Below, piece after piece: positions 1-64,000 of a stretch of 64,000 nucleotides of DNA. This stretch comes from Eubacteriaceae bacterium (GTDB lineage: Bacteria; Bacillota; Clostridia; Eubacteriales; Anaerofustaceae). Under the pieces are notes generated by a model. The model was not told where the DNA came from. It did not search any database and was given only the letters and a program-made list of their open reading frames with translations. The DNA lies in contig JAFZLL010000032.1 of the NCBI GenBank assembly GCA_017551505.1, positions 1-64,000 of the forward strand, in the 5' to 3' direction. Each line of letters starts with the position of its first letter. Position 1 is the first letter of the stretch. A program made the position numbers and the translations under genes.

Positions 1-1866
<1,866 letters not shown>

Positions 1867-1883
1867 AAAACTCAAGAATAATC

Positions 1884-1916
1884 AAAGGACGGTCTTTATA
1901 ATGAAGACCGTCCTTT
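1884..1916. terminator. Bidirectional intrinsic terminator
   Basis: A perfect 13-bp stem (AAAGGACGGTCTT / AAGACCGTCCTTT, loop TATAATG) is followed by T-rich sequence on the plus strand and preceded by A-rich sequence. It lies between two convergent genes and can serve both. Confidence 0.9.
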
Positions 1917-1938
1917 TTATTTTACACTTAGATTTTGA

Positions 1939-2505
1939 TTATTCCGCCAGCCACTCACCGAGTTCTTTTGCCTTGGCCATCGTGGCTTCGTCTTTGGCAG
2001 CTGTTTTTTTATCGGCACATTTTCCTCTGAGCACTGTTTTCAGTTCGTCGGCTCCGGTCATCCTGAAGTAACCCTTGACTTTTTCAGCCAATTCCTGTGC
2101 GGCTTCTTCAGGTGTGCCTCCGAAGGTCAGCACTACACCGAACTTCTTCTTCTTTGTGGCAAGAGGACCTTTGGCAGGATTCATCAGGCAGTAGAGCCTG
2201 TCTACGAAAGACTTTGCAGGACCGGAAATATAGCCGTAATAGATGGGAGAGGAAAAAACGATTCCGTCAGCTTCCAACAAAGTGGGGAGAATGCTTGAAA
2301 AGCCGTCATGCCATTTGCATTTATAGGCCATTTTTTCGGACTTGCAACGTCCGCAGCCCGTGCATGGCAGCAGGTTGGTCTCCCTCAGCTTGAAGTCGAT
2401 GACTTCAGCACCTTTTGCCTTCGCGGATTCCATCGCGGCTTTCATGATTGCGTCACCATTGCCGCCCGTTCTCATGCCGCCGTTGATGAATAAGATCTTT
2501 TTCAT
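1939..2505 (-). CDS. Flavodoxin-fold NAD(P)H-dependent FMN reductase-like protein
   Basis: Small flavoprotein of the NADPH-dependent FMN reductase / multimeric flavodoxin (WrbA/IsfA-like) group, 188 residues. The N-terminus (ILFINGGMRTGGNGD) is the phosphate-binding loop for FMN. A cysteine cluster at residues 48-63 (PCTGCGRCKSEKMAYKC) resembles the Cys-rich segment of the iron-sulfur flavoprotein family. The IYYGYISGPAKSFVDRL stretch is the second flavin-binding segment. A GGAGG ribosome site lies about 12 bases ahead of the start. The substrate is unknown; it may reduce quinones, iron or thiol targets. It stands alone between a glycosidase gene (convergent) and a small GIY-YIG-like gene. 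Confidence 0.75.
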   Translation of the reverse strand: MKKILFINGGMRTGGNGDAIMKAAMESAKAKGAEVIDFKLRETNLLPCTGCGRCKSEKMAYKCKWHDGFSSILPTLLEADGIVFSSPIYYGYISGPAKSFVDRLYCLMNPAKGPLATKKKKFGVVLTFGGTPEEAAQELAEKVKGYFRMTGADELKTVLRGKCADKKTAAKDEATMAKAKELGEWLAE

Positions 2506-2563
2506 ATTGATGCATACCTCCGATATTATGTTTATACAAAAAAAACCCGGTCAAAGGTTTTTT

Positions 2564-2872
2564 TTAGTCGTCAACAACGATATGCCCTGTGAAGTAGGGC
2601 AGAAGGTTATCCCAATCCGGATTCAGTGATTCTATCAGCGCAACCCTTTCTGCGCGGCTGAGATCCGATATCTGCTTGGCGAATTCAAAGGCATCGTTAC
2701 GTTCAGGAAATTCTTTGAAATACACGAGCTTGGTCATCGGAGCCTGTTTGTTTTCGCCGTCTTCGTCTATCTGCTGCTCTTTCTGTTTATTCACTGATGC
2801 CATAACGTTATTAGTTCCGCCGACGATAAAAGAGCGGTGCTGTCTGTCGGTCATAATGTAAACGTAGTACAC
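2564..2872 (-). CDS. Degenerate GIY-YIG-domain protein
   Basis: A 102-residue protein matching the short UPF0213/YhbQ-like GIY-YIG family. The start YYVYIM corresponds to the GIY strand, FIVGGTNN to the YIG strand, and LVYFKEFPERNDAFEFAKQISDLSRAERVALIESLNPDWDNL (positions about 49-91) to the family's conserved second half. The catalytic Tyr of YIG is replaced (IVG), and the Arg/His that follow in active members (family consensus DLxxRxxxH) are missing; a charged linker (EQQIDEDGENK) sits there instead. It is probably not a nuclease. The start is GTG, chosen because AAGGAG lies 8 bases upstream. It is monocistronic. Confidence 0.7.
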   Translation of the reverse strand: MYYVYIMTDRQHRSFIVGGTNNVMASVNKQKEQQIDEDGENKQAPMTKLVYFKEFPERNDAFEFAKQISDLSRAERVALIESLNPDWDNLLPYFTGHIVVDD

Positions 2873-3061
2873 GGTATTTCTCCTTAAAACACTTTCACAT
2901 GATAATTATATATCAAACAGCGTTTATTGTATATTCGCTTTCACTAAATTTGTTAATTTGCATTAATATATTGGTTTAACATGCAGAATCAAAGTATTGT
3001 TATTCTGTCACCTGTCCGCTTAAGATATCCGTATCTGTACTGTTTTCAGTACATCACGGAC

Positions 3062-4156
3062 TTACTTTGATATTACGGTTCCCTTTTTCAGGTAGATCTT
3101 CCTGACCCTGTCGCCCAACATGCATAACTCCTCCTCCGCAACCGAATGAGTTGCTTCTGCGATCTCGTCCAGATGGCGGTTCCCTGCGATTAGCACAGCT
3201 TCGTCGCCAGTGCTTACCGCCTTATCGACCTTTGCCAATGTTATATCCATCGTGACGGTGAGCAGTTTATATCTTTTGTCATTGATAAAGATATCCCTGC
3301 CGGCATTGGCCTTGTAGAACCCGTCGCCGTATCCGATCGGCAGAACGGCGATCTTTTCGTCATCTTCTCCAGCGGTATATGCACCTCCGTATGCAATGGC
3401 CTGTCCTTTGTTCAGTGTCACCACCTGCTTGACTTCGGTAGTGAGTAAAAAAGTATCCTTAAGCCCCAGATCGGCATTTTCTATGCCGTATATCATATTT
3501 CCTATTCGGCATGCATTGCAGTACTGTTTTTTCGGGAACCTCGGCAGACTCAGGCTGTTGGACGTGCTGACGATATCGAGAGAGCTCAGATTTATGCTGG
3601 AGACCATCTCTTCAAATACGGCATATTCTGCAGCAGTGACATCCTTGTCTTCAGGCAGATAGTTGTGAAGGAAGATTCCTGTGAGTGCGCATTTTCCGTT
3701 TTTTAATATGCTGTAGATCTCTTCAAAACCTTCCCTGTTCATCGGCCCGCCAAAGAGATCTCTTCCGCCGTTTGCCCTGATAAATACCTTAAGGCCATTT
3801 ATTCCTGCAGCTTCGATCGCCTGCTCCTTAACGGCAACAGTAGCGCAGATATCATTTTTAGCGCAGATCTCGAGAGCCTCCGGTTCAGAAGGAACAAGCA
3901 GCATCAGCGGGATATCCTTATAGATTTTTCTGATGGCCAGTGCTTCCTCCGTCAGACTCACGGCCAGATAGTTTATTCCACCTTCCAGAAGGGCAGGTAT
4001 CACGTCCAGCGCACCAAAACCGTAAGCGTTCGCCTTGATGACCCCGATATAGTATTTGTATTCCGGATATGACTCTACGATCTTCCTCGTGTTGTATTCT
4101 ATGGCGGATAAATCAATGATTGCTTTTGTAGGGCGGTATTGTGTGGTATCCATCAT
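3062..4156 (-). CDS. Divergent alanine-racemase-like PLP enzyme (fold type III)
   Basis: PLP-dependent racemase homologue, 364 residues. The PLP lysine is in VIKANAYGFG near residue 43. The C-terminal beta domain is recognisable by AYGGAYTA, with the second catalytic Tyr, and by PIGYGDGF and VTMDI. Several positions nearly invariant in alanine racemase differ. The segment normally KxDTGMxRxG (carbamylated Lys and substrate-side Arg) reads IRANGGRDLFGG here. The Arg after GYGDG is Lys and the conserved Cys before MD is Thr. It may therefore act on another amino acid. The start overlaps the end of the GatD-like gene, so it is the third gene of a murT-gatD-racemase operon, which points to cell-wall precursor modification. 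Alanine racemase function is possible but unproven. Confidence 0.8.
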   Translation of the reverse strand: MMDTTQYRPTKAIIDLSAIEYNTRKIVESYPEYKYYIGVIKANAYGFGALDVIPALLEGGINYLAVSLTEEALAIRKIYKDIPLMLLVPSEPEALEICAKNDICATVAVKEQAIEAAGINGLKVFIRANGGRDLFGGPMNREGFEEIYSILKNGKCALTGIFLHNYLPEDKDVTAAEYAVFEEMVSSINLSSLDIVSTSNSLSLPRFPKKQYCNACRIGNMIYGIENADLGLKDTFLLTTEVKQVVTLNKGQAIAYGGAYTAGEDDEKIAVLPIGYGDGFYKANAGRDIFINDKRYKLLTVTMDITLAKVDKAVSTGDEAVLIAGNRHLDEIAEATHSVAEEELCMLGDRVRKIYLKKGTVISK

Positions 4157-4860
4157 GCAAGTTCCAGACCCGGTTTCTTGTATTCTTCCTTCTTTACATC
4201 GTAAGCTTTGACCATGGCTTCCTCATAGGGGATCGTGTCCGCAGGACGTCCGATTTTAGCGAGAAGTTTTTTCGTGAAATAGGGATTTGCTATGAGCAGC
4301 GGGCCGAGTGTGTAGGTTGCCCATACGTTTTCCCTTTCTATGCCTTCCTTCTTGGAACCGGGATTCAGTCCGCTGCCGAGGGTCACCTCAAAAAGCGGTG
4401 TTTCACTGCATTCGAAGGTATGTGAGAATCTGCTGGTGTAGCCTACGATCTCCGTGTCACTGAAATTACCCATTGTCAGAGAGTTGAAGCGTTTTGGAGA
4501 TTGGCGGACGCTGTAGCAGTCGAAAACACCGAGTCCTGCTATCTCGCTCTTATCCTCGCGTAGGATTCTTTTCCCGAAGATTTCAAAAGCGTTCCCGGTC
4601 ATGAGAAAGAAGGTATTTCCTGCAAATGCTGCATCTAATTCCGCCCTTCTTCCGTTCAGTTTTTCGATCACCTTCTCTTGATTTTTCTCACTCATCGAGC
4701 AGATGTAGACAACGTCGATATCCGCATTAAGAAAGGCGGGGTATTCGCTTATCGGTGTATAGATGAACTCTTCCTGAGGCAGGCATTCCTTAAGATAGCG
4801 CCCGTTGGCTTTGTCGCCGTAGAGCGTGCATATTTCGGGGTACAGAATCTCTATTCGCAT
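4153..4860 (-). CDS. GatD-like class I amidotransferase homologue lacking its catalytic residues
   Basis: A 235-residue protein homologous to GatD, the glutaminase partner of MurT that supplies ammonia to amidate D-isoglutamate of lipid II. Family landmarks are the start (IEILYPEICTLYGDKAN) and the C-terminal ATYTLGPLLIANPYF segment. In active GatD the nucleophile sits in ICGGYQ-L-LG; the equivalent here is MTGNAFEIFG (87-96) with no cysteine. In the ATYLHGPLL motif the catalytic His is Leu. Both glutaminase residues are therefore gone. The gene overlaps the MurT-like gene upstream by 10 bases and the racemase-like gene downstream by 4, so expression is coupled. It may be a structural or regulatory subunit, or may let MurT use another amine donor. 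Confidence 0.85.
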   Translation of the reverse strand: MRIEILYPEICTLYGDKANGRYLKECLPQEEFIYTPISEYPAFLNADIDVVYICSMSEKNQEKVIEKLNGRRAELDAAFAGNTFFLMTGNAFEIFGKRILREDKSEIAGLGVFDCYSVRQSPKRFNSLTMGNFSDTEIVGYTSRFSHTFECSETPLFEVTLGSGLNPGSKKEGIERENVWATYTLGPLLIANPYFTKKLLAKIGRPADTIPYEEAMVKAYDVKKEEYKKPGLELA

Positions 4861-6230
4861 TTTGCTTCCTCCCTTTTTAGTCTTGCAATAAGCTTTTCTT
4901 TTACTTTGACAGCCAAGTTGTATGTGGAAGTGTCATAGAGAATGTAGATCTTATCCACTCCGTCAGTTCTCACCAGTTCTGTGCATTGCAGTTCGTCCAG
5001 ACAGCAGAGGATATTGTCTTCCTCTACTCCTGCCATGAGAAGGCGTACCCTGTGATCCCAGCAGCGCGGCCCGGCAGCTGCAACCTGAACCACACCGGGT
5101 CTTGCCATAAACTCATAATCCACGTCGTATATCCAGCCAATGAATTCCACCGAATTCTTCCTGTCGTAATAATCGTCCAGTACCAGCATGACCACTTTGT
5201 TTCCGGGCTCATTTGAAACATAGTCGAAGGTCCTGCAGGAAGATATGCAGCTCTGTCCCTTGGACATGGCCATAATAACGCTGATGTCTCCGATCTTTTC
5301 TTCCTTCAGCCTTGTATCTGGAACTGCGGTATTGCGCATGATCTCCTGGATCTTCTCATTGGTCAGTCCGACCTCGCTGAGGCACGCGATAACTGCCGAT
5401 TCGTTATAGATGTTGAACACGATCGATGAGATCAGCGGGTATTCAGTCTTCTCACCGTTATGCTCGTCATAGATCACATTGCCGTGTACATCCGGCACAG
5501 TAAAGAGGTGATCGGCAGCCGGGGAAGCAAAGCCGCATTTGGGGCAGTGCACGTGTCCGATATGATGGTATCTCAGGTAATCATAGACCAGTTTCGTGTC
5601 GCATTTCGGACACGTGGAGTTGTCGGATACCAGGTTTATTGGTTCAGTGATATCGCCTTCCAGAGGAGCTACGCCATAGTAAGACCTCGGATTATCTGGC
5701 CGGAGGGCTACGCTGGCGAGGTCGTCGGCGTTAAGGATCAGTTTGGTGGTCGCAGGCGTATAGTCGTTTATGATAGAAAAAATATAATCCGGATTCGCGT
5801 TTCGTTTGAGGGAATCACGGAAAATGTTCGTCACTACCAGGAAGTCGGGTTTGACGTAGGGCAAGATCAGGCGTGAAGCCCTTTCATCCACTTCGAAGAC
5901 TGTGGCATCCGCCTTGCATGCACCGAACCAGTTAGTTGAGTTTGTAAGCGCTGCCGCTATCCCTGGGGCTATGTTCGAGCCAAGTCTGTTGCTCACTGTT
6001 TTGTAGCCTGCGGCTGTCAGACAGTCAGTCAGCATATTCGCTGCGGTGGTTTTGCCGTTTGTGCCTGTCACACAGATGCATATCCTGGCTTTCGGCACCA
6101 TTTCCAGATACCTTGGGCATATCGCCATGGCTACTACTCCGGGGGCATGTGAGGCATTGCGGCCAAGCAGCCGTAAGAGAGTGTACGTCAGATGGGAGAA
6201 AAATACCGCGATATGATAGAGTATTCTCAT
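4851..6230 (-). CDS. MurT-like Mur ligase (DUF1727)
   Basis: Mur-ligase-fold protein, 459 residues, homologous to MurT, which activates lipid II D-glutamate with ATP for amidation. It has an N-terminal membrane-proximal hydrophobic stretch, the ATP P-loop TGTNGKTT at 55-62, and the MurT-specific four-cysteine zinc ribbon C207/C210/C229/C232. A C-terminal DUF1727 domain is recognisable by GWIYDVDYEF near 365. That domain is divergent: the usual AKNPAG-type segment reads MSKGQSCISS, and the Asp expected three residues before the WxWDVDFE-type motif is not conserved (Phe). It is the first gene of the operon, with a good promoter upstream. Canonical lipid II amidation is uncertain because the partner GatD lacks its active site. 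Confidence 0.85.
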   Translation of the reverse strand: MRILYHIAVFFSHLTYTLLRLLGRNASHAPGVVAMAICPRYLEMVPKARICICVTGTNGKTTAANMLTDCLTAAGYKTVSNRLGSNIAPGIAAALTNSTNWFGACKADATVFEVDERASRLILPYVKPDFLVVTNIFRDSLKRNANPDYIFSIINDYTPATTKLILNADDLASVALRPDNPRSYYGVAPLEGDITEPINLVSDNSTCPKCDTKLVYDYLRYHHIGHVHCPKCGFASPAADHLFTVPDVHGNVIYDEHNGEKTEYPLISSIVFNIYNESAVIACLSEVGLTNEKIQEIMRNTAVPDTRLKEEKIGDISVIMAMSKGQSCISSCRTFDYVSNEPGNKVVMLVLDDYYDRKNSVEFIGWIYDVDYEFMARPGVVQVAAAGPRCWDHRVRLLMAGVEEDNILCCLDELQCTELVRTDGVDKIYILYDTSTYNLAVKVKEKLIARLKREEAKCE

Positions 6231-6283
6231 GTCTTGTCCTTGCTTTTATCCGTTATGATAGTATTTGTTTCTAAATTGGCACT

Positions 6284-6311
6284 ATTATACAATATAAAGT
6301 GCCTGATACAA
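6284..6311 (-). promoter_or_regulatory. Sigma-A promoter of the murT-gatD-racemase operon
   Basis: On the minus strand TTGTAT (6306-6311) and TATAAT (6284-6289) are separated by 16 bp, about 55 bp upstream of the MurT-like start. Confidence 0.65.
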
Positions 6312-6333
6312 GCACAGGAGATAATAGAGCTCG

Positions 6334-7104
6334 ATGGGTAATGATATAGACGGGAAAGTTTTCGGAGATATTACGGAGGAATATGACAGATTCCGGCCTG
6401 AGTACTGCAGCGGGCTGACAGAAGCCATATTTGCATGCAGCGGTATCGGGGAGGGAAGCGTGATCCTCGAGATCGGAATAGGGACCGGTAAGGCTACAGT
6501 CCCCTTTCTTGAAGCCGGCTGCAATGTCGATGCTGTCGATATATCGGAGAATATGATCGAGTTTTGCCGCGAAAAGTTCGCGGGGTATAAGAATCTGTTC
6601 CTGATGACGGCCGACTTCGCTGTGTTTGATACTCCCCGCCGATATGACCTGATATATTCCGCCACTGCCTTTCACTGGATCCCTTCTGAGATATCCTACA
6701 TGAAGGCGCTGTCGCTGCTCAGACCCGGCGGTACGCTGGCGGTCTTTCGTAATTATCCCGCCGCAGGGGAGTCCGGGAGCTCTGTGGATCAGAAGATTCA
6801 GGCTGCCTATGAAGCCGTACGGGGACCTTCGGGACCGCGCCCTTCCGCACTCGATCGCATGAGATCGAGCGAGATCGAAATGTCCGCACACGGTTTCCGT
6901 GATGTTGTCTCACAGATGTTTTATTCTCAGAGGAAGATGACCGCTTCGGATTATATTGGAGTCATGCGTACTTATTCCGATCATATTGCATCACCGCCTG
7001 ATGAACGTGTACAACTGGAAGAAAAAGTATTCGATGCGATCGAAAGCGAAGGCGGAATGATAACGGTCTATGATTCCCAAGCCCTCGTAATGGGGCATAA
7101 ATGA
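6334..7104 (+). CDS. Class I SAM-dependent methyltransferase
   Basis: A 256-residue Rossmann-fold methyltransferase. SAM-binding motif I is VILEIGIGTGKAT (about 48-60), followed by the acidic post-strand VDAVDISENM. Post-motif TADFAVFD and the later YDLIYSATAFHWI match the UbiE/methyltransf_11 group. The substrate cannot be told. The gene diverges from the MurT operon and has an AGGAGA ribosome site about 12 bases before the start. It ends in a terminator shared with the next, convergent gene. Confidence 0.85.
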   Translation: MGNDIDGKVFGDITEEYDRFRPEYCSGLTEAIFACSGIGEGSVILEIGIGTGKATVPFLEAGCNVDAVDISENMIEFCREKFAGYKNLFLMTADFAVFDTPRRYDLIYSATAFHWIPSEISYMKALSLLRPGGTLAVFRNYPAAGESGSSVDQKIQAAYEAVRGPSGPRPSALDRMRSSEIEMSAHGFRDVVSQMFYSQRKMTASDYIGVMRTYSDHIASPPDERVQLEEKVFDAIESEGGMITVYDSQALVMGHK

Positions 7105-7143
7105 TCAGCAATAACCTTGAAACAGAAAGCCTGCAGAAATTAA

Positions 7144-7180
7144 ACAGGGCATGCAATACGCCTTTGCCCTGTGTTTTTTA
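7144..7180. terminator. Intrinsic terminator between convergent genes
   Basis: An 8-bp stem (ACAGGGCA / TGCCCTGT) with a 13-base loop is followed by GTTTTTTAT on the plus strand. It serves the methyltransferase gene and perhaps also the convergent hydrolase gene. Confidence 0.7.
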
Positions 7181-7191
7181 TGAATGATGTT

Positions 7192-8370
7192 TCAATCCTG
7201 CGTTTCCTGCGTACCGCCCTCATCCCCTTTCTTTATCTTAAGCGGAGTCAATTTCGGAATGGTGATCTTCGGCATGGCCAGCTTCGGTACGGCAGACCTG
7301 AAAAACATCTTCATGACATGCTTCATCATATCTTTTTTCGTATCGTCCAGCTTGTTCATGTTTTCGGCCAGGGCTGCAAATTCCCTGAAGCCTCCGCGGG
7401 CAAGATCCGTCAGGGTCTTGGCGCCTGTGGAGGAAAGCAGCTCGAAGAAATCCATGATGAATTCCCGGCGTTCCTCTATGGTGAGACTGTTCATCCACCC
7501 GGTGATCGTTTTATCGAGGTATTTGCTCCCTTCGGTGACCGTCTCCATGTGCACGAAATGATCTCTTTGTATTTCCCAGGAAAAGCCGTCATGCTGGTAT
7601 ACGCCCGACGCATCGGATCGCACAACGTCGTAGTCCTCCTTGCGCTCCATGAGCATGCCGATTATGGAGCCCTGTGGCACGATCGATCTGAGCTTGCCTC
7701 TGATCGCGGCGAAACGCGCCGTATCGATGACCTCTCTTCGGAAACCGGGACCGTCGAAATTATAGATCTCGATTATTCTGGAGAGCACCTCCGGACTGCT
7801 TTGGGCAGCTGCGTAGATGGATAGATTGCCCCCCTTTGAATGCCCTGCCAGCTTTATAGGCTCGGGATACTTGCCTGCGATCATGCCCAGATAAGCGGCA
7901 GCATCCCTCTGTGCGGGGATGGAATCCAGAAATGACATGTTGAAGTTTTCCTTCCAGCCTACGATGGTATCGTCGGTACCCTGATAGATAACGGCACGTG
8001 TGCCGTCCCCGAGATTTACACACATGGCGCAAAACTGTTCTTCAGCCACACTGTCTACCTTGTATATGTAATCGCTTACGGACATGTCCATAAAGCGTGG
8101 TGTGTCTTTCAGCATTTTGAACATCGAAAGTACTTTTTCCGGCTGGAGCGCTCCGAGCCGTTCTTTCTCGTCTGCTCCGCCTGAAAAATACTTTTCGGAG
8201 AGTTCGCCGATCGTGAGGCTCTTTTCCGTTTCGGTGAAAAAAGGCGTCATATCGACGCAGATAACGTTGCAAAGTATCATAAAGTCCACTTCGTTCATCG
8301 GTGAAACGTATAAAGAGAGATCGCCCCTCCATCTCAGATATTCGATTATATCCACTGTCTTCCTGCTCAT
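7192..8370 (-). CDS. DUF2974 (Mbeg1-like) alpha/beta-hydrolase
   Basis: A 392-residue lipase-like protein. The nucleophile elbow is GHSKGG (about residue 199) after strand PIKLA, and an upstream GTDDTIVGWKENF segment matches the lipase-3/DUF2974 oxyanion region. No signal peptide or membrane segment was seen, so it is probably cytoplasmic. The N-terminus (TVDIIEYLRWRGDLSLYVSPMNEVD) is typical of DUF2974 proteins common in Clostridia. The C-terminal 70 residues are rich in Lys and Met and look like an extra helical tail. The physiological substrate is unknown. The gene is monocistronic. Confidence 0.8.
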   Translation of the reverse strand: MSRKTVDIIEYLRWRGDLSLYVSPMNEVDFMILCNVICVDMTPFFTETEKSLTIGELSEKYFSGGADEKERLGALQPEKVLSMFKMLKDTPRFMDMSVSDYIYKVDSVAEEQFCAMCVNLGDGTRAVIYQGTDDTIVGWKENFNMSFLDSIPAQRDAAAYLGMIAGKYPEPIKLAGHSKGGNLSIYAAAQSSPEVLSRIIEIYNFDGPGFRREVIDTARFAAIRGKLRSIVPQGSIIGMLMERKEDYDVVRSDASGVYQHDGFSWEIQRDHFVHMETVTEGSKYLDKTITGWMNSLTIEERREFIMDFFELLSSTGAKTLTDLARGGFREFAALAENMNKLDDTKKDMMKHVMKMFFRSAVPKLAMPKITIPKLTPLKIKKGDEGGTQETQD

Positions 8371-8515
8371 GGCTTTTCCGTCCTGTATTACCTGACAGAA
8401 TTATAGCACGATCAGTATGATCCGGGTCCCGGACAGCCATTAAAAACGATTCGAAACCGTGAAAACCCAACTGATCATGATCATCCGCTGGCGGTCGTTT
8501 TTTTGTGATATTCTC

Positions 8516-8565
8516 TTGATAAATACCCTGTGAGGGTATATAATACAGATACCCTAATAGGGTAT
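8516..8565 (+). promoter_or_regulatory. csoR-copA promoter with two CsoR-type operators
   Basis: A near-ideal promoter, TTGATA (8516-8521), 17-bp spacer, TATAAT (8539-8544), is flanked by two perfect 7-3-7 palindromes: ATACCCTGTGAGGGTAT at 8523-8539 and ATACCCTAATAGGGTAT at 8549-8565. The first fills the spacer and touches the -10; the second covers the start point. The TACCC...GGGTA form matches known copper-sensing CsoR boxes, so autorepression relieved by Cu(I) is expected. Confidence 0.88.
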
Positions 8566-8589
8566 AAATGCCGAAAGGTACTGGTATAA

Positions 8590-8892
8590 ATGGAACACGA
8601 AACTCATCATAAACATAAGGCGGATGAACGCACGCCCGAGGAGGTCAGTCTGCTGATGAATCGGTTAAACCGAATCGAAGGTCAGATACGAGGCATCAGG
8701 GGGATGCTGGAGAAGAATATCTACTGTGTTGATATCCTGACCCAGGTGGCGGCAGCCAGGGCCGCACTCGATTCTTTCAGCCGGGAGCTGCTGGCCGACC
8801 ATATAAGGACATGCGTGGTTACTGATCTAAAGGAAGGCAGGTCCGAGACAATCGACGAACTGCTCTCCATCTTGAAGAAACTGATGAAGTAA
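8590..8892 (+). CDS. csoR: CsoR-family copper-sensing repressor
   Basis: A 100-residue all-helical DUF156 repressor. The Cu(I) ligand set of CsoR is intact: C46 (NIYCVDIL), H71 and C75 (ADHIRTC). A His-rich N-terminal tail (HETHHKHK) may add metal affinity. RLNRIEGQIRGIRGML is the conserved DNA-contacting helix region. It is the first gene of the copper operon, 27 bp ahead of copA, and is transcribed from a promoter containing two matching operators. The Cys-His-Cys pattern argues for copper rather than the nickel (RcnR) or formaldehyde (FrmR) branches. Confidence 0.93.
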   Translation: MEHETHHKHKADERTPEEVSLLMNRLNRIEGQIRGIRGMLEKNIYCVDILTQVAAARAALDSFSRELLADHIRTCVVTDLKEGRSETIDELLSILKKLMK

Positions 8893-8919
8893 TACTTTAT
8901 CCAAGGAGAAAATGGATAT

Positions 8920-11475
8920 ATGGAACAATATGCGATAACGGGCATGAGCTGTGCAGCCTGCAGTGCCCGTATTGAAAAGGCCGTTTCTGCAGTCAAAGGT
9001 GTGGCTTCCTGTTCAGTGAGTCTGCTGACCAATTCCATGGGAGTCACCGGCACTGCTTCGTCTGCCGATATCATCAAGGCTGTTGAGGATGCAGGCTACG
9101 GAGCTTCTCTTAAAGGCGCGGACAAAGCAGTTTCAGCGGTCGATCAGGATGAGCTGGTCGATAGAGAGACTCCTGCTATGATCAAAAGGCTGTGTGTTTC
9201 AGCCTGTTTTCTGCTTATCCTTATGTATTTCTCCATGGGCCACATGATGTGGGGATGGCCATTGCCGAAGTTCTTTGATGGCAACCACGTTGCCATGGGC
9301 CTCATCCAGTTGGTCCTGGCGTCGATCGTCATGGTCATCAACCAGAGGTTCTTCATAAGCGGATTTAAGGCAGTGATCCACCGTGCTCCAAACATGGATA
9401 CCCTGGTGGCCTTAGGCTCTGCTGCTTCATTTGTTTACAGCCTCTGGATGCTTTTCAAAATGACTGATGCACTGGCTGCGGGTGGAACGGAAGCTGCAGC
9501 TGCCCTGATGGACGAGCTGTATTTCGAATCAGCTGCGATGATACTGACGCTTATCACTGTCGGAAAGACGCTGGAATCCTATTCCAAAGGACGCACGACC
9601 GATGCCCTGAAGAGCCTTATAAAGCTGGCTCCTAAGACAGCCAATCTGGTCAGGGACGGGATCGAGACCGTGGTCCCCGTGGAAAACATAATGATAGGCG
9701 ATACTTTCGCTGTGCGTCCCGGGGAGTCGATCCCGGTGGACGGGATAGTCATTGAAGGTGAAAGCGCGGTAAATGAGGCAGCGCTGACAGGGGAGAGCAT
9801 CCCCGTGGACAAGGCCCCGGGAGACAGCGTTTCGGCCGCTTCCATCAACCAGTCGGGATACCTCCTCTGCCGTGCTTCGCGAGTCGGGGAGGATACGACT
9901 CTTTCGCAGATCATCAAGATGGTATCCGATGCGGCGGCAACAAAAGCCCCGATTGCCAAGACCGCTGATAAAGTTTCCGGAATCTTCGTCCCCGCAGTGA
10001 TAGGCATTGCTGTGGTCACGTTCATCATATGGATGCTGAAAGGTGCGGCGGTCGGAGAAGCGCTGACATTCGCTGTGGCGGTACTGGTCATCAGCTGTCC
10101 GTGTGCGCTGGGTCTGGCTACACCTGTGGCGATAATGGTCGGCAACGGAAAGGGCTCAAGGAACGGTATTCTTTTCAAGACATCAGCGTCCCTGGAGGAG
10201 GCGGGCAGGGTCAAGATAGTCGCGCTGGATAAGACGGGGACTATCACAAAGGGCGAACCTTCGGTTACGGATGTCATCACGGTTTCTGCACAAAGCGAAA
10301 GTGACCTGCTCACCTATGCTTATTCGCTTGAAGCAAAGAGCGAACACCCTCTCGCAAAAGCTATCGTCAGAAAATCGGAGGATGCGGGGCTTGAAGCGGA
10401 GGAAGTCAGCGGTTTCACTGCTCTTCCCGGCAGCGGCCTGACCGCAGAGCTGAACGGCAAGGTGCTTTACGGCGGCAATTATAAGTATATTTCCACCGTA
10501 GCGGATGTCCCAGAGGAAGCTCTGCGTATTTCCGAAAAACTGTCGGAAGAAGGCAAGACGCCGCTCTTTTTCGCAAAAGACAAAGAGCTTTTAGGCGTGA
10601 TCGCTGTGGCCGACATCATCAAGGAAGACAGCTCTGAGGCAATCAGGGAGCTTAAGGATATGGGGATCTATGTCGTCATGCTGACAGGTGACAACGAACG
10701 CACAGCAAAAGCAGTCGGAGCCCAGGCAGGTGTGGATGAAGTGATCTCGGGCGTCCTCCCTGACGAAAAGGCGGGAGTTATCGGGATACTGAAGGAAAAA
10801 GGCAAGACGGCGATGGTCGGGGACGGCATAAATGATGCTCCTGCGCTGACTGCGGCGGACATAGGTATTGCGATCGGTGCCGGCACTGACGTAGCAATCG
10901 ATGCCGCCGGGATAGTCCTTATGAAGAATACGCTTTCTGATGTGGCCGCAGCTGTGCGGCTGAGCCGGGCGACACTTAAGAATATCAAGGAAAACCTGTT
11001 CTGGGCCTTCTTTTATAACACGATCGGGATCCCCGTTGCCGCCGGCCTTCTGACGGGAATGGGCATAAAGCTCAGCCCGATGCTGGGAGCGGCGGCTATG
11101 AGCCTATCAAGTTTCTGTGTTGTGACGAATGCGCTGAGACTAAACTTGTTTAAAATGTACGACACAGCGCATGACAGGAGATCAGGCGAGACGATAACCG
11201 GCCCGATAATCGGGACGGTCGACAGCGGATGCGGAATAAATACTGAAATAGGAGAAAAGGAGAAGACAGAAATGACAAGAACGATCAAAGTGGATGGTAT
11301 GAGCTGCGCGCATTGCGAGAACAGAGTCAAGAAGGCTCTGGAGGCTCTTCCTCAGGTGGACGAAGCAGTCGTCAGCCATGAGGCTGCCAACGCGGTCCTC
11401 ACCCTCAATGCCGAGGTCGAAGACGCTGTATTGAAGAAGGCTGTTGAAGACGAAGGCTATACTTTCGTGGGATAG
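8920..11475 (+). CDS. copA: Copper-exporting P1B-type ATPase with N- and C-terminal HMA domains
   Basis: An 851-residue Cu(I) efflux ATPase of the cytoplasmic membrane. An N-terminal heavy-metal domain (GMSCAACSA, C11/C14) is followed by about eight transmembrane helices, the actuator TGES loop, the transport motif C393-P-C395, the phosphorylated D437 (DKTGT), and the hinge GDGINDAP. After the last helix a linker of about 30 residues leads to a second HMA domain (GMSCAHC, C796/C799), which is unusual at the C-terminus. That domain begins at an internal ATG preceded by a strong ribosome site, so it may also be made alone. The protein lies in an operon with csoR and ends at a strong terminator. 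Confidence 0.93.
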   Translation: MEQYAITGMSCAACSARIEKAVSAVKGVASCSVSLLTNSMGVTGTASSADIIKAVEDAGYGASLKGADKAVSAVDQDELVDRETPAMIKRLCVSACFLLILMYFSMGHMMWGWPLPKFFDGNHVAMGLIQLVLASIVMVINQRFFISGFKAVIHRAPNMDTLVALGSAASFVYSLWMLFKMTDALAAGGTEAAAALMDELYFESAAMILTLITVGKTLESYSKGRTTDALKSLIKLAPKTANLVRDGIETVVPVENIMIGDTFAVRPGESIPVDGIVIEGESAVNEAALTGESIPVDKAPGDSVSAASINQSGYLLCRASRVGEDTTLSQIIKMVSDAAATKAPIAKTADKVSGIFVPAVIGIAVVTFIIWMLKGAAVGEALTFAVAVLVISCPCALGLATPVAIMVGNGKGSRNGILFKTSASLEEAGRVKIVALDKTGTITKGEPSVTDVITVSAQSESDLLTYAYSLEAKSEHPLAKAIVRKSEDAGLEAEEVSGFTALPGSGLTAELNGKVLYGGNYKYISTVADVPEEALRISEKLSEEGKTPLFFAKDKELLGVIAVADIIKEDSSEAIRELKDMGIYVVMLTGDNERTAKAVGAQAGVDEVISGVLPDEKAGVIGILKEKGKTAMVGDGINDAPALTAADIGIAIGAGTDVAIDAAGIVLMKNTLSDVAAAVRLSRATLKNIKENLFWAFFYNTIGIPVAAGLLTGMGIKLSPMLGAAAMSLSSFCVVTNALRLNLFKMYDTAHDRRSGETITGPIIGTVDSGCGINTEIGEKEKTEMTRTIKVDGMSCAHCENRVKKALEALPQVDEAVVSHEAANAVLTLNAEVEDAVLKKAVEDEGYTFVG
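11272..11475 (+). CDS. Possible stand-alone CopZ-like copper chaperone from an internal start
   Basis: In frame within copA, an ATG at 11272 is preceded at 9 bases by AAGGAG (11257-11262), inside the low-complexity linker EIGEKEKTEM. The 67 residues from this point form a complete HMA domain (VDGMSCAHCENRVKKAL) of normal CopZ size. Initiation here would give a soluble copper chaperone besides the fused domain. Alternatively the sequence records a recent fusion of copA and copZ, with the old ribosome site left inside. Confidence 0.5.
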   Translation: MTRTIKVDGMSCAHCENRVKKALEALPQVDEAVVSHEAANAVLTLNAEVEDAVLKKAVEDEGYTFVG

Positions 11476-11499
11476 GCCCGTCATCGACCAAGAATGCTG

Positions 11500-11527
11500 G
11501 ACAGGTCAAACCGACCTGTCTTTTTTT
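11500..11527 (+). terminator. Intrinsic terminator of the csoR-copA operon
   Basis: A perfect 8-bp stem (GACAGGTC / GACCTGTC, loop AAACC) is followed directly by seven T residues. Confidence 0.93.
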
Positions 11528-11563
11528 ATTTCCCGTGCTATAATAGGGAAAAAGGAGCACGGG

Positions 11564-12094
11564 ATGGACAGCAGGTGCAGACTTATTATCCCCACAGAAG
11601 AATATCTGGATCAGATTGCGGATTACCGCCGGGAATTTCTTGACGCAGGAAGTTCGATGGACGGCACTACTTCCCTGAAGAGGATCGCCGACCCTGGAGA
11701 ATGGCTGGAGGACTGCCGTAGGTATATGGATAAGAGCACCGTTCCCGAAGGAATGGTACAGGCTACACAGTTCATATACGTCCGTCTTTCAGACAACCGC
11801 CTGACAGGAATGCTTCAGGTGCGGCATTATTTCAACGATTATCTGGAAAAGTATGCCGGCAATATCGGATACTCAGTCAGGCCTAGTGAACGGAGGAAAG
11901 GCTATGCCAAAGCCATGCTGAGGGATTGTTTCCCATTCTGCAGGTCTGTCGGTCTGAAAAGGATCCTCGTCTGCTGTCGGGACGATAATGTCGCGAGCCG
12001 AAAGACCATACTTGCCAACGGCGGCGTTTTTGACGGTACGGTCAATGAGCCCTCAGCGGAGGGCACGCTGGAGAGATACTGGATAGAATTGTGA
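11564..12094 (+). CDS. GNAT-family N-acetyltransferase
   Basis: A 176-residue acetyltransferase of the RimL-like GNAT group. The acetyl-CoA pyrophosphate loop is RPSERRKGYAKAML, followed by the beta5/alpha4 part (KRILVCCRDDNVASRKTILANGG) with the typical Asn and Gly. The start is taken at 11564 because AAAGGAG lies at 11551-11557; an upstream in-frame ATG would fall inside copA and its terminator. A TATAAT at 11539-11544 just after the terminator suggests its own promoter with a very short leader. The acceptor substrate is unknown. Confidence 0.85.
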   Translation: MDSRCRLIIPTEEYLDQIADYRREFLDAGSSMDGTTSLKRIADPGEWLEDCRRYMDKSTVPEGMVQATQFIYVRLSDNRLTGMLQVRHYFNDYLEKYAGNIGYSVRPSERRKGYAKAMLRDCFPFCRSVGLKRILVCCRDDNVASRKTILANGGVFDGTVNEPSAEGTLERYWIEL

Positions 12095-12196
12095 ACCGCC
12101 TATCGGCTGAATAGCAGCAGTGATTCTGCTGCCTATGGCGGCGCTGAAGTTTCAGATGGCATAAGAGGATCTATTGCTGAGAGAAAGCAATAAAAA

Positions 12197-12239
12197 AGTG
12201 AGTCAGTATATAGAGGGCTTTGCCTTTTGCTGACTCACT
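12197..12239 (-). terminator. Intrinsic terminator of the acetyl-CoA-synthase-like gene
   Basis: A perfect 10-bp stem (AGTGAGTCAG / CTGACTCACT) encloses a 23-base loop. On the minus strand it is followed by TTTTTTATTG. It lies 26 bp beyond the stop of the minus-strand gene. Confidence 0.8.
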
Positions 12240-12264
12240 GTATTTTATGGCCTGATCATGTCTC

Positions 12265-14364
12265 TTATAGTTTTTCCATTAAGTAGGCGGGATGATTCTG
12301 ATAACCTGCCAATACGGCGATGCGCTCGAAATCAGTGGATCTGGTCTCGTCGCTGACCCGGTAGGAAAAGTTGCCGTCATCGGAGATCTTGTCCAGCCGA
12401 ACGCCAAGTCTGTCCTTGAGCGATTTGGGCATCCAGATTATCCTTTTAACGCCGCCGGAGGCGTTCATGAACTTCCCTGATACAAGGAAGTCGGCAGATA
12501 CGCCTTCTATCCCTTCCGCAGTTTCTCCTCTGTCAGCCGTGTGCGCGGCTTCGTCGTAAGAGGCGATGTTTCCGGGGACGGTACCGTCATAATCCTTATA
12601 GGCGATGATGATCCCCTGCCTGTCCGGGGAAGTGATTGCGTAACACTCGGCAAACGGAATCTGAGGGGTACCGGGCATGACTGAGTCGTACAGTGCCGCT
12701 TCGCGCTGCGTGCCGGCGGCATCCTTCAATGCTCTGTTGACGTCGGGGCAGATACCTCTGTCCTTATCGGTGAATTCGGCGGAAACTTCCTGGAAACCGG
12801 ACTTTTCACTGGATCTGTATGAAGTCATGGCTGTTATGTAATCTATCCTGCCGCATTCTCCCTGCCTGGAAGGGGTTATGACGCAGTACCTTCCCGGGCA
12901 GCGGGCAGAACACTTCGCGCATATATAGAATCTGTCGCAGTTATCATCGCGGATGCTTCCTGTCTTGTCGTCTGTCTGGAGCAGCTTCGGTCTGCCGACG
13001 CGGTCGATGAGTTTTCCGACCTTTTCTTCGTCAGAAATGACCGATATCTGGGCTTTGTCGACGATGCCACCAAATTCGGCCTTGATGCCGTCGTAAACGA
13101 TCCTTCCGAGGATATATGGAGTAAATCCGTTCCTTAGTGCTGTATTGGAGACCTTCAGCACCATTTTGCCGTTTACGATCCTGCAGGATACCCCTTCTGC
13201 ACTGTCGATCCATTCGGGGATCTTCCTTTCAATGACTGCTTCCGCGATGTCATTGAGCTTTTCTCCGCAGATCTCAGCCATTATGAATAGATGCTCGTCT
13301 ATTTTGCCGGAGATGAATCGCTCCGAACCTACGGTCTCCACCATCCTGTCGGTAATTCTGTCCGGCAGGCGGGTAAGTGCCATCGCCCATGTTCGGCCGA
13401 TGTCTGTCCCTGCTGCGTAAACGGTCTCTTTATCCGCAATATCCGCAAAACGGAAGGCATCGTTAGTGCCTACGGGGATATCGGATCTTTTGTATTCCGG
13501 CAGTCCGTTTATTTTTACCGAGCGTTCAGCAAAGCTGTAGAATTCGGACTCGCTCTCGAAGGATCCGGGCAGTACGCATTCACCAAGAGGAGCATTGGCA
13601 AGCACGGGTATTCCCAATGTGATTAGTCCTGCGCATACGGCAATGTCTTCGCTGTTAAGCTCACCGAATACATTGGCGCAGCAGTATGCTTTTTCGTCGA
13701 TATACCTGATGACGGAAGCCTTATCACCGGGAGCGACACTGCCGAACATCATAGCCATGCGTACAAGGGCGGAAACAGCGTAAAACGCGGTCTCCTTGTT
13801 CTCTCCGCAGGGAAGCACCCACTCAGAGCCATGCCCCGGGGAGTATTTGGCTTTTATGGCTGAAGGAACGAAGACTCCTGCGCCCTGCCTCAGGTACTGC
13901 TCCGCTATGCGGTTTACACCCTGCTCGTCCGATATCACCCCGGAAATAATATACACGCCGTACATTTTAAGGCTGCAGAAATCAAAACCTATCTTTCTCA
14001 GCTGATAATCCGGAATGAACCCTTGTGTTGTAGCAGGATCCGCCAGGCCGCAGCAGTAAGCGGTTATCTCGTTAGCCATGAGAGCGGTGAGGCCGTATTC
14101 CAGACCGTCCTTTGTGTCATCGGTTATATCCGCCTCGTTCGCAGGCAGGTTCTTTTTTATATCCTCCAGTACATTCAGAAGATCTTCAAGCGTATGGCAT
14201 TTTATGCCTGTAAGTGCGTATATGATAGGCAGAGAATAAGCGGTTTTGCGGAAAGGCAGTTCCGATCTCGCGCCGTATTCCTCTATCGCGCTGACGATGG
14301 CATTCTGAGCATTGTGGATGCAGGCTTCAGTTCCCCCGTAAACCAATCTGGTAAGCAGGCTCAT
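12265..14364 (-). CDS. Acetyl-CoA synthase (AcsB/CdhC) homologue lacking the nickel-binding Cys-Gly-Cys motif
   Basis: A 699-residue protein with the length and layout of bacterial AcsB: an N-terminal region that in AcsB contacts CO dehydrogenase, a middle region, and a C-terminal A-cluster domain. The four [4Fe-4S] cysteines C482, C485, C494 and C504 have the spacing C-x2-C-x8-C-x9-C, equal to C506/509/518/528 of the Moorella enzyme with a constant offset of 24. The same offset puts Phe571-Ala572-Glu573 where Cys595-Gly596-Cys597 should bind the two nickels. Downstream RIIWMPKSLKDRL matches the family. So a cubane is likely, but a Ni-Ni site is not. No CO dehydrogenase or corrinoid protein lies nearby. 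The gene diverges from a UPF0280 gene. Its function is unknown. Confidence 0.88.
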   Translation of the reverse strand: MSLLTRLVYGGTEACIHNAQNAIVSAIEEYGARSELPFRKTAYSLPIIYALTGIKCHTLEDLLNVLEDIKKNLPANEADITDDTKDGLEYGLTALMANEITAYCCGLADPATTQGFIPDYQLRKIGFDFCSLKMYGVYIISGVISDEQGVNRIAEQYLRQGAGVFVPSAIKAKYSPGHGSEWVLPCGENKETAFYAVSALVRMAMMFGSVAPGDKASVIRYIDEKAYCCANVFGELNSEDIAVCAGLITLGIPVLANAPLGECVLPGSFESESEFYSFAERSVKINGLPEYKRSDIPVGTNDAFRFADIADKETVYAAGTDIGRTWAMALTRLPDRITDRMVETVGSERFISGKIDEHLFIMAEICGEKLNDIAEAVIERKIPEWIDSAEGVSCRIVNGKMVLKVSNTALRNGFTPYILGRIVYDGIKAEFGGIVDKAQISVISDEEKVGKLIDRVGRPKLLQTDDKTGSIRDDNCDRFYICAKCSARCPGRYCVITPSRQGECGRIDYITAMTSYRSSEKSGFQEVSAEFTDKDRGICPDVNRALKDAAGTQREAALYDSVMPGTPQIPFAECYAITSPDRQGIIIAYKDYDGTVPGNIASYDEAAHTADRGETAEGIEGVSADFLVSGKFMNASGGVKRIIWMPKSLKDRLGVRLDKISDDGNFSYRVSDETRSTDFERIAVLAGYQNHPAYLMEKL

Positions 14365-14401
14365 ATTGTACTCCGTTAATGGTTAATGAATGTATGATAG
14401 A

Positions 14402-14430
14402 ATTATAACCGTATCATTAAGATCAAGCAA
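14402..14430 (-). promoter_or_regulatory. Promoter of the acetyl-CoA-synthase-like gene
   Basis: On the minus strand TTGCTT (14425-14430) and TATAAT (14402-14407) are separated by 17 bp, 38 bp upstream of the start codon. Confidence 0.65.
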
Positions 14431-14487
14431 GCCGAAACCCCCAATATTGCTTACAAAAGAAGGTATAATGTTCATGGAGAAAAGATA

Positions 14488-15198
14488 ATGGAAGAGCGGA
14501 CATACCGGGAATACTGCATCGCTGAAGACCTGACTTATTATAACGTGACGCTGGGAGAGAGCGACCTGATGATCGCAACAAAGGAAGACATGAGCGCACT
14601 TTGCCGGCGATTCATCAGAGACTGCAGGGAAGAACTGATCGGATATATCCGAAAGGAGCCTTTCTTTAAGGAATCCCTCGCGCCGATGGAATGCCCTGAG
14701 GATTCCCCGCGGATCGTCAGGATCATGTGCGCTGCTTCCATGAAAGCTCATGTCGGGCCTATGGCCGCCGTGGCCGGAGCCATATCCGAACTGCTTTGTG
14801 AATATCTTGCGGACTTTACGGATGAGATTATCATCGAAAACGGCGGGGATAACTGCATCCTGACATCCAAAGGACGCACTGCGGGCATATACGCCGGGTC
14901 CGGGTTCCCTGAAGGCTTAAAGATAGCGGTCGATGCGAAAAAGACCCCTTGGGGGATATGCACCTCTTCCGGCACTATGGGCCATTCTTTCTCTTTCGGA
15001 ACGGCGGACGCGGTGACTGTCATCTCGGATTCCGCCGCCCTTTCCGATGCCTCGGCAACGTATATTGCCAACAATATCAGGGATTCATCCGACATTGAAA
15101 GCGCACTTGAAAAAGCCATGTCCATTGACGGGATCAGAGGGGCCGTTATCATTGCTGGAGGCAAACTCGGTGCGATCGGTGAGGTGCGGTTCGTCTGA
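14488..15198 (+). CDS. UPF0280 family protein (ApbE-like fold)
   Basis: A 236-residue member of the uncharacterised UPF0280 family, which shares the fold of the flavin transferase ApbE. Family marks are HVGPMAAVAGAISELL (about 90-105), IIENGGDNCIL, GICTSSGTMGHSFSFGTADAVTVISDSAALSDASATYIAN, and the C-terminal GAVIIAGGKLGAIGE. UPF0280 is frequent in methanogens and in anaerobes with one-carbon metabolism. Here it is divergently transcribed, 123 bp from the acetyl-CoA-synthase-like gene, which suggests a shared role. No reaction is established. The ribosome site is GGAG at about 14476. Confidence 0.85.
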   Translation: MEERTYREYCIAEDLTYYNVTLGESDLMIATKEDMSALCRRFIRDCREELIGYIRKEPFFKESLAPMECPEDSPRIVRIMCAASMKAHVGPMAAVAGAISELLCEYLADFTDEIIIENGGDNCILTSKGRTAGIYAGSGFPEGLKIAVDAKKTPWGICTSSGTMGHSFSFGTADAVTVISDSAALSDASATYIANNIRDSSDIESALEKAMSIDGIRGAVIIAGGKLGAIGEVRFV

Positions 15199-15224
15199 AA
15201 GCTCTGTGTCATCCCGTATTGAAA

Positions 15225-15244
15225 CGGACGCCTTCAGGCGTCCG
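15225..15244. terminator. Intrinsic terminator between UPF0280 and typA
   Basis: An 8-bp GC-rich stem (CGGACGCC / GGCGTCCG, loop TTCA) lies between the two convergent stop codons. The T-tract is weak on the plus strand (a T-rich run begins about 15 bases later). Confidence 0.6.
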
Positions 15245-15251
15245 CGGTCGT

Positions 15252-17072
15252 TTATGATTTTTTGCTTTGTGCTTTGAGTCTGGATTCCTTGTTCAGTATC
15301 CCCTTGCGCATCCTCAGGTGGTGCGGTGTGACCTCCAACAACTCATCGTCCGCAAGGAATTCCAGACACTGTTCCAGGCTCATCTGCTTGACAGGGACCA
15401 GTTTCAGTTTATCGTCATGTCCGACTGCCCTCATATTGCTGAGCTGCTTTTGTTTGCATACATTGACGATGAGGTCTCCGGGCTTCGAATTGATGCCGAC
15501 GATCATTCCTTCGTATACTTCTTCTCCCGGGCCGATGAACAGAAGTCCCCTGCCTTGGGCATTGAATAATCCGTAAGTCACGGCCGTACCCTGTTCCCAC
15601 GCTACCAGGCTCCCCGTTGTCCGCCGTTCTATCTCCCCCTTATACGGCTGATAGTCGTGGAAAACGCTGGTCATTATTCCTTCGCCTTTTGTGTCGGTCA
15701 GGAATTCGCTTCTATAGCCGAACAGGCCCCGGGAAGGAATGAAGAATTCCAGTCTGGTGCGCGAACCGGCGCTGGTCATCTTGTTCAGCTCTCCCTTTCT
15801 TTCGCTTACTCTCTGGATGACGCTGCCAACATAATCCAGCGGCACATCGCAGACCAGCTCCTCGACAGGTTCGCACTTTATTCCGTTTATTTCCCGGGTG
15901 ATGATCCTGGGGGGCGACACCTGGAACTCGTAGCCCTCGCGGCGCATGGTCTCGATAAGTATGGAGAGATGCATCTCGCCGCGTCCCGCAACGCTGAAAG
16001 CTTCTGTGGTTTCTGTGTCGCTGACTTTGAGGGAGACGTCTTTCAGGAGTTCCTTATACAGCCTGTCGCGTATATTGCGCGATGTCACATATTTGCCGTC
16101 CCTGCCTGCAAAAGGGGAATCATTGACGGAGAATGTCATCTCCACGGTCGGGTCGTCTATCTTTATGAACGGGATCGGTTCGACGTGATTGGGGGCGCAA
16201 ATGGTATCTCCGATGGTGATATCCTCGATGCCGGAGATGGCGACGATATTGCCTGCTTCCGCTTCATCCACCGGGACCCTCTCCAGTTTGTCGAAAATAT
16301 ATAGGTTCACTGCTTTTGACCTGCGTATGCGGGAAGGGTCGTGGTAGTTGCATACGGCGATTTGTTCGTTGGCTCTGATCGACCCGCATATCACGTTCCC
16401 GATGGCGATCCGGCCTACGAAATCGTTGTAGTCGATGGCTGAGATGAGCATTTTCAGCGGCTTGTCAGGATATGCGTCGGGAGCGGGGATATATTTGATG
16501 ATGGTATCGAAAAGGGGTTTGAGATCCTTGCCCTGCTCATTTATGTCATATGAGCAGATGCCCTGGCGTGCCGAGCAGTACAGCATTGGGGAATCCAGTT
16601 GGCTCTCGTCAGCGCCGAGGTCGATGAGCAGATCGAGTATCTCGTCCATGACCTCTTCGGTCCTGGCGTCCGGACGGTCGATCTTGTTGATGACTATTAT
16701 TACCTTATGCTGCAGTTCCAGAGACTTGGAAAGGACGAAGCGGGTCTGAGGCAGAGGCCCTTCCGCAGCGTCCACAAGAAGGATGACCCCGTCGACCATC
16801 TTGAGTATCCTTTCTACCTCGCCGCCGAAATCGGCATGTCCGGGCGTGTCGACGATATTTATCTTGTAGTCGCCGTAATTGACCGCGGTGTTCTTCGAGA
16901 GTATCGTTATGCCGCGCTCACGCTCGATATCGTTTGAGTCCATGACCCGGTCCACTATGACCTGGTTATCCCTCCATACCCCGCTCTGCTTGAGCATGGC
17001 ATCTACCAGAGTGGTCTTTCCGTGGTCGACGTGAGCGATGATTGCAACATTTCTGATTTTTTCGGCTTCCAT
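15252..17072 (-). CDS. typA: Ribosome-associated translational GTPase TypA/BipA
   Basis: A 606-residue translational GTPase that acts on the ribosome during stress, cold growth and 50S assembly. It has G1 AHVDHGKTT, switch [16 protein letters not shown], and NKIDRPDAR for guanine specificity, then domains II, III and V as in EF-G, and the BipA-specific C-terminal region (GVRTKQ-type segment replaced by [27 protein letters not shown]). The length is normal for the family. It is monocistronic and convergent with the UPF0280 gene. It lies divergently next to recF, a place where dnaA/dnaN would be expected in a standard Firmicute origin region. Confidence 0.96.
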
Positions 17073-17302
17073 TATTATTCCTCTTTAAAAGCTTACCAAC
17101 AAAAGAATATTATCTTCTAATCCGACTTGCCTGTCAAGATGTTTTTCTCTCTCCTCCGGTGTTTCACGCCGGACCCGGAACGGGCTGCTTTTTTTCTGTT
17201 GGGAGATGGCAACTATATTCAGTTTCTAGTCAGTCGTATTAAAATCTGTTTGATAGAGCCGTTTTTCAGCGTGCATACCTGCGTATTCTGAGGCTGTTTT
17301 AC

Positions 17303-17331
17303 TTGAAAAAAAATCTCTTTTGTGTTATAAT
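17303..17331 (+). promoter_or_regulatory. Promoter of recF-gyrB-gyrA
   Basis: TTGAAA (17303-17308), a 17-bp spacer and TATAAT (17326-17331), 26 bp before the recF start. The 285-bp gap to typA shows no other gene and no clear cluster of DnaA boxes. Confidence 0.82.
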
Positions 17332-17357
17332 ACACAGGATATTAGACTGGGTGAAAA

Positions 17358-18443
17358 ATGTTTGTAGATTCCCTTGCTCTGGATAATTTCAGGAATATTA
17401 AAAACGCATCCCTGTCCTTCGGGGATGGCTGCAATGTGCTGACCGGTTCCAACGGACAGGGCAAGACGAATACCGTGGAAGCGATATATCTGGCCCTTTC
17501 GGGCAAGAGCCACAGGGAGAGCGTCACTGCGAACTTTATCGGTCCTGTGTCTAATAAAGCCACTGTGGCCTGCACCGTGACGGACAGCTTGAACGTACAG
17601 ACTCTCGCGGCGGTCTCCATGGATGAGACCGGTAAGCGGCACTTCATCGGAGGGGATCCGGTAAAGAGCCGCAGAGAACTGCTTTCGGCTTACAGCGTCG
17701 TTTTCTTCACCCCGGAGGATCTGCGCATCATACAGGATTCCCCGGCAGCAAGAAGGACGTTCATGAATGACGCGATCAGCTCACTGTACCCCAGATATGC
17801 GGCACTGGTATCCGACTATTCCACGTTGCTGCGCCAGCGGGGATTCCTGTTAAAGGACTACGGGCCATCAGCCAGAAGCATGATGGAAGTGTACGACGAA
17901 CAGCTCGTCGGTATCGGATCGGCCATTATCGCTGCCAGACTGAAGTTTTTAAAACAGCTGAGTGAAGCGGCCAAAGCAAAGTACGCCGAGATATCGGAAA
18001 AGGCGGAGGATATATCCTTCAGTTATCTCACCGATATCGATGTTGCCTCCGGCGAACTGCAGGAGCGCTACCGCAGGGCGCTGGAGGAAAGCAGGGCGGC
18101 GGATATTTCCTCGGCAGGCACCAAGGTCGGCCCTCATCATGATGACATGGATATTTCGGTATCCGGCAGGAGTGCCCGCAGGTTTGCTTCCCGCGGCCAG
18201 CAGAGGAGCGTGGCTCTGGCCATGAAGCTTGCCCTCTGCGACATGATGAGATCGCTCAGGGGGGAAGAGCCGGTGGTGCTGCTGGATGACGTTATGAGCG
18301 AGCTGGATGTCTCGCGCCGCAGTCAGGCGGTGAAGCTGTTCTCGGACAGGCAGGTCTTCATAACTACAACGGAAGTGTGTTTCGACATCCCGCCGGATAC
18401 GAGACTGTTTAAAGCGGTCAGCGGCGAGATATCGCCGATATAA
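17358..18443 (+). CDS. recF: DNA replication and repair protein RecF
   Basis: A 361-residue SMC-like ATPase that loads RecA at gapped DNA with RecO and RecR. It has Walker [10 protein letters not shown] (about 33-41), ABC signature region [14 protein letters not shown] (about 272-285), and Walker [13 protein letters not shown]. The length is typical. It heads an operon with gyrB (23 bp downstream) and gyrA. The start ATG is preceded by only a weak ribosome site (GGGTGAAAA). dnaA and dnaN, its usual upstream neighbours, are not present. Confidence 0.96.
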
Positions 18444-18466
18444 ATAAAAGAAAAAGAGGAATTCAA

Positions 18467-20383
18467 ATGGCAACTAGCAGCAATTATGACGCCAGCGGCA
18501 TCAAGGTCCTGGAAGGGCTGGAAGCGGTACGCAAACGTCCGGGCATGTACATCGGCTCCACGGGAAAGGACGGACTCCACCATCTGGTCTACGAAATAGT
18601 CGACAACTCTGTGGACGAAGCGCTGGCCGGAGCCTGCAAAAACATAGACGTCATCATAGGAAAGGGCGATATCATCACCGTTATCGACGACGGCCGCGGC
18701 ATCCCCACGGGAATACATCCGCAGTATAAGAAAAGCGCCGTGGAAATAGCGCTCACCAAACTGCACGCCGGCGGAAAGTTCGATGACACGAACTATAAAG
18801 TCTCCGGAGGACTCCATGGTGTCGGTGTTTCCGTGGTCAATGCCCTGAGTGAGTACCTGAAGGTCACAGTGTACCAGAACGGTCAGATATTCACGCAGAC
18901 CTACCACAGAGGAACTCCTGATGCGGATCTCGCGCCGATCGGCAAAACGAAGCGCACCGGCACCACGGTCGAATTCAAGCCCGACGGCGAGATATTCTCC
19001 GAGTTGGAATACTCTTTCAGCACCCTGAAGCACCGCCTGCAGGAGCTTGCTTATCTGAACAAAGGCCTGCGGATCACCCTGAAGGACGAGAGGGGCGAAG
19101 AGGAGGTCTATGAGGAGTACAAATACGACGGTGGCATCATCGAGTACATCAACCATCTGAATCAGGGAAAGAGCCCTCTTCCCGATATGGCAGGCAAAGT
19201 GATCTACTTTGAAAAGCAGACGGATAAAGTTGAGGTCGAATGTGCGATGCAGTACACCGACAGTTATACCGGCTCGATCTATTCGTTCGCGAACAATATC
19301 AATACCATAGAAGGCGGAATGCATGTCAACGGCTTTAAAAGCGCGCTGACCCGCTGCATCAACGCATACGCCCGCAAATACAATTTCATCAAGGAGAATG
19401 AGGACAACCTTTCCGGTGACGATATACGGGAAGGACTGACCGCAATTATATCCGTTAAGCTCAAGGACCCGGAATTCGAAGGCCAGACTAAAACGAAGCT
19501 GGGCAATCCGGAAGTGCGCGGATTGGTGGACGGAGTGGTCTCCGACAACCTGACAGCCTATCTTGAGGAACACCCTTCGGAGGCACAGCAGATACTGAAC
19601 AAGGCCGTGCTCGCAACCCGCGCCAGAGCTGCCGCACAGCAGGCCAGGGAAATGACGCGCCGTAAAAGCCCTCTTGAATCCTCTACGCTTCCGGGGAAGC
19701 TGTCCGACTGCTCGGACCGCAACCCGGAAAACTGTGAGATATATATCGTGGAGGGTGACTCCGCAGGAGGCAGCGCCAAGAAAGGGCGCGACCCGAAGAC
19801 TCAGGCGATATTGCCCCTTAGAGGAAAGATCCTCAACGTCGAAAAGGCCAGGTTCGACAGGATACTGAACACCGATACGATACGCTCCATGATCACCGCC
19901 TTCGGCACTGGTATAACCGACAGTTTCGATATCAGCAAGGCCAGATATCATAAAATAATCATCATGACGGATGCCGATGTCGACGGGGCTCACATCAGGA
20001 CGCTGCTGCTGACCTTCTTCTTCCGCTACATGCCGGAGCTCATCGACAACGGCTATGTATACATAGCTCAGCCGCCTCTTTACAAGGTGACCAAAGGCAA
20101 AGATGTGCGTTACTGCTTCACTGACGAGCAGCTCGAAAAGATATACAGCGAAATAGGGCGTGACAAGACTGACCTTCAGCGCTATAAGGGGCTTGGAGAA
20201 ATGAACGCCGAGCAGCTCTGGGAGACGACGATGAATCCGGCAAACAGGACCCTGCTGAAAGTTCGGGTGGAGGACGCCATCGAGGCGGACAGGATCTGCT
20301 CCATACTGATGGGCGATCAGGTACAGCCGAGGAAGGATTTTATAACCGAGAACGCAGGGCGCGTCAGCAATCTGGATATTTGA
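18467..20383 (+). CDS. gyrB: DNA gyrase subunit B
   Basis: A 638-residue GyrB, the ATPase subunit of the type II topoisomerase that introduces negative supercoils. It has the GHKL ATPase domain ([37 protein letters not shown]) and a TOPRIM domain ([36 protein letters not shown]). The C-terminal [21 protein letters not shown] box is intact. The size matches the Gram-positive form without the enterobacterial insert. The ribosome site is AGAGGAA. gyrA follows 14 bp downstream. Confidence 0.98.
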
Positions 20384-20397
20384 TGGGGTAAGGATAT

Positions 20398-22920
20398 ATG
20401 AGCAAAAAGGACGATAAAGAGAAAAAATCGCAGATCAATGTGGTCAGTGATGACGCAGGCATACAAGACGTGGATTTTTCCAGCGAGATGCAGAAATCCT
20501 ATATCGATTACGCGATGAGCGTAATCGTCGGTCGTGCCCTTCCGGATGTCAGGGACGGCCTTAAACCGGTGCACCGCAGGATACTCTACGCCATGGATGA
20601 GCTCGGAGCCAGGGCGGGTACCCCGTACAGGAAGAGCGCCCGTATCGTTGGCGATGTAATGGGTAAATACCATCCCCACGGTGACGCGGCTATCTACGAT
20701 GCCATGGCCAGACTCGCACAGGATTTTACGATAAGGTATCCTTTGGTCGATGGCCAGGGAAACTTCGGAAGCGTTGACGGTGATTCTCCTGCTGCTTCGC
20801 GTTACACCGAAGCAAGGATGTCCCGGCTGTCCTCAGAACTGCTGCGCGACATTGGCAAGGACACGGTCGATTTCACGAGCAACTTTGACGACACTCTGAA
20901 GGAACCTGCCGTCTTGCCGTCCAGATTCCCGAACCTGCTTGTCAACGGCTCCAACGGTATCGCTGTCGGCATGGCGACAAATATACCCCCGCACAATCTG
21001 GGGGAAGTGATCGACGCCACCGTGGCCCTGATGGAAAACGGCGATCTGACGCCCAGGGACCTTATGAAGTACGTCAAGGGACCCGACTTCCCGACCGGAG
21101 GCATCATTATGGGCAGAAGCGGCATCACCAATGCCTACACTACGGGAAGAGGCCGCATAAAAGTACGTGCAAAAGCCAGGATTGAACAGGTAAACGCCAA
21201 CAAGCATCGGATAGTCATCACTGAGATACCGTACATGGTCAACAAAGCCATGCTGGTGCAGAAGATCGCCGAACTGGTCAAGGATAAGAAGATAGTCGGA
21301 ATATCGGATATACATGACTTCTCCGACCGCAACGGCATGCAGATAGTCATCGATCTCAAAAGGGACACGAACGCCAATATCCTGCTCAACCAGCTGTACA
21401 ACCAGACGCAGCTGCAGGATACCTTCGGGGTGATAATGCTTGTTCTGGATCACAACCATCCGAAGGTCATGAACTTAAAGGAGATACTCCAGGCCTACAT
21501 CGCCCATCAGGAAGAAGTGATAATACGTAGGACGAAATACGATCTGGACAAGGCTCTCGCCAGAGCTCATATCCTGGAGGGCTACCTGATCGCTCTGGAC
21601 AACCTGGATGAGGTGATACAGATCATACGCTCTTCATATGACGACGCTGAACAGCGTTTGATGGCTCGTTTCAATCTTTCCGATATCCAGGCCAAGGCCA
21701 TCGTCGATATGCAGCTCAGGCGCCTGCAGGGGCTAGAACGTGAAAAGATCGAGACGGAATACGCGGAGATCGAGAAAAACATCGCATATTACAAAGCGGT
21801 GCTCGCAAGCGAGCAGATGGTGAAGGATATCATCAAAACCGAACTGCTTGAGATCAAGGACAGATACGGGGATCCGCGCCTCACTGATTTCGAAAACGAT
21901 GAAGATGATTTTGAGGCGGAAGACCTTATAGAGGAAGAAGATGTCGCGATCACTATGACCCATGTAGGCTACATCAAGCGCATCCCTTCCGCTACATATA
22001 AGCAGCAGAGGAGAGGCGGTAAGGGCATCTCCGCACATTCCACGAGGGAAAACGATTTCGTGGAGCACCTGTTCATGACTACCACGCACAGCTACATAGT
22101 ATTCTTTACGAACAAGGGCAAGTGCTACAGGCTCAAGGCCTACGAGGTGCCTGTGGGCGGACGCACCGGCAAGGGAACAGCTATTGTCAACATACTTCCG
22201 ATCGAGCCGGGAGAGAAGATCACGGCCGTGCTCTCGATCAAGGATTACGAAGAAGGCAAATATCTCGTAATGGCGACCAAAGGCGGCATCATAAAGAAGA
22301 CCGCGCTCAGCGAATACGATTCTCCGCGCAAAAGCGGGCTCATTGGAATCAATCTTGCTGAAGGGGACGAGCTCATAAGCGTGAAGCTGACCGACGGCAG
22401 GATGGATATCATAATGGGTACCGCGAGCGGTCAGGCGATACGCTTCAGTGAAGACGGCGTAAGACCGACGGGCAGGGTTTCTATGGGAGTCAAGGGCATC
22501 AGCCTCGGCAAAAACGATTCGGTTATAGGCATGGATATCGCTGATAACAGCAAGTTCGTGCTCTCGGTTACCGAATACGGCTACGGAAAGCTTACGAAGA
22601 CTGCTCTCTACCCGGTGCAGAACCGCGCAGGCAAAGGCGTCATAAACTATAAGATCACCGGCAAGACAGGAAAAGTCTGCGGGCTGTGTTCCATCAACAA
22701 GGAGGAGGACGACGTGATGATGATCTCCGACGACGGTGTCGTCATCCGCATGGACTCCGCCGATATCTCCACCATGGGGAGGAGCACGTCAGGTGTAAAG
22801 GTTATGAAGTTGGACGAAGATTACAGGATCTCAGCCATCGCCATTGCGGGAAAAGAAAAGGACGACGAGGAGGATCAGGGCCAGCAGATTTCGTTCATGG
22901 AGGTTGAAAAGAAGGAATAA
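20398..22920 (+). CDS. gyrA: DNA gyrase subunit A
   Basis: An 840-residue GyrA, the breakage-reunion subunit. The catalytic Tyr is in [11 protein letters not shown]. The GyrA box QQRRGGKG at the start of the C-terminal beta-pinwheel domain marks a gyrase rather than topoisomerase IV. In the quinolone-binding helix, [12 protein letters not shown] has Ala97 at the position of E. coli Ser83, with the Asp at position 101 retained. The acidic C-terminus ([11 protein letters not shown]) is usual. The stop codon overlaps the ATG of the next gene (TAATG), so a small metal-responsive regulator is translationally linked to gyrase. Confidence 0.98.
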
Positions 22921-23282
22921 TGGCTATTCGTGAATCAGGAGAGGATTATCTGGAGACGATTTTCATCCTTAACCAAAGGAACGGCTCCGTGCGCTCCATC
23001 GACATAGCTTCCCACATGAATTATTCCAAGCCATCAGTCAGCCGGGCAATGAGCATACTCAGGGAAGCGGGCATGATCAGTATGGATGATAACGGCAGCA
23101 TACGTCTCACCGAAAAAGGGGAGCAGAAAGCTTCCGGTGTCTATGAAAGGCATAGGATATTGACCGAATTCCTCATTTCAATCGGAGTTTCTCCCGAGAC
23201 GGCAGAAAAGGATGCCTGCCGCATAGAACATGATCTTAGCGAAGAGACTTTTGACAGAATAAAGCAGTTTAAGAGAGAGTGA
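22920..23282 (+). CDS. Short DtxR/MntR-family metal-dependent regulator
   Basis: A 120-residue regulator with an N-terminal winged helix (SIDIASHMNYSKPSVSRAMSILREAGMI) and a dimerisation/metal-binding domain, without the SH3-like third domain, as in MntR. The metal ligands seen are D9 and E12 at the start (EDYLETI), His in ERHRIL, and the segment DACRIEH. The last has Cys-x-x-Glu-His, the ligand pattern of iron-type DtxR/IdeR; MntR has Glu at the first position. It may therefore sense Fe(II) or Mn(II). It overlaps gyrA by one base and the nuclease-helicase gene by one base, an unusual place for such a regulator. Confidence 0.85.
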   Translation: MAIRESGEDYLETIFILNQRNGSVRSIDIASHMNYSKPSVSRAMSILREAGMISMDDNGSIRLTEKGEQKASGVYERHRILTEFLISIGVSPETAEKDACRIEHDLSEETFDRIKQFKRE

Positions 23283-25633
23283 TGGGCTCATACAGCGTAT
23301 CCGTAAGGGAAATATGCGAATTTTCTCTTCTGAGCGGATCGATCGACAACCGCTTCGCGGCAGGGGTCCGCATGCAGGAAGGCATCAGGCTCCATCAGTA
23401 TATACAGTCTGCCTATGGGCCGGATGACGAGGCTGAGGTCGCATTAACTGGGGAATACTCCCGGAATGAGATCACGATGCATATCCTGGGAAGGGCGGAC
23501 GGTGTTCTCAGGATGTCATCCTCTCCGACGATAGAAGAGATAAAATCCACATCTCTGGCATACGGGGAAGTAAAAGAACCTTTGGCCGTACATCTGGCAC
23601 AGTGCCGGATGTACGCCTATCTTTATGCTGTCTCGAATAATCTCGCATCGATGGGCCTGAAGGTCACATACGTGCATCTTTCCACGCGCAGGGAAACGTC
23701 CTTTGAGTACAATGCGAGCTTTGCTGAATTAAAAGGATGGTTCGAGGAGCTCTGTGCCGGGTACGCGGATCACCTTGTTTTCATCGAGAACCTGACAGAC
23801 ACACGCAACGAGAGCATACAACTCCTGCGTTTTCCGTTTGAATTCCGACGTTATCAGAAAGAAACGATCAATTATATCTACCGGTGCATAATAAAAAAGA
23901 CGAATGTATTCATGAACGCGCCGACTGGCAGCGGCAAGACTCAGAATACGCTGTACCCTTCCATCAAGGCGCTGCCCAGCCTGGGCTCCCGCGCCAAAGT
24001 GTTCTATCTGACCGGCAAATCCACCCAGAAAGCAGTTGCCTTGAACGCTATGGATATATTGGCCCGAAAAGGGCTCAAGGCAAAGACCGTGGAAATCACT
24101 GCAAAGGAAAAGGCGTGCATGATAGGCAAGCCCAAATGCAACCCGCGGGATTGCCCGTATGCCCTGGATTATTATGAGAAATCAGCGCGGGCAATGAAAG
24201 AATTCATATCCTCAAACGATATTTTCACATTTGAGGTCTTCAAAAAGGCAGCTGAAGAGTATACGGTCTGCCCTTTCGAGCTTTCGCTGGATGCTTCGCT
24301 GTACGCTGATGTGATAGTCTGTGACTATAACTATGTATTCGATCCCCACGCTGCCCTGAAGCGTTATTTCGAGGACGCTAAAGGTATGGATTATATCTTC
24401 CTTGCAGACGAGGCGCACAACCTTCCGGAAAGAAGCCGGCAGATGTATTCCGAGGAAATGACCTGCGAAAGGCTGAGATACATGCAGCGTCACGCAGGAA
24501 AGCTTCGGCGGCTGAATGAAGCGATGGACAGCCTGTATGATTGCCTCCAGGGTTATTCCCTGCTGTGCGACAATACAGGGTCGTATATCTTTGATGAACC
24601 GACGACAGACTTTACATCAGCGGTAACAAATGTTTCCCAGCAGCTGGAAAACTTCCTTGAGCGGGCCGATTCCTCCGATGAGAGGTATTCCGACCTGCTC
24701 GATTACTACTACGAGATGATGCGTTTTTCCTCTCTTGTTGAGATGAAGGGGGACAGCCACGTTTTCTATTACGACAAGGAAAACGAGATGCTCAAGCTGT
24801 TCTGCACCGATGCGAAAGGATATCTGGCAGATACCCTCGCAAAAGGCAGAGCCGCTGTCTTCTTCTCCGCCACCCTGACTCCGCTGGAATACTACCGCGA
24901 TATCCTCGGAGGCGGTCCTGACGACAAGATGCTAAATATCGACTCGATATTTGCCAAGGAGAACTTCAAAATCGTCGTGGATACGTCGATCGAGACCACT
25001 TACGCACGCCGCGCGCTCTATTATAAAGAGGCTGCGAAGAGGATCAGAGCGACTGTGACTGCCAAACCCGGGAATTACATCATATATTTCCCCTCATACG
25101 CATATATGCAGAGCGTTTATGATGAGTACAAAAAGGCATTCGGAGAGGAAGGCTGCCTGATTCAGAAACGCCAGATGCGTGAAAAGGAGAGGGAAGAGTT
25201 CCTGTCGCATTTTACTCTTGACAGCGTGACTACGGCCTTTGCCGTCATAGGCGGTGTCTTCGGAGAAGCTGTGGATCTTGTCGGCGATAAGCTGATCGGT
25301 GTGGTCATATGCGGTGTCAGCCTGCCGATGATCTGCACGGAAAGGGAGCTCATACGCAGTCATTTCGACAAACAGGGCAGGGACGGTTTCGATTACGCCT
25401 ACGTATATCCCGGGATGAACAAGGTCCTGCAGGCGATGGGCAGGGTCATACGAACCAGCGATGACAAGGGATGCGCGGTACTTCTTGACAGACGCTTTAA
25501 TTACACTGCCTACAAACGCTGTTTCCCGCCTCAGTATGATCAGATGGTATTCGTCAATTCGTTGTCCAAGCTCCAGATGTTCCTGAAAATGTCCCCTTCA
25601 GATGACGGGTATTATTATCCCGACGAGCCGTGA
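23282..25633 (+). CDS. PD-(D/E)xK nuclease fused to an XPD/DinG-like iron-sulfur helicase
   Basis: About 783 residues. Residues 1-170 resemble a RecB/Cas4-type nuclease: a conserved His (GIRLHQYIQ), GRADGVL, and EEIKST supply the D...ExK active site. The rest is a superfamily 2 helicase of the XPD/DinG class: Walker A MNAPTGSGKT, DEAH box ADEAHNLP, and an iron-sulfur domain with four cysteines (CMIGKPKCNPRDCPYA and a later CPFEL). The C-terminal motif VI is QAMGRVIRTSDD. It probably unwinds and cuts DNA in repair. GTG (23279) and ATG (23282) are both possible starts; ATG has the better spacing to the AGAGAGAG ribosome site. It is the last gene of the recF-gyrBA transcription unit. Confidence 0.88.
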   Translation: MGSYSVSVREICEFSLLSGSIDNRFAAGVRMQEGIRLHQYIQSAYGPDDEAEVALTGEYSRNEITMHILGRADGVLRMSSSPTIEEIKSTSLAYGEVKEPLAVHLAQCRMYAYLYAVSNNLASMGLKVTYVHLSTRRETSFEYNASFAELKGWFEELCAGYADHLVFIENLTDTRNESIQLLRFPFEFRRYQKETINYIYRCIIKKTNVFMNAPTGSGKTQNTLYPSIKALPSLGSRAKVFYLTGKSTQKAVALNAMDILARKGLKAKTVEITAKEKACMIGKPKCNPRDCPYALDYYEKSARAMKEFISSNDIFTFEVFKKAAEEYTVCPFELSLDASLYADVIVCDYNYVFDPHAALKRYFEDAKGMDYIFLADEAHNLPERSRQMYSEEMTCERLRYMQRHAGKLRRLNEAMDSLYDCLQGYSLLCDNTGSYIFDEPTTDFTSAVTNVSQQLENFLERADSSDERYSDLLDYYYEMMRFSSLVEMKGDSHVFYYDKENEMLKLFCTDAKGYLADTLAKGRAAVFFSATLTPLEYYRDILGGGPDDKMLNIDSIFAKENFKIVVDTSIETTYARRALYYKEAAKRIRATVTAKPGNYIIYFPSYAYMQSVYDEYKKAFGEEGCLIQKRQMREKEREEFLSHFTLDSVTTAFAVIGGVFGEAVDLVGDKLIGVVICGVSLPMICTERELIRSHFDKQGRDGFDYAYVYPGMNKVLQAMGRVIRTSDDKGCAVLLDRRFNYTAYKRCFPPQYDQMVFVNSLSKLQMFLKMSPSDDGYYYPDEP

Positions 25634-25685
25634 GATCAGAGTACGAACGACCCTTTTGCGACGACTGCTGCTGGTCATTTATGCA

Positions 25686-25710
25686 AAAACAGGGATACGA
25701 TCCCTGTTTT
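25686..25710 (+). terminator. Intrinsic terminator after the nuclease-helicase gene
   Basis: A perfect 10-bp stem (AAAACAGGGA / TCCCTGTTTT, loop TACGA), 52 bp beyond the stop codon. The T-run is built into the stem. Confidence 0.8.
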
Positions 25711-25844
25711 GCTTATATGACTGAATGACAGCTTATCCGCGCATCAGGCATGGCTTTGGTGAAATGAGGCAGATCAATTTATCGGATACATGATATCCTG
25801 CCGCAGGGGGATCTGAATTCCGTGAGGCTTATATATTTGATGTA

Positions 25845-27359
25845 TCATCCTTTTTCCGCCCGCTGTTTCCTCCTCAATCTCTTCCTGACGTGCCGGCGGT
25901 TTCTTTTCGAGGAAACAGTGAGATACAGCAGCCACAGGATAACGGCTGCCGAAGCTACGCACAGCGCTATATGTGCCAGCGGGGAATAATCCTTTTCGGG
26001 CTCCGGAATGAGCCTGTTTTTTGCAAGAGCAAAAGCGGTGTCTCTGCGCAACTGTCTCAGGTAGTTTTCTCTGGCGATGCGCTCCTGTTCGGCGTATGGG
26101 ACGATGTGTTCCATAAAATCGTTCTGTCCCATGTCCGGGCCGACTGTGGATCTGTACAGCCCGAAATAGCACGGGTTGTAACTGGATATCTGGGAGGCAC
26201 GGGTTATGCGGTTTCCTCCCGTGCCGTTGAGCCACCCTGTATACCAGGTGCCCTGCTGAGTGATATGGCATGGATAGCCCAATTTCTGCGACACCTGGAA
26301 GGCTGTCATCCCGCCGAACCGATCGAGCGGCTGATCGTAATCTATCACCACTTTATTCTTCGTATAAAGATGGATATATAGTTTTGGTATCTCCCATGTG
26401 CCGTACATCTGGGCGGATTCCGGATACTGTGATGCATCCGCAGTGACATCAAGGGATTTGATGAGAAGATCGGCGTAAACCCGGTGCATACCGTGGCCGT
26501 ATTCGCCGTTGATGTCATGCGTCACGGCGACCTGAGGTCTGAACCTGCGCACCTGGCGCACTACGTATTCGAGCAGGACGCTTTCGGAAATCCCCATATT
26601 GCGGTAGCGCTCATATGTCTTTTCCCGATCATCTATCCGAAAATCCGCGAAAGGCCCCAAGACGGGATAATTGCGCACTCCCACTGCCCATAGGCCGTTG
26701 ACCATCTCGTGCGCCCTGCGGTTTGTGGCGTTGCGGTGGTCGGTCAAATAAACGACCTGGACGTTTAGTCCCTTCTGTCCCGCATACAGTGGCAGCAGTC
26801 CTGCAAAAAACAGCTGGTCGTCGTCAGAATGGGTAGAGAACAGGACGATATCCGCCCTGCCTTCCAATGGGGGCTGCCAGATCTGTACATAATCGGGAGG
26901 TGCGCCTGATGAAAAAAGCATGATCTCGCTCAGTCTCACGGTGCCGTTATTGAATCTTATCGTGATGGAATCCGGCAGGGCTGTAAAACAGGTTGAAAGA
27001 TCTATATAGTCGTGCAGATATGAATACTTTCCGACACTGGCCGTCTCAGCCGTATCGTTATCGGTGATGATGTATTCGCCGTATTCCAGATCGAAGATGA
27101 TATAAATCCCGCCGATGGGGGTCTTGCTGTCAAACCGGATATCGGCGTTGCCCGCCGAATTGCTGAAATTGCCCAGATTGCCGTCAAAAAGGAACCTGAA
27201 ATCCGAATACCCGTTTCCGGTGACTACCGCGTCGGACGTGATGTCGGCGGCTGGTTCATCCGCCGTGACTGTTGGAGGCAAAAAAGAAAAGAGCAGCAAA
27301 AACGCTGACAAAAGCCATAGAAAACGTTTCTTGTCGCTCTTCAGAGAATCACTGTGCAT
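25845..27359 (-). CDS. Membrane-anchored, exported PIG-L family deacetylase
   Basis: A 504-residue protein. A signal/anchor (FLWLLSAFLLLFSFLPPTVTA) is followed by an N-terminal beta-rich domain of about 130 residues and then a PIG-L (LmbE) zinc deacetylase domain. Its first metal motif is THSDDD (canonical HPDDE) and its second THDINGEYGHGMH. A C-terminal transmembrane helix (IALCVASAAVILWLLYL) is followed by a strongly basic tail. The active domain would face outside, so a glycan or glycolipid N-acetyl group is the likely target. The start is set at 27359; reading further upstream would run through the tRNA-Ser gene. A terminator-free 211-bp gap separates it from the helicase gene's terminator side. 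Confidence 0.82.
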   Translation of the reverse strand: MHSDSLKSDKKRFLWLLSAFLLLFSFLPPTVTADEPAADITSDAVVTGNGYSDFRFLFDGNLGNFSNSAGNADIRFDSKTPIGGIYIIFDLEYGEYIITDNDTAETASVGKYSYLHDYIDLSTCFTALPDSITIRFNNGTVRLSEIMLFSSGAPPDYVQIWQPPLEGRADIVLFSTHSDDDQLFFAGLLPLYAGQKGLNVQVVYLTDHRNATNRRAHEMVNGLWAVGVRNYPVLGPFADFRIDDREKTYERYRNMGISESVLLEYVVRQVRRFRPQVAVTHDINGEYGHGMHRVYADLLIKSLDVTADASQYPESAQMYGTWEIPKLYIHLYTKNKVVIDYDQPLDRFGGMTAFQVSQKLGYPCHITQQGTWYTGWLNGTGGNRITRASQISSYNPCYFGLYRSTVGPDMGQNDFMEHIVPYAEQERIARENYLRQLRRDTAFALAKNRLIPEPEKDYSPLAHIALCVASAAVILWLLYLTVSSKRNRRHVRKRLRRKQRAEKG

Positions 27360-27385
27360 GTCTACGCCCAAAATACTTCTAAAAC

Positions 27386-27477
27386 GGCGGAAGAGGTGGG
27401 ATTCGAACCCACGCGCCGGTTGCCCGACGACCGCATTTCGAGTGCGGCTCGTTATGACCACTTCGATACTCTTCCGC
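27386..27477 (-). tRNA. tRNA-Ser (anticodon CGA)
   Basis: A class II cloverleaf of about 92 nt on the minus strand: acceptor GCGGAAG / CTTCCGC, anticodon stem CCGCA / TGCGG with loop CTCGAAA, a long variable arm (GTCGTCGGGCAACCGGC), and T arm GTGGG / CCCAC around TTCGAAT. CCA is not encoded. The base after the acceptor stem reads C, whereas bacterial serine tRNAs usually have G as discriminator. It lies between the PIG-L gene and the peptidase gene. Confidence 0.93.
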
Positions 27478-27519
27478 TTACAGTCCTAATAATATAACCT
27501 TAAGGGTGTTTATGCAAGC

Positions 27520-28920
27520 TCAAATATTAAGTAAATTGACCAGTGCGCGGGCGTATATCTCGATGGAAGAGGTTATCTCGCTGATAAGCACGCTCTCGTC
27601 AGACATATGGGCTCCGCTTTCGCTCCCTGGGTATTCTGCTCCGAAAGCGACTATGCTGTCGAAATGCTTGGCGTATGTTCCTCCGCCCATCGTATAAGGT
27701 TTGTTCTCGGTATCTCCAGTGACATCGACGTATGCCTTGTACAGGGCCTCCACCATCGGGGAATCCTTCTCCTTATAGAGGGAGGAACCTACGCGGGATT
27801 CAGACACATTCAGGCCTGCTTCCCCAAAGCGCTTCTCCATCACGTCCGACAAAGCCTTAAAATCGTTTTTCTTGATCGTCAGGGGATAGCGTATATCGAT
27901 GGTAGCACTGACATTGTCAGCGTCACCATTGATTACACCGACATTGAACGTGAGGTTGCCGAACTCATCCTCCATCTTCATCCCGCAGTTTTCTCCCAGA
28001 TAACTCAGTCCTATCACTTCGTTATAGCCCTGTGCGAAGGGAGAATCGAAGAGCGGGCAGGAAGCGATGAATCTCATCAGATGGCTGATCGCATTTATGC
28101 CGAGCTCTGGGGTCGAAGCGTGGGCTGCTTTTCCCCAGAGAGTGAGGGTGAGTTTTCCGCTGTCGACGGATGTTTCGAACTGCAGATTGTTTCCATTTGC
28201 GTAACCGGAGAAAGCGGTCATCAATTGGTCTTGATAATCGTCCGGAGTTACGGTCATGACTACCTTGTTGCATACAACGTTTACAGCCTGGCCTCCGCTG
28301 ATTGAATCTATCATTACCTTGGCGGAACGTGTGTTGGCGGGGGCTGAGAACAATCCGTGATAGCTTCCCTTTTCGCCGAAACAGATGGGGAAGCCTGCGT
28401 CAGGCGTAAAGCCCATGTCGAAATCCCCTTCCTTCTCCAGATAATAATCGACACCTTTCATTCCTGTTTCCTCATTGGTGCCGAAAACGAAACGTATCCT
28501 CTTATTGAGCGGCATGCCCATCTCATTGACTATTTTCATGGCGTATAGTGCGGCGACGGAAGCGCCTTTGTCGTCCGAGGTGCCGCGTCCGTACAGCCTG
28601 CCATTCTCGATCTCTCCGCCTAGGGGATCATGGGTCCATCCTTCGCCAAGAGGCACGCAGTCCATATGCCCGACTATGCCGATGAGCTTTTCACCCTGTC
28701 CTATCTGAGCGTAGCCAGCATAACCGTCCACGTCCTTTGTCTCAAAACCCATCTCCTCGGAGATCTTAAGAGCTTCCTGCAGCGCATTATAAGGCCCCGG
28801 TCCGAAAGGCTTGCCAGGCTCGGGAGCACCCTCGGAGCTTTCTATTGCCACCAGTCTTTTGATGGTATTGACCGCTTCTTCAGTATAATCTTTGGCAGCT
28901 TTCGCTATATCGTATTCCAT
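27520..28920 (-). CDS. pepV: M20 family dipeptidase (PepV/Sapep-like)
   Basis: A 466-residue di-zinc dipeptidase. Catalytic motifs are GHMDCVP (metal His and Asp), RGTSDDKGA (bridging Asp), and TNEETGMKG (general-base Glu and metal Glu). A large lid domain insert and the C-terminal GGTYAKHFDSIVAFGAEYPG with the last metal His identify the PepV/Sapep branch, which acts on dipeptides or D-amino-acid dipeptides. The ATG at 28920 is preferred over one ten codons upstream because AGAGGA lies 7 bases before it. Cytoplasmic. It probably salvages peptides for this amino-acid-using anaerobe; the branched-chain amino acid importer is close by. Confidence 0.9.
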   Translation of the reverse strand: MEYDIAKAAKDYTEEAVNTIKRLVAIESSEGAPEPGKPFGPGPYNALQEALKISEEMGFETKDVDGYAGYAQIGQGEKLIGIVGHMDCVPLGEGWTHDPLGGEIENGRLYGRGTSDDKGASVAALYAMKIVNEMGMPLNKRIRFVFGTNEETGMKGVDYYLEKEGDFDMGFTPDAGFPICFGEKGSYHGLFSAPANTRSAKVMIDSISGGQAVNVVCNKVVMTVTPDDYQDQLMTAFSGYANGNNLQFETSVDSGKLTLTLWGKAAHASTPELGINAISHLMRFIASCPLFDSPFAQGYNEVIGLSYLGENCGMKMEDEFGNLTFNVGVINGDADNVSATIDIRYPLTIKKNDFKALSDVMEKRFGEAGLNVSESRVGSSLYKEKDSPMVEALYKAYVDVTGDTENKPYTMGGGTYAKHFDSIVAFGAEYPGSESGAHMSDESVLISEITSSIEIYARALVNLLNI

Positions 28921-29134
28921 ATCGTCCTCTTTCAATGTTTTTTTATACATTTTTATTATACTGCTTTTTGCCTGATATGCAAAAAACGTATATGAACTTC
29001 TTATATCAGAATCTTGCTATATGATCTCAAATGCGTGATCAGGCACTGCTTAAGTTATGAAACAAAGGCATTTCGCAGCGTACGCGTTGTCTGCGGCGGC
29101 AGATATGTATTTTTTACTTTTTTTTAATATTATA

Positions 29135-29163
29135 TTGACTTATCCTCTCTCGTAAGTTAATAT
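29135..29163 (+). promoter_or_regulatory. Promoter of the small membrane peptide gene
   Basis: TTGACT (29135-29140), a 17-bp spacer and TAATAT (29158-29163), 34 bp before the ATG at 29197, preceded by a T/A-rich upstream tract. Confidence 0.65.
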
Positions 29164-29196
29164 TTTAGCAATCTATACAGAAAGGACGGCGGGAGC

Positions 29197-29364
29197 ATGA
29201 ATAAACAGTACAACTCATTACCTTTTCTTCCGGCAGTGCTCTTCGCCATTATTATCCCCGCCCTCGGCCTTATTGGCTCAGGGCTTATTCTGATTAGCCT
29301 GATCATCATTATTAGGATCACATCGGCAAAACCTCAGAGGGAATCGCTTGAATCCAGTATGTAA
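29197..29364 (+). CDS. 55-residue hydrophobic membrane peptide
   Basis: A short frame with good initiation signals: a consensus-like promoter 34 bp away and GGGAG just before the ATG. The peptide has a polar start (MNKQYNSLPF), a long hydrophobic run of about 30 residues (LPAVLFAIIIPALGLIGSG and LILISLIIII) that can form one or two membrane helices, and a basic/polar tail (RITSAKPQRESLESSM). It is followed by a terminator, so it is an independent unit just ahead of livJ. No family was recognised. Roles as a regulator of a membrane complex or a toxin-like peptide are both only possibilities. Confidence 0.55.
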   Translation: MNKQYNSLPFLPAVLFAIIIPALGLIGSGLILISLIIIIRITSAKPQRESLESSM

Positions 29365-29387
29365 AGATAACTGAACGGTATTAATTG

Positions 29388-29415
29388 AGCGGTTCCTGAA
29401 AGGGACCGCTTTTTA
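29388..29415 (+). terminator. Intrinsic terminator after the small membrane peptide gene
   Basis: The stem AGCGGTTCC / GGGACCGCT (one G-U pair) with loop TGAAA is followed by TTTTTAATTAA. Confidence 0.85.
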
Positions 29416-29455
29416 ATTAATAACAATGAAAAACAATTAATTCAGGGGGAAAACT

Positions 29456-30634
29456 ATGAAAAAGTTCTTAGCTGCTGTTCTTGCCGCCATGATGCTCTTC
29501 TCCTTCGCTGCCTGCGGTGGTGGCGGGGGCAAAGAGGAAGGGACTATAAAAGTCGGTATCCTCGGGCCTCATACAGGCGATCTTGCCGTTTACGGACTGG
29601 CAGTCCGCTACGGCGCTGAAATGTATTTCAACAAAGTCAATGAAGCCGGAGGAGTAAACGGCAAGAAGGTCGAATTAGTGGTTTATGACGACCAGGGAGA
29701 CTCCACGATGGCAGTCACAGGCTTCACCAGCCTGGTGGATTCAGGCATCGTTGCTCTGGTAGGGGAAGTAACCACCGGCAACTGCCGTGCTGTTGTCGAC
29801 GAAGCTTACCCGATCAATATGCCGATGGTAACAGCTTCTGCGACCGCCACCTCCATCACTTATGATGAAGATACCAAGACCGTATTTACAAATGTGTTCC
29901 GCACATGCTTCATCGATGCTTACCAGGGATCCAAGATGGCTGACTTTGCCTTCAATGAACTTGGAGCCAAGACCGCTGCAGTCTTCTACCTCTCAGGCGA
30001 TGATTATACCCAGGGTCTGGCTCAGGCATTTGTCGATAAGTGCGTAGAGAACGGCATGAGCGTCGTCGCACAGGAAGCTTTCTCTTCCGGAGACGTGGAC
30101 TTCAATGCACAGCTGACAAAGATCATGAAGGCTGCTCCCGATGTGGTATTCCTGCCCAACTACTACGAGGATGACGGCATGATCGTTACTCAGGCCAGAA
30201 AGCTCGGTCTCACCTGCACTCTGCTCGGAGGAGACGGCTGGGCCGGCATCGAAAAGTACGCTTCAGCGGAAGATCTGGAAGGCTGCTTCTATGCTTCGGC
30301 TTACGCTGCCGGATCTACTCCCGAACTGAAAGCTTTCGAAGATGAATTCAAGGCTAAATACGGCGAGGATTACCTGAACACATTTGCGGCTACCGCTTAT
30401 GACGCAGCCATGGTCGTATGCGCTGGTCTTGAAGCCGCCGAAAAATCCGGTGCTGAGGTTGGCAGCGATGAGTACAAGAAGGCTGTTATCGAGGGCATCC
30501 GCACAGGCAGCGGAAGCGTCAAGGGACTTACCAGCCCCAGCGGATACTCTTTCGATGAATTCAACAACCCGGAAAAGGATGTCGTCATCATCACCCTCAA
30601 GGACGGTGTTCCGACATACCACATGAATTACTAA
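29456..30634 (+). CDS. livJ: Branched-chain amino acid ABC transporter, substrate-binding lipoprotein
   Basis: A 392-residue periplasmic-binding-type lipoprotein of the Leu/Ile/Val class (type I fold). A signal peptide ends in the lipobox FAAC (Cys at about 20), followed by a Gly-rich linker. IKVGILGPHTGDLAVYG is the LivJ N-terminal strand. VGEVTTGNCRAVVDEAYPINMPMVTASAT is the conserved ligand-binding region, and the GDDYTQGLA segment follows in the second lobe. It captures amino acids outside the membrane for LivHMGF, encoded directly downstream. A hairpin between livJ and livH probably makes livJ the most expressed gene. The start is supported by AGGGGGA. Confidence 0.95.
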   Translation: MKKFLAAVLAAMMLFSFAACGGGGGKEEGTIKVGILGPHTGDLAVYGLAVRYGAEMYFNKVNEAGGVNGKKVELVVYDDQGDSTMAVTGFTSLVDSGIVALVGEVTTGNCRAVVDEAYPINMPMVTASATATSITYDEDTKTVFTNVFRTCFIDAYQGSKMADFAFNELGAKTAAVFYLSGDDYTQGLAQAFVDKCVENGMSVVAQEAFSSGDVDFNAQLTKIMKAAPDVVFLPNYYEDDGMIVTQARKLGLTCTLLGGDGWAGIEKYASAEDLEGCFYASAYAAGSTPELKAFEDEFKAKYGEDYLNTFAATAYDAAMVVCAGLEAAEKSGAEVGSDEYKKAVIEGIRTGSGSVKGLTSPSGYSFDEFNNPEKDVVIITLKDGVPTYHMNY

Positions 30635-30673
30635 TCACAGACGATCAAGACAGTACTTGATTCTAAAGGGATC

Positions 30674-30706
30674 GTGCAAAGCGGCTTAAAGCCGCTTTGC
30701 ACCTTT
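30674..30706 (+). terminator. Attenuating hairpin between livJ and livH
   Basis: A perfect 14-bp stem (GTGCAAAGCGGCTT / AAGCCGCTTTGCAC with one central A) is followed by only CTTTTGTG. It is likely a partial terminator and 3'-end stabiliser that yields more binding protein than permease, as in other ABC operons. Confidence 0.75.
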
Positions 30707-30741
30707 TGTGTATAAAAAACCGCAAAGGAATAATATCCGGC

Positions 30742-31629
30742 ATGTCCACATTTTCTCTAATTATAAAACAGATTATCAACGGACTGCAGCTGGGCAGCAT
30801 TTTTGCTCTAGTGGCTGTCGGCTACAGTATGGTATATGGGATAATCCGCCTGCTCAATTTCGCTCATTGCGACATTATTATGGTGGGGGCATACATTGCA
30901 TGGTTCTTCATGGCGAATTTTGCGAATATGCCGCTCATTGCCGTAGCAGCCTCTATCCTCGGATGCACACTTTTGGGCGTGACCATAGAAAAAGTTGCAT
31001 ATAAGCCGCTCCGTTCTTCCCCGAGGATATCCCTACTCATTACGGCCATAGGCATAAGCTACCTGCTGGAGAATACAGCGCAGCTCATGCTTGGAGCCGC
31101 GGCGAAGAAAGTGCCCGGATTCTTCACCGTCGAGACCATTCGCATCGGTCAGGTCACAGTGTCTACGGCTTCGCTCGTAACAATAGCCGTGCTGGCCATT
31201 TCGATGGTCCTTTTAACGCTTCTGGTCCAGAAAACGAAACTCGGAAGGGCGATGCGCGCCGTGTCCGAGGATGCCGAGACAGCCCAACTGATGGGGACCA
31301 ACATCAACGGCACTATCTCCTTCACCTTCGCTGTCGGTTCCGCTCTGGCTGGAATCGGCAGCGTGCTTTACTGTTGCGCATATCCGCAGGTCTCACCGAC
31401 GATGGGCTCAATGCTAGGATTGAAAGCATTCGTAGCCGCGGTGCTCGGTGGCATCGGATCCATCCCCGGGGCGATGATCGGCGGATTTATGATCGGATTG
31501 ACTGAGGTATTCGTATCCGCCATCGGCCTTTCCACATGGAAAGACGCGGTGGTGTTTCTTATACTCATTATCATATTACTGGTCAAGCCCTCTGGAATAC
31601 TGGGAAAGACTGTGAGCGAGAAGGTGTGA
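30742..31629 (+). CDS. livH: Branched-chain amino acid ABC transporter permease LivH
   Basis: A 295-residue inner-membrane permease with about eight hydrophobic helices. The LivH signature is NGLQLGSIFALVAVGYSMVYGIIRLLNFAHCD at the N-terminus; the cytoplasmic coupling loop (AVSEDAETAQLMGTN) contacts the ATPases. The ATG at 30742 is chosen over one 45 bp upstream, because AAAGGA precedes it and the upstream part would lie in the hairpin flank. livM begins 3 bp after the stop. Confidence 0.94.
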   Translation: MSTFSLIIKQIINGLQLGSIFALVAVGYSMVYGIIRLLNFAHCDIIMVGAYIAWFFMANFANMPLIAVAASILGCTLLGVTIEKVAYKPLRSSPRISLLITAIGISYLLENTAQLMLGAAAKKVPGFFTVETIRIGQVTVSTASLVTIAVLAISMVLLTLLVQKTKLGRAMRAVSEDAETAQLMGTNINGTISFTFAVGSALAGIGSVLYCCAYPQVSPTMGSMLGLKAFVAAVLGGIGSIPGAMIGGFMIGLTEVFVSAIGLSTWKDAVVFLILIIILLVKPSGILGKTVSEKV

Positions 31630-31632
31630 GAC

Positions 31633-32637
31633 ATGAAGAAGAAATTCAATCTCCCTGTACGCCAACTTGCAACTGTAGGCGCATTCGCGTTCTTCCTAAT
31701 TCTGGGAAATTTCCTGATGGAAAAGAAAGTCATCGGGCTGTACTATACAAAGGTGCTGATGGTGGCTGCGATAAACATGATCCTGGCAGTCTCCCTGAAC
31801 ATCGCTACAGGCTATCTTGGCCAGCTGCCCCTTGGCAGTGCAGGGTTTATGGCAGTGGGAGCTTATACCAGCGCGATCATAATGCGCAAGGTCACCTTCG
31901 TAAGCCCGGCACTGGCTTTCCCTGTATGCATCATCATCGGAGGTCTGGCCGCAGCCCTGTGCGGGTTCATTATCGGTGTGCCTGCGCTACGCCTCAAGGG
32001 CGACTATATAGCTATCATCACTCTAGGGTTTGCCGAGATCATCAGGATAGTGATACTTAATATAGACAGCGCTCTAGGGATCACTCTTACTTACGGAGCG
32101 AGCAACCTGAAGAATATCCCGAAGACTACCACATTCACGAACGCTTTTATATGGGTATTTATCGTCTGCTATCTGGTCAACGCGCTTATGAAATCGCGTC
32201 ATGGACGGGCGATACTTTCGATCAGGGATAACGAGATCGCCGCGGAATCCTGCGGCATCAACCTGACATATTACAAAACGATGGCTTTCATCGTGTACGC
32301 GTTCTTTACCGGCATCGGAGGCGCCCTTTACGCCGGTTACCTTGGGATACTCAACCCTTCCGGCTTTTCCTTTGCCAAGTCCATAGACATACTGGTCATG
32401 GTCGTGCTCGGGGGAATGGGCTCTATGACTGGCTCTGTGATCTCAGCAGCGGTGCTCACCATTGTGCCGGAGATACTGCATGCTTTTTCCGATTACCGAA
32501 TGATCGTTTATTCCCTGCTTCTGATCGTTGTAATGATCTTCAGACCTGCGGGACTGATGGGCAATAAGGAATTCAGCATGGATATGCTGACAGGCATGTT
32601 TAAGAAAAAAACGAAGGGAGGGCAGAGGAAGAAATGA
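31633..32637 (+). CDS. livM: Branched-chain amino acid ABC transporter permease LivM
   Basis: A 334-residue permease that pairs with LivH to form the membrane channel. About ten hydrophobic helices are seen. LivM features are GYLGQLPLGSAGFMAVGAYTSA (about 60-81), RLKGDYIAIITLGFAEIIRI and the coupling loop SIRDNEIAAESCGIN. The basic C-terminus (FKKKTKGGQRKK) is cytoplasmic. The last four bases overlap livG (ATGA), so the two are translationally coupled. Confidence 0.95.
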   Translation: MKKKFNLPVRQLATVGAFAFFLILGNFLMEKKVIGLYYTKVLMVAAINMILAVSLNIATGYLGQLPLGSAGFMAVGAYTSAIIMRKVTFVSPALAFPVCIIIGGLAAALCGFIIGVPALRLKGDYIAIITLGFAEIIRIVILNIDSALGITLTYGASNLKNIPKTTTFTNAFIWVFIVCYLVNALMKSRHGRAILSIRDNEIAAESCGINLTYYKTMAFIVYAFFTGIGGALYAGYLGILNPSGFSFAKSIDILVMVVLGGMGSMTGSVISAAVLTIVPEILHAFSDYRMIVYSLLLIVVMIFRPAGLMGNKEFSMDMLTGMFKKKTKGGQRKK

Positions 32638-33470
32638 CCAGGCTTGTTCCCACACCGTCTACCGGCGTCATCCCCGAGAGGGATCTCGGCAAGAATCCGG
32701 TATTGGAGGTCGTCCGCCTCGGGATCGATTTTGGCGGGCTCACCGCTGTTGACGATTTTACGATCACTATCGGTCCTACCGAAATATGCGGACTTATCGG
32801 ACCAAACGGTGCCGGAAAAACGACAGTATTCAACCTCCTGACGAACGTTTATCAGCCGACCAGAGGGACCATACTGCTCAATGGCGTTCCCACACAGGGA
32901 AAGAGTGTCTATGAAGTTAACAAAATGGGCATTGCCCGCACATTCCAGAACGTTCGCCTTTTCAGGGAGATGAGCGTAGAAGATAACGTATTGATCGGAC
33001 TTCACAATTCGATGGATTACAATATCTTCGAATCATTCTGCAAGATGCCGCGCTATTTCAGGGAGGAGAAAAAAAGTCACGAAAAAGCCATGGAACTGCT
33101 CTCCATCTTCAATATGGAACACCTTGCAGAAGACAAGGCAGGCAGCCTCCCTTACGGCGTGCAAAGGAGGCTGGAGATCTTGAGGGCATTGGCAACTGAC
33201 CCTTCGATCATCCTGCTGGATGAGCCTGCCGCAGGGATGAATCCAAACGAAACAGAAGCTCTCATGCAGAATATACAGAAGATAAGGGATACCTTCAGGA
33301 TCGCTGTCATGCTTATCGAGCACGATATGAACCTTGTCATGGGTATCTGCGAAGGCATTGCTGTGCTCAATTACGGACGGATCATCGCCAAGGGCACTCC
33401 CGACGAGATTAAAGCCAATCCCCAGGTCATCGAGGCCTATCTGGGAAACAGGAGGGGCGAAAGTGCTTAA
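32634..33470 (+). CDS. livG: Branched-chain amino acid ABC transporter ATP-binding protein LivG
   Basis: A 278-residue ABC ATPase. Walker A GPNGAGKT (about 61-68), the GIARTFQNVRLF Q-loop region, a signature-like segment LPYGVQRRLEILRALA (instead of LSGGQ, as usual for LivG), Walker B ILLDEPAAGMNP, and the H-loop EHDM. An N-terminal extension of about 20 residues precedes the ABC domain. It forms a heterodimer with LivF. The end overlaps the GTG start of livF. Confidence 0.95.
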   Translation: MTRLVPTPSTGVIPERDLGKNPVLEVVRLGIDFGGLTAVDDFTITIGPTEICGLIGPNGAGKTTVFNLLTNVYQPTRGTILLNGVPTQGKSVYEVNKMGIARTFQNVRLFREMSVEDNVLIGLHNSMDYNIFESFCKMPRYFREEKKSHEKAMELLSIFNMEHLAEDKAGSLPYGVQRRLEILRALATDPSIILLDEPAAGMNPNETEALMQNIQKIRDTFRIAVMLIEHDMNLVMGICEGIAVLNYGRIIAKGTPDEIKANPQVIEAYLGNRRGESA

Positions 33471-34164
33471 AGTAGAAAATATCAACGTTTACTACGACAA
33501 TATCCACGTGATAAAAAACCTCTCCTTCGATGTCAACGATGGGGAGATCGTCACTTTGATAGGTGCAAACGGAGCCGGCAAATCCACGACTCTCAAGACT
33601 ATCTCCGGGATCCTCCGTCCGAAGACGGGGAATATTGTCTTCGAGAACGAGGAAATACAATCCCTTGCTCCTCATAAGATCGTCTCAAAGGGACTTGTGC
33701 AGGTGCCGGAAGGGCGGAGGATGTTTCAGAATCTGACGGTGGAAGAGAATCTGGAAATGGGAGCGTATACGCTGCCTAAAGGCGAAATACCCGATATGAT
33801 CGAGGATATCTTTGCCCGTTTCCCGCGTTTAAAGGAACGCCGCAAACAGGTTGCAGGCACTCTTTCTGGAGGCGAACAGCAGATGCTTGCCATGGGACGT
33901 GGCCTTATGAGCCGTCCTAAGCTGCTGATGCTGGATGAGCCTTCCATGGGTCTGGCGCCTCTTCTTGTCGATCAGGTATTCGATATCATTTCTGAGATGC
34001 ACGCGGCCGGAGTCACGATCTTATTGGTCGAGCAGAATGCCAGCATGGCTCTTCAGGTTGCTGACCGGGGATATGTCCTGGAAACCGGTAAGATAGCTCT
34101 TTATGGCAGCGGGAAAGAACTGAGCGAGAGCGAACAGGTCAAAAAAGCTTATTTGGGCGGCTGA
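33463..34164 (+). CDS. livF: Branched-chain amino acid ABC transporter ATP-binding protein LivF
   Basis: A 233-residue ABC ATPase. Walker A GANGAGKST, Q-loop LVQVPEGRRMFQNLTVEENL typical of LivF, signature LSGGEQQMLAMGRGLMSRPKLLMLDEP containing Walker B, and H-loop LVEQNA. The start is GTG at 33463, preceded by a very strong AGGAGGGG (33451-33457) and overlapping the livG stop by 8 bases. A longer frame from 33334 would overlap livG extensively and is rejected. It is the last gene of the operon. Confidence 0.95.
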   Translation: MLKVENINVYYDNIHVIKNLSFDVNDGEIVTLIGANGAGKSTTLKTISGILRPKTGNIVFENEEIQSLAPHKIVSKGLVQVPEGRRMFQNLTVEENLEMGAYTLPKGEIPDMIEDIFARFPRLKERRKQVAGTLSGGEQQMLAMGRGLMSRPKLLMLDEPSMGLAPLLVDQVFDIISEMHAAGVTILLVEQNASMALQVADRGYVLETGKIALYGSGKELSESEQVKKAYLGG

Positions 34165-34326
34165 CGGAATAAAAGAAGTCAGGAAAGCACTGGAAATCCG
34201 AAAGCAGAGCTTGATAGACGAGAGCGAAAGTGTATTCTTTCGCTCAAATAGCAAACAGTTTACAGAATCGGCTCTGCGTGCAGTTAGTGCACCTGGCTCG
34301 TTTAGAATGTCACTTTTCTTCATTGC

Positions 34327-34365
34327 AGGAGACCTTCTTTAAGGAGAAGGCCTCCTGTTGTTTTT
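34327..34365 (+). terminator. Intrinsic terminator of the liv operon
   Basis: A 12-bp stem with one mismatch (AGGAGACCTTCT / AGAAGGCCTCCT, loop TTAAGG) is followed by GTTGTTTTT. A second hairpin without a T-run (GAGCGAAAG / CTTTCGCTC, 34222-34245) lies upstream in the same 210-bp gap. Confidence 0.8.
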
Positions 34366-34374
34366 AGATTAACA

Positions 34375-34935
34375 TCATGCCTTGTTGTTGATCCCCGATG
34401 CACTGAGCAACGGGTATATCAGGCAGGCCAAGACACCGCCGATGCATGCGGTGAACAGCTGCATGATTCCGAAATTCACGGCTAGGACAGCCTGAGCTTT
34501 TTCGGGGAGGAACGAAGGTGCGATCCATTTTACAATCAGCATATACTGGATCCCGAACTTGCATACCGCAGCGATGACGACCGCTGCCAGATTCTTGATG
34601 AATCCGAGCAGTTTCTCATTGGCGGTGGAGTTTGTTCCTTTCAGAATCCTCGCCAGCAGAGCGGTCACGAGAACGTAAGTCAGATTGCCGACAGCAATAG
34701 CCGGAACGACGAGGATCTGAGCGTTGATTCCAAGAAGATAGGCGATAAAGGGTGAAACTATAGCGGCGGCTGCGCCGACGCTCCAGCCAAATAACAATGT
34801 CACAAGTGCCAGGACCAGGTTAACCAAAGATCCGGTTATCAGCTGCTGCCCAAGACCTCTGGTGGCGAGCTGTATTACGATTATCAGCGCGATGGAGATA
34901 GCACTGCGGGTGATCCATTTTGTCTTGTTGTTCAT
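34375..34935 (-). CDS. ECF-type transporter S component-like membrane protein
   Basis: A 186-residue, five- or six-helix protein of the ECF transporter substrate-binding (S component) type. The N-terminal TKWITRSAISIALIIVIQLATRG resembles the first helix of this family, with small residues for contact to the T component. No EcfA or EcfT gene is nearby, so it would share a common energising module. The second ATG (34935) is preferred because AGGAG lies 6 bases upstream. It follows the hydrogenase gene by 57 bp on the same strand, so it is likely co-transcribed. The substrate is unknown; a vitamin or cofactor precursor is possible. Confidence 0.72.
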   Translation of the reverse strand: MNNKTKWITRSAISIALIIVIQLATRGLGQQLITGSLVNLVLALVTLLFGWSVGAAAAIVSPFIAYLLGINAQILVVPAIAVGNLTYVLVTALLARILKGTNSTANEKLLGFIKNLAAVVIAAVCKFGIQYMLIVKWIAPSFLPEKAQAVLAVNFGIMQLFTACIGGVLACLIYPLLSASGINNKA

Positions 34936-34992
34936 CATAAGCTCCTTCGGGCGGTGCGGAAGCATGCTTCCGCACCGTCACAATTGAATGTT

Positions 34993-36738
34993 TTACTGCA
35001 GATCGGGATTGAGAGGCACGGACCATTCGGTAATATCCGTATGCAACAGATGGTGAGACTTTTGGCCGAGAGGCTTTTCCAGATACTCCCTATACAGAGC
35101 GATGACATCTGAGTTCTCATGAGAATAGCGGATTTGGCTGTTTTTGTCCAGAGCCCAAAGGATCTGGCCGCGGGTATCCGCCAGTTCTTCTCCTTCGTGG
35201 ATAGGCTGGCCTCCGCCTCCGGAGCATCCGCCGGGGCATGCCATTATCTCCACGAAATCATATTCCACTTCGCCTTTTTTTACGGCTTCCATCAATTCAC
35301 GGGTATTTCCGAGACCGCTTGCCACAGCAACTCTGACAGTGCCTGCTCCGGGTACTTCGAAGGAGGCTTCCTTCCATCCCTTCATGCCGCGGACCGCTGT
35401 AAAAGCATCAGCGGGCGGATTAGTCCCGGTTACAAGGTAGTAGGCGCTGCGCAGAGCAGCGTCCATAACGCCACCTGTGGCTCCGAAGATCACAGCGGCT
35501 CCTGTGCCGCTGCCGAGAGGTGAATCGAACGGGGTCTCTTCCAGTTCTTTTACGTTGACATGATAGCTCTGGAGGAGACGGCTCAACTCACGGGTAGTTA
35601 TGACCACGTCCACGTCAGGATCGCCGCAGGCGTCTTTCAGGTTGGGAATGTCGGCTTCACTCTTCTTCGCTGTGCATGGCATCACAGAGATGACGCGCAT
35701 CTTGTGCGGATCCACGCCAATCTTCTCGGCAAAGAAGCTCTTGGCGATTGCTCCGAACATTGCCTGCGGGGACTTGGCTGTGGACAGGTTGGTGGTGTAC
35801 TCGGGGAATTGTGATTTCACGAAACGCACCCAACCAGGGCAGCAGGAAGTGAACATCGGCCATTTGTACTGGTCTTTATGAGTAAAGCGCTCAATGAATT
35901 CACTGCCTTCTTCCATGATGGTAAGGTCAGCGGTGAAGTTTGTATCGAAAACATAGTCGAAACCTAGCGCGCGCAGCGCGGCAGCCATCTTTCCGACTGT
36001 TGCTTCTTTATGTGTGAGACCCAGCTGCTCAGCCCAGGCTGTGCGCACAGCCGGAGCTACCTGTACGACAGTAGTGATCTCGGGATCTTCCAGAGCTGCT
36101 GTGACCTTGGCAGTGTCATCCCTGACTGAAAGAGCACCGGTTGGGCAGTGCGTGATGCACTGGCCGCAGAGCGCACAGTCTGCCTCAGTGAATTCACGGT
36201 TCAAGCGCACTCCTACTGTGGTGCGCGAACCGCTGCCTTTGACGTCCCATATCCTCAGACCTTGGATCTTGTCGCACACCTGAATGCAACGCATGCACTT
36301 TATGCATTTGCTCTCTTTGCGGATCAGGTAGCTGTTTTCCGGCCATTCATTCGTCTTGACATTTTTTTGATAGGGATTGTCGATGATATTCAGTTCGGCA
36401 GCCAGCTTCTGCAGCTGGCAGTTCTGGGAACGCACACAGGTGGTGCAGTCGCCGTCATGCTCAGAGAGGATCAGCTTGAGGTTTGTTTCGCGGGCGGTCT
36501 TTGCTCGTTTGGAATTCGTATGTACAGACATGCCCTCAGTGACCTTTTCGGTGCAGGCAGGTACAAGGCGCTCAAAGCCGTCTACTTCTACCACGCAGAT
36601 CCGGCATGCGGAGATCTCATTGATCTCTTTCAGGTAGCAGAGAGTCGGGATGATTATCCCGATAGATGCCGCGGCTTCCAGGATCGTAGTGCCTTCTTGG
36701 ACGATAGCTTCTTTCCCGTCGATCGTCAATTTTACCAT
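34993..36738 (-). CDS. [FeFe] hydrogenase catalytic subunit, group A (A2-like)
   Basis: A 581-residue cytoplasmic hydrogenase. An N-terminal [2Fe-2S] domain (C34, C45, C48, C62) is followed by a His-Cys3 cluster site (H94, C98, C101, C107), two [4Fe-4S] sites (C144/147/150/154 and C188/191/194/198), and the H-cluster domain. L1 is TSCCPGW (297-303), L2 is MPCTAKKSE (C355), and L3 is MACPGGCSGGGGQP (C501 and C505). All H-cluster ligands are present. The next gene upstream encodes a NuoF-GltD fusion, the arrangement that defines the putative glutamate-synthase-linked group A2. The genes overlap by 7 bases. H-cluster maturases (HydEFG) are not in the window. It should exchange electrons with NAD(P)H and perhaps ferredoxin. 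Confidence 0.95.
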   Translation of the reverse strand: MVKLTIDGKEAIVQEGTTILEAAASIGIIIPTLCYLKEINEISACRICVVEVDGFERLVPACTEKVTEGMSVHTNSKRAKTARETNLKLILSEHDGDCTTCVRSQNCQLQKLAAELNIIDNPYQKNVKTNEWPENSYLIRKESKCIKCMRCIQVCDKIQGLRIWDVKGSGSRTTVGVRLNREFTEADCALCGQCITHCPTGALSVRDDTAKVTAALEDPEITTVVQVAPAVRTAWAEQLGLTHKEATVGKMAAALRALGFDYVFDTNFTADLTIMEEGSEFIERFTHKDQYKWPMFTSCCPGWVRFVKSQFPEYTTNLSTAKSPQAMFGAIAKSFFAEKIGVDPHKMRVISVMPCTAKKSEADIPNLKDACGDPDVDVVITTRELSRLLQSYHVNVKELEETPFDSPLGSGTGAAVIFGATGGVMDAALRSAYYLVTGTNPPADAFTAVRGMKGWKEASFEVPGAGTVRVAVASGLGNTRELMEAVKKGEVEYDFVEIMACPGGCSGGGGQPIHEGEELADTRGQILWALDKNSQIRYSHENSDVIALYREYLEKPLGQKSHHLLHTDITEWSVPLNPDLQ

Positions 36739-38564
36739 TTTGTTTCTCTCCCTCCTCTGAAGTTGCCGAAACCGAAATGATCGCAGTGCAGGCAGCGTGC
36801 GGATTCCTTGTTTGCCTGCAGGCAGGTCATCTCATGTTCGATGGCGTCAAAATCATGTTTCCGTTCACTGGCCTCCCTCTCGGTCAGATTCACTCTGCCG
36901 TGCTGGGCAACGCTGTTGATCTTCGGTGCGGGAAGGACTACATCCACGGATATTTCGTGATTGAAGCCCAGGAATTCGTCAATGTTTGCTGCAGCTACTT
37001 TGCCTGCTGCGATGGCACGGATTGCTGTGGCGGGCCCGGTGACGCAGTCGCCGCCAGCGAAGACCTTATCATCGTCTACGGTAGTGTCATCGCCTGCAAT
37101 AATGGAGCCTCGTTTGATGGCGATTCCTGATTCTTCGAAGTGGCGGGATTCGATTCCCTGTCCTACGGCGACAACTATAAGATCCGCAGGGATTCGAACT
37201 TCGGGCAGATCTGCTTCCTCCGGGGAAGGCCTGCCTCCAGAGTCGAAGGCGCCGGATACCTGCGGTTTGGCCCACAGTGCTACGGCGTTGCCTTCTTCAT
37301 CCGCTTCGATGCGTACGGGGGCCATCATGGTGAGCAGCTCGACGCCTTCCGCCAGTGCCCCTTCCACTTCTTCAGGAAGAGCGGTCATATCTGCCTGACG
37401 GCGTCTGTATACACAAGTAACTTTCTCCGCTCCAAGACGAACGGAAGAACGGTTTACGTCCATAGCAACATTGCCGCCTCCGATAACGACTACCTTTTTG
37501 CCGGAAAAATCTGGCATCTGGTGGTCGCCTATCCCGCGAAGCAAATCTACTGCGGAGATCACATGGCCGCTTTCCTCGCCTGGGAGCCCTGCCTTGCGGT
37601 CTGTCTGTGCGCCGATGGCGATGTATACTGCATCGTAATCGTTTTTGAGCTGTTCCATTGTGATATCTTTACCGACCTCGAAGTCAGTATGGGCTTCAAT
37701 TCCAGTTGACAGGATCGAAGAGATTTCCTGATCAAGTTTTTCTCTGGGGAACCTGTAGCTGGGGATGCCATAACGGAGCATGCCGCCAAGCTGTTTGTGC
37801 TTTTCGAAAACAGTGACGGAGTGTCCCATAAGACGCAGATAGTAGGCCGCGGAAAGACCGCTGGGTCCTCCTCCGATGATAGCGACCTTTTTGCCCGTAT
37901 CCTCAGCGCAGGGTGGGTTCGGAACGTCTCCTGCCTGGCAGACCGCGAATTTCTTCAGGCCGCGGATATTGATCGGTTCGTCGATCATGCTGCGGCGGCA
38001 GCGGCTTTCGCAGGGGTGCTCGCATATATATGCGCAGGCTGTGGGGAAGGGATTGTCCTTGCGTATCAGCCTGACTGCGTCGGCTGGACGCCCGTCCGCA
38101 ATCAGTGAGATATAGCCAGGGATGTCCACGCCTGCCGGACAAAGGGATATGCATGGAACTGTGTTGTTGTGGGAAGCAAGGCACTGATGATGGAGGATGT
38201 GTTCTTTGAAATCGTCCTCAAATCCGGCCATACCGTTAAGGACCAATGTGGCGGCGTTGAAACCGATGGCACAGTCAGCGGAATCGACGATATTCTTTGC
38301 CGTTGTCTTGATCCTGTCCAAGGTCTCCATGGTCGCTTTGCCGTCAAGTACCTGCTCGAGGAGCTCGGATAACTGTTTCAGTCCGATCCGGCAGGGAGTA
38401 CATTTCCCACAGGATTGGGCATGGCACAGGCTCAGGAAGCTGCGCGTGATGTCGATAGGGCAAAGTCCCGAGGGACTGGCAGCGATGCGGCGCTCCATCC
38501 CCGCATACATGTTGTCCACCAACTCCTGAGCCTGGCTTTTAGTTCTGATCTTAAGTCTGCTCAT
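36732..38564 (-). CDS. NuoF-type iron-sulfur domain fused to a GltD-like NAD(P)/FAD oxidoreductase
   Basis: A 610-residue electron-transfer partner of the hydrogenase. Residues about 1-130 are the NuoF C-terminal [4Fe-4S] domain (SCGKCTPCR and DCAIG) without the NuoF NADH/FMN domain. Residues about 140-560 are glutamate synthase small-subunit-like: two N-terminal Fe-S motifs (CISLCPAGVD, CAYICEHPCESRCRR), an FAD fold (GGGPSGLSAAYYL), and an NAD(P) fold (VIGGGNVAMDVNRSS), ending in FAGGDCVTGPATAIRAIAAGK. A Cys-rich tail (CLQANKESARCLHCDHF) follows. The ATG at 38564 is chosen because AGGAG lies 6 bases before it. It is the first gene of the hydrogenase operon. Confidence 0.9.
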   Translation of the reverse strand: MSRLKIRTKSQAQELVDNMYAGMERRIAASPSGLCPIDITRSFLSLCHAQSCGKCTPCRIGLKQLSELLEQVLDGKATMETLDRIKTTAKNIVDSADCAIGFNAATLVLNGMAGFEDDFKEHILHHQCLASHNNTVPCISLCPAGVDIPGYISLIADGRPADAVRLIRKDNPFPTACAYICEHPCESRCRRSMIDEPINIRGLKKFAVCQAGDVPNPPCAEDTGKKVAIIGGGPSGLSAAYYLRLMGHSVTVFEKHKQLGGMLRYGIPSYRFPREKLDQEISSILSTGIEAHTDFEVGKDITMEQLKNDYDAVYIAIGAQTDRKAGLPGEESGHVISAVDLLRGIGDHQMPDFSGKKVVVIGGGNVAMDVNRSSVRLGAEKVTCVYRRRQADMTALPEEVEGALAEGVELLTMMAPVRIEADEEGNAVALWAKPQVSGAFDSGGRPSPEEADLPEVRIPADLIVVAVGQGIESRHFEESGIAIKRGSIIAGDDTTVDDDKVFAGGDCVTGPATAIRAIAAGKVAAANIDEFLGFNHEISVDVVLPAPKINSVAQHGRVNLTEREASERKHDFDAIEHEMTCLQANKESARCLHCDHFGFGNFRGGRETKW

Positions 38565-38574
38565 AGTCACTCCT

Positions 38575-38594
38575 AACATAAAAATTTTTGTGTT
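38575..38594. promoter_or_regulatory. Near-perfect 20-bp palindrome in the hydrogenase leader
   Basis: AACATAAAAATTTTTGTGTT reads the same on both strands except for one base pair. It lies just upstream of the ribosome site of the first hydrogenase-operon gene and could be an operator or a leader hairpin. The regulator is unknown. Confidence 0.4.
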
Positions 38595-38737
38595 AACTGT
38601 GGTCTCGATCAAAAAACCAGGCTAACAAAAGCAAATCCTTTCGCCGCCGATACACAATCGTTTTCGAAAGGAATTATCCCTTAACGAATGCTGTCCAGGT
38701 CATTCTTGCCCTTGCGATATGAAAAGGGATTGATTTT

Positions 38738-38767
38738 ATTATTCAATATCCATATAATGAATGTCAA
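38738..38767 (-). promoter_or_regulatory. Promoter of the hydrogenase operon
   Basis: On the minus strand TTGACA (38762-38767) and AATAAT (38738-38743) are separated by 18 bp. This implies a leader of about 165 nt before the first gene. The leader contains the hairpin CCTTTCG...CGAAAGG and a 20-bp palindrome. Confidence 0.6.
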
Positions 38768-38777
38768 CAAACAATTT

Positions 38778-38791
38778 CCGACAAATGTCGG
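38778..38791. promoter_or_regulatory. Candidate TetR operator
   Basis: A perfect palindrome (CCGACA-AA-TGTCGG) lies between the divergent hydrogenase operon and the tetR gene, 25 bp before the tetR start and next to the hydrogenase -35. This placement suits shared control by the TetR protein. Confidence 0.55.
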
Positions 38792-38816
38792 GATTTCTCG
38801 CAGGGGAGGCAATGCG

Positions 38817-39368
38817 ATGGATAAAAGAAGAGTTCGGTCAGAGAAAAGCAAAACCGCAATAAAACAAACGTTTCTGGACCTCTTTCGGACGAAAGAACCT
38901 GAAGATATCACTGTTGTCGAGTTATGTAAAAGAGCGGGCATAAACAGGTCCACATTCTACGCTCACTACGAATACATAGAGCTCCTGATCGAAGAGGTGC
39001 TTAGGGACAGCGTTCATGAACTGCTTGCGGGTATGGATACTCAGTGGGAGCTCCCTTTGGAGGACGGAGGTGTCAGCCGGAATAGCATTGCCCTGTATCT
39101 GGATAGTTTTTTGAAAAACTCGACTCTACGGCGTTTCTGCACCTGCGAGAACAGCGGTAAATATATAGCGTCCATCATTCGTGCGCACGTAGAATACTCG
39201 CTGGTTCCTATAGAAGATACCACCAGATACTATGTCGCCTATTTCCATTATGCCGGGGTAATGAATTTTCTTCTGGAATGGATCAAACGCTGGCTGCCGA
39301 TCTCAAAAGAACGTGTGGTAGAGATCATTCATGAGTATTCAAAAAACATGTATAAATCCTGGGAGTAA
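38817..39368 (+). CDS. TetR-family transcriptional regulator
   Basis: A 183-residue regulator. The N-terminal TetR DNA-binding domain contains ITVVELCKRAGINRSTFYAHYEYIELLIEEV (about 34-64). The C-terminal ligand domain resembles the dihydroxyacetone-kinase-regulator-like TetR_C group common in Firmicutes (GVMNFLLEWIKRWLPIS). The ATG at 38817 follows AGGGGAGG (38802-38809); frames reaching further upstream have no such site. It is transcribed away from the hydrogenase operon, with a palindrome in the shared region, so it may control the hydrogenase or itself. The inducer is unknown. Confidence 0.85.
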   Translation: MDKRRVRSEKSKTAIKQTFLDLFRTKEPEDITVVELCKRAGINRSTFYAHYEYIELLIEEVLRDSVHELLAGMDTQWELPLEDGGVSRNSIALYLDSFLKNSTLRRFCTCENSGKYIASIIRAHVEYSLVPIEDTTRYYVAYFHYAGVMNFLLEWIKRWLPISKERVVEIIHEYSKNMYKSWE

Positions 39369-39575
39369 ACAGCTTTCTGTAACGCACTGCTGAAAGAAGG
39401 CCCATATGAGGCAGCATCTGTATTGGAGGAGAAGATGACACGGGATTATCTGCCGCATGCAGTTATACGGGAATGACGGTTCGTTTGAACGACATTTATG
39501 GGGAAAACGTGAAAGCAATGACGGGATCTGCGGAAAACAGATATTGGAAGGATGACGGCGGATTATTGAGATACC

Positions 39576-39605
39576 AAAACGCGGAGGCAAAAACCTCCGC
39601 GTTTT
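39576..39605. terminator. Bidirectional terminator between tetR and the FAD oxidoreductase
   Basis: A perfect 12-bp stem (AAAACGCGGAGG / CCTCCGCGTTTT, loop CAAAAA) lies between convergent genes, with T-runs in both directions built into the stem. The remaining 200 bp between tetR and this element hold no gene. Confidence 0.9.
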
Positions 39606-39627
39606 CCATATGTGTTTTATTCCCGAA

Positions 39628-41112
39628 TCAGCCCTGGCGGTATTTGGCAAATTCTTCAGGATTCTCTCTGGCCTGTTTGGCGATTTCGGTATACAGGCCG
39701 TGATCAAATTCATTGACCAGCTCGGTATAGGCCTTGTCGACCCTGTCGTTTCTCGGCAGAGGAACGTTCTGGTCTACAAGTATGTCCTGAACCTTCTTTA
39801 TATCGACGTCATGGGTCCCTGTATGGTCTGCGACAGCCACGGCAGCGGCTACTCCCGCGGCCTGGCCGGTACCGATGCACTGCGGTATCAGGTTCATCCA
39901 GTCGATGGATACGGCGTCCGCGGAGACGTGGCGGCCGGGGCAGAGCAGGTTGTCGACCTTCTGCGGAAGGATCGTTCCGTAGGGGATTTCAACAGGGGCA
40001 CAGTCATTGATGCGGCAGATGGTGGAATGCCATGCGATTGTATCCGGCTTCTCGATGGCGAAAGCCCAGTCCTTCGGACTCATCATATATTCGCCCTTTA
40101 GACGGTGCGAGCATCTTACACCTGTCTGCGGGGAGATGCTCATCAGATACATATCTCTGTAAGCCCCGGGCACGGCTTTCTTGCAGTATTCAATGACCTT
40201 TCGGATTGTTTTGCGCGTATTGATCTCTGTGTCTGTGAGATCCTTGACCGTGGAGCAGTCTTTGGCAGGATGAGAATTGAAAACAAGACAATTGTTGTTC
40301 GGTTCATCCCAGCTCGGGGGGGACATCCTCATTCCGGCTATCCTGGTGACTTCCTGGCCTACTGCTCTCCATTCATCCGGATGAGCGTATTTCCATTCAA
40401 GCAGATAATCGTTGTTCACGCCGCCGACCCTCCAGGCCAGAGTGGTGGTGGTTGAACGGGTCTTGGGATCCGAAAGGCTCTCATAAGGAGCCCCGCTCTG
40501 ACGGAAGATATCGCCGTCACCGGTGGCGTCTATGACTACTTTGGCAAGGACGGCCTTTCTTCCTTCTTTGCTTTCAAAAATGACGCCTTTGATCACGCCG
40601 TTTTCCATTATCGGGGAAGTGCCCCAGCTGTGGTACATGACTTGGATCCGATCGGATTCCTCCAGGAGCATGTCATCAAGCTCGATCTCCAGCTGAGGTC
40701 CGTCAAAATAGACGCTCCTCACGAGCATTCTTGGATCGGAGGGGCTTACCGTGTCCATCTTATGCTGCCATCTGAACATCAAAGCCTTGTCCTGCTTTCC
40801 TATATCGCCCATCTCCGGGCCCCAGACGCTTCCCGGGGCGTTTTTATCCATGCGGTCGAACCATTCCTCTTGCAGTCCGCGAACGAAGGGGAGTGTTTTC
40901 CATGAGAGCTTGGGCACCATCAGAACATATGCTCCAGTGACATCTCCTCCGGAATAGCCGTAGCGTTCCATAAGGATGATGTTTTTCGCTCCGGCTCTAG
41001 CAGCCGCTATCGCGGCGCTGTGCCCTGCGCTGCCCGAACCGACGACCAGAATGTCGCATTCAGCGTATACCGGTATGTCTCTTGCGCTTTCATGGTACAT
41101 TTTCTCTGTCAT
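39628..41112 (-). CDS. FAD-dependent oxidoreductase (FAD_oxidored family)
   Basis: A 494-residue flavoprotein. The FAD-binding Rossmann motif is CDILVVGSGSAGHSAAIAAARAGAKNIILMER, with the second glycine region GYSGGDVTGAY and a C-terminal FAD motif (LLCPGRHVSADAVSIDWMNLIPQCIGTGQAAG) that matches this family. A mid-protein VIDATGDGDIF stretch is also typical. It has no signal peptide and no haem or iron-sulfur partner gene, and acts alone. The substrate is unknown; family members include enzymes acting on aromatic or xanthan-type compounds. AAGGAGG lies 7 bases before the ATG. Confidence 0.82.
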   Translation of the reverse strand: MTEKMYHESARDIPVYAECDILVVGSGSAGHSAAIAAARAGAKNIILMERYGYSGGDVTGAYVLMVPKLSWKTLPFVRGLQEEWFDRMDKNAPGSVWGPEMGDIGKQDKALMFRWQHKMDTVSPSDPRMLVRSVYFDGPQLEIELDDMLLEESDRIQVMYHSWGTSPIMENGVIKGVIFESKEGRKAVLAKVVIDATGDGDIFRQSGAPYESLSDPKTRSTTTTLAWRVGGVNNDYLLEWKYAHPDEWRAVGQEVTRIAGMRMSPPSWDEPNNNCLVFNSHPAKDCSTVKDLTDTEINTRKTIRKVIEYCKKAVPGAYRDMYLMSISPQTGVRCSHRLKGEYMMSPKDWAFAIEKPDTIAWHSTICRINDCAPVEIPYGTILPQKVDNLLCPGRHVSADAVSIDWMNLIPQCIGTGQAAGVAAAVAVADHTGTHDVDIKKVQDILVDQNVPLPRNDRVDKAYTELVNEFDHGLYTEIAKQARENPEEFAKYRQG

Positions 41113-41210
41113 ATAAGCCTCCTTGAATACTGGATCATCTGTTTTCGTTATTAAACTGACATATACCGAAAAACAGAATAAATCGCTGCTTAAACAAATT
41201 TACCGATTTC

Positions 41211-41239
41211 AATGTAGCACTTTACTATATTAATGTCAA
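41211..41239 (-). promoter_or_regulatory. Promoter of the FAD oxidoreductase gene
   Basis: On the minus strand TTGACA (41234-41239) and TACATT (41211-41216) are separated by 17 bp. Confidence 0.6.
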
Positions 41240-41351
41240 CAGACTGACGAACTTGTTATATTAATCCGTACGGCAGTTTGATTTTAGACATGGAACGTAT
41301 GATGACGCTGTGCTGCGGAGAATAATTAAAGAAAGGTTAAAAGGAATATTT

Positions 41352-41393
41352 TTAGCACTCACTGCTTGACAGTGCTGATAATTCTGTTATAAT
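41352..41393 (+). promoter_or_regulatory. CIRCE element overlapping the hsp20 promoter
   Basis: TTAGCACTC (41352-41360), nine bases, then CAGTGCTGA (41370-41378) matches the HrcA operator TTAGCACTC-N9-GAGTGCTAA with two changes in the right arm. The promoter TTGACA (41366-41371), 16-bp spacer, TATAAT (41388-41393) has its -35 inside the CIRCE, so HrcA binding would block RNA polymerase. Confidence 0.82.
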
Positions 41394-41430
41394 ACAATCG
41401 TAAGTTAAATAAATAAAACATACGGAGGGT

Positions 41431-41823
41431 ATGAAGATGCTTAGAAGATATTATGATTTCGATGATTGGATGGACAATTTCGGGTTCGGAAAGAACACCA
41501 GAGAGAGGATGAGCACCGATATCGTAAAGAAGGATAACGGTTACGAGCTGACGATGGATCTTCCCGGATACGAAAAGAATGACATCAGCATAGATGTCAA
41601 GGACGGATACCTTACGATCAGCGCGGAAAAGAAGAAGGACACCACCAAGGAATCAAAGGATTACGTTTACAAGGAGAGGTTCTTCGGAAAGTGCCAGCGT
41701 CAGTTCTACATTGGCAACGGAATCGATGAGAACCAGATAAAGGCAAAATATGACAACGGCGTGCTGACGCTCGATATCCCCGGCTATCAGGAGCCGCAGA
41801 AGAAGATGATAACAGTCGAATAA
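41431..41823 (+). CDS. hsp20: Hsp20 family small heat-shock protein
   Basis: A 130-residue alpha-crystallin-domain holdase that prevents aggregation of unfolded proteins. The domain spans about residues 33-125 (YELTMDLPGYEKNDISIDVKDGYLTISAE). The conserved A-x-x-x-n-GVLTL motif reads AKYDNGVLTLDIP. The short N-terminal arm and the C-terminal IPGYQ are typical. CGGAGGG precedes the ATG. It is controlled by an HrcA-type CIRCE operator and ends at a shared bidirectional terminator. Confidence 0.95.
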   Translation: MKMLRRYYDFDDWMDNFGFGKNTRERMSTDIVKKDNGYELTMDLPGYEKNDISIDVKDGYLTISAEKKKDTTKESKDYVYKERFFGKCQRQFYIGNGIDENQIKAKYDNGVLTLDIPGYQEPQKKMITVE

Positions 41824-41869
41824 TCAGTTCTTCGATAAGGATCTCGGTAGGATCAATCAAAATATGAAA

Positions 41870-41891
41870 GGGCGGACAAATAAGTCCGCCC
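41870..41891. terminator. Bidirectional terminator between hsp20 and the LCP gene
   Basis: A perfect 8-bp GC-rich stem (GGGCGGAC / GTCCGCCC, loop AAATAA) is followed by TTCTTTTAT on the plus strand. Confidence 0.88.
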
Positions 41892-41906
41892 TTCTTTTAT
41901 TATGCT

Positions 41907-41995
41907 TTAATTCCCGCCTTCTCCGCCGGTATCTCCTCCGTTCTCTCCTCCTGTCTCTCCTCCGTTCTCTCCTCCTGTCTCTCCGCCGTTTTCTC
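41907..41995. repeat. Short tandem repeat encoding the Gly/Glu tail of the LCP protein
   Basis: Imperfect units of 12-24 bp (CTCCGTTCTCTCCTCCTGTC and variants) encode repeats of GGETGGEN at the protein's extracellular end. The number of units may vary between strains by slippage. Confidence 0.75.
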
Positions 41996-43340
41996 CTTCG
42001 TTTCCCTCTGCATCGGGGTCAACGGGAATATCATCCGTTTGAGGGTCCTGAGGGAGCAGGGGTGTTGTGATCCCATACAGCTGTTTGACGATCTTTACTC
42101 TTTTGGCCTGGTTCACGATCCAGTACGAGATTCCGTTCCGGCTTCCGAACATGCCGGGAAATGTCTCGGTATCTATTGATGAGTGGTCAAATTCCATTAC
42201 GGAAAGAGAAAAAGACACTGCCGTTTTGATATCGATGTTCGTCTTTACGCTTTTGTAGGCGAGTTCTATGAGTTTTGGTATTTTGCTGATCTTTGTCTGC
42301 TTGAGCTGTGCGAACAGCGCTTTCAGAAGTTTTTGCTGTACCTTGGTCCTGTCAACATCGCCATTGGGATAATCTCTGATTCTTGCAAGCCACATAAACT
42401 CCCTGCCGTTGTAAACACGATGTCCACCGGGGAAAAGGTACTTCCGGTGGAAGTAGATGGACTCCTGATCCATCTCAACATAGACCCCGCCGATCTCATT
42501 GATAATTTTTGCGGCGGTATCCATGTCCAGGCCGATGTAGTAGTTTATGTTTATGCCCCCCAGAAGGGCGCTGACCGTGTTTTTGAGATATCTGACCCCA
42601 TGGTCGTAGAGCTCCTCCTGGTTTGAAAACTTTTCCCTCCAGGAAGCGTAAGCGAAGCATGAATTTATCTTGTCCTTTCCGGTGGAACCGTTTATATTGA
42701 CGTAGGTATCCCTCGGGATGGAGAGTATAGTTATCTGTTTGGTATTGAAATTTATGGACAATACCATTATGGTGTCAGGGCGGAATACGGTCCATTTGCC
42801 TTCCCGGCTCTCGGATTTGTCGAGCCCGAACAGCAGAATATTGATCGCGCTGGTATCCCCCAAAAGGATGGATGAGTCTATGTTGTCATAAAGAACTTCC
42901 TTTGTTGAGAGTACGCTGAACTTTACATTATCTGCCTGGCCTGCAGAGAAATCATCCTTCAATCCCAGGACTGAGAGCAGCTTTTCGTAATTCTTTGCGG
43001 CATAAACAGCCCCTCCTCCGATAATGGCAAGGACAAGAAATGCGGACACGATTCTTAAAGCGAGAGGCTTTTTCTTCTTTGTCCGGCGCTTTGCCGGTCT
43101 GGAAGGTTTATGAGCTGCAGACCTGCTTTTCGCGGATTGAGCAGATATTGCTTTCTTTGATGACTGTCCGGAAGGAACGGTTCTTTGTTTTGATGCGGAT
43201 GATTTTACCGATGGCTTTCTGCCGTCCGATGGCGCAATGCGGGAAGACATTAACGTTCCGGCAGGTATATTCGCGGGTTTATTTGCCGCACTGCTGGCCT
43301 TCTCCGCGTCATTGACTGTTATATCAGTATGATCAGACAT
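41907..43340 (-). CDS. LytR-CpsA-Psr (LCP) family cell-wall ligase
   Basis: A 477-residue membrane protein that attaches polyprenyl-phosphate-linked glycopolymers to peptidoglycan. It has an Ala/Lys/Ser-rich cytoplasmic tail of about 110 residues, one transmembrane helix (LRIVSAFLVLAIIGGGAVYAA), then the extracellular LCP domain. That domain contains the catalytic-site residues: NILLFGLDKSE (first Asp), RPDTIMVLSIN, and SIPRDTYVNI (the Arg-Asp pair). It ends in a low-complexity Gly/Glu tail of about 32 residues (repeats of GGETGGEN). The ATG at 43340 is preferred since GAGGAGAG precedes it. Confidence 0.92.
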   Translation of the reverse strand: MSDHTDITVNDAEKASSAANKPANIPAGTLMSSRIAPSDGRKPSVKSSASKQRTVPSGQSSKKAISAQSAKSRSAAHKPSRPAKRRTKKKKPLALRIVSAFLVLAIIGGGAVYAAKNYEKLLSVLGLKDDFSAGQADNVKFSVLSTKEVLYDNIDSSILLGDTSAINILLFGLDKSESREGKWTVFRPDTIMVLSINFNTKQITILSIPRDTYVNINGSTGKDKINSCFAYASWREKFSNQEELYDHGVRYLKNTVSALLGGININYYIGLDMDTAAKIINEIGGVYVEMDQESIYFHRKYLFPGGHRVYNGREFMWLARIRDYPNGDVDRTKVQQKLLKALFAQLKQTKISKIPKLIELAYKSVKTNIDIKTAVSFSLSVMEFDHSSIDTETFPGMFGSRNGISYWIVNQAKRVKIVKQLYGITTPLLPQDPQTDDIPVDPDAEGNEGENGGETGGENGGETGGENGGDTGGEGGN

Positions 43341-43601
43341 ATCTCTCCTCAATATATTTATTCTAGCACTGCAATTGCACCTGAACCAAAACAAATGGAA
43401 ATTATAATGATTATCTTATGATTAGAGGCTGTCAGAGAATTCCCCGAAACATACACGCGGAGCTGCTCTGTCAATGGACTTCAAGCCTTATGGCCGAAGG
43501 AAAATTTCCTGTATGGGCGGCATCAGCATCACATTATCGGCTGACAGAGCCGTAAGTGGAAGTTCCTAACCTGATCGCAAACGGTTGCCGTTGGATATGG
43601 A

Positions 43602-44141
43602 ATGATATATAATCCAGATATGGCAATAAAAGAAGCAAAACCGGCTGACGCCAGATCGGAAGTCTGGGAATGGATCAAGACCCTGCTTCTGGCGGCTCTT
43701 ACCGCACTCATCATCAGGATGTTTATTTTCGAGATAGTCGTCGTAAAGCAGTCCAGTATGTTTCCCACGTTGGAGGAGAATCAGAAACTTGGCCTTCTGA
43801 AGACGGCATACTGGTTCAGTGAGCCTGCCCGCGGGGACATAGTAATCATAAGAATCTCGAAAGAGAAGGATTATGTGAAGCGCGTCATAGGGCTCCCCGG
43901 GGAGACAATTGAGATCAAGGACAACAGAGTCTATATCGACGGCGAACTTCTGGAGGAGGATTATCTGCGTAAGGATCTCGTTTATCCCGATTATGGTCCT
44001 GTTAACATCTCGGAAGGCGCCGTTTTCGTTCTGGGGGACAACCGGCCCAACAGTGTGGATTCCCGAAGCATCGGTGAGATAAAAACGGAAAGCATCAAGG
44101 GAAAGATAGTTTTCCGCATACATCCGTTCAGCGGTTTCTGA
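43602..44141 (+). CDS. lepB: Type I signal peptidase
   Basis: A 179-residue membrane-bound serine/lysine protease that removes signal peptides. One N-terminal transmembrane helix (IKTLLLAALTALIIRMFIFEIVVV) is followed by the catalytic Ser52 in SSMFPTL and the general-base Lys93 in DYVKRVIGLPGE. The last box is GDNRPNSVDSRSIG. Size and topology are of the Gram-positive SipS kind. The true start is uncertain: ATG 43602 or ATG 43620; neither has a strong ribosome site. It lies just upstream of the rplU operon but has its own transcript signal. Confidence 0.93.
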   Translation: MIYNPDMAIKEAKPADARSEVWEWIKTLLLAALTALIIRMFIFEIVVVKQSSMFPTLEENQKLGLLKTAYWFSEPARGDIVIIRISKEKDYVKRVIGLPGETIEIKDNRVYIDGELLEEDYLRKDLVYPDYGPVNISEGAVFVLGDNRPNSVDSRSIGEIKTESIKGKIVFRIHPFSGF

Positions 44142-44166
44142 TTTTCCGCTTAATCTCAATATAATC

Positions 44167-44196
44167 TTGACATTAATCTAAAGGTCGTGTTATAGT
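44167..44196 (+). promoter_or_regulatory. Promoter of rplU-prp-rpmA
   Basis: TTGACA (44167-44172), an 18-bp spacer and TATAGT (44191-44196). The start point at about 44203 gives a leader of 100 nt before rplU. Confidence 0.75.
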
Positions 44197-44202
44197 TGTA
44201 TT

Positions 44203-44301
44203 TGCTGTGTTGATCACGGCTTGTATCCGCATGCGCAGGGCTTTAAAGTCTGGAATCAGGCGCCCATCCGCAGCGAGGTTGGACAGTGGAGGTACATTTT
44301 A
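44203..44301 (+). ncRNA. Ribosomal protein L21 leader (candidate)
   Basis: The leader of about 100 nt between the promoter and rplU contains short GC-rich complementary segments (CCGCATGCGC, GGCGCCCATCCGCAGCG). It occupies the place of the L21 leader element known in Firmicutes, where L21 is thought to repress its own operon. The call rests mostly on position and size; the fold was not computed. Confidence 0.5.
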
Positions 44302-44634
44302 ATGTATGCAGTCATCAGGACAGGCGGTAAGCAGTACCGCGTGGAGAAAGGCGATGTGATCAGGGTCGAGCGCATCGCTCTGGAAAATGAAGTTCAGCAG
44401 ACCTATTCTTTCCCGGAAGTCCTTCTTCTGGCAGACGGTGATAATGTCACCGTCGGGAATCCTACAGTCAAAGGCGCCAAAGTCACAGCCAAGATCCTCG
44501 GGCAGGGAAGAAGCAAAAAGGTGGTCGTTTTCAAATTCAGACCGAAGAAAGACTACAGAAGGAAGCAGGGGCATCGTCAGCCGTATACCGAACTGGAGAT
44601 CACCGATGTAGCCCTTGAGGGAGAAGAGGCTTGA
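44302..44634 (+). CDS. rplU: 50S ribosomal protein L21
   Basis: A 110-residue L21. The N-terminus [18 protein letters not shown] and the C-terminal [21 protein letters not shown] motif (split over about 80-100) are characteristic. The ATG at 44302 follows GTGGAGG. A longer upstream in-frame start (44221) lies in the leader RNA and is rejected. prp and rpmA follow, the standard Firmicute order. The stop overlaps the TTG start of prp. Confidence 0.98.
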
Positions 44635-44963
44635 TAAAAGCTCATTTCCGCTTCGAATCAGGCACCCAAAAGATCATAGGAGTATCGGTCTCAGGGCATG
44701 CAGGAATGGCGGAATATGGAGACGATATCGTCTGTTCAGCTGTGTCGGCGCTTCTCATCGCAGCGATCAATGGGCTTGACGAGTACGTTCAGACCCAAAC
44801 AGATGTGACTGTGGAGAACGGCAGCACGTCCTTTACGATAAATGAGGAGGACGGCTACAAAAGCATTCAGGCCCAGACGATTGCCAATACGCTGTATCTG
44901 GCCATGTTGGGACTGGAAGACGAATATGAGGACTATATCGAAGTAAGTGTAACGGAGGAATAA
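44631..44963 (+). CDS. prp: Ribosomal-processing cysteine protease Prp
   Basis: A 110-residue protease that cuts the N-terminal extension from L27 in Firmicutes and related phyla. The catalytic residues are His23 in SGHAG and Cys35 in [12 protein letters not shown]. It starts with TTG at 44631, overlapping the rplU stop (TTGA), and is preceded by a GAGGGAGAAGAGG ribosome site; no ATG is available nearby. It lies exactly between rplU and rpmA, and its substrate L27 here carries the cleavage sequence. Confidence 0.95.
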
Positions 44964-44965
44964 AG

Positions 44966-45262
44966 ATGATCAGATTTACTATTGACAATTTACAGCTTTT
45001 CGCTCATAAAAAGGGAGTTTCAAGCTCGAAGAACGGACGTGATTCCCATGCCCAGAGGCTTGGTGCGAAGAGGAGCGACGGACAGTTCGTGCTGGCGGGG
45101 AATATCCTTGTACGCCAGAGGGGAACTCATATCCATCCGGGTCTCAACGTCGGCAAGGGCGGAGATGACACTCTATTTGCAAAGGAATCCGGCATAGTCA
45201 AGTTCGAAAGGCTCGGCCGCGACAAGAAGATGGTAAGCGTTTATCCCCAGAAGGAAGCATAA
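44966..45262 (+). CDS. rpmA: 50S ribosomal protein L27 with Prp-cleaved N-terminal extension
   Basis: A 98-residue L27 precursor. The first 12 residues ([12 protein letters not shown]) form an extension ending in the Prp site LQLF|AHKKG. After cleavage the mature N-terminus ([15 protein letters not shown]) reaches the peptidyl-transferase centre. The body ([21 protein letters not shown]) is highly conserved. GAGGAATAAAG precedes the ATG. It is the last gene of the operon and is followed by a terminator. Confidence 0.98.
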
Positions 45263-45288
45263 ACAGCAATACCGCATGATATTACTGC

Positions 45289-45316
45289 ACCGCAGGATAG
45301 TTCCTGCGGTGCTTTT
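45289..45316 (+). terminator. Intrinsic terminator of rplU-prp-rpmA
   Basis: The stem ACCGCAGGA / TCCTGCGGT is followed by GCTTTTTA. Confidence 0.9.
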
Positions 45317-45406
45317 TAATTGACGATGAAATCTTGTTTAAGCCCGCTCGTTTGCTATACGGCTGAGGATCGCAAAAAATAGTACTATTTGGATTATTCC
45401 GGCTGA

Positions 45407-46996
45407 TCAGTTGATAAATCCCAGGCTTCTAAGGATCTTCATTGCCCTGATATATGGCAGGCTCAGTGTCCCGACAGGGTCGCTGTATGTGATGTCAGAT
45501 TTGTATTCAAGGAAATTCTTAATATTTTCCTTAAGATCAGCGGGGAGCTTATTGCTTTCCAGTGCCCGTGCAAGCGGCTCGATTGCAGAGTAGCCCAGAT
45601 CACGGAAAGAGCGTATGTCCAGATGACGGATTTGTCCGGAAAGATATGCGTTTACGTTGTAATTCGCAATGAGTCTGGCTGGAGAAACAAGGCAGAGAAT
45701 AACGAAAGCAGCTGTGCAAAGATATACTATCGCTTTCGTGAGCTTAAAATCCGGGACGAACTGCTTGACGGCAGCCAATACAAAGCATGCAGCCAGCACT
45801 GAGAGGAACCATCCCGCCAGCATACGGCGAAGAGTCATGCCATATATCGATATATACAGCATCAGCTTGGCAAATGCTGTTGACATCAGGATAAGAGTCA
45901 CAAGGATAAAGATAACGGCATTTACTTTCTTAAAAGTTGAAGCCACTTCTGTATCCTCTCTGCCGAAACGCTCCACCGCAAGTATCACTGCAGCGTTAAT
46001 GACCGAGACCTTCACCAGTTCGAAAAATCCTTCGACGGCATAGCTCGAGTAGATGTATCCTTTGGGCAGCTGCCCCGTAAAGGCGGAAAGATAAAGTTCC
46101 TTCTGGGAAAAGAAGAATACGGCGTACACAGCTAATATGGGGATGGAGAAGGCTGCGCATGCTGCCGGTGCTACTGATCTTGCGTTCATCGACGCAGCTG
46201 AGCATCTCTCGTGGGTCAGTACATCGGATTTCCTCCCGTCTTTATTCCCTATCAGACAGCCGAAGATATACATGGAGCATGGAATGGAAAAGAGAAAAAC
46301 AGTGAACTCACTCCAAAAGTCTATGTCGAAAGCTTCGCAGATCCTGTTCATTATACGGGCAAATTCGCTGTCATAACTGAGCAGGGAAATGATCATCGCG
46401 CACGGGATGAGTGATGCGGCTAAGGCCGCAATAGCGGTAAGGATCTTTTTTGTGCTTCCTTTGTCTTTCACAGCGGAAGCAAGAGCGCCGAAGACGCTGC
46501 CGAAAGCCGAGAACGGCATGACGAAGATCGCCTTAAGACTGTCGGCGAAGAACCAGTCGCTTACTGCCTGCCCTCCTGAAAAAGAAGTAAAAACATATAC
46601 ACACCAGCCCAGGACTGCCGCACAGTAGGCGTAGAAACTGATTATGTTCTCTCCGTTGATAAATATGCTCACAGCCATGATAGCAGCGAACAGCATGTAA
46701 ATAACATTGCTCTTTTTGCCGTTCATGCGGATAAAGAAAGCACCGTAGGCATACATGGCAATTATCATCAGGCTACCGTAAAACGGCGTATATGTCGGAT
46801 CTGTCTTTATGAAGAGATATCCTGCCAGGATGGCAAGAAGTGCGAAAAACGCCTCATATGCCTCATAGACTCGGCTAGTCTTTTCCGGCGGGGTATATGA
46901 ACGGTATCCGGATACTTCCGTTATGTTTTTATGCTCCGTTGAGGGAACTGTTTGTGAATTCTGATCTTCCATGTCAGTCATGTTCTCTATAATCAT
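45407..46996 (-). CDS. Polytopic membrane protein of the DUF4153/DUF4173 type
   Basis: A 529-residue protein with about 12 hydrophobic helices. A soluble N-terminal segment of about 45 residues and a soluble C-terminal part of about 90 residues (FRDLGYSAIEPLARALESNKLPADLKENIKNFLEYKSD) flank the membrane region. The mid-part (GFFELVKVSVINAAVILAVERFGR) and the later VARLIANYNVNAYLSG-like segment (ARLIANYNVNAYLSGQIRHLD) are typical of DUF4153/DUF4173. No function is known. The start overlaps the stop of the small HTH gene (ATGA), so regulator and membrane protein are co-translated. Confidence 0.8.
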   Translation of the reverse strand: MIIENMTDMEDQNSQTVPSTEHKNITEVSGYRSYTPPEKTSRVYEAYEAFFALLAILAGYLFIKTDPTYTPFYGSLMIIAMYAYGAFFIRMNGKKSNVIYMLFAAIMAVSIFINGENIISFYAYCAAVLGWCVYVFTSFSGGQAVSDWFFADSLKAIFVMPFSAFGSVFGALASAVKDKGSTKKILTAIAALAASLIPCAMIISLLSYDSEFARIMNRICEAFDIDFWSEFTVFLFSIPCSMYIFGCLIGNKDGRKSDVLTHERCSAASMNARSVAPAACAAFSIPILAVYAVFFFSQKELYLSAFTGQLPKGYIYSSYAVEGFFELVKVSVINAAVILAVERFGREDTEVASTFKKVNAVIFILVTLILMSTAFAKLMLYISIYGMTLRRMLAGWFLSVLAACFVLAAVKQFVPDFKLTKAIVYLCTAAFVILCLVSPARLIANYNVNAYLSGQIRHLDIRSFRDLGYSAIEPLARALESNKLPADLKENIKNFLEYKSDITYSDPVGTLSLPYIRAMKILRSLGFIN

Positions 46997-47211
46997 TGCC
47001 CAATCTCCTCATCATCTACGTATTCCAGTATATCGGCCACACTGCAGTCCAATGCCTTGCATATCGCGTTCAGCGTTGACAGGCGCACAGCTTTGGCTTT
47101 ATTGTTCTTTAGTATCGAAAGGTTGGCCGCCGTGATGTCCACCCTGGATGAAAGTTCACCCAGCGACATCTTGCGCTTGGCCATCATCACATCCAAATTC
47201 ACGTTAATCAT
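46993..47211 (-). CDS. Small XRE-type helix-turn-helix regulator (HTH_26, YozG-like)
   Basis: A 72-residue Cro/C1-type DNA-binding protein. The helix-turn-helix is in MSLGELSSRVDITAANLSILKNNKAKAVRLSTLNAICKAL, followed by the short tail CSVADILEYVDDEE typical of HTH_26 proteins. It lies between the DUF2975-like gene (9 bp upstream) and the DUF4173 gene (4-bp overlap). HTH_26 genes are regularly paired with DUF2975 membrane proteins in Firmicutes. The regulated genes are probably its own neighbours. Confidence 0.9.
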   Translation of the reverse strand: MINVNLDVMMAKRKMSLGELSSRVDITAANLSILKNNKAKAVRLSTLNAICKALDCSVADILEYVDDEEIGQ

Positions 47212-47220
47212 CGTTTATAC

Positions 47221-47673
47221 CTATATCGTCCCGTCGTTTTCCTCTTTTATCTCTGCAGCCTTTGCAATGACGTTCCGTACCACTGACAGTACGGCTCCCA
47301 TAAAGATCGCAGCGAACGCAATCGCAGCTGAAAAGATGAAAAAACTGGCCAGCGCGGCATAGCATACCGCTTCTGCAAAACAGCACGCTGAGAGCATAGT
47401 GAGTTTGGACACGCTTTTGGCTGAGAATACTTCGCCGGTCTTGACGTCCTTCAGCAACTTAAAAAGCGCAATATCCGCTACATACGCTATCATATCGGAA
47501 ATATAAAGAAGAATGATGATCAGCGTTCTGTGTTCTGTTCCCATGCCTTTATAGGCAAGGTAGCGTTCCGTGGCTCTTGGGATAACTATGGCTATCATAG
47601 TCAGAGCAAGGAAAATAATCACAGTAAGTACAGCCGATACGTTGATTGCAAAAGATTCGTTGGATTTATTCAA
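47221..47673 (-). CDS. DUF2975-like membrane protein
   Basis: A 150-residue protein with four predicted transmembrane helices (AVLTVIIFLALTMIAIVIP, TLIIILLYISDMIAYVADIALF, MLSACCFAEAVCYAALASFFIF and the AIAFAAIFMGAVLSV stretch) and the central segment LLKDVKTGEVFSAKSVSKL characteristic of DUF2975. The start is set at TTG 47673 because AGGAGG lies 8 bases before it; an ATG 36 bp upstream lies before that ribosome site. It precedes the HTH_26 gene in a three-gene operon. Confidence 0.8.
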   Translation of the reverse strand: MNKSNESFAINVSAVLTVIIFLALTMIAIVIPRATERYLAYKGMGTEHRTLIIILLYISDMIAYVADIALFKLLKDVKTGEVFSAKSVSKLTMLSACCFAEAVCYAALASFFIFSAAIAFAAIFMGAVLSVVRNVIAKAAEIKEENDGTI

Positions 47674-47806
47674 TATGGCCTCCTGTATAACACAGCTACA
47701 CTTTAGCATCTGATATATCGAATGTCAATATCTATATATCGTAAAACGATAAATAATTATTGTTTCGCATTTAATCTTATTTTAACCGGACTGCCTCTTT
47801 CACGGG

Positions 47807-47835
47807 TTGACAAGATGGTTTGATTGGTTTATAAT
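47807..47835 (+). promoter_or_regulatory. Promoter of the initiator tRNA gene
   Basis: TTGACA (47807-47812), a 17-bp spacer and TATAAT (47830-47835), 11 bp before the tRNA 5' end. Both hexamers are perfect consensus. Confidence 0.92.
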
Positions 47836-47846
47836 ATTTATGATAT

Positions 47847-47922
47847 CGCGGGGTGGAGCAATAGGCAGCTCGTCGGGCTCATAACCCGGAGGTTGGAGGT
47901 TCGAGTCCTCCCCCCGCAACCA
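47847..47922 (+). tRNA. Initiator tRNA-fMet (anticodon CAT)
   Basis: A 76-nt cloverleaf with encoded CCA. The unpaired C1-A72 (CGCGGGG / CCCCGCA) and the three G-C pairs GGG/CCC of the anticodon stem around CTCATAA identify the initiator. The T arm is GGAGG / CCTCC around TTCGAGT. Confidence 0.97.
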
Positions 47923-48108
47923 ATGAATGATTGCCACCGGCTTAGTACTGGTGGCTTTTTTCTTATCGTAATTATATGCTTATGTTTGGTTAAAATGGAA
48001 ATAGCCGCATTTGATTCAAGAACCTCTTGCGGATACTTCGTTTTCATAGTAAAGTGTTTATTGTTAAAGGTCTTTTATACTAATCGAAAAAAAAGGAATA
48101 TCTTGGTC

Positions 48109-49548
48109 ATGGAAGAAATCAAAGAGGGCAAAGAAAAAGAGCAGCTTGCGCAGAACGCACAAATCGAGGTTAAAAACAAAAAGAAGAGAACCGCAAAAAA
48201 GCTGAAAAGAGCTATAGCGATCGTCACGTCGATCATCGTAGCCTGTGTCGTGTCCCTGATCGTGCTGTTCACGGTGATTATTCCAAAAGTTAAATATAAT
48301 AAGGCGATGACTTTGCTCGAATCCGGCGAATACGAATCTGCATATATGCTGCTTGAGGAACTCGGCAAAAACGATGTTATCACTTCAAATAAATATGACA
48401 GGGCGGTGGCTCTGGTCGATTCCTGCGAATATGAAGCGGCGTCTGAATTATTGGAGGAGATCGACGCCTCGTACAGATACGATAAGGCATTAGTATTGAT
48501 CGATTCCGGTAAATACGAGCATGCTTATATGTTATTGAAAGATCTCAACTATAAAAACAGCGCTGATATTCTGGAAAGCATTAGGCCGCAATGCAAGGAA
48601 TTGCTGCTGTCCATAGCTCAGGTCGGAGATTACGTTCTTTTCGGGTCATACGAACAGGACAACAACTATTCCAATGGCAAAGAGGACATCGAATGGCTGG
48701 TGCTTGCGAAAGAAGGAAACCGAATGCTGCTGATAAGCCGGTACGGGCTTGACTGTCAGGAATATCACACTACTACGAAGTTGTATGATGACGTTACATG
48801 GGAGACCTGTTCAGTGCGCAAATGGCTTAACGGGATCTTTATCAGCAGTGCTTTCAGTTCTGACGAGCAGGCGATAATCCAAAGCACAACTGTAACGGCG
48901 GATAAGAATCCGGAATACAGCACGTCTCCCGGGAAAAATACGACGGATAAGGTGTTTCTTTTGAGTATCACTGAAGCCAATAAATATTTCAATACGGACA
49001 GCGCTAGGCAGTGCAGACCGACGGAATACGCAGGAGCGAAAGGTGCTGATACACTATCCTTAAATGGCAACTGCTGGTGGTGGCTGCGGTCGCCGGGTAT
49101 GTATTCCAACACCGCCGCGGATGTTCCCGATGACGGATCGATCACCTATTTCGGTAACTTTGTCTACAGCGATGGCTTCGCTGTCCGCCCAGCTTTGTGG
49201 GTTGAACTCAAATCCAATGATAGCAATACCGGGCTTGGAAATGACGTTATCGACGGGCAAGAAGGTTCCGACTCGACCGACAGTACTGATACTTCCAGAT
49301 ACATAGTCGGAGAAACATACACGGTGCAGACGAATCTCAGAGTGAGAAAAGGTCCTGGAAAAGAATATGGGATCCTTAAAAGAAGCGAGCTGACTTCGGA
49401 AGATTATGCGAAGTCTGTTGATACTAAAACAGATGCCGTAATTGCAAAGGGCAGCAGAATCACCTGCCTGGAAATGTCCGGCAATTGGATGCGTATATCT
49501 TCAGGATGGGTATGTGTCGAGGATGAAGGAGAGATACTTGTAAAGTAG
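48109..49548 (+). CDS. Membrane-anchored protein with TPR-like repeats, DUF6273 and SH3b domains
   Basis: A 479-residue surface protein. A charged cytoplasmic tail (1-34) is followed by one transmembrane helix (about 35-58). Three helical repeats of about 23 residues follow (YNKAMTLLESGEYESAYMLL, YDRAVALVDSCEYEAASELL, YDKALVLIDSGKYEHAYMLL). The next part is a DUF6273 domain (WLVLAKEGNRMLLISRYGLD, VRKWLNGIFISSAF, CWWWLRSPG, FAVRPALWVEL), then a bacterial SH3 domain (QTNLRVRKGPGKEYG ... WVCVEDEGEI). The ATG at 48109 follows AAAAGGA. A frame extending upstream would run through the tRNA gene. The domain facing outward probably binds cell-wall or host glycans; no enzymatic motif was seen. Confidence 0.8.
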   Translation: MEEIKEGKEKEQLAQNAQIEVKNKKKRTAKKLKRAIAIVTSIIVACVVSLIVLFTVIIPKVKYNKAMTLLESGEYESAYMLLEELGKNDVITSNKYDRAVALVDSCEYEAASELLEEIDASYRYDKALVLIDSGKYEHAYMLLKDLNYKNSADILESIRPQCKELLLSIAQVGDYVLFGSYEQDNNYSNGKEDIEWLVLAKEGNRMLLISRYGLDCQEYHTTTKLYDDVTWETCSVRKWLNGIFISSAFSSDEQAIIQSTTVTADKNPEYSTSPGKNTTDKVFLLSITEANKYFNTDSARQCRPTEYAGAKGADTLSLNGNCWWWLRSPGMYSNTAADVPDDGSITYFGNFVYSDGFAVRPALWVELKSNDSNTGLGNDVIDGQEGSDSTDSTDTSRYIVGETYTVQTNLRVRKGPGKEYGILKRSELTSEDYAKSVDTKTDAVIAKGSRITCLEMSGNWMRISSGWVCVEDEGEILVK

Positions 49549-49606
49549 ATCGTTTCGATCAGATAACGTTATACTGTATTCATCAAGTAGCAAAGAGAGG
49601 GGTAAC

Positions 49607-49945
49607 ATGGTCATTAATGTTTACGAACGCTATTACAAAGCAGACGCAGTATTCTCGGATGTACAGCGTAACGGTGCGCTGGTCATGCTGATCAGCGATT
49701 CTGAGGACGGTTTCATTACCTATAAGGCTGCCGTCACGTTTTTCCCGCACAGAGATGAGGAGGATTACGCAGTCTCTTACGATGCGTATTTCGAAAAAGA
49801 GCTGTATAGCGGAAAAGGCAGAAGATCCGGGAAAAGAGAAGCCATTTATATTGATGAGCTTCAGGAAACGATCGACCAGATTGCGGAGGAACAGAACGCT
49901 TCTGTGCTTTGGGACGAGCCGTTGACAGAGGAAAGAAGAGGCTGA
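49607..49945 (+). CDS. Hypothetical 112-residue protein
   Basis: Not recognised. It is a soluble, acidic protein with an N-terminal beta-strand pattern (VINVYERYYKADAVFSDVQRNGALVMLISDSEDGFITYKAAVTFFPHRDEEDYAVS across about 2-58), a basic patch GKGRRSGKRE, and a C-terminal helix (ELQETIDQIAEEQNA). A good ribosome site (AGAGAGGGG) supports it. It follows the DUF6273 gene by 58 bp on the same strand and may be co-transcribed. Confidence 0.7.
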   Translation: MVINVYERYYKADAVFSDVQRNGALVMLISDSEDGFITYKAAVTFFPHRDEEDYAVSYDAYFEKELYSGKGRRSGKREAIYIDELQETIDQIAEEQNASVLWDEPLTEERRG

Positions 49946-50047
49946 ATCGATAATAGACGGAAATAATCCGGTAAAGGTTTAAGGGCTGTCTCTCAAACCC
50001 ATTATGTCATTATGATCCGTTTTTGGCGGGAATAGTATCAGTGACAA

Positions 50048-50084
50048 ACGTAACCCCGAAGATGATCTATCTTCGGGGTTACGT
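50048..50084. terminator. Strong bidirectional terminator
   Basis: A perfect 16-bp stem (ACGTAACCCCGAAGAT / ATCTTCGGGGTTACGT, loop GATCT) is followed by a T-rich run. It lies between two convergent small genes. Confidence 0.9.
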
Positions 50085-50103
50085 CTATTTAGTCTTTTCT
50101 TCT

Positions 50104-50274
50104 TTACAGATTCTTAAGAAGAACCGCCAGTGCAAGCAATACTGCTCCTGCAAATACGAGCCAGAATGCGTATCCGGCAATTGATGATACAACGCCAAGT
50201 TTTGCAACTAAGCCAAGAGCGACAAGAACAAGTGAGATGATAAATGTAACGTTTTTCGGTGCGCTGAGTTTCAT
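50104..50274 (-). CDS. Small two-helix membrane protein
   Basis: A 56-residue hydrophobic protein with a short basic start (MKLSAPKNVTF) and two membrane helices (IISLVLVALGLVAKLGVV and IAGYAFWLVFAGAVLLALAVLL). The ATG at 50274 follows AAGGGGA; an upstream in-frame ATG has no ribosome site. Such small proteins are common and uncharacterised in Clostridia. It ends at the shared 16-bp terminator. Confidence 0.68.
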   Translation of the reverse strand: MKLSAPKNVTFIISLVLVALGLVAKLGVVSSIAGYAFWLVFAGAVLLALAVLLKNL

Positions 50275-50557
50275 TTTGTGAATCCCCTTATTTATATCAT
50301 AATTTAAAGATAGCACGGGATGGAGATTTTGTCAAATCTATATGAAATAGACAAAAACATGGCTTACTGAAAATAGGATCGGGCAGTTGGATATGGGGAG
50401 AGAAGAAAATCCGGAGACAGAAATATCATCAGCCTGCAGCCATACCCTCGGGTGCGTCCTGTGAATCCGAATTAGAAAACCGTTCTTATGAGGTCATAAG
50501 CAACGTTTTACCAGTGCTTGAATATTTACTTCGATTCGAGTATGTGTGAAATAAAAA

Positions 50558-50634
50558 TGGTCGGAGTGAGAAGATTTGAACTTCCGGCCTCTTGAACCCG
50601 AATCAAGCGCTCTACCAAACTGAGCCACACCCCG
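50558..50634 (-). tRNA. tRNA-Pro (anticodon CGG)
   Basis: A 77-nt cloverleaf with encoded CCA on the minus strand. Acceptor CGGGGTG / CACTCCG (one G-U), D arm GCTCAGTTTGGTAGAGC, anticodon stem CTTGA / TCAAG around TTCGGGT, T arm GGAAG / CTTCT around TTCAAAT. Confidence 0.96.
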
Positions 50635-50912
50635 ACGCGAAAGGTATTATATCTGAAATTCTCCTGAAATGGAAGTATATTTTGACTTTTTCTTGCTGCA
50701 AAGTATTTCCATCCGGATATTGCTGACCTGCCGTTGTCTTGACTGGTTATGATCTGGACATGAGATACATAGGATGTAGCTGTCCTCAGGCTATACAAAG
50801 TAGCAGAACCAATGGTCATGTACCGAAGATATCTTGGTCTGGACTGAATACAAAGGATTATATGCACAGCGGACGTCACGCCTACGGATGAAAGAACAGC
50901 ATAAGCATCTGA

Positions 50913-51179
50913 TCAGCGGTTCCTGAGGGCTTCCTGATATGCCTTTGATTGTCTGAGGATTTCCCTGTAGATACTGACTAAATATTCTGCGGTGTCTTTC
51001 GGAGACGATTCCCTGGTTTTGTTCAGTATGGCTTCTTCCCTGGAAGAGTCCAAGGTAGCCTTGCCTGATCTGGCCTTGACTGCGGCTGCGGCCGCTGAAA
51101 GCTCCATTCGCATGACCAGCAATTCTCGAATCTTTATATCTGTCTCATCGATCTTTGCGCGTACTTCAGCTAGATCCAT
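50913..51179 (-). CDS. Chorismate mutase, AroQ class
   Basis: An 88-residue all-helical protein of the AroQ class, which converts chorismate to prephenate for phenylalanine and tyrosine synthesis. The long first helix DLAEVRAKIDETDIKIRELLVMRMELS supplies an active-site Arg; VKARSGKATLDSSREEAIL supplies the conserved Lys, Asp and Arg-Glu-Glu; the last helix IYREILRQSKAYQ has the conserved Ser-x-x-x-Gln. The start at 51179 follows GGAGGG; a longer start 30 codons upstream is not supported. It is monocistronic, with a TATAAT on the minus strand near 51325. Confidence 0.85.
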   Translation of the reverse strand: MDLAEVRAKIDETDIKIRELLVMRMELSAAAAAVKARSGKATLDSSREEAILNKTRESSPKDTAEYLVSIYREILRQSKAYQEALRNR

Positions 51180-51589
51180 ATCATCCCTCCGTGCTGCAGG
51201 CAGTACTCGATCATTTTTCGCTGCGATAAACTGATGAGGCGCCTTAGTGGCGGCCATATCACATAACATTGCAGTCTCTATCGTCTCGGAGAATGCATTT
51301 GCAAAGGATCGGCCGGAGCCATTATAGCAGTATTCATTTCGTTTGTCATTGGCCAGCTTTCATTTCAGTCAACAACCCGGTTCATTTGCAAATGGGTTTC
51401 AATCGATGAACTGTCATGCCGGTGATAGGCATTAATGAATGATGATATGATCACAAAACGTATTATTGTGTTGGCTTAAGGAGCATAGGCGTGCTCTTCC
51501 TTTTCGCCTTGCTGTTCTTGATATAAAACCATACTGTGATAAAATGTAATATAATCTGTACGTTATGGGCAGGGTATACGTGTTATATA

Positions 51590-51780
51590 ATTCGCAGCAA
51601 CTGAAATGGCGGTTCTGGGATATTTAGGAAAAACAGGCGACCATGCTAAATAACAGATGCTGCCTCCGCTGTGAATACCTACAAGATGACAAGGGCGAAC
51701 ACCGGCAACGAGAAAAATCAGAAGGCGGATTATCCTGCCGGGTGATTGTGCACTGTTAAGAGGTTAATAAGGAGACCTGA
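51590..51780 (+). promoter_or_regulatory. Candidate structured leader (possibly cobalamin-riboswitch-like) upstream of cbiL
   Basis: The 709-bp gap between chorismate mutase and cbiL has no gene. Within it, after TGTAATATAAT (-10-like, near 51550), there is a leader of about 300 nt with complementary segments, for example CACCGGCA (51700) with TGCCGGGTG (51736). The segment CTGCCTCCGCTGTGAATACC (51660-51679) loosely recalls the conserved core of cobalamin riboswitches, followed by AAGATGACAAGG where AAGTCAGGA is expected. The match is imperfect and the idea leans on the corrinoid genes downstream. Confidence 0.33.
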
Positions 51781-51888
51781 TAGATAATGTACTGAGTCGT
51801 TATTTTCTGCACATTTTCAACTGATAAGATTACAGCCGTGAAGACTATGTTATTTGCAGTCAGCACGGTTTTTATAAGGAGGATTGTC

Positions 51889-52578
51889 ATGAGAGGAATC
51901 GCTTATGGTGTTGGAGTCGGCCCCGGAGATCCGGAGCTTATGACTCAAAAAGCTATCCGTTTGATCAGGGAAAACGATGTGATTGCAGTTGCAGGCAAAA
52001 CAGCTACAGAAGCAGTTGCTTATCAGATCGCTGCCGCCATGGTGCCTGAGATCCAGGATAAAGAACTGCTGCCGATCTATATGCCAATGGTCAAAGACCG
52101 GGATCTGATCGATGCTGAGCATCAGAAAGGCGCAAAATTACTGGAAAGCTATCTTGATAAAGGGCAGAATGTTGTCTACATCACTTTAGGTGATCCTACC
52201 ATTTACTGTACTTTCAGTTATCTCCAGCACATATTGGAGAAAGACGGATACACGGTGGAACTGGTGCCTGGTATCACCTCCTTCTGTGCTGCATCTGCCA
52301 GGCTGAATCTTCCGCTGGTAGAGTGGGATGAACCTCTTCATGTCGTTCCTGCAGTACATAAAACACACGAAGAATTGGATCAGCCCGGAACATATGTGCT
52401 GATGAAGTCCGCCAGCCATATGCAGGAAGTTAAAGAGATGCTGCGGCGCAGCGGACTGGATGTTTCCGCTGTTGAGAATTGCAGCATGGAAACAGAGAAG
52501 GTCTACCGCAGTGTGGATGAGATTCCTGATGACGCTGGTTATTTCTCATTGATAATAGCCAAAGAGCACCATGATTGA
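51889..52578 (+). CDS. cbiL: Precorrin-2/cobalt-factor II C20-methyltransferase
   Basis: A 229-residue SAM-dependent tetrapyrrole methyltransferase that adds the C-20 methyl to cobalt-factor II (or precorrin-2) on the way to corrin. The N-terminal GVGVGPGDPELMTQKAIRLI is the family signature. YITLGDPTIYCTFSYLQ is the second substrate/SAM region, and VPGITSFCAASARLNLPL the third. The ATG at 51889 follows AAGGAGGA. It overlaps the next ABC ATPase gene by 8 bases. No other cbi genes are here except cbiK, the step just before. Confidence 0.93.
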   Translation: MRGIAYGVGVGPGDPELMTQKAIRLIRENDVIAVAGKTATEAVAYQIAAAMVPEIQDKELLPIYMPMVKDRDLIDAEHQKGAKLLESYLDKGQNVVYITLGDPTIYCTFSYLQHILEKDGYTVELVPGITSFCAASARLNLPLVEWDEPLHVVPAVHKTHEELDQPGTYVLMKSASHMQEVKEMLRRSGLDVSAVENCSMETEKVYRSVDEIPDDAGYFSLIIAKEHHD

Positions 52579-53407
52579 GATTAGGAACCTGACAAAACGG
52601 TTCGGGGATTTTACAGCGGTTGATCACTTAAACCTCACGGTCAATACCGGAGAGTTCTTCGGATTGCTTGGGCCTAATGGAGCAGGGAAGACCACGACCA
52701 TCAGCATGATGTCCACGGTATTGCTGCCATCTGAGGGAGAGATACGTATCGATGGACAGCTGTTGGACCGTAAGGCGTCGAACCAGAAGAGAAAACTCAG
52801 TGTCATAACGCAGGAGTACTCCATGCGGCAGGATATGACTATTGACGAAGTGATGGAGTACCAGGGACGTCTGTATCATCTTCCAAGGAAGATGATGCTC
52901 GAGAAAAGCGACGAACTGTTGGAATTCGTTGGACTTAAAGAATACCACCGCCGCACAGTGCGCCATCTTTCGGGAGGGATGAAGCGCAAGGTGATGATCT
53001 GCCGAGCTCTTCTTATCGAACCTGAGATATTGATTCTGGATGAACCTACCGCGGGAATGGATGCCCTATCCCGCCGCCAGATGTGGAATCTTCTCAGGCA
53101 GGTGAATGGGAGAGATATGACCATCATCCTGACGACTCATTATATAGAAGAGGCTCAGGCTCTCTGTGACAGGGTCGCGCTGATAAATCGGGGATCTCTG
53201 CAAAAGCTGGATACACCATTAAATCTAATAGATGAACTTGGCGCATATGCGGTGGACGAGACGACAGAAGACGGTCTTAAGAGCAGGTTCTTCAGTAACA
53301 GGGACGAAGCGATCTCGTATCTTTCTCAGGCAGGCGAAATGGCTTCTTTCCGCGCAACCACGCTCGAAGATGTATTCGTGGAATGCGCCGGACGCAAAAT
53401 AAGTTAG
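52571..53407 (+). CDS. ABC-2 type transporter ATP-binding protein
   Basis: A 278-residue ABC ATPase of the exporter (NatA/DrrA/CcmA-like) group. Walker A GPNGAGKTT (about 34-42), Q-loop ITQEYSMRQDMTIDE, signature LSGGMKRKVMICRAL, Walker B ILILDEPTAGMD, and H-loop TTHYIEEA. A C-terminal extension of about 60 residues follows. It pairs with the permease encoded 11 bp downstream. Overlap with cbiL indicates joint expression. The cargo is unknown; context suggests a tetrapyrrole or a surface component. Confidence 0.9.
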   Translation: MIEIRNLTKRFGDFTAVDHLNLTVNTGEFFGLLGPNGAGKTTTISMMSTVLLPSEGEIRIDGQLLDRKASNQKRKLSVITQEYSMRQDMTIDEVMEYQGRLYHLPRKMMLEKSDELLEFVGLKEYHRRTVRHLSGGMKRKVMICRALLIEPEILILDEPTAGMDALSRRQMWNLLRQVNGRDMTIILTTHYIEEAQALCDRVALINRGSLQKLDTPLNLIDELGAYAVDETTEDGLKSRFFSNRDEAISYLSQAGEMASFRATTLEDVFVECAGRKIS

Positions 53408-53418
53408 GTGGTAATACT

Positions 53419-54150
53419 ATGGGTATAATAACTGTGTTATGGGAAAAGTGGGTGGAGTTTCGCCGTGATTTCTATAAGATTACTGTCTCAGCCATGATAT
53501 CACCGCTTATGTATCTCGTGATTTTTGGTATGGGGATACAAACGACATCGCACGGAGAGCCATATCTTCATTTTTTAATCCCTGGGATTGTTTCCATGGC
53601 CACTATGACCGGTAGCTTCAGTGCGATCTGTCAGAATATGAGCGTCCAGCGTCTTTATGAAAAGGCTCTGGATCAGGTTATGGTCTCTCCGACTCCTTTG
53701 TGGCAGTTTATACTTGGGCAGATCATAGGCGGAAGCCTCAGGGGGCTTTATGCCGGCTGCATCATTTTATTCCTGACGTGGCCTATCCGTACGGATCTTA
53801 TATTCAATGGGCTGTCCATTCTGATAATGTTCCTCAACGGCACCGTTTTTTCTACCATCGCTCTGGTCCTTTCCTTCCTTGCAAAGAGTTATTCTGATGC
53901 TCCGCGCTTCACGTCTTTTATCATTACTCCGATGTCGTTCCTGTGCAACACGTTCTTTTCGACTGAACAGATGCCTGCAGGCTTCCGGCAGCTCATATCT
54001 CTGCTGCCGTTGTCTCAGACAAGCGCTATGATAAGGGCCATCGCAAATGAGGAGTCACCGGGCATATTTGGATTTTTGGTGCTCGGGGTTTATCTTGTCG
54101 TGTTCGGGATCATATCGGTGGTCTTCATCTATAAGAAAAAGAATCTCTGA
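53419..54150 (+). CDS. ABC-2 type transporter permease
   Basis: A 243-residue integral membrane protein with six helices and the ABC-2 layout: a short cytoplasmic start (VLWEKWVEFRRDFYKITVSAMISPLMYLVIFGMG) and the conserved late block FIITPMSFLCNTFFSTEQMPAGFRQLISLLPLSQTSAMIRA, which is the ABC-2 signature. It forms a homodimer driven by the preceding ATPase. The ATG at 53419 is preferred over one inside the ATPase gene. cbiK follows 11 bp later. Confidence 0.9.
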   Translation: MGIITVLWEKWVEFRRDFYKITVSAMISPLMYLVIFGMGIQTTSHGEPYLHFLIPGIVSMATMTGSFSAICQNMSVQRLYEKALDQVMVSPTPLWQFILGQIIGGSLRGLYAGCIILFLTWPIRTDLIFNGLSILIMFLNGTVFSTIALVLSFLAKSYSDAPRFTSFIITPMSFLCNTFFSTEQMPAGFRQLISLLPLSQTSAMIRAIANEESPGIFGFLVLGVYLVVFGIISVVFIYKKKNL

Positions 54151-54161
54151 GGAGAAATGCG

Positions 54162-54965
54162 ATGGAAATAAAGAACGGAAAAAAGGCTCTGCTTGTCGTC
54201 AGTTTCGGTACTACATATTCCGATGCACAGTCCCATATCACTGATGTGGAGACTTCACTGCGCAACGCTTTCCCGGACCATTCTTTTTACCGCGCATGGA
54301 CAAGCAATGTGCTGCGGAAAAGACTTGAAAAAGAAGGCGAACATATATTTTCTGTAGAAGGCGCGCTGGAATGCATGGATTCAGAAGGTGTGGAAGAAGT
54401 AGTCGTTCAGCCTACTCACATGCTTTACGGGGAAGAATATCGTCGCACAGAAGAAACGGTGCGCTTTTATGCGGAACGGTTCAATAAGCTCTCTGCCGGA
54501 GCCCCGCTGTTGGCTGATGAGGATGATGTGACTGCGCTGACCGGTATCCTTGAAAAAGAATATCCGGTAGAATCCGGGGAGCTCCTTGTTCTTATGGGCC
54601 ATGGAAGTGCCAGTATGTCTTTCCCTGTATATGATCTGATGGAACGGCAATTCAACCTTGATGGGTTTAAACAGGTGTGTATAGGTACTGTAGAGTTTGA
54701 CCCTGGTATTGAACCAGTTCTGACCCGCATTAGACGGGCAAAGCCTAAACGAGTGCATTTGGTCCCTCTGCTGGTTTCGGTAGGCGGACATGTCATCAAC
54801 GATATGGCAGGAGACGGAGAGGATTCCTGGAGGAATCAGATCTTAAGGGAAGGTACCGAAGTGAAATGTCACCTGACAGGACTTGGGGAAGTTGAAGCGG
54901 TGAGGGAAATGTATATTCAGCATGCAAGATGCGCACGGGTCATAACGGAGGATGTATCGAAATGA
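54162..54965 (+). CDS. cbiK: Sirohydrochlorin cobaltochelatase CbiK
   Basis: A 267-residue class II chelatase that inserts Co(II) into sirohydrochlorin to give cobalt-factor II, the substrate of CbiL. The active site matches CbiK: His147 (LMGHGSA), Glu178 (TVEFDPG) and His210 (SVGGHVINDMAGDGEDSW). The N-terminal LLVVSFGTTYSDAQ is the first beta strand of the fold. No signal peptide, so cytoplasmic. GAGGAGAAATGCG precedes the ATG. The stop overlaps the next gene by four bases (ATGA). Confidence 0.94.
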   Translation: MEIKNGKKALLVVSFGTTYSDAQSHITDVETSLRNAFPDHSFYRAWTSNVLRKRLEKEGEHIFSVEGALECMDSEGVEEVVVQPTHMLYGEEYRRTEETVRFYAERFNKLSAGAPLLADEDDVTALTGILEKEYPVESGELLVLMGHGSASMSFPVYDLMERQFNLDGFKQVCIGTVEFDPGIEPVLTRIRRAKPKRVHLVPLLVSVGGHVINDMAGDGEDSWRNQILREGTEVKCHLTGLGEVEAVREMYIQHARCARVITEDVSK

Positions 54966-56044
54966 AACTTAAACGATATATGCTATTTATTCTGATCGTT
55001 TTCTTTGCTCTCTCCGCTGTTTTCCCTTCCTGCGCAGTTGCAGTGGACGCAGAAGAAGACGATTTCGTGCAGCGTGTAACGGATGCCAAAAAGGAGATAT
55101 CGACAAAAAGTGCGGGTTATTACGGTATGGTGCCTATCTACGGGCGTGATATCACGGACGGAACATACGAGATCAAGGTCCACTCATCATCTCCGTATTT
55201 CCGCATATCAAAGGCTATTCTGACAGTCAACGGCGATGAAATGACTGTCAGATTCACCATTCCCAGTATGAGCTATACTTATGTATACCCTGGTACAAGG
55301 AAAGAAGCAAGCGAGGCTGACGAAGCCAAGTGGATAGGATTTGAAGAAGAGAACCGTCAGACGACGTTTACTTTTCCTGTGCCTGCTCTAAACGCAGAAC
55401 TGGAATGCGCGGCGTACAGCAAAAGGAGGAAAATGTGGTACAGCCGCATATTGGTTTTTGATGCATCTTCATTGCCAAAAGAGGCTTTAGCTTTCGACCT
55501 TCCAGACTATGAGCTTATAGAAAAGGTTCTCAGAGAATATAAAGCTGTAGGAAGTGAGGAGCTCAAAGAACAGCGGCAGCTTGCAGCGGAAGCTCTGGTA
55601 CCGGTGACTATGGATCTGGATGACGGAGAGTATTCCATCGAAGTCAATATGACAGGAGGCAGCGGAAGAGCCAGCATCAGTTCGCCTACACTTCTTACGA
55701 TCCGTAACGGAAAGGCATATGCGACACTGTTGTGGAGCAGTGTCTACTATGATTACATGATCATTGATGGAGGATACTTTTATAACATGACAGAAGGCGG
55801 TGGACCGTCATCCTTCGAGATCCCCATCACCGCAATGGACGAACCTATGTCAGTAATTGCCGATACTACAGCAATGGGAGAACCGGTAGAGATACAGTAT
55901 ACATTGACTTTTTATGCCGAGAGCGTGGGTGATAAGAGTCAGATACCCCAGGAATCAGCCAAGATGGTGCTGGTCACAGCCTGCATAATCATCGTCGGAG
56001 GCGGGCTGCTGGATTATTGGGTCAAGAAGAAAAGAAAAGCATAG
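54962..56044 (+). CDS. Exported, membrane-anchored two-domain surface protein of the cbiL/cbiK operon
   Basis: A 360-residue protein. A signal peptide (YMLFILIVFFALSAVFPSCAVA) is followed by two beta-rich domains. Domain 1 is at about 45-165 (DGTYEIKVHSSSPYFRISKA, then VRFTIPSMSYTYVYPGT and FTFPVPALNAELECAAYSKR). Domain 2 is at about 205-325 (DGEYSIEVNMTGGSGRASIS, then ATLLWSSVYYDYMIIDG and FEIPITAMDEPMSVIADT). A C-terminal transmembrane helix and a Lys-rich end follow. Both domains repeat the plan DG-x-Y-x-I/V ... Y-x-Y/D-Y ... FxxPxxAL/MD, reminiscent of NEAT-type ligand-binding domains. It probably binds a ligand, perhaps a tetrapyrrole, at the surface. The family name is uncertain. Confidence 0.7.
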   Translation: MKLKRYMLFILIVFFALSAVFPSCAVAVDAEEDDFVQRVTDAKKEISTKSAGYYGMVPIYGRDITDGTYEIKVHSSSPYFRISKAILTVNGDEMTVRFTIPSMSYTYVYPGTRKEASEADEAKWIGFEEENRQTTFTFPVPALNAELECAAYSKRRKMWYSRILVFDASSLPKEALAFDLPDYELIEKVLREYKAVGSEELKEQRQLAAEALVPVTMDLDDGEYSIEVNMTGGSGRASISSPTLLTIRNGKAYATLLWSSVYYDYMIIDGGYFYNMTEGGGPSSFEIPITAMDEPMSVIADTTAMGEPVEIQYTLTFYAESVGDKSQIPQESAKMVLVTACIIIVGGGLLDYWVKKKRKA

Positions 56045-56653
56045 ATGAATGCGATGCGTCTCTACACTTGAATTGATCGATTCGTGAATACGGCAATGTC
56101 AGTGAAATACTGAAGATGCACGATATGAAAGGGGCTATGGATCAAAATAACCCCTACTCAGCCAATTGCCTCAAAACGCCAGAATAAACGAAACATGACG
56201 CAATCTCTTTCATAACGGGTATATCTTCATCTGCCTGAGAGGTATGAAGAATACTAATTTTCTATAGGGATTTTTTGTCGCTGCTCCGCTTTTGTTATAG
56301 AAAAGAACGATTCTGTCGTAATTTGCCCTCAGCCGATGTCTTTTTCGGAATCAACTGAGCAGCCTTTATCACCAGTCCTTTCTTTGATAAAACTGATCGA
56401 TAAAGAACAGTGTTGCTTATCCAGATGCTGTTGCAGGTCAATGTCGGTAAAGATCGGCAAGACGATAGTTCTGTCTAATTGGTGCAATTCAGTTACGCTC
56501 ATGGAGATTGGGAATAACTTCTGTATTGATAATATAAGAAGGGTGTCTATGAAAAATGGTCAATGAGACTTTAGGTATTGTTCGAAAAACAGACAGGAGC
56601 ATTAACATGAAGATTGCCTGGGACAGATAGGCGTCTGAGAAGGAGACAGAGAA
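56045..56653 (+). other. 609-bp stretch without a recognisable gene
   Basis: No coding sequence is convincing: a 76-codon open frame (56336-56566) has Cys/Ser-rich low-complexity composition and no ribosome site. No strong terminator was found after the surface-protein gene. The last 20 bases carry the AAGGAGA ribosome site of the next gene. It may be decayed sequence. Confidence 0.5.
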
Positions 56654-57184
56654 ATGATTCTGTTAGTTATTGATATGCAAAAAGGCTTGGTTAATGAAGA
56701 TCTGTATGCCTTTGATACTTTCATTGAAAGGACGACACAACTGGTAGATGTCGCGAGAAAATACAGTGTTGAAGTAGTTTTCATTCAGCATGACGCAGGC
56801 CTGAACAGCGGTATGACGGTCGGAGACGAAGCCTTTGAAATCATCGATCGAATCGCGCCGATAGAAGGAGAAAAAGTATTCGTCAAGACGATCAACAGCT
56901 GCTTCGGAAATAAAGACTTAAAAATGTACCTCAAGAAGCAGACAGACAGGCGGCTGATGATAATCGGTCTGCAGACGAATTACTGTATCGATGCGACTGT
57001 GAAATCAGCGTTTGAAAGAGGGTATGAGGTGATCATTCCCGAAGGGACGAACTCCACTTTTGATAATGACTACATGTCCGGTGAAACCACAGTTCGATAT
57101 TACAATGAGGACGTATGGGAAGACCTTGTTAACGATGTAACGTTCGAAGAATCTTTGATATTATTAAAAAATGACAAGCTCTAA
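56654..57184 (+). CDS. Isochorismatase-family cysteine hydrolase
   Basis: A 176-residue hydrolase with the Asp-Lys-Cys triad: Asp7 (LLVIDMQKG), the Lys in VFVKTINSCF, and the Cys in GLQTNYCIDATVKSAFERGYEV with the expected cis-peptide neighbourhood. Members hydrolyse nicotinamide, isochorismate, ureidoacrylate or other amides; the substrate cannot be told. Chorismate metabolism is represented 5 kb upstream by chorismate mutase, but no siderophore genes are present. It begins a loose group of three same-strand genes. Confidence 0.88.
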   Translation: MILLVIDMQKGLVNEDLYAFDTFIERTTQLVDVARKYSVEVVFIQHDAGLNSGMTVGDEAFEIIDRIAPIEGEKVFVKTINSCFGNKDLKMYLKKQTDRRLMIIGLQTNYCIDATVKSAFERGYEVIIPEGTNSTFDNDYMSGETTVRYYNEDVWEDLVNDVTFEESLILLKNDKL

Positions 57185-57246
57185 TCAATCGAGACGCTTC
57201 TGATCGTATGTGTCAAATAAAACTGCCGCAGTGAGGTCACTGAATT

Positions 57247-58440
57247 ATGATAACTATGACACGGGAACAGGCAAGACGGTTTATCCTCAGCAAACAGGGA
57301 CTGTTGGGGAAATATCGTTTTGCCGGTAAAGAAGGTGCGTATCAGTATGTCCGCCAGTCAGGCTGCATCCAGTATGATCCCGTTGATGTATGCGGTAAAA
57401 ACGCAGAATTGACACTGCAATCCCGTGTGCGCGGCTTTACCAGAAAAATGCTTGCAGAGCTGCTGTATAAGGATCGATTGCTGGTCGATTATACTGACAA
57501 AGCGTTGTCTATCTGGCCGAGCGAGGACTGGCCTTATTTTTCAGTTTACCGAGACAGAAGCAAGACGCATGGCGCAGGATTTCCAGAAATTCCGGAATTG
57601 GAAGAACAGGCTGTTGCTTACATTCGCGAGAACGGTCCGGTAACTAGCGATTCACTTCCCGTTGAGGGAAAGGTGTTCTGGCATTCCTCCATGCATTGGA
57701 GCGGAAACTGGCACGGGGCTTCTCCGGCTGCCCGATCGGTCTTGGAACAGCTGTATACAGATGGCGTTTTGATAATCCATCATAAAAGCGGTTCGCGAAA
57801 ATTTTATGATCTCGCAGATAGATACTTCAGTCGGGACCTGCTGGAGGCAAAGAATCCCTGCACTGAAGGGATGGCGTTCTGTAAGTGGCGGATCCGGCGG
57901 CGGATCGGTGCGGTCGGCTTGCTGTGGAACAGACGCTCAGATGCTTTTATTGGCATTGAGATGACTGCCGATCAGAGAGATGCTGCGTTTGAAAAACTGG
58001 AGGAAGATGGAACGATCCTGAAAGCAGCAGTGGAAGGGATCCGTTTCCCTCTGTATTTCCTGACAGAGGATCTCCCTTTAGCCGAAGCGGTTCTGGCTGA
58101 TACCATTGACCGAAAACCTCGCCTGGAGTTTCTTGCTCCGCTGGATCCAATGCTGTGGGACAGAAAGCTGATCGAGGCGATCTGGGATTATCAGTATACG
58201 TGGGAGATTTATACGCCTGCCGAAAAAAGGAAGTTCGGATATTATGTTCTGCCGATGGTATACGGTGAGAAGATGGCGGGCCGGATCGAAGCCGCAGCAG
58301 ACAGGAAAGCCAAAACGCTTGTCATAAAAAACGTCTGGTATGAGGCGGGGTTCAGTCAGACAAAAAAACTGGATGCAGCTGTTGATTCCGCTGTCAGGCG
58401 TCTGGCAAAGTTTAATGACTGCCAGTGGATTGCGAAGTAG
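57247..58440 (+). CDS. AlkX/YcaQ-like winged-helix DNA glycosylase (HTH_42)
   Basis: A 397-residue member of the HTH_42/YcaQ superfamily of DNA glycosylases that unhook interstrand crosslinks or remove bulky N-alkyl bases. It has three tandem winged-helix-like parts. The catalytic signature near the N-terminus is Q42-Y43-D44 (CIQYDPV), the QxD form of the AlkX/YcaQ branch rather than the QxQ form of AlkZ. A later FLAPLDPMLWDRKLIEAIWDYQYTWEIYTP block is the conserved C-terminal signature. No signal peptide. It probably protects DNA against alkylating toxins. The start is supported by position, not by a strong ribosome site. Confidence 0.85.
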   Translation: MITMTREQARRFILSKQGLLGKYRFAGKEGAYQYVRQSGCIQYDPVDVCGKNAELTLQSRVRGFTRKMLAELLYKDRLLVDYTDKALSIWPSEDWPYFSVYRDRSKTHGAGFPEIPELEEQAVAYIRENGPVTSDSLPVEGKVFWHSSMHWSGNWHGASPAARSVLEQLYTDGVLIIHHKSGSRKFYDLADRYFSRDLLEAKNPCTEGMAFCKWRIRRRIGAVGLLWNRRSDAFIGIEMTADQRDAAFEKLEEDGTILKAAVEGIRFPLYFLTEDLPLAEAVLADTIDRKPRLEFLAPLDPMLWDRKLIEAIWDYQYTWEIYTPAEKRKFGYYVLPMVYGEKMAGRIEAAADRKAKTLVIKNVWYEAGFSQTKKLDAAVDSAVRRLAKFNDCQWIAK

Positions 58441-58471
58441 AGCTAGATTTGTGGAGGAAAAACAGAACACA

Positions 58472-59137
58472 ATGTTTGATGTAGACAGATATTTGCAACA
58501 GCTGATAGAGAGTGTGAAAGACGCTTTCAGTGATCGATTGCTGTATGTTGGCCTGCAAGGCAGTTATATGCGCGATGAAGCGACTGATAAAAGCGATATA
58601 GACGTCATGATCATCCTTGAAGGTTTTTCCGTTGCCGATATGGATGTGTACCGGGATATTCTGAAAGCGATCGGAGATTATGAGAAGTCTTGCGGATTCA
58701 TTTGCGGCAGAGAAGAAATTATGCGGTGGAACCCCCTTGAGATCTACCAGCTTCGCAGTTCGACAAAAGATCTGTTCGGCGAATTGAAAGACTATCTTCC
58801 GTCCGCGACACGGGATGACGAGATCAACTATGTCAAATTTAGCTTGGGAAATCTGTATCACGAGCTCTGTCATCGCTACATTCATGCTGATAGGAAAAAG
58901 AACATTGCGGCACTTCGCGGCGCATGCAAGAGTGTCTTTTTCTTAGTTCAGAATCTTCATTTTCTGGAGGGTGGATCATTTGTGTTGACGAAGAGGGAAC
59001 TCAAGGAGCAGGTCTCTGCAGAAGATCGCGCTGTACTTGAACTGGCAGAATTGCCGGATGATTATGATTTCGATACGACTTTCGATCTCATATTTCGCTG
59101 GTGTCAGAGCGCATTCATCAGAGCCGCTCTATTATAA
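58472..59137 (+). CDS. Nucleotidyltransferase-fold protein
   Basis: A 221-residue protein of the DNA polymerase beta-like nucleotidyltransferase superfamily. The motif GSYMRDEATDKSDIDVMIIL (residues 30-49) gives the GS and the two metal-binding Asp of DxD. The C-terminal helical half (HELCHRYIHADRKKNIAALRGACKSVFFLVQ) resembles aminoglycoside-nucleotidyltransferase-like or streptomycin-resistance-like proteins, but resistance is not implied. The ATG at 58472 or a GTG 21 bp upstream could be the start; GGAGG at 58452-58456 fits the ATG loosely. It follows the glycosylase gene by 31 bp. Confidence 0.8.
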   Translation: MFDVDRYLQQLIESVKDAFSDRLLYVGLQGSYMRDEATDKSDIDVMIILEGFSVADMDVYRDILKAIGDYEKSCGFICGREEIMRWNPLEIYQLRSSTKDLFGELKDYLPSATRDDEINYVKFSLGNLYHELCHRYIHADRKKNIAALRGACKSVFFLVQNLHFLEGGSFVLTKRELKEQVSAEDRAVLELAELPDDYDFDTTFDLIFRWCQSAFIRAALL

Positions 59138-59168
59138 AAGGAAACGAGAATTTCAGTCTGTTTAATAA

Positions 59169-59216
59169 AACTGACCTCCAAAGTTAGACCAAGAATCTAA
59201 CATGAGGAGGTCAGTT
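59169..59216. repeat. 48-bp imperfect palindrome resembling joined insertion-sequence ends
   Basis: An 11-bp perfect outer stem (AACTGACCTCC / GGAGGTCAGTT) and an inner stem (GTTAGA / TCTAAC) surround CCAAGAA. CTGACCTCCAAAGTTAGAC recalls terminal repeats of IS3/IS150-type elements, here back to back with nothing between. It may be a MITE-like relic or an unusual terminator; no T-run follows. Confidence 0.55.
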
Positions 59217-59282
59217 CTGTCATAATACTGTTTTGTACATATTCGCCTGCAACGGCATTTTTTGCATACAGATAATTGTTGC

Positions 59283-60746
59283 TTATTTGAACTTTGCCAG
59301 CATATCGTTGATGGCCAGTTCCCTCTCCAGCTCATTGAGCTTGGTGTTTTCGTCGATGACTACCAGCTCTGTATCGGTGAGTTTTGCAAAGAGCCTTATA
59401 TCGTCTACGGTCAGCGCTGTTGAAACGACAACATGATGCGCTCCGCCCGCGTAAATCCAAGCGGCCGTTCCAGTCGCAAAATCGGGGAGGATCTTCCACA
59501 TCAGTCTGGCTACAGGCAGTTTCGGCATTGGTTTAGGCTGCTTCACCATCCTGATCTTGGCGCAGACGAGTCTGAAGCGGTCACCCATATCGATCATGGA
59601 AACGGCTACCGCGTCGCCTTCTACGCCGTCGAATACCAGTCTTGCCGGGTCGGCCTTGCCACCGATCCCCAGAGGATGCACCTGGATCTTGGGCTTTTCG
59701 GCTGCAAAGACAGGGGATACTTCCAGCATGTGAGAAGCGAGCTCAAGTTCCTCATCCTTGGTCAGATCATAAGTGTAATCCTCCATGAATGCCGTACCGC
59801 CCTGTTTCCCTTCGGCTAATTTGCAGAGCACAGCCATCAAAGCGCTGGTCTTGTAATCGCCTTCGGGTCCGAAACCGATGCCATCGGCCATTAGATCCTG
59901 TACAGCCAGTCCCGCAAGCTGCTTAACACCATGCAGATCCTGGAAGTTATCGGTGAACGCGTTGATCCTTTCCGTTTTGAAGAATTTCCTGAGAGCTACC
60001 TCATACTTGGCCTGTTCACGTACGGTGTCAATGTCATCCGTGTCCATCTCATACTTCCCGAGGTATTCCTTCATCATTTCGTCAACTTCGCTATCCGTGA
60101 CTTCCTCGATTAGGTCGACTATGTCGCCTATGCCGTAATAATTTACGTTCCAGCCGTATTTGATCTGGCTCTCCACCCTGTCGCCGTCGGTGACAGCTAC
60201 ATCCCTCATATTTGATCCGAACATCGCGACTCGTAGATTTTTTCCGAAATCTATGGCAATGCAGACCCTGGCGAAGTTCCGAATCTTTTCGATGACGTCA
60301 TCGTGCTCATAGTAGCCTGCTACTACTTCCCGCGGTATGCCGAGACGGGTGACTATAAAGCCGTACTCCCTGTCTCCATGGGCGGACTGGTTAAGATTCA
60401 TGAAATCCATATCGATCTTGTCATAAGGGAGCTTCTCATTCTTCTGGGTGTGCAGATGGAGCAGCGGCTTGCTGAGAGCCTCCAGCCCCCTGATCCACAT
60501 CTTGGCAGGCGAGAAAGTGTGCATCCAGGTTATGACTCCGACGCAGTCTTTATCCGTGTTGGCCTTCAGGCAGAGATCAAGCGCCTCTGAAGCATCGCGC
60601 ACAGTCGGCATCCATTCGACGCTTACCGTATCTTTGAGCCTGCTGTCCAGAAATCCGACCATTTCCTGGCTGTCCGCGGCTACCTGTTTTAATGTCTCTT
60701 CGCCGTACAGATCCTGGCTTCCGGTAATGAAATAGAGCTTCTTCAT
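59283..60746 (-). CDS. araA: L-arabinose isomerase
   Basis: A 487-residue enzyme that converts L-arabinose to L-ribulose with Mn(II). The catalytic/metal residues lie in conserved blocks: [11 protein letters not shown] (metal Glu), FMEDYTYDL (metal Glu), and a late [10 protein letters not shown] (metal His). The N-terminal [19 protein letters not shown] is characteristic of AraA. The family length is about 490. The start overlaps the end of araD by 4 bases, so it is the third gene of the order araB-araD-araA. The 3' end faces the convergent nucleotidyltransferase gene. Confidence 0.97.
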
Positions 60747-61450
60747 TTTTTCTTCTCCTTGTTTATCTGTCCGTAATATGCGTTTTTTCCGTGTTTTCTG
60801 AAATAATGCTTATCGAGTAAGTACTGAGGAGCGCTTGAGACATCCTTGTTCAGCATTTCTGTGAGGAATGCCATTTTTGCTATCTCCTCCAGGACCGCAG
60901 CGTTTTCGGCCGCCTTGGCGGCGTTTTCGCCCCACGTGAATACCCCGTGGTTTCTTACAAGTATTGCCTTGATCCCTGCCAGATCCATCCCATCAAGTGT
61001 CTCGTTGATGACCTCACCGGTATTTGCTTCATAATCTCCTTCTGTCTCTTCCCGGCTCAGGGATCTGGTACACGGCACCTCCCCGTAAAAATAGTCAGCA
61101 TGTGTGGTTCCGTATGCGGGTATGGCCCGTCCTGCCTGAGCATATGAAGTAGCATATGTGGAATGAGTGTGCACTATGGCTCCCATCTCAGGATGGTGAC
61201 TGTACATCTTCAAGTGCGTAGGCGTATCGCTGGATGGGCGCAGATCCCCTTCCACGACTCTGCCGTCAAGATCGACCACTACCATATCGGAAGGCTTCAT
61301 GGTCTCATAGGGCACCCCGCTGGGTTTGATGACGACTAGTCCTGCCTGTTTGTCTATTTCCGATACGTTGCCCCAAGTGAAGGTGACCAGACCGTACTTC
61401 GGCAGCATCAGGTTAGCTTCACATACCTTTTCCTTAAGCTCTTCAAGCAT
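60743..61450 (-). CDS. araD: L-ribulose-5-phosphate 4-epimerase
   Basis: A 235-residue class II aldolase-fold zinc enzyme that yields D-xylulose-5-phosphate. The zinc site is HTHSTYA plus the His in [22 protein letters not shown] and [10 protein letters not shown] are the phosphate/substrate loops, and [23 protein letters not shown] is the central block. The start at 61450 overlaps the araB stop region by 8 bases; an extension further upstream would duplicate araB sequence in another frame. AAGGA lies 11 bases before the ATG. Confidence 0.97.
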
Positions 61451-63056
61451 CTCTGCTGTCCTTGTCAAACAGTCTGCCTGCCGTCCTCTCGATATCGAAG
61501 CACGCAATATAGTTCTTTTTGTAGGCTTCGAAGCCTTGCGTGCCTCGCTCGTCCGGTTCGGCGACTGTGGTTTTGGCTGTTGCGAAGACCCTGCTTTCAA
61601 GGAAATCTTCAAGCGTTTCGTCCGTGTTCTTCTCCATGCGGTAGGCTGCGAGAAGTGCCATGCCCCAGGGACCTCCCTCCGAGGCGGTTTCGTTTGTGGC
61701 GACTATCGTGTTGAGTGCATCTGCGAGGAGCTTCTGTGCGACCATCGGTGTCTTGAAGAGCCCGCCATGGCCGGTCAGCTTATCTATCCTGACATCTTCC
61801 TGCTTTAATATATCCATCCCTATGGCAAGCGTCGTAAATGAAGAGTAAATAAGACTGCGCATGAAATTCTTTAATGAGAGATGCGTGGCAATATCATGCA
61901 GCATGACAGCGCTGCCTTTTTCGGTATCCATCACCGGCTCGCCGGAATAATAGTTGTAGGAAAGAAGGCCACCGCAATCCGGTTCGCCTCTCAGGGCTGC
62001 GTTGAACAGCATTGAGTAAAGGTCGGTTTTTTCTATCCTGAGTCCGTTCAATTCGGCGAAGTCAGAGAAGACCTCGACCCATGCGTCGATATCGCAGGTG
62101 CAGTTATTGCAGTGGACCATTGCTACCGGCTTGCCTGAAGGTGTCGTGACCATATCGATCTCGGTGTGTCTGTGGGCGAGCGGCTTTTCAAGGACCACCA
62201 TCGCAAAGATCGATGTTCCGGCTGAAACGTTTCCTGTGCGGACCCGTACGCTGTTGGTGGCGCACATGCCGGTGCCGGCGTCGCCTTCAGGAGGACAGAA
62301 GGGGATGCCGTCTTCCAATTCCCCGCTTGGATCGAGGAAAGAAGCACCCTGAGCAGTGAGACTGCCTGCATCAGCTCCAGCTGGAAGGACGTCAGGCAGG
62401 ATATCGTCCAGTGTGTAGGTCAGTCCCTTCTCTTTAAGGAGCCTGTCGAATGCAGCCTTCATGTTCTTATCATAGTTGTTGATGGTGGAATCAATCGGGA
62501 ACATACCGGAAGCTTCTCCGATGCCGACTGCATTGACTCCTGTGAGCCTGTAGTGTATGTAGCCCGCCAGCGTCGTTATAAAGGAGATATCGGCAATATG
62601 CGGTTCTTTGTTCAATATCGCCTGATACATGTGGGCAATGCTCCACCTCTGAGGGATGTTGAAATCAAATAATTCGCTGAGCTCGGCAGCCGCTGCGCCG
62701 GTGGTGGTATTGCGCCATGTGCGGAATGGCACAAGAAGCCTGCCGTCTTTATCGAAGGGCATGTATCCGTGCATCATCGCGGAGATCCCGCCGGCTTTGA
62801 AGCGCTTTAAGGTGACCCCGTAGTTTTTCCTGACGTCATCAGCCAGAGATGAGTAGCATGCTCGGATGCCTTCATCGATCTCTTCGATAGAATATGTCCA
62901 GTAGCCGTCTATAAGCTTGTTCTCCCAGTCGAAGATGCCCTGGGACAGGACATTGAACTTCCCGTCGATCAGGACGGCTTTTATCCTCGTGGAACCGAGC
63001 TCTATTCCCAGGAAGGCCTCCCCGTTTTCGATCAGACGCTTAGCTTCTTCATCCAT
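61443..63056 (-). CDS. araB: FGGY-family carbohydrate kinase, probable ribulokinase
   Basis: A 537-residue FGGY kinase that phosphorylates L-ribulose. The phosphate-1 motif is [17 protein letters not shown], followed by a mid-protein [13 protein letters not shown] substrate region. The ATP side shows [15 protein letters not shown] and [22 protein letters not shown] (adenosine motif). The first FGGY-type signature is recognised only loosely. It differs from the classical enterobacterial AraB and resembles the kinase found in clostridial arabinose operons. The start follows GAGGAAAG. It is the first gene of the operon. Confidence 0.88.
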
Positions 63057-63374
63057 AATTCTTTCCTCTGTTAATATTGTATTAATCGACCGTAAGTTAT
63101 ATAATTAATCGATATTTCCCTGCGGGCTAATTATAATTACTCAAACATCATTTTGGGGAAATAAGGCAAATAGGGAAGTAATGATCTTCCAGTTACTATT
63201 TTATACGTTTTTTTATCGCAATCAATAACCCGAGGGTAAACTTATCTGTTCGGAGGGAAACATAGGGAGATAATCTGTGTTGATCATTTGAATCAAATTC
63301 CAAAGCCGAATAAGAGGGTTTTTTTGTGTCCGAGTTCTTCTGCAAATTAATCATATATTTAAGGAGGATCTGTA
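63057..63374. promoter_or_regulatory. Divergent control region between araBDA and the esterase gene
   Basis: An AT-rich 318-bp region with a direct repeat ATTAATCGA at 63081-63089 and 63104-63112 (23 bp apart, about two helical turns), placed just before araB. It is a plausible operator for an arabinose regulator not encoded here. On the plus side, AAGGAGG (63361-63367) serves the esterase gene. No gene lies in this stretch. Confidence 0.4.
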
Positions 63375-64000
63375 ATGATCAGACAAGTCAAGATCGAAGG
63401 CGGTGAGATACGCGGTATCCCTGCAGCCGATCCAAGAGTAACAGCGTTCAAAGGGGTTCCCTTCGCGGCACCTCCGGTAGGGGAGAACCGCTGGAGAGCC
63501 CCGCAGCCGGTAATACCCTGGGAAGGAGTAAAAGAATGCTACACCTTCGCCCCTATCTCAATGCAGCACATCCCGGGACTGGATCTTAACAACATCTATT
63601 CCAGGGAATGGAACGTGGATCCCTCCATTCCCATGAGCGAGGACTGCCTCTATCTGAATGTCTGGACGCCTGCAAAGACTCCGGACGAGAAACTGCCCGT
63701 ATTGGTATGGTTCTTCGGCGGCGGCCTCAGGGAAGGCAATACTGCCGAGATGGAGTTCGACGGAGAGAGGATCGCCAGACGCGGAGTTGTAGTAGTTACC
63801 GTAAACTACAGACTTAATGTATTCGGCTTCTTTGCGCATCCGCAGCTGACCAAGGAGCAGCCCGACGCTCCGGCCAACTTCGGCCATCTCGACCAGCAGG
63901 CCGGCATCAAATGGGCTATCCGCAATATCGCCGCATTCGGCGGTGACCCAACCAATATCACAATAGGCGGACAGTCCGCAGGCGGCGGCAGCGTTGTCGC
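63375..64000 (+). CDS. Type-B carboxylesterase, N-terminal part (cut by the window edge)
   Basis: 208 full codons of a carboxylesterase/para-nitrobenzyl-esterase family protein. The marks are FKGVPFAAPPVGENRWRAPQP at the N-terminus, EDCLYLNVWTP, an oxyanion-hole region VWFFGGGLREGN, YRLNVFGFF, and the nucleophile elbow GGQSAGGGS with the catalytic Ser at about 202. Full members are 480-550 residues, so more than half lies outside. It has no signal peptide. A perfect AAGGAGG lies 8 bases before the ATG. It is transcribed away from the arabinose operon, which might link it to deacetylation or deferuloylation of arabinose-containing glycans; that is speculation. Confidence 0.92.
   Translation, partial: MIRQVKIEGGEIRGIPAADPRVTAFKGVPFAAPPVGENRWRAPQPVIPWEGVKECYTFAPISMQHIPGLDLNNIYSREWNVDPSIPMSEDCLYLNVWTPAKTPDEKLPVLVWFFGGGLREGNTAEMEFDGERIARRGVVVVTVNYRLNVFGFFAHPQLTKEQPDAPANFGHLDQQAGIKWAIRNIAAFGGDPTNITIGGQSAGGGSVV

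Follow-up and report, generated by a model that had tools for sequence, protein, structure and literature searches.

An acetyl-CoA synthase homologue that keeps the [4Fe-4S] ligands and lacks the nickel motif, a candidate for repurposing

Acetyl-CoA synthase (ACS) is counted among the most ancient and least variable of metalloenzymes. The window analysed here, a stretch of 64,000 nucleotides from a Eubacteriaceae bacterium, raises the question of what an ACS homologue might do when the nickel half of its active site is gone. A first-pass annotation, made from the letters alone, had proposed such a protein, with the [4Fe-4S] site kept and the nickel site lost. The ACS-like protein is encoded by a 699-aa open reading frame (ORF) on the minus strand, and the plus-strand reading of the same interval is riddled with stops (Table 1). 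The inverted repeat downstream separates the ACS-like gene from a converging GNAT gene; a T run follows it on the minus strand, which makes it terminator-like.

Table 1 Coordinates of the ACS-like gene, its metal-site segments and the surrounding signals in the window
Feature	Position	Strand	Basis or remark
Inverted repeat	12192..12244	.	15-nt arms, 87% complementary, 23-nt loop
ACS-like protein, 699 aa	12265..14364	-	ATG at 14364-14362; profile and PDB matches, predicted fold
Conserved GG-x2-RIIWMPKSLK block	12400..12456	-	about residues 637-655 (alignment)
I569-P570-F571, replacing the nickel-binding Cys-Gly-Cys	12652..12660	-	alignment
[4Fe-4S] ligand loop C482-x2-C485-x8-C494-x9-C504	12853..12921	-	codons 12921-12919, 12912-12910, 12885-12883, 12855-12853
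GGAG ribosome-binding-site-like sequence	14371..14374	-	6 nt ahead of ATG, read by eye
Promoter-like TTGCTT-17-TATAAT	14402..14430	-	upstream of the ACS-like gene, by eye; weak (first hexamer only 3/6; not listed by the automatic promoter scan)
UPF0280/COG2122 gene (PRK04334)	14488..15198	+	divergent to the ACS-like gene

The ACS-like protein matches the profile NF040764 at E 4e-110 and 369 bits, short of the curated cut-off of 800 bits, and all three AcsB Pfam domains (PF19436, 4.7e-39; PF18537, 3e-17; PF03598, 1e-14). Its whole chain could be aligned to a solved ACS (PDB 6ytt, 1.6e-73), and its homology to AcsB is full-length and covers the three domains. By these scores, the homology of the gene to bacterial AcsB is far beyond chance. 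A single-sequence structure prediction gave a pLDDT of 35, and an AlphaFold2 model from a 46-row alignment was used instead (pLDDT 85.4, pTM 0.83). Foldseek aligned this model to monomeric ACS in the closed state (7nyp) with a TM of 0.92, and VIA gave a Z of about 40 against ACS across about 690 residues. The predicted fold is that of ACS; as the 46 sequences are mostly canonical ACS, the model speaks for fold compatibility and is not independent proof.

In an alignment to 157 canonical ACS sequences, Moorella AcsB among them, C482, C485, C494 and C504 correspond to Moorella C506, C509, C518 and C528, as the first-pass annotation had stated. The constant offset of 24 residues that it reported holds through the Fe-S loop, but a net deletion of two residues between the loop and the nickel motif raises it to 26 at the latter. 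The F571-A572-E573 it had placed at the motif is numbered two too high, and the alignment sets I569-P570-F571 against Moorella C595-G596-C597. The loss itself is unchanged by the renumbering. C-x-C occurs nowhere in the 699 residues, so the nickel site is gone, and an alternative alignment that restores a Cys-x-Cys site is excluded.

Other parts of the active site have changed as well. Q510 and H419/Q422/R423 are replaced, the latter three in a region of domain A2 that we take to lie near the CoA site. The CO alcove of ACS consists of G145, I146, V149, F229 and F512 (PMC11321310), which read G, F, C, F and R in the window protein, with only G145 and F229 kept. Judged from these residues and from missing partners, acetyl-CoA synthesis by the ACS-like protein is unlikely. 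A working ACS with an unusual nickel site could appeal to the full fold and the bridging C485, both kept; however, the lack of any C-x-C, the loss of H419/Q422/R423 and F512, and a genome in which neither CODH nor the corrinoid protein was found make it extremely improbable.

The same cysteine signature without Cys-Gly-Cys (CGC) was found in one genus-mate (G006) and in two more genera (G011 and G012). The CGC is kept in 156 of 160 distinct ACS sequences; the rarity of its loss is an estimate, since it covers the matches whose locus was fetched and read. All four CGC-less proteins come from one bacterial family, 13 genomes of which were surveyed, and the motif is replaced by F-A-G in G006, I-G-A in G012 and C-G-S in G011. 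Since the same kind of loss appears in three further genomes, it is not a sequencing error. The survey also took in all 67 genomes of the order, the best 80 loci from GTDB contigs, and three sets of about 390 genomes (class, phylum and another order); among the sequences read beyond the family, no further CGC-less ACS was found. Loci of same-order genomes are identical to Acetobacterium and Alkalibaculum records, and the order is thus theirs. The open-access literature searched, which leaves most subscription papers outside, yielded no account of an ACS without the nickel motif.

Several other ACS-like loci were recorded during the survey. Two low-scoring matches of another family, L242 and L243, were ruled out as CGC-less, the CGC being intact in both; their ORFs (L242:2950-6408 (-), 1153 aa; L243:3-2963 (-), at least 987 aa) are AcsB-AcsD-like fusions by appearance. 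L239:3638-4465 (-) and L240:3635-4462 (-) encode a 276-aa protein that matches the ACS A2 region only, and the gene is flanked by a CooC-like ATPase on one side and, on the other, an HgdC-type activator accompanied by 2-hydroxyacyl-CoA-dehydratase-like genes. A 356-aa ACS-like ORF of G790 (L215:3470-4537 (+)) keeps the CGC and has a start resembling the CODH N-terminus, and is either a gene fusion by deletion or an assembly chimera. G011 further carries a very divergent solitary ACS with the CGC kept (SCGCFQN; L023:10476-12359 (-)) and, on another contig, a second, broken ACS copy (L220:3239-3910).

Across the 157 canonical ACS sequences aligned, there is hardly any variation in the CGC, the cluster cysteines or the alcove, and 146 columns are at least 98% invariant. 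Forty of these columns are kept in all four CGC-less proteins, whose mutual identity is 25-36%. They include all four cluster cysteines (hypergeometric 0.005), invariant in every canonical sequence as well, and neither of the two nickel cysteines; the GG-x2-R-x2-WMP-x2-LK block and the terminal DE and HP are also among them. Changed in all four are V149 and F512 of the CO alcove, C597, Q510 and H419/Q422/R423, while C595 is retained in G011 alone. By this pattern the nickel, CO and probably CoA sites have gone, whereas the cluster ligands remain. The invariance of the cluster cysteines, set against the changes at the nickel cysteines, across most of the CO alcove and in the A2 H/Q/R motif, agrees with the earlier suggestion that ACS could have given rise to a new Fe-S enzyme or scaffold.

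Whether the four proteins share a new active site can be asked of the same alignment. Only three residues, I496, Y509 and S623, are common to all four yet mostly missing from canonical ACS, which hardly points to a single new active site shared by them; nor is there any conserved substrate-site motif. This bears on a re-tooled A-cluster, in which C485, C489 and C574, with C476 nearby, would hold another metal near the [4Fe-4S] cluster and give a new redox enzyme or transferase. C476 and C489 are indeed common to the window and G006 proteins, where canonical ACS has V and A/S, and C574 is kept in three of the four. However, the G011 and G012 proteins lack C476 and C489, the few shared non-canonical cysteines are about as expected at 35% identity, and the lack of a substrate-site motif adds to making this reading improbable. 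We also give little credence to a genus-specific new metalloenzyme, whose loop with the extra C476 and C489 would bind another metal or cluster for chemistry unrelated to CO.

For the window gene and its G006 orthologue (35% protein identity), fourfold sites have reached saturation, the identical fraction being 0.24 against an expectation of 0.30; gyrA and recF behave in much the same way. Shuffled sequence would hold about 32 stops, yet all four genomes carry an unbroken ORF. The persistence of the ORF and of the cluster ligands despite saturated synonymous sites therefore favours selection rather than decay, which bears out the first-pass view that the gene is not a decayed pseudogene. In the tree, the CGC-less end branches are 2.5-8 changes per column long, where the median is 0.21. 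Constraint is thus loose outside the core, and the branches also fit weakened constraint. A relic in decay, left as the final gene of a vanished Wood-Ljungdahl operon and drifting without function though still unbroken, would account for this extremely fast evolution, for the absence of key pathway families from the window genome and G006, and for a locus resembling an operon remnant. We nevertheless consider it unlikely, because the frame has stayed open through saturation, the four cluster cysteines are retained at such low identity, and G012 keeps its CGC-less copy alongside canonical acsB and CODH.

A single origin of the four CGC-less proteins is weakly supported (81). When the CGC-less rows are placed one at a time, those of the window, G006 and G011 group with gut-type AcsB (the G009 copy, Lachnospiraceae and Oscillospiraceae), and the G012 sequence falls elsewhere; these placements, all on very long branches, are tentative.

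The window assembly (1.56 Mb) contains one CdhC-domain protein, the ACS-like protein itself. The first-pass annotation rightly saw no adjacent CODH or corrinoid protein gene; neither CODH nor CdhD/AcsC/AcsD was found anywhere in the window genome or in G006. The assembly is 96.6% complete, so a gap is possible for the missing genes, and the genus-mate agrees with their absence. G012 has the full canonical set, including acsB and CODH, beside its CGC-less copy; in G011, CODH is present and an ordinary AcsB was not found. Elsewhere in the window genome, another contig carries NifH/NifD-like nitrogenase-related genes about 2.7 kb from a formate-tetrahydrofolate ligase gene (L223:1944-5595 (+)). 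The window itself holds, by eye, precorrin C20-methyltransferase-like, ABC transporter and cobaltochelatase-like genes (51838-54965 (+)), possibly for corrin synthesis in a genome without the Wood-Ljungdahl corrinoid protein.

In G009 and G010, UPF0280 is divergent to a cooC-acsD-acsC-acsE operon, which in G010 and G008 has acsB as its last gene; these gene names were assigned by eye and by PF03599 matches. The window shows UPF0280 diverging from the ACS-like gene alone, with nothing intervening. In G006, UPF0280 lies on another contig and the ACS-like gene is still beside typA. The simplest reading of these few genomes is a collapsed Wood-Ljungdahl operon, from which cooC-acsD-acsC-acsE have disappeared, leaving the acsB-derived gene. 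UPF0280 is a synteny marker, its functional partnership being only putative, and the locus comparison revealed no neighbour conserved across the four CGC-less genomes that points to function. Desulfovibrio needs COG2122 to form homocysteine (PMC5764234), and UPF0280 and DUF39 genes co-occur in the same seven family genomes, which, with UPF0280 as the divergent neighbour, could make the ACS-like protein their partner in homocysteine synthesis. Co-occurrence led us to reject this link: G011 and G012 have CGC-less ACS without UPF0280 or DUF39. The separate contigs in G006 also speak against it, and the operon remnant explains the neighbourhood better, which leaves the partnership very improbable.

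With moderate confidence, we read the ACS-like protein as a repurposed (exapted) ACS that would retain its [4Fe-4S] cluster for redox or sensing use. Its most likely ancestor is the AcsB copy that closed a cooC-acsD-acsC-acsE-acsB operon beside UPF0280; the Wood-Ljungdahl pathway would have been lost from the genus, with only the acsB-derived gene staying behind. The protein would most likely fold like closed AcsB and bind one [4Fe-4S] cluster through C482, C485, C494 and C504 in domain A3. With I569-P570-F571 occupying the place of the two-nickel Cys-Gly-Cys, no condensation of CO, methyl and CoA would be expected. The product may be a soluble protein with a [4Fe-4S] cluster used for electron transfer or redox/Fe-S sensing, and its possible effector is the ancestral hinge joining domain A1 to domains A2-A3. 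The redox or sensing role is the weakest step of this explanation, proposed as the most economical reading; cluster occupancy, the absence of nickel in vivo and the operon history are likewise inferred.

As a natural variant that separates the two halves of the A-cluster, [4Fe-4S] and nickel, the protein suggests that they can uncouple in evolution, and it offers a natural comparison protein for A-cluster studies. A lost pathway may leave one gene with another job. For annotation, a PF03598 or PF19436 match alone is no proof of acetyl-CoA synthesis.

Among known systems, acetogenesis without canonical CODH/ACS is reported from another lineage (PMC7000372); that lineage has no ACS homologue at all and is thus not the same case. 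With bacterial AcsB (CO-methylating ACS; NF040764; PF18537, PF03598 and PF19436), the window protein shares the three-domain fold, the length, 25-31% identity, the four [4Fe-4S] cysteines, the GG-x2-R-x2-WMP-x2-LK block and the C-terminal DE and HP. It differs in lacking the Cys-Gly-Cys, in the replacement of I146, V149, F512, Q510 and H419/Q422/R423, in its score (369 bits against the cut-off of 800) and in a genome where CODH and the corrinoid protein were not found. Archaeal CdhC and short bacterial ACS have the A2-A3 core in common with it (TIGR00316, E 4.7e-43; 9c0s_E), whereas the window protein has the bacterial A1 domain and no CGC; the short forms L212, L213 and L214 keep the CGC. In the Acetobacterium group, L218:6384-8396 (+) and L219:5281-7284 (+) encode a dynamin-like GTPase (PF00350) that ends in the C-terminal half of ACS A3 (PF19436, E 1.9e-18), with RIIWMPKSLK present and the cluster and nickel cysteines absent. 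These fusions resemble the window protein in placing ACS sequence outside CO chemistry, in the RIIWMPKSLK block and in having no CGC, but they contain half of A3 without cluster cysteines, whereas the window gene is a whole ACS.

Follow-up and report, generated by a model that had tools for sequence, protein, structure and literature searches.

The question raised by this locus is why two genes for early steps of corrin ring synthesis should stand in one operon with a membrane pump and a surface protein. The window, by which we mean the whole analysed stretch of 64,000 nucleotides from a Eubacteriaceae bacterium, carries the following five genes:

51889..52578, forward strand: cbiL, (cobalt-)precorrin-2 C20-methyltransferase, 229 aa (TIGR01467, Pfam TP_methylase)
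52571..53407, forward strand: ABC transporter ATPase of DrrA/NodI type, 278 aa (ABC_tran; drrA below cut-off)
53419..54150, forward strand: ABC-2 permease, 243 aa (ABC2_membrane)
54162..54965, forward strand: cbiK, class II chelatase (putatively for cobalt) without signal peptide, 267 aa (Pfam CbiK; His147, Glu178, His210)
54962..56044, forward strand: predicted membrane-anchored surface protein with two NEAT-like domains, 360 aa (AlphaFold2 model, fold search)

The genes are spaced by -8, +11, +11 and -4 bases, with overlaps of 8 bases between cbiL and the ATPase gene and 4 bases between cbiK and the surface-protein gene, and contain no internal stops. Together with the family matches, these coordinates confirm the five intact genes and the order given in the earlier note. 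Comparison with four relatives yielded 0.72-0.87 synonymous and 0.04-0.32 non-synonymous differences per site, hence the conservation of the five genes is not due to chance. If a conserved pump is tied to the first corrin steps, B12 physiology in gut bacteria would gain a component so far missing from it, with a bearing on cobalt acquisition in the crowded gut, on the reason why many of these genomes have both an internal and an external CbiK, and on the outward membrane passage of B12-type rings, for which no bacterial exporter is known as far as the relevant parts of PMC10203341 and PMC11071462 go.

The product of cbiL scored 197.9 bits against TIGR01467 (cobI_cbiL), above the curated equivalog cut-off of 163.25, and 168.9 bits against Pfam TP_methylase. 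It grouped with the CbiL of a relative's unit (L121) at 100/99, apart from the CbiL rows of its own order. With 221.1 bits against the Pfam CbiK profile (cut-off 26.2), the window CbiK belongs to the class II chelatases; its cobalt specificity is putative, because it scored 205.1 bits against the NCBIfam equivalog for sirohydrochlorin cobaltochelatase CbiK (NF047852), where the cut-off is 400. Aligned with Salmonella CbiK (1qgo), the protein keeps His147, Glu178 and His210; the catalytic histidines of the Salmonella enzyme are His145 and His207 according to the part of PMC7689651 that treats them. PDB entries 1qgo and 2xwp are Salmonella CbiK, the organism following PMC7689651. The Salmonella and window proteins share the fold family and the active-site histidines and glutamate; the window CbiK differs in falling below the NCBIfam equivalog cut-off and in its coupling with a pump and a NEAT-like protein.

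For the pump, the ATPase matched ABC_tran with 115.6 bits and drrA with 255.7 bits, the latter below the cut-off of 312.45, and the permease matched ABC2_membrane with 74.1 bits. An ABC ATPase and an ABC2_membrane permease in one operon place the pair in the ABC-2 exporter family, from which outward transport is predicted. Homologous ABC-2 pairs also adjoin cobaltochelatase genes in the bacterium's own order: in CobN-ChlI-ChlD clusters (L051-L070) a pair 35-52% identical to that of the window likewise lies beside a tetrapyrrole metal chelatase, although the chelatase is of another class and a NEAT gene was not detected there.

The unit is not an isolated curiosity. We examined the loci of the best 80 of 250 permease relatives, whose permeases are 76-93% identical to that of the window, and the gene order proved to be conserved in many gut bacteria as cbiL-ATPase-permease-(cbiK)-NEAT, usually near hemC, cobA/hemD, sirC or cbi genes. 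Among these best 80 of 250, the unit contained cbiL at 65 loci, cbiK at 34 and the NEAT gene at 70, and another precorrin or cbi gene lay within the fetched stretch at 61. Many of the units include a CbiK without signal peptide, as the window unit does. Fifty genomes were then picked from the 80, mostly for longer contigs. Exactly one CbiL was found in 47 of the 50, the unit CbiL normally being the sole one, and cbiD in 48 of the 50, a count that lacks a matched control, as the 81 of 391 genomes of the class with a CbiL match rest on a different marker and threshold. Based on these two counts, the block very probably belongs to the B12 pathway. One genome (G452) has the pump, CbiK and NEAT protein and lacks both cbiD and cbiL. 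A search of the literature, subscription titles being outside its scope, returned no paper on the cbiL-ATPase-permease-(cbiK)-NEAT unit, which does not imply its absence from print.

A profile search of the bacterium's own genome gave no further TP_methylase or CbiK match in the window and placed CbiD on another contig; the observation that no other cbi/cob genes lie nearby thus holds for the markers searched (TP_methylase, CbiK and CbiD). The conclusion drawn from it, that the genes serve something other than full B12 synthesis, was not borne out: cbiA, cbiC, cbiD, cbiF, cbiG, cbiH and a cbiJ-E-T fusion were found on contigs C8 and C54, and a second cbiL, 39% identical to that of the window, on C18. 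These cbi genes rule out a truncated B12 pathway for this genome. Neither C8 nor C54 carries cbiL, and the only CbiK on them is a longer, stand-alone protein where C54 ends. A cbi operon elsewhere that is complete but for cbiK and cbiL is half of what the earlier note had named as evidence against its own reading, and this half was borne out; the other half, an unrelated substrate for the exporter, was not found. The genome encodes two CbiK proteins besides that of the window, both longer, of which the C59 copy has a signal peptide and the C54 copy is cut by the contig end. A BtuF/FecCD importer is present in this genome and in many relatives; here ring synthesis, exporter and chelate importer lie at separate loci.

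The fifth protein was modelled with AlphaFold2 (mean pLDDT 90.8) and divides into four parts:

54962..55021, forward strand: N-terminal helix, presumed signal peptide, residues 1-20 (model helix 3-20; hydrophobic N-terminus)
55151..55462, forward strand: domain D1, residues 64-167 (homologue: C-terminal domain of C54 CbiK)
55613..55930, forward strand: domain D2, residues 218-323, predicted NEAT fold (structural match to IsdX1; C54 lipoprotein)
55946..56038, forward strand: predicted C-terminal membrane helix, residues 329-359, with a conserved IPQEAAKKVL-like lead-in and a KKKR tail (model; 38-row alignment A4)

In a fold search with this model NEAT structures came first, and D2 superimposed on heme-bound IsdX1 (3sik) with a Z-score of 12.2 and an rmsd of 2.3 over 105 residues; judged by its model, the protein is of the NEAT (heme-carrier) fold. 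At the sequence level it scored 23.7 bits against Pfam NEAT, below the cut-off of 32.8, and 19 of 38 relatives matched the family with E values of 0.1 or lower, the best being 3.7e-9. When the NEAT alignment was searched against PDB sequences, nothing matched with an E value of 1 or less, so the link came only from the fold search. Heme-binding Isd-type NEAT domains carry a YxxxY motif with an axial tyrosine. By eye, this motif is incomplete in D2: the second tyrosine is invariant and the first is replaced by V, L or I in 38 of 38 rows, so that binding of a metal ring by D2 is only putative. Like the Isd-type hemophores (IsdX1, IsdC, Hbp2, IsdH), the window protein has a NEAT fold in D2 and a predicted surface location; it differs from them in being linked with an ABC-2 pair and B12 genes, in the missing first heme-motif tyrosine of D2 and in lying below the Pfam cut-off. 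For D1, hhalign showed homology to the C-terminal domain of the C54 CbiK (probability 97.4, E 1.2e-11), and D2 is 45% identical to a small lipoprotein on the same contig (probability 99.5). Homologues of both domains therefore recur at the genome's own importer locus, where another CbiK also sits. Long open frames had at first suggested that CbiK and NEAT genes are fused; this idea was dropped, as the genes are separate and the frames extend upstream.

Cobalamin riboswitches usually control synthesis and uptake genes, and are usually off-switches. Rfam detected one in 13 of 20 unit loci submitted, often directly before the unit and in several loci about 50-160 bases from its first gene. The window gave no cobalamin riboswitch with Rfam, nor did 51250-51900 at E up to 10. 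One short feature lies upstream of cbiL:

51663..51678, forward strand: match to the L145 relative's cobalamin riboswitch (blastn 93.75% over 16 bases, E 0.03 or 0.021), possibly a decayed riboswitch

Several relatives have the pump, NEAT gene, sirC and a FecCD-type importer in one riboswitch-led operon: the L144 operon reads riboswitch-ATPase-permease-NEAT-sirC-SBP-FecCD-ATPase, followed by CbiK, and that of L149 is alike (riboswitch-ATPase-permease-NEAT-sirC-FecCD-ATPase), the SBP not being called. L130 and L133 each have a back-to-back pair of riboswitches, of which one faces the unit and the other the genes for the importer and CbiK. Genes for ring synthesis, for the exporter and for the chelate importer occur together in L144, L132 and L134, and in L149 apart from the uncalled SBP. 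A comparable arrangement is described for Desulfovibrio, where cbiK-cbiL and btuCDF lie under one B12 element, so that cbiK, cbiL and transport genes share a cobalamin riboswitch as in the relatives' units; in the part of PMC545781 concerned, the transporter is the B12 importer BtuCDF, with no ABC-2 pair or NEAT protein.

The pump probably serves B12 synthesis or the capture of cobalt. The best reading, put forward tentatively, is that it exports an early sirohydrochlorin-type tetrapyrrole, which the NEAT protein holds outside until the ring returns with cobalt. The block would then couple the first steps of the anaerobic B12 pathway, in which CbiK inserts cobalt and CbiL methylates C20, to a dedicated transport arm. 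The ABC-2 pair would pump out a mainly metal-free ring, the NEAT-like protein anchored next to it would take up that ring, the ring would acquire cobalt outside, either spontaneously or with the help of secreted CbiK proteins, and the loaded ring would be returned by a BtuF/FecCD-type importer to CbiL and the remaining pathway, the whole acting as a cobalt-catching metallophore shuttle. We infer substrate, direction, extracellular loading and re-import. In favour of the shuttle are the conserved unit, cbiD in 48 of the 50 genomes, the riboswitches of relatives, the operons shared with the importer, the recurrence of D1 and D2 at the importer locus and the homologous ABC-2 pairs beside cobaltochelatase genes; against it weigh the lack of a recognisable riboswitch in the window, genome G452 and the altered heme motif of D2. 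The earlier suggestion that a tetrapyrrole crosses the membrane and is bound at the surface stands as the best reading, backed by the NEAT fold and the conserved gene order, its substrate and direction remaining presumptive.

A further point against it is that the window CbiK and many unit CbiK proteins without signal peptide could load cobalt inside. The same proteins, with the close linkage to hemC, cobA/hemD, sirC, cbiL and cbiK, would suit an overflow valve, through which early isobacteriochlorins that pile up or are wrongly metalated when the pathway is on and cobalt is short would be removed, the NEAT protein protecting the surface or allowing salvage. A pure valve would have no need of a FecCD importer within its operon or of a NEAT partner as conserved as this one (37 rows, 47-73% identical to the window protein), and we regard it as unlikely. 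We think it equally improbable that the cargo is of another kind, for instance heme, a peptide or a lipid, and that the pump owes its place in the operon to regulation: such ABC-2 pairs transport a wide variety of substrates and NEAT domains elsewhere bind heme, but homologous pairs adjoin tetrapyrrole genes in two settings, CbiK/CbiL and, in the own order, CobN/ChlI/ChlD.

The riboswitches preceding the unit in relatives, as is usual for synthesis and uptake genes, could also indicate uptake, with the NEAT protein as receptor and the ABC-2 pair working inward on corrinoids or other tetrapyrroles that spare or feed the pathway. Yet the families matched are exporters by name (DrrA/B, NodI/J), and this genome and many relatives already have the BtuF/FecCD importer, which makes this reading quite unlikely. 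Release of finished B12 or cobamides to neighbours would agree with cbiD in 48 of the 50 unit genomes (no matched control), and bacterial cobamide export is an open problem in the relevant parts of PMC10203341 and PMC11071462. If the riboswitches are the usual off-switches, however, the pump is made when B12 is scarce, and the neighbours seen are early genes (nucleotide-loop genes lay outside the search); we consider such release very unlikely.

Returning to the shuttle, its general form would be that gut B12 makers load cobalt outside, exporting metal-free rings that NEAT proteins hold, secreted CbiK loads and the cell takes up again, so that a B12 intermediate serves as cobalt metallophore. 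This general form we find doubtful. In favour of the shuttle itself, a hydrophobic N-terminus was present in 20 of 20 long CbiK proteins examined. In 15 of 20 further CbiK proteins no signal peptide was seen, so extracellular loading is not forced. Secreted relatives of the window CbiK include FetB (PDB 9b86, "heme-binding protein FetB", a close match) and 2xvx ("chelatase, putative"); both are of the CbiK family, as are the two longer CbiK proteins of this genome, which are counted with them, whereas the window protein has no signal peptide. Such secreted relatives may bind heme only. Of 45 CbiL-positive genomes, six, which may or may not carry the pump, had a secreted CbiK only and no CbiX-like match, a further point for the shuttle. 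CbiX was rejected as an alternative chelatase, its matches in the 50 genomes coinciding with CbiK genes with the exception of one on contig C159 of genome G471.

The order and coordinates that the earlier note had claimed for the five genes were confirmed, with intergenic gaps of -8, +11, +11 and -4 bases:

51889-56044, + strand: cbiL, ABC ATPase, ABC-2 permease, cbiK and surface protein, in that order
51663-51678, upstream of cbiL: 16-base match to the cobalamin riboswitch of the related locus L145

Profile searches backed the first four assignments with family scores, and the match of the fifth protein to the NEAT family model stayed under the cut-off. Its AlphaFold2 model (mean pLDDT 90.8) returned NEAT domains as top matches in a fold search, the second NEAT-like domain (D2, residues 218-323) aligning with heme-bound IsdX1 over 105 residues (Z 12.2, rmsd 2.3). 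Support for the first domain (D1) as NEAT-like came from sequence and, weakly, from two-domain alignments to IsdB and IsdH. In all five genes, non-synonymous differences were far fewer than synonymous ones when the window was compared with L121, L122, L132 and L145.

The window's own genome is 96.6% complete and spans 1.56 Mb in 63 contigs. On C8 it carries cbiA (its start on contig C54), cbiC, cbiD, cbiF, cbiG, cbiH and a cbiJ-E-T fusion, which does not support the earlier proposal of a role other than full B12 synthesis. On C54 there is also a CbiK, cut off at its start by the contig end and bearing a NEAT-like domain at its C-terminus; the same contig encodes a Peripla_BP_2 protein, a FecCD permease, an ATPase and a small lipoprotein that is likewise NEAT-like. 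On C33, hemC, cobA/hemD, hemB and a sirC-like gene were identified by eye and through homology with genes of the related locus L101. C18 holds another cbiL, which shares 39% identity with the window copy and is followed by a cobalamin riboswitch, and one more CbiK, which has a signal peptide, stands behind a riboswitch on C59. With these genes the genome is therefore equipped for corrin ring synthesis, and it is well supported that the block is part of B12 synthesis. C8 and C54 have an end of 141 bases in common; exact 141-base end overlaps suggest that, in the assembly graph, C18 adjoins C59 and C8 adjoins C54. Among the fetched loci, such overlaps join the ends of L016 and L019, and the end of L015 to the start of L018.

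A permease-alignment search yielded 250 related loci, and in the best 80 of these the unit recurred, with cbiL in 65, cbiK in 34 and a NEAT gene in 70. Of the ten loci lacking an in-unit NEAT gene, four have one just upstream (L184, L186, L189, L190), five are cut or nearly cut by a contig end (L167, L176, L177, L196, L197), and L199 lacks one. In 61 of the 80, the fetched stretch contained a further precorrin or cbi gene. L101 reads hemA-hemB-hemL-hemC-cobA/hemD-cbiL-ATPase-permease-cbiK-NEAT-sirC; L102 and L103 resemble it, but with the NEAT gene reversed. A selection of 50 genomes from the 80 was checked: 48 contained cbiD, and CbiL was present exactly once in 47, twice in two and not at all in one. 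In this search G452, whose locus L136 holds an ATPase-permease-CbiK-NEAT unit, matched neither cbiD nor CbiL, which may reflect an incomplete assembly or another use.

Rfam found cobalamin riboswitches in 13 of the 20 unit loci submitted (L101, L121, L122, L127, L130, L132, L133, L134, L143, L144, L145, L149 and L161), which is not an unbiased rate because eight of the nine loci in one batch had been preselected by a motif-scan match. None reached the gathering score in L102, L103, L124, L128, L136, L139 or L146. The motif scan itself matched 27 of 80 loci; shuffled sequence averaged 0.2 matches over all sequences scanned. Rfam found no cobalamin riboswitch in the window, where the match at 51663-51678 may be the remnant of a decayed one. 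NiCo riboswitches share a fetched stretch with the unit at L127:14253-14336 and L134:14038-14119.

In L144 and L149 a single riboswitch precedes ATPase-permease-NEAT-sirC-SBP-FecCD-ATPase, where SBP is a substrate-binding protein gene (in L149 absent from the gene-model calls); CbiK comes next in L144. The arrangement in L132 and L134 additionally includes cbiL and cbiK (L134 from open frames), and in L130 and L133 a second, opposite-facing riboswitch points toward CbiK, SBP, FecCD and ATPase genes. D1 is homologous to the domain behind the C54 CbiK and D2 to the small lipoprotein beside it; binding domains are therefore common to importer and exporter loci.

CbiK matches numbered about 110 in 51 genomes, and 40 were read. 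The 20 chosen as long all had a hydrophobic N-terminus, and 12 fitted the lipobox pattern; among the other 20, four had a lipobox, 15 no signal and one (L236) was ambiguous. In the comparison set, 42 of 45 genomes searched, out of 81 CbiL-positive ones, had a CbiK match. The sole CbiK-family match was a signal-peptide protein in six genomes, G160 (placed by eye, against the script's label), G311, G366, G400, G405 and G410, which raises the question of where cobalt is inserted in these CbiL-positive genomes. L251 (G349), labelled secreted, was left out, its start being doubtful and its genome having a second match. Secreted-only loci in CbiL-positive genomes were L249, L252, L260, L261, L265 and L267. 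L266 (G176) had a secreted CbiK alongside a shorter one, and the label for L268 was rejected as a core-pattern artefact.

The interpretation that draws on most of these facts is a tentative one, in which we infer both substrate and direction: the ATPase-permease pump would export an early tetrapyrrole, which would gain cobalt and then re-enter the cell. That the pump is instead a valve for overflow seems unlikely, and that it works inward, in uptake, somewhat more doubtful still; export of a finished cobamide appears improbable.

Homologues of the pair in the window's own order, Eubacteriales, are 35-52% identical to it. Most of the 20 loci inspected place them next to CobN, ChlI and ChlD-like genes, some with CbiZ; family assignments were checked for individual genes. 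The pair thus travels with two unrelated tetrapyrrole chelatase classes. These loci (L051-L070, for example L060:1384-9856, with the pair between CobN and ChlI/ChlD-like genes) sometimes add CbiZ, radical SAM or BtuCD-like genes.

The window CbiL shares no more than 40% identity with its own-order counterparts, versus 71% and 53-55% with CbiL of other families. In a 29-row CbiL tree it is placed with L121 (100/99) inside the unit-carrying rows, and the three own-order rows stand apart (100/100). Because L104 falls among the seven unit rows, these require two changes on this tree. Together these sequence comparisons point to a block that may have moved between lineages.
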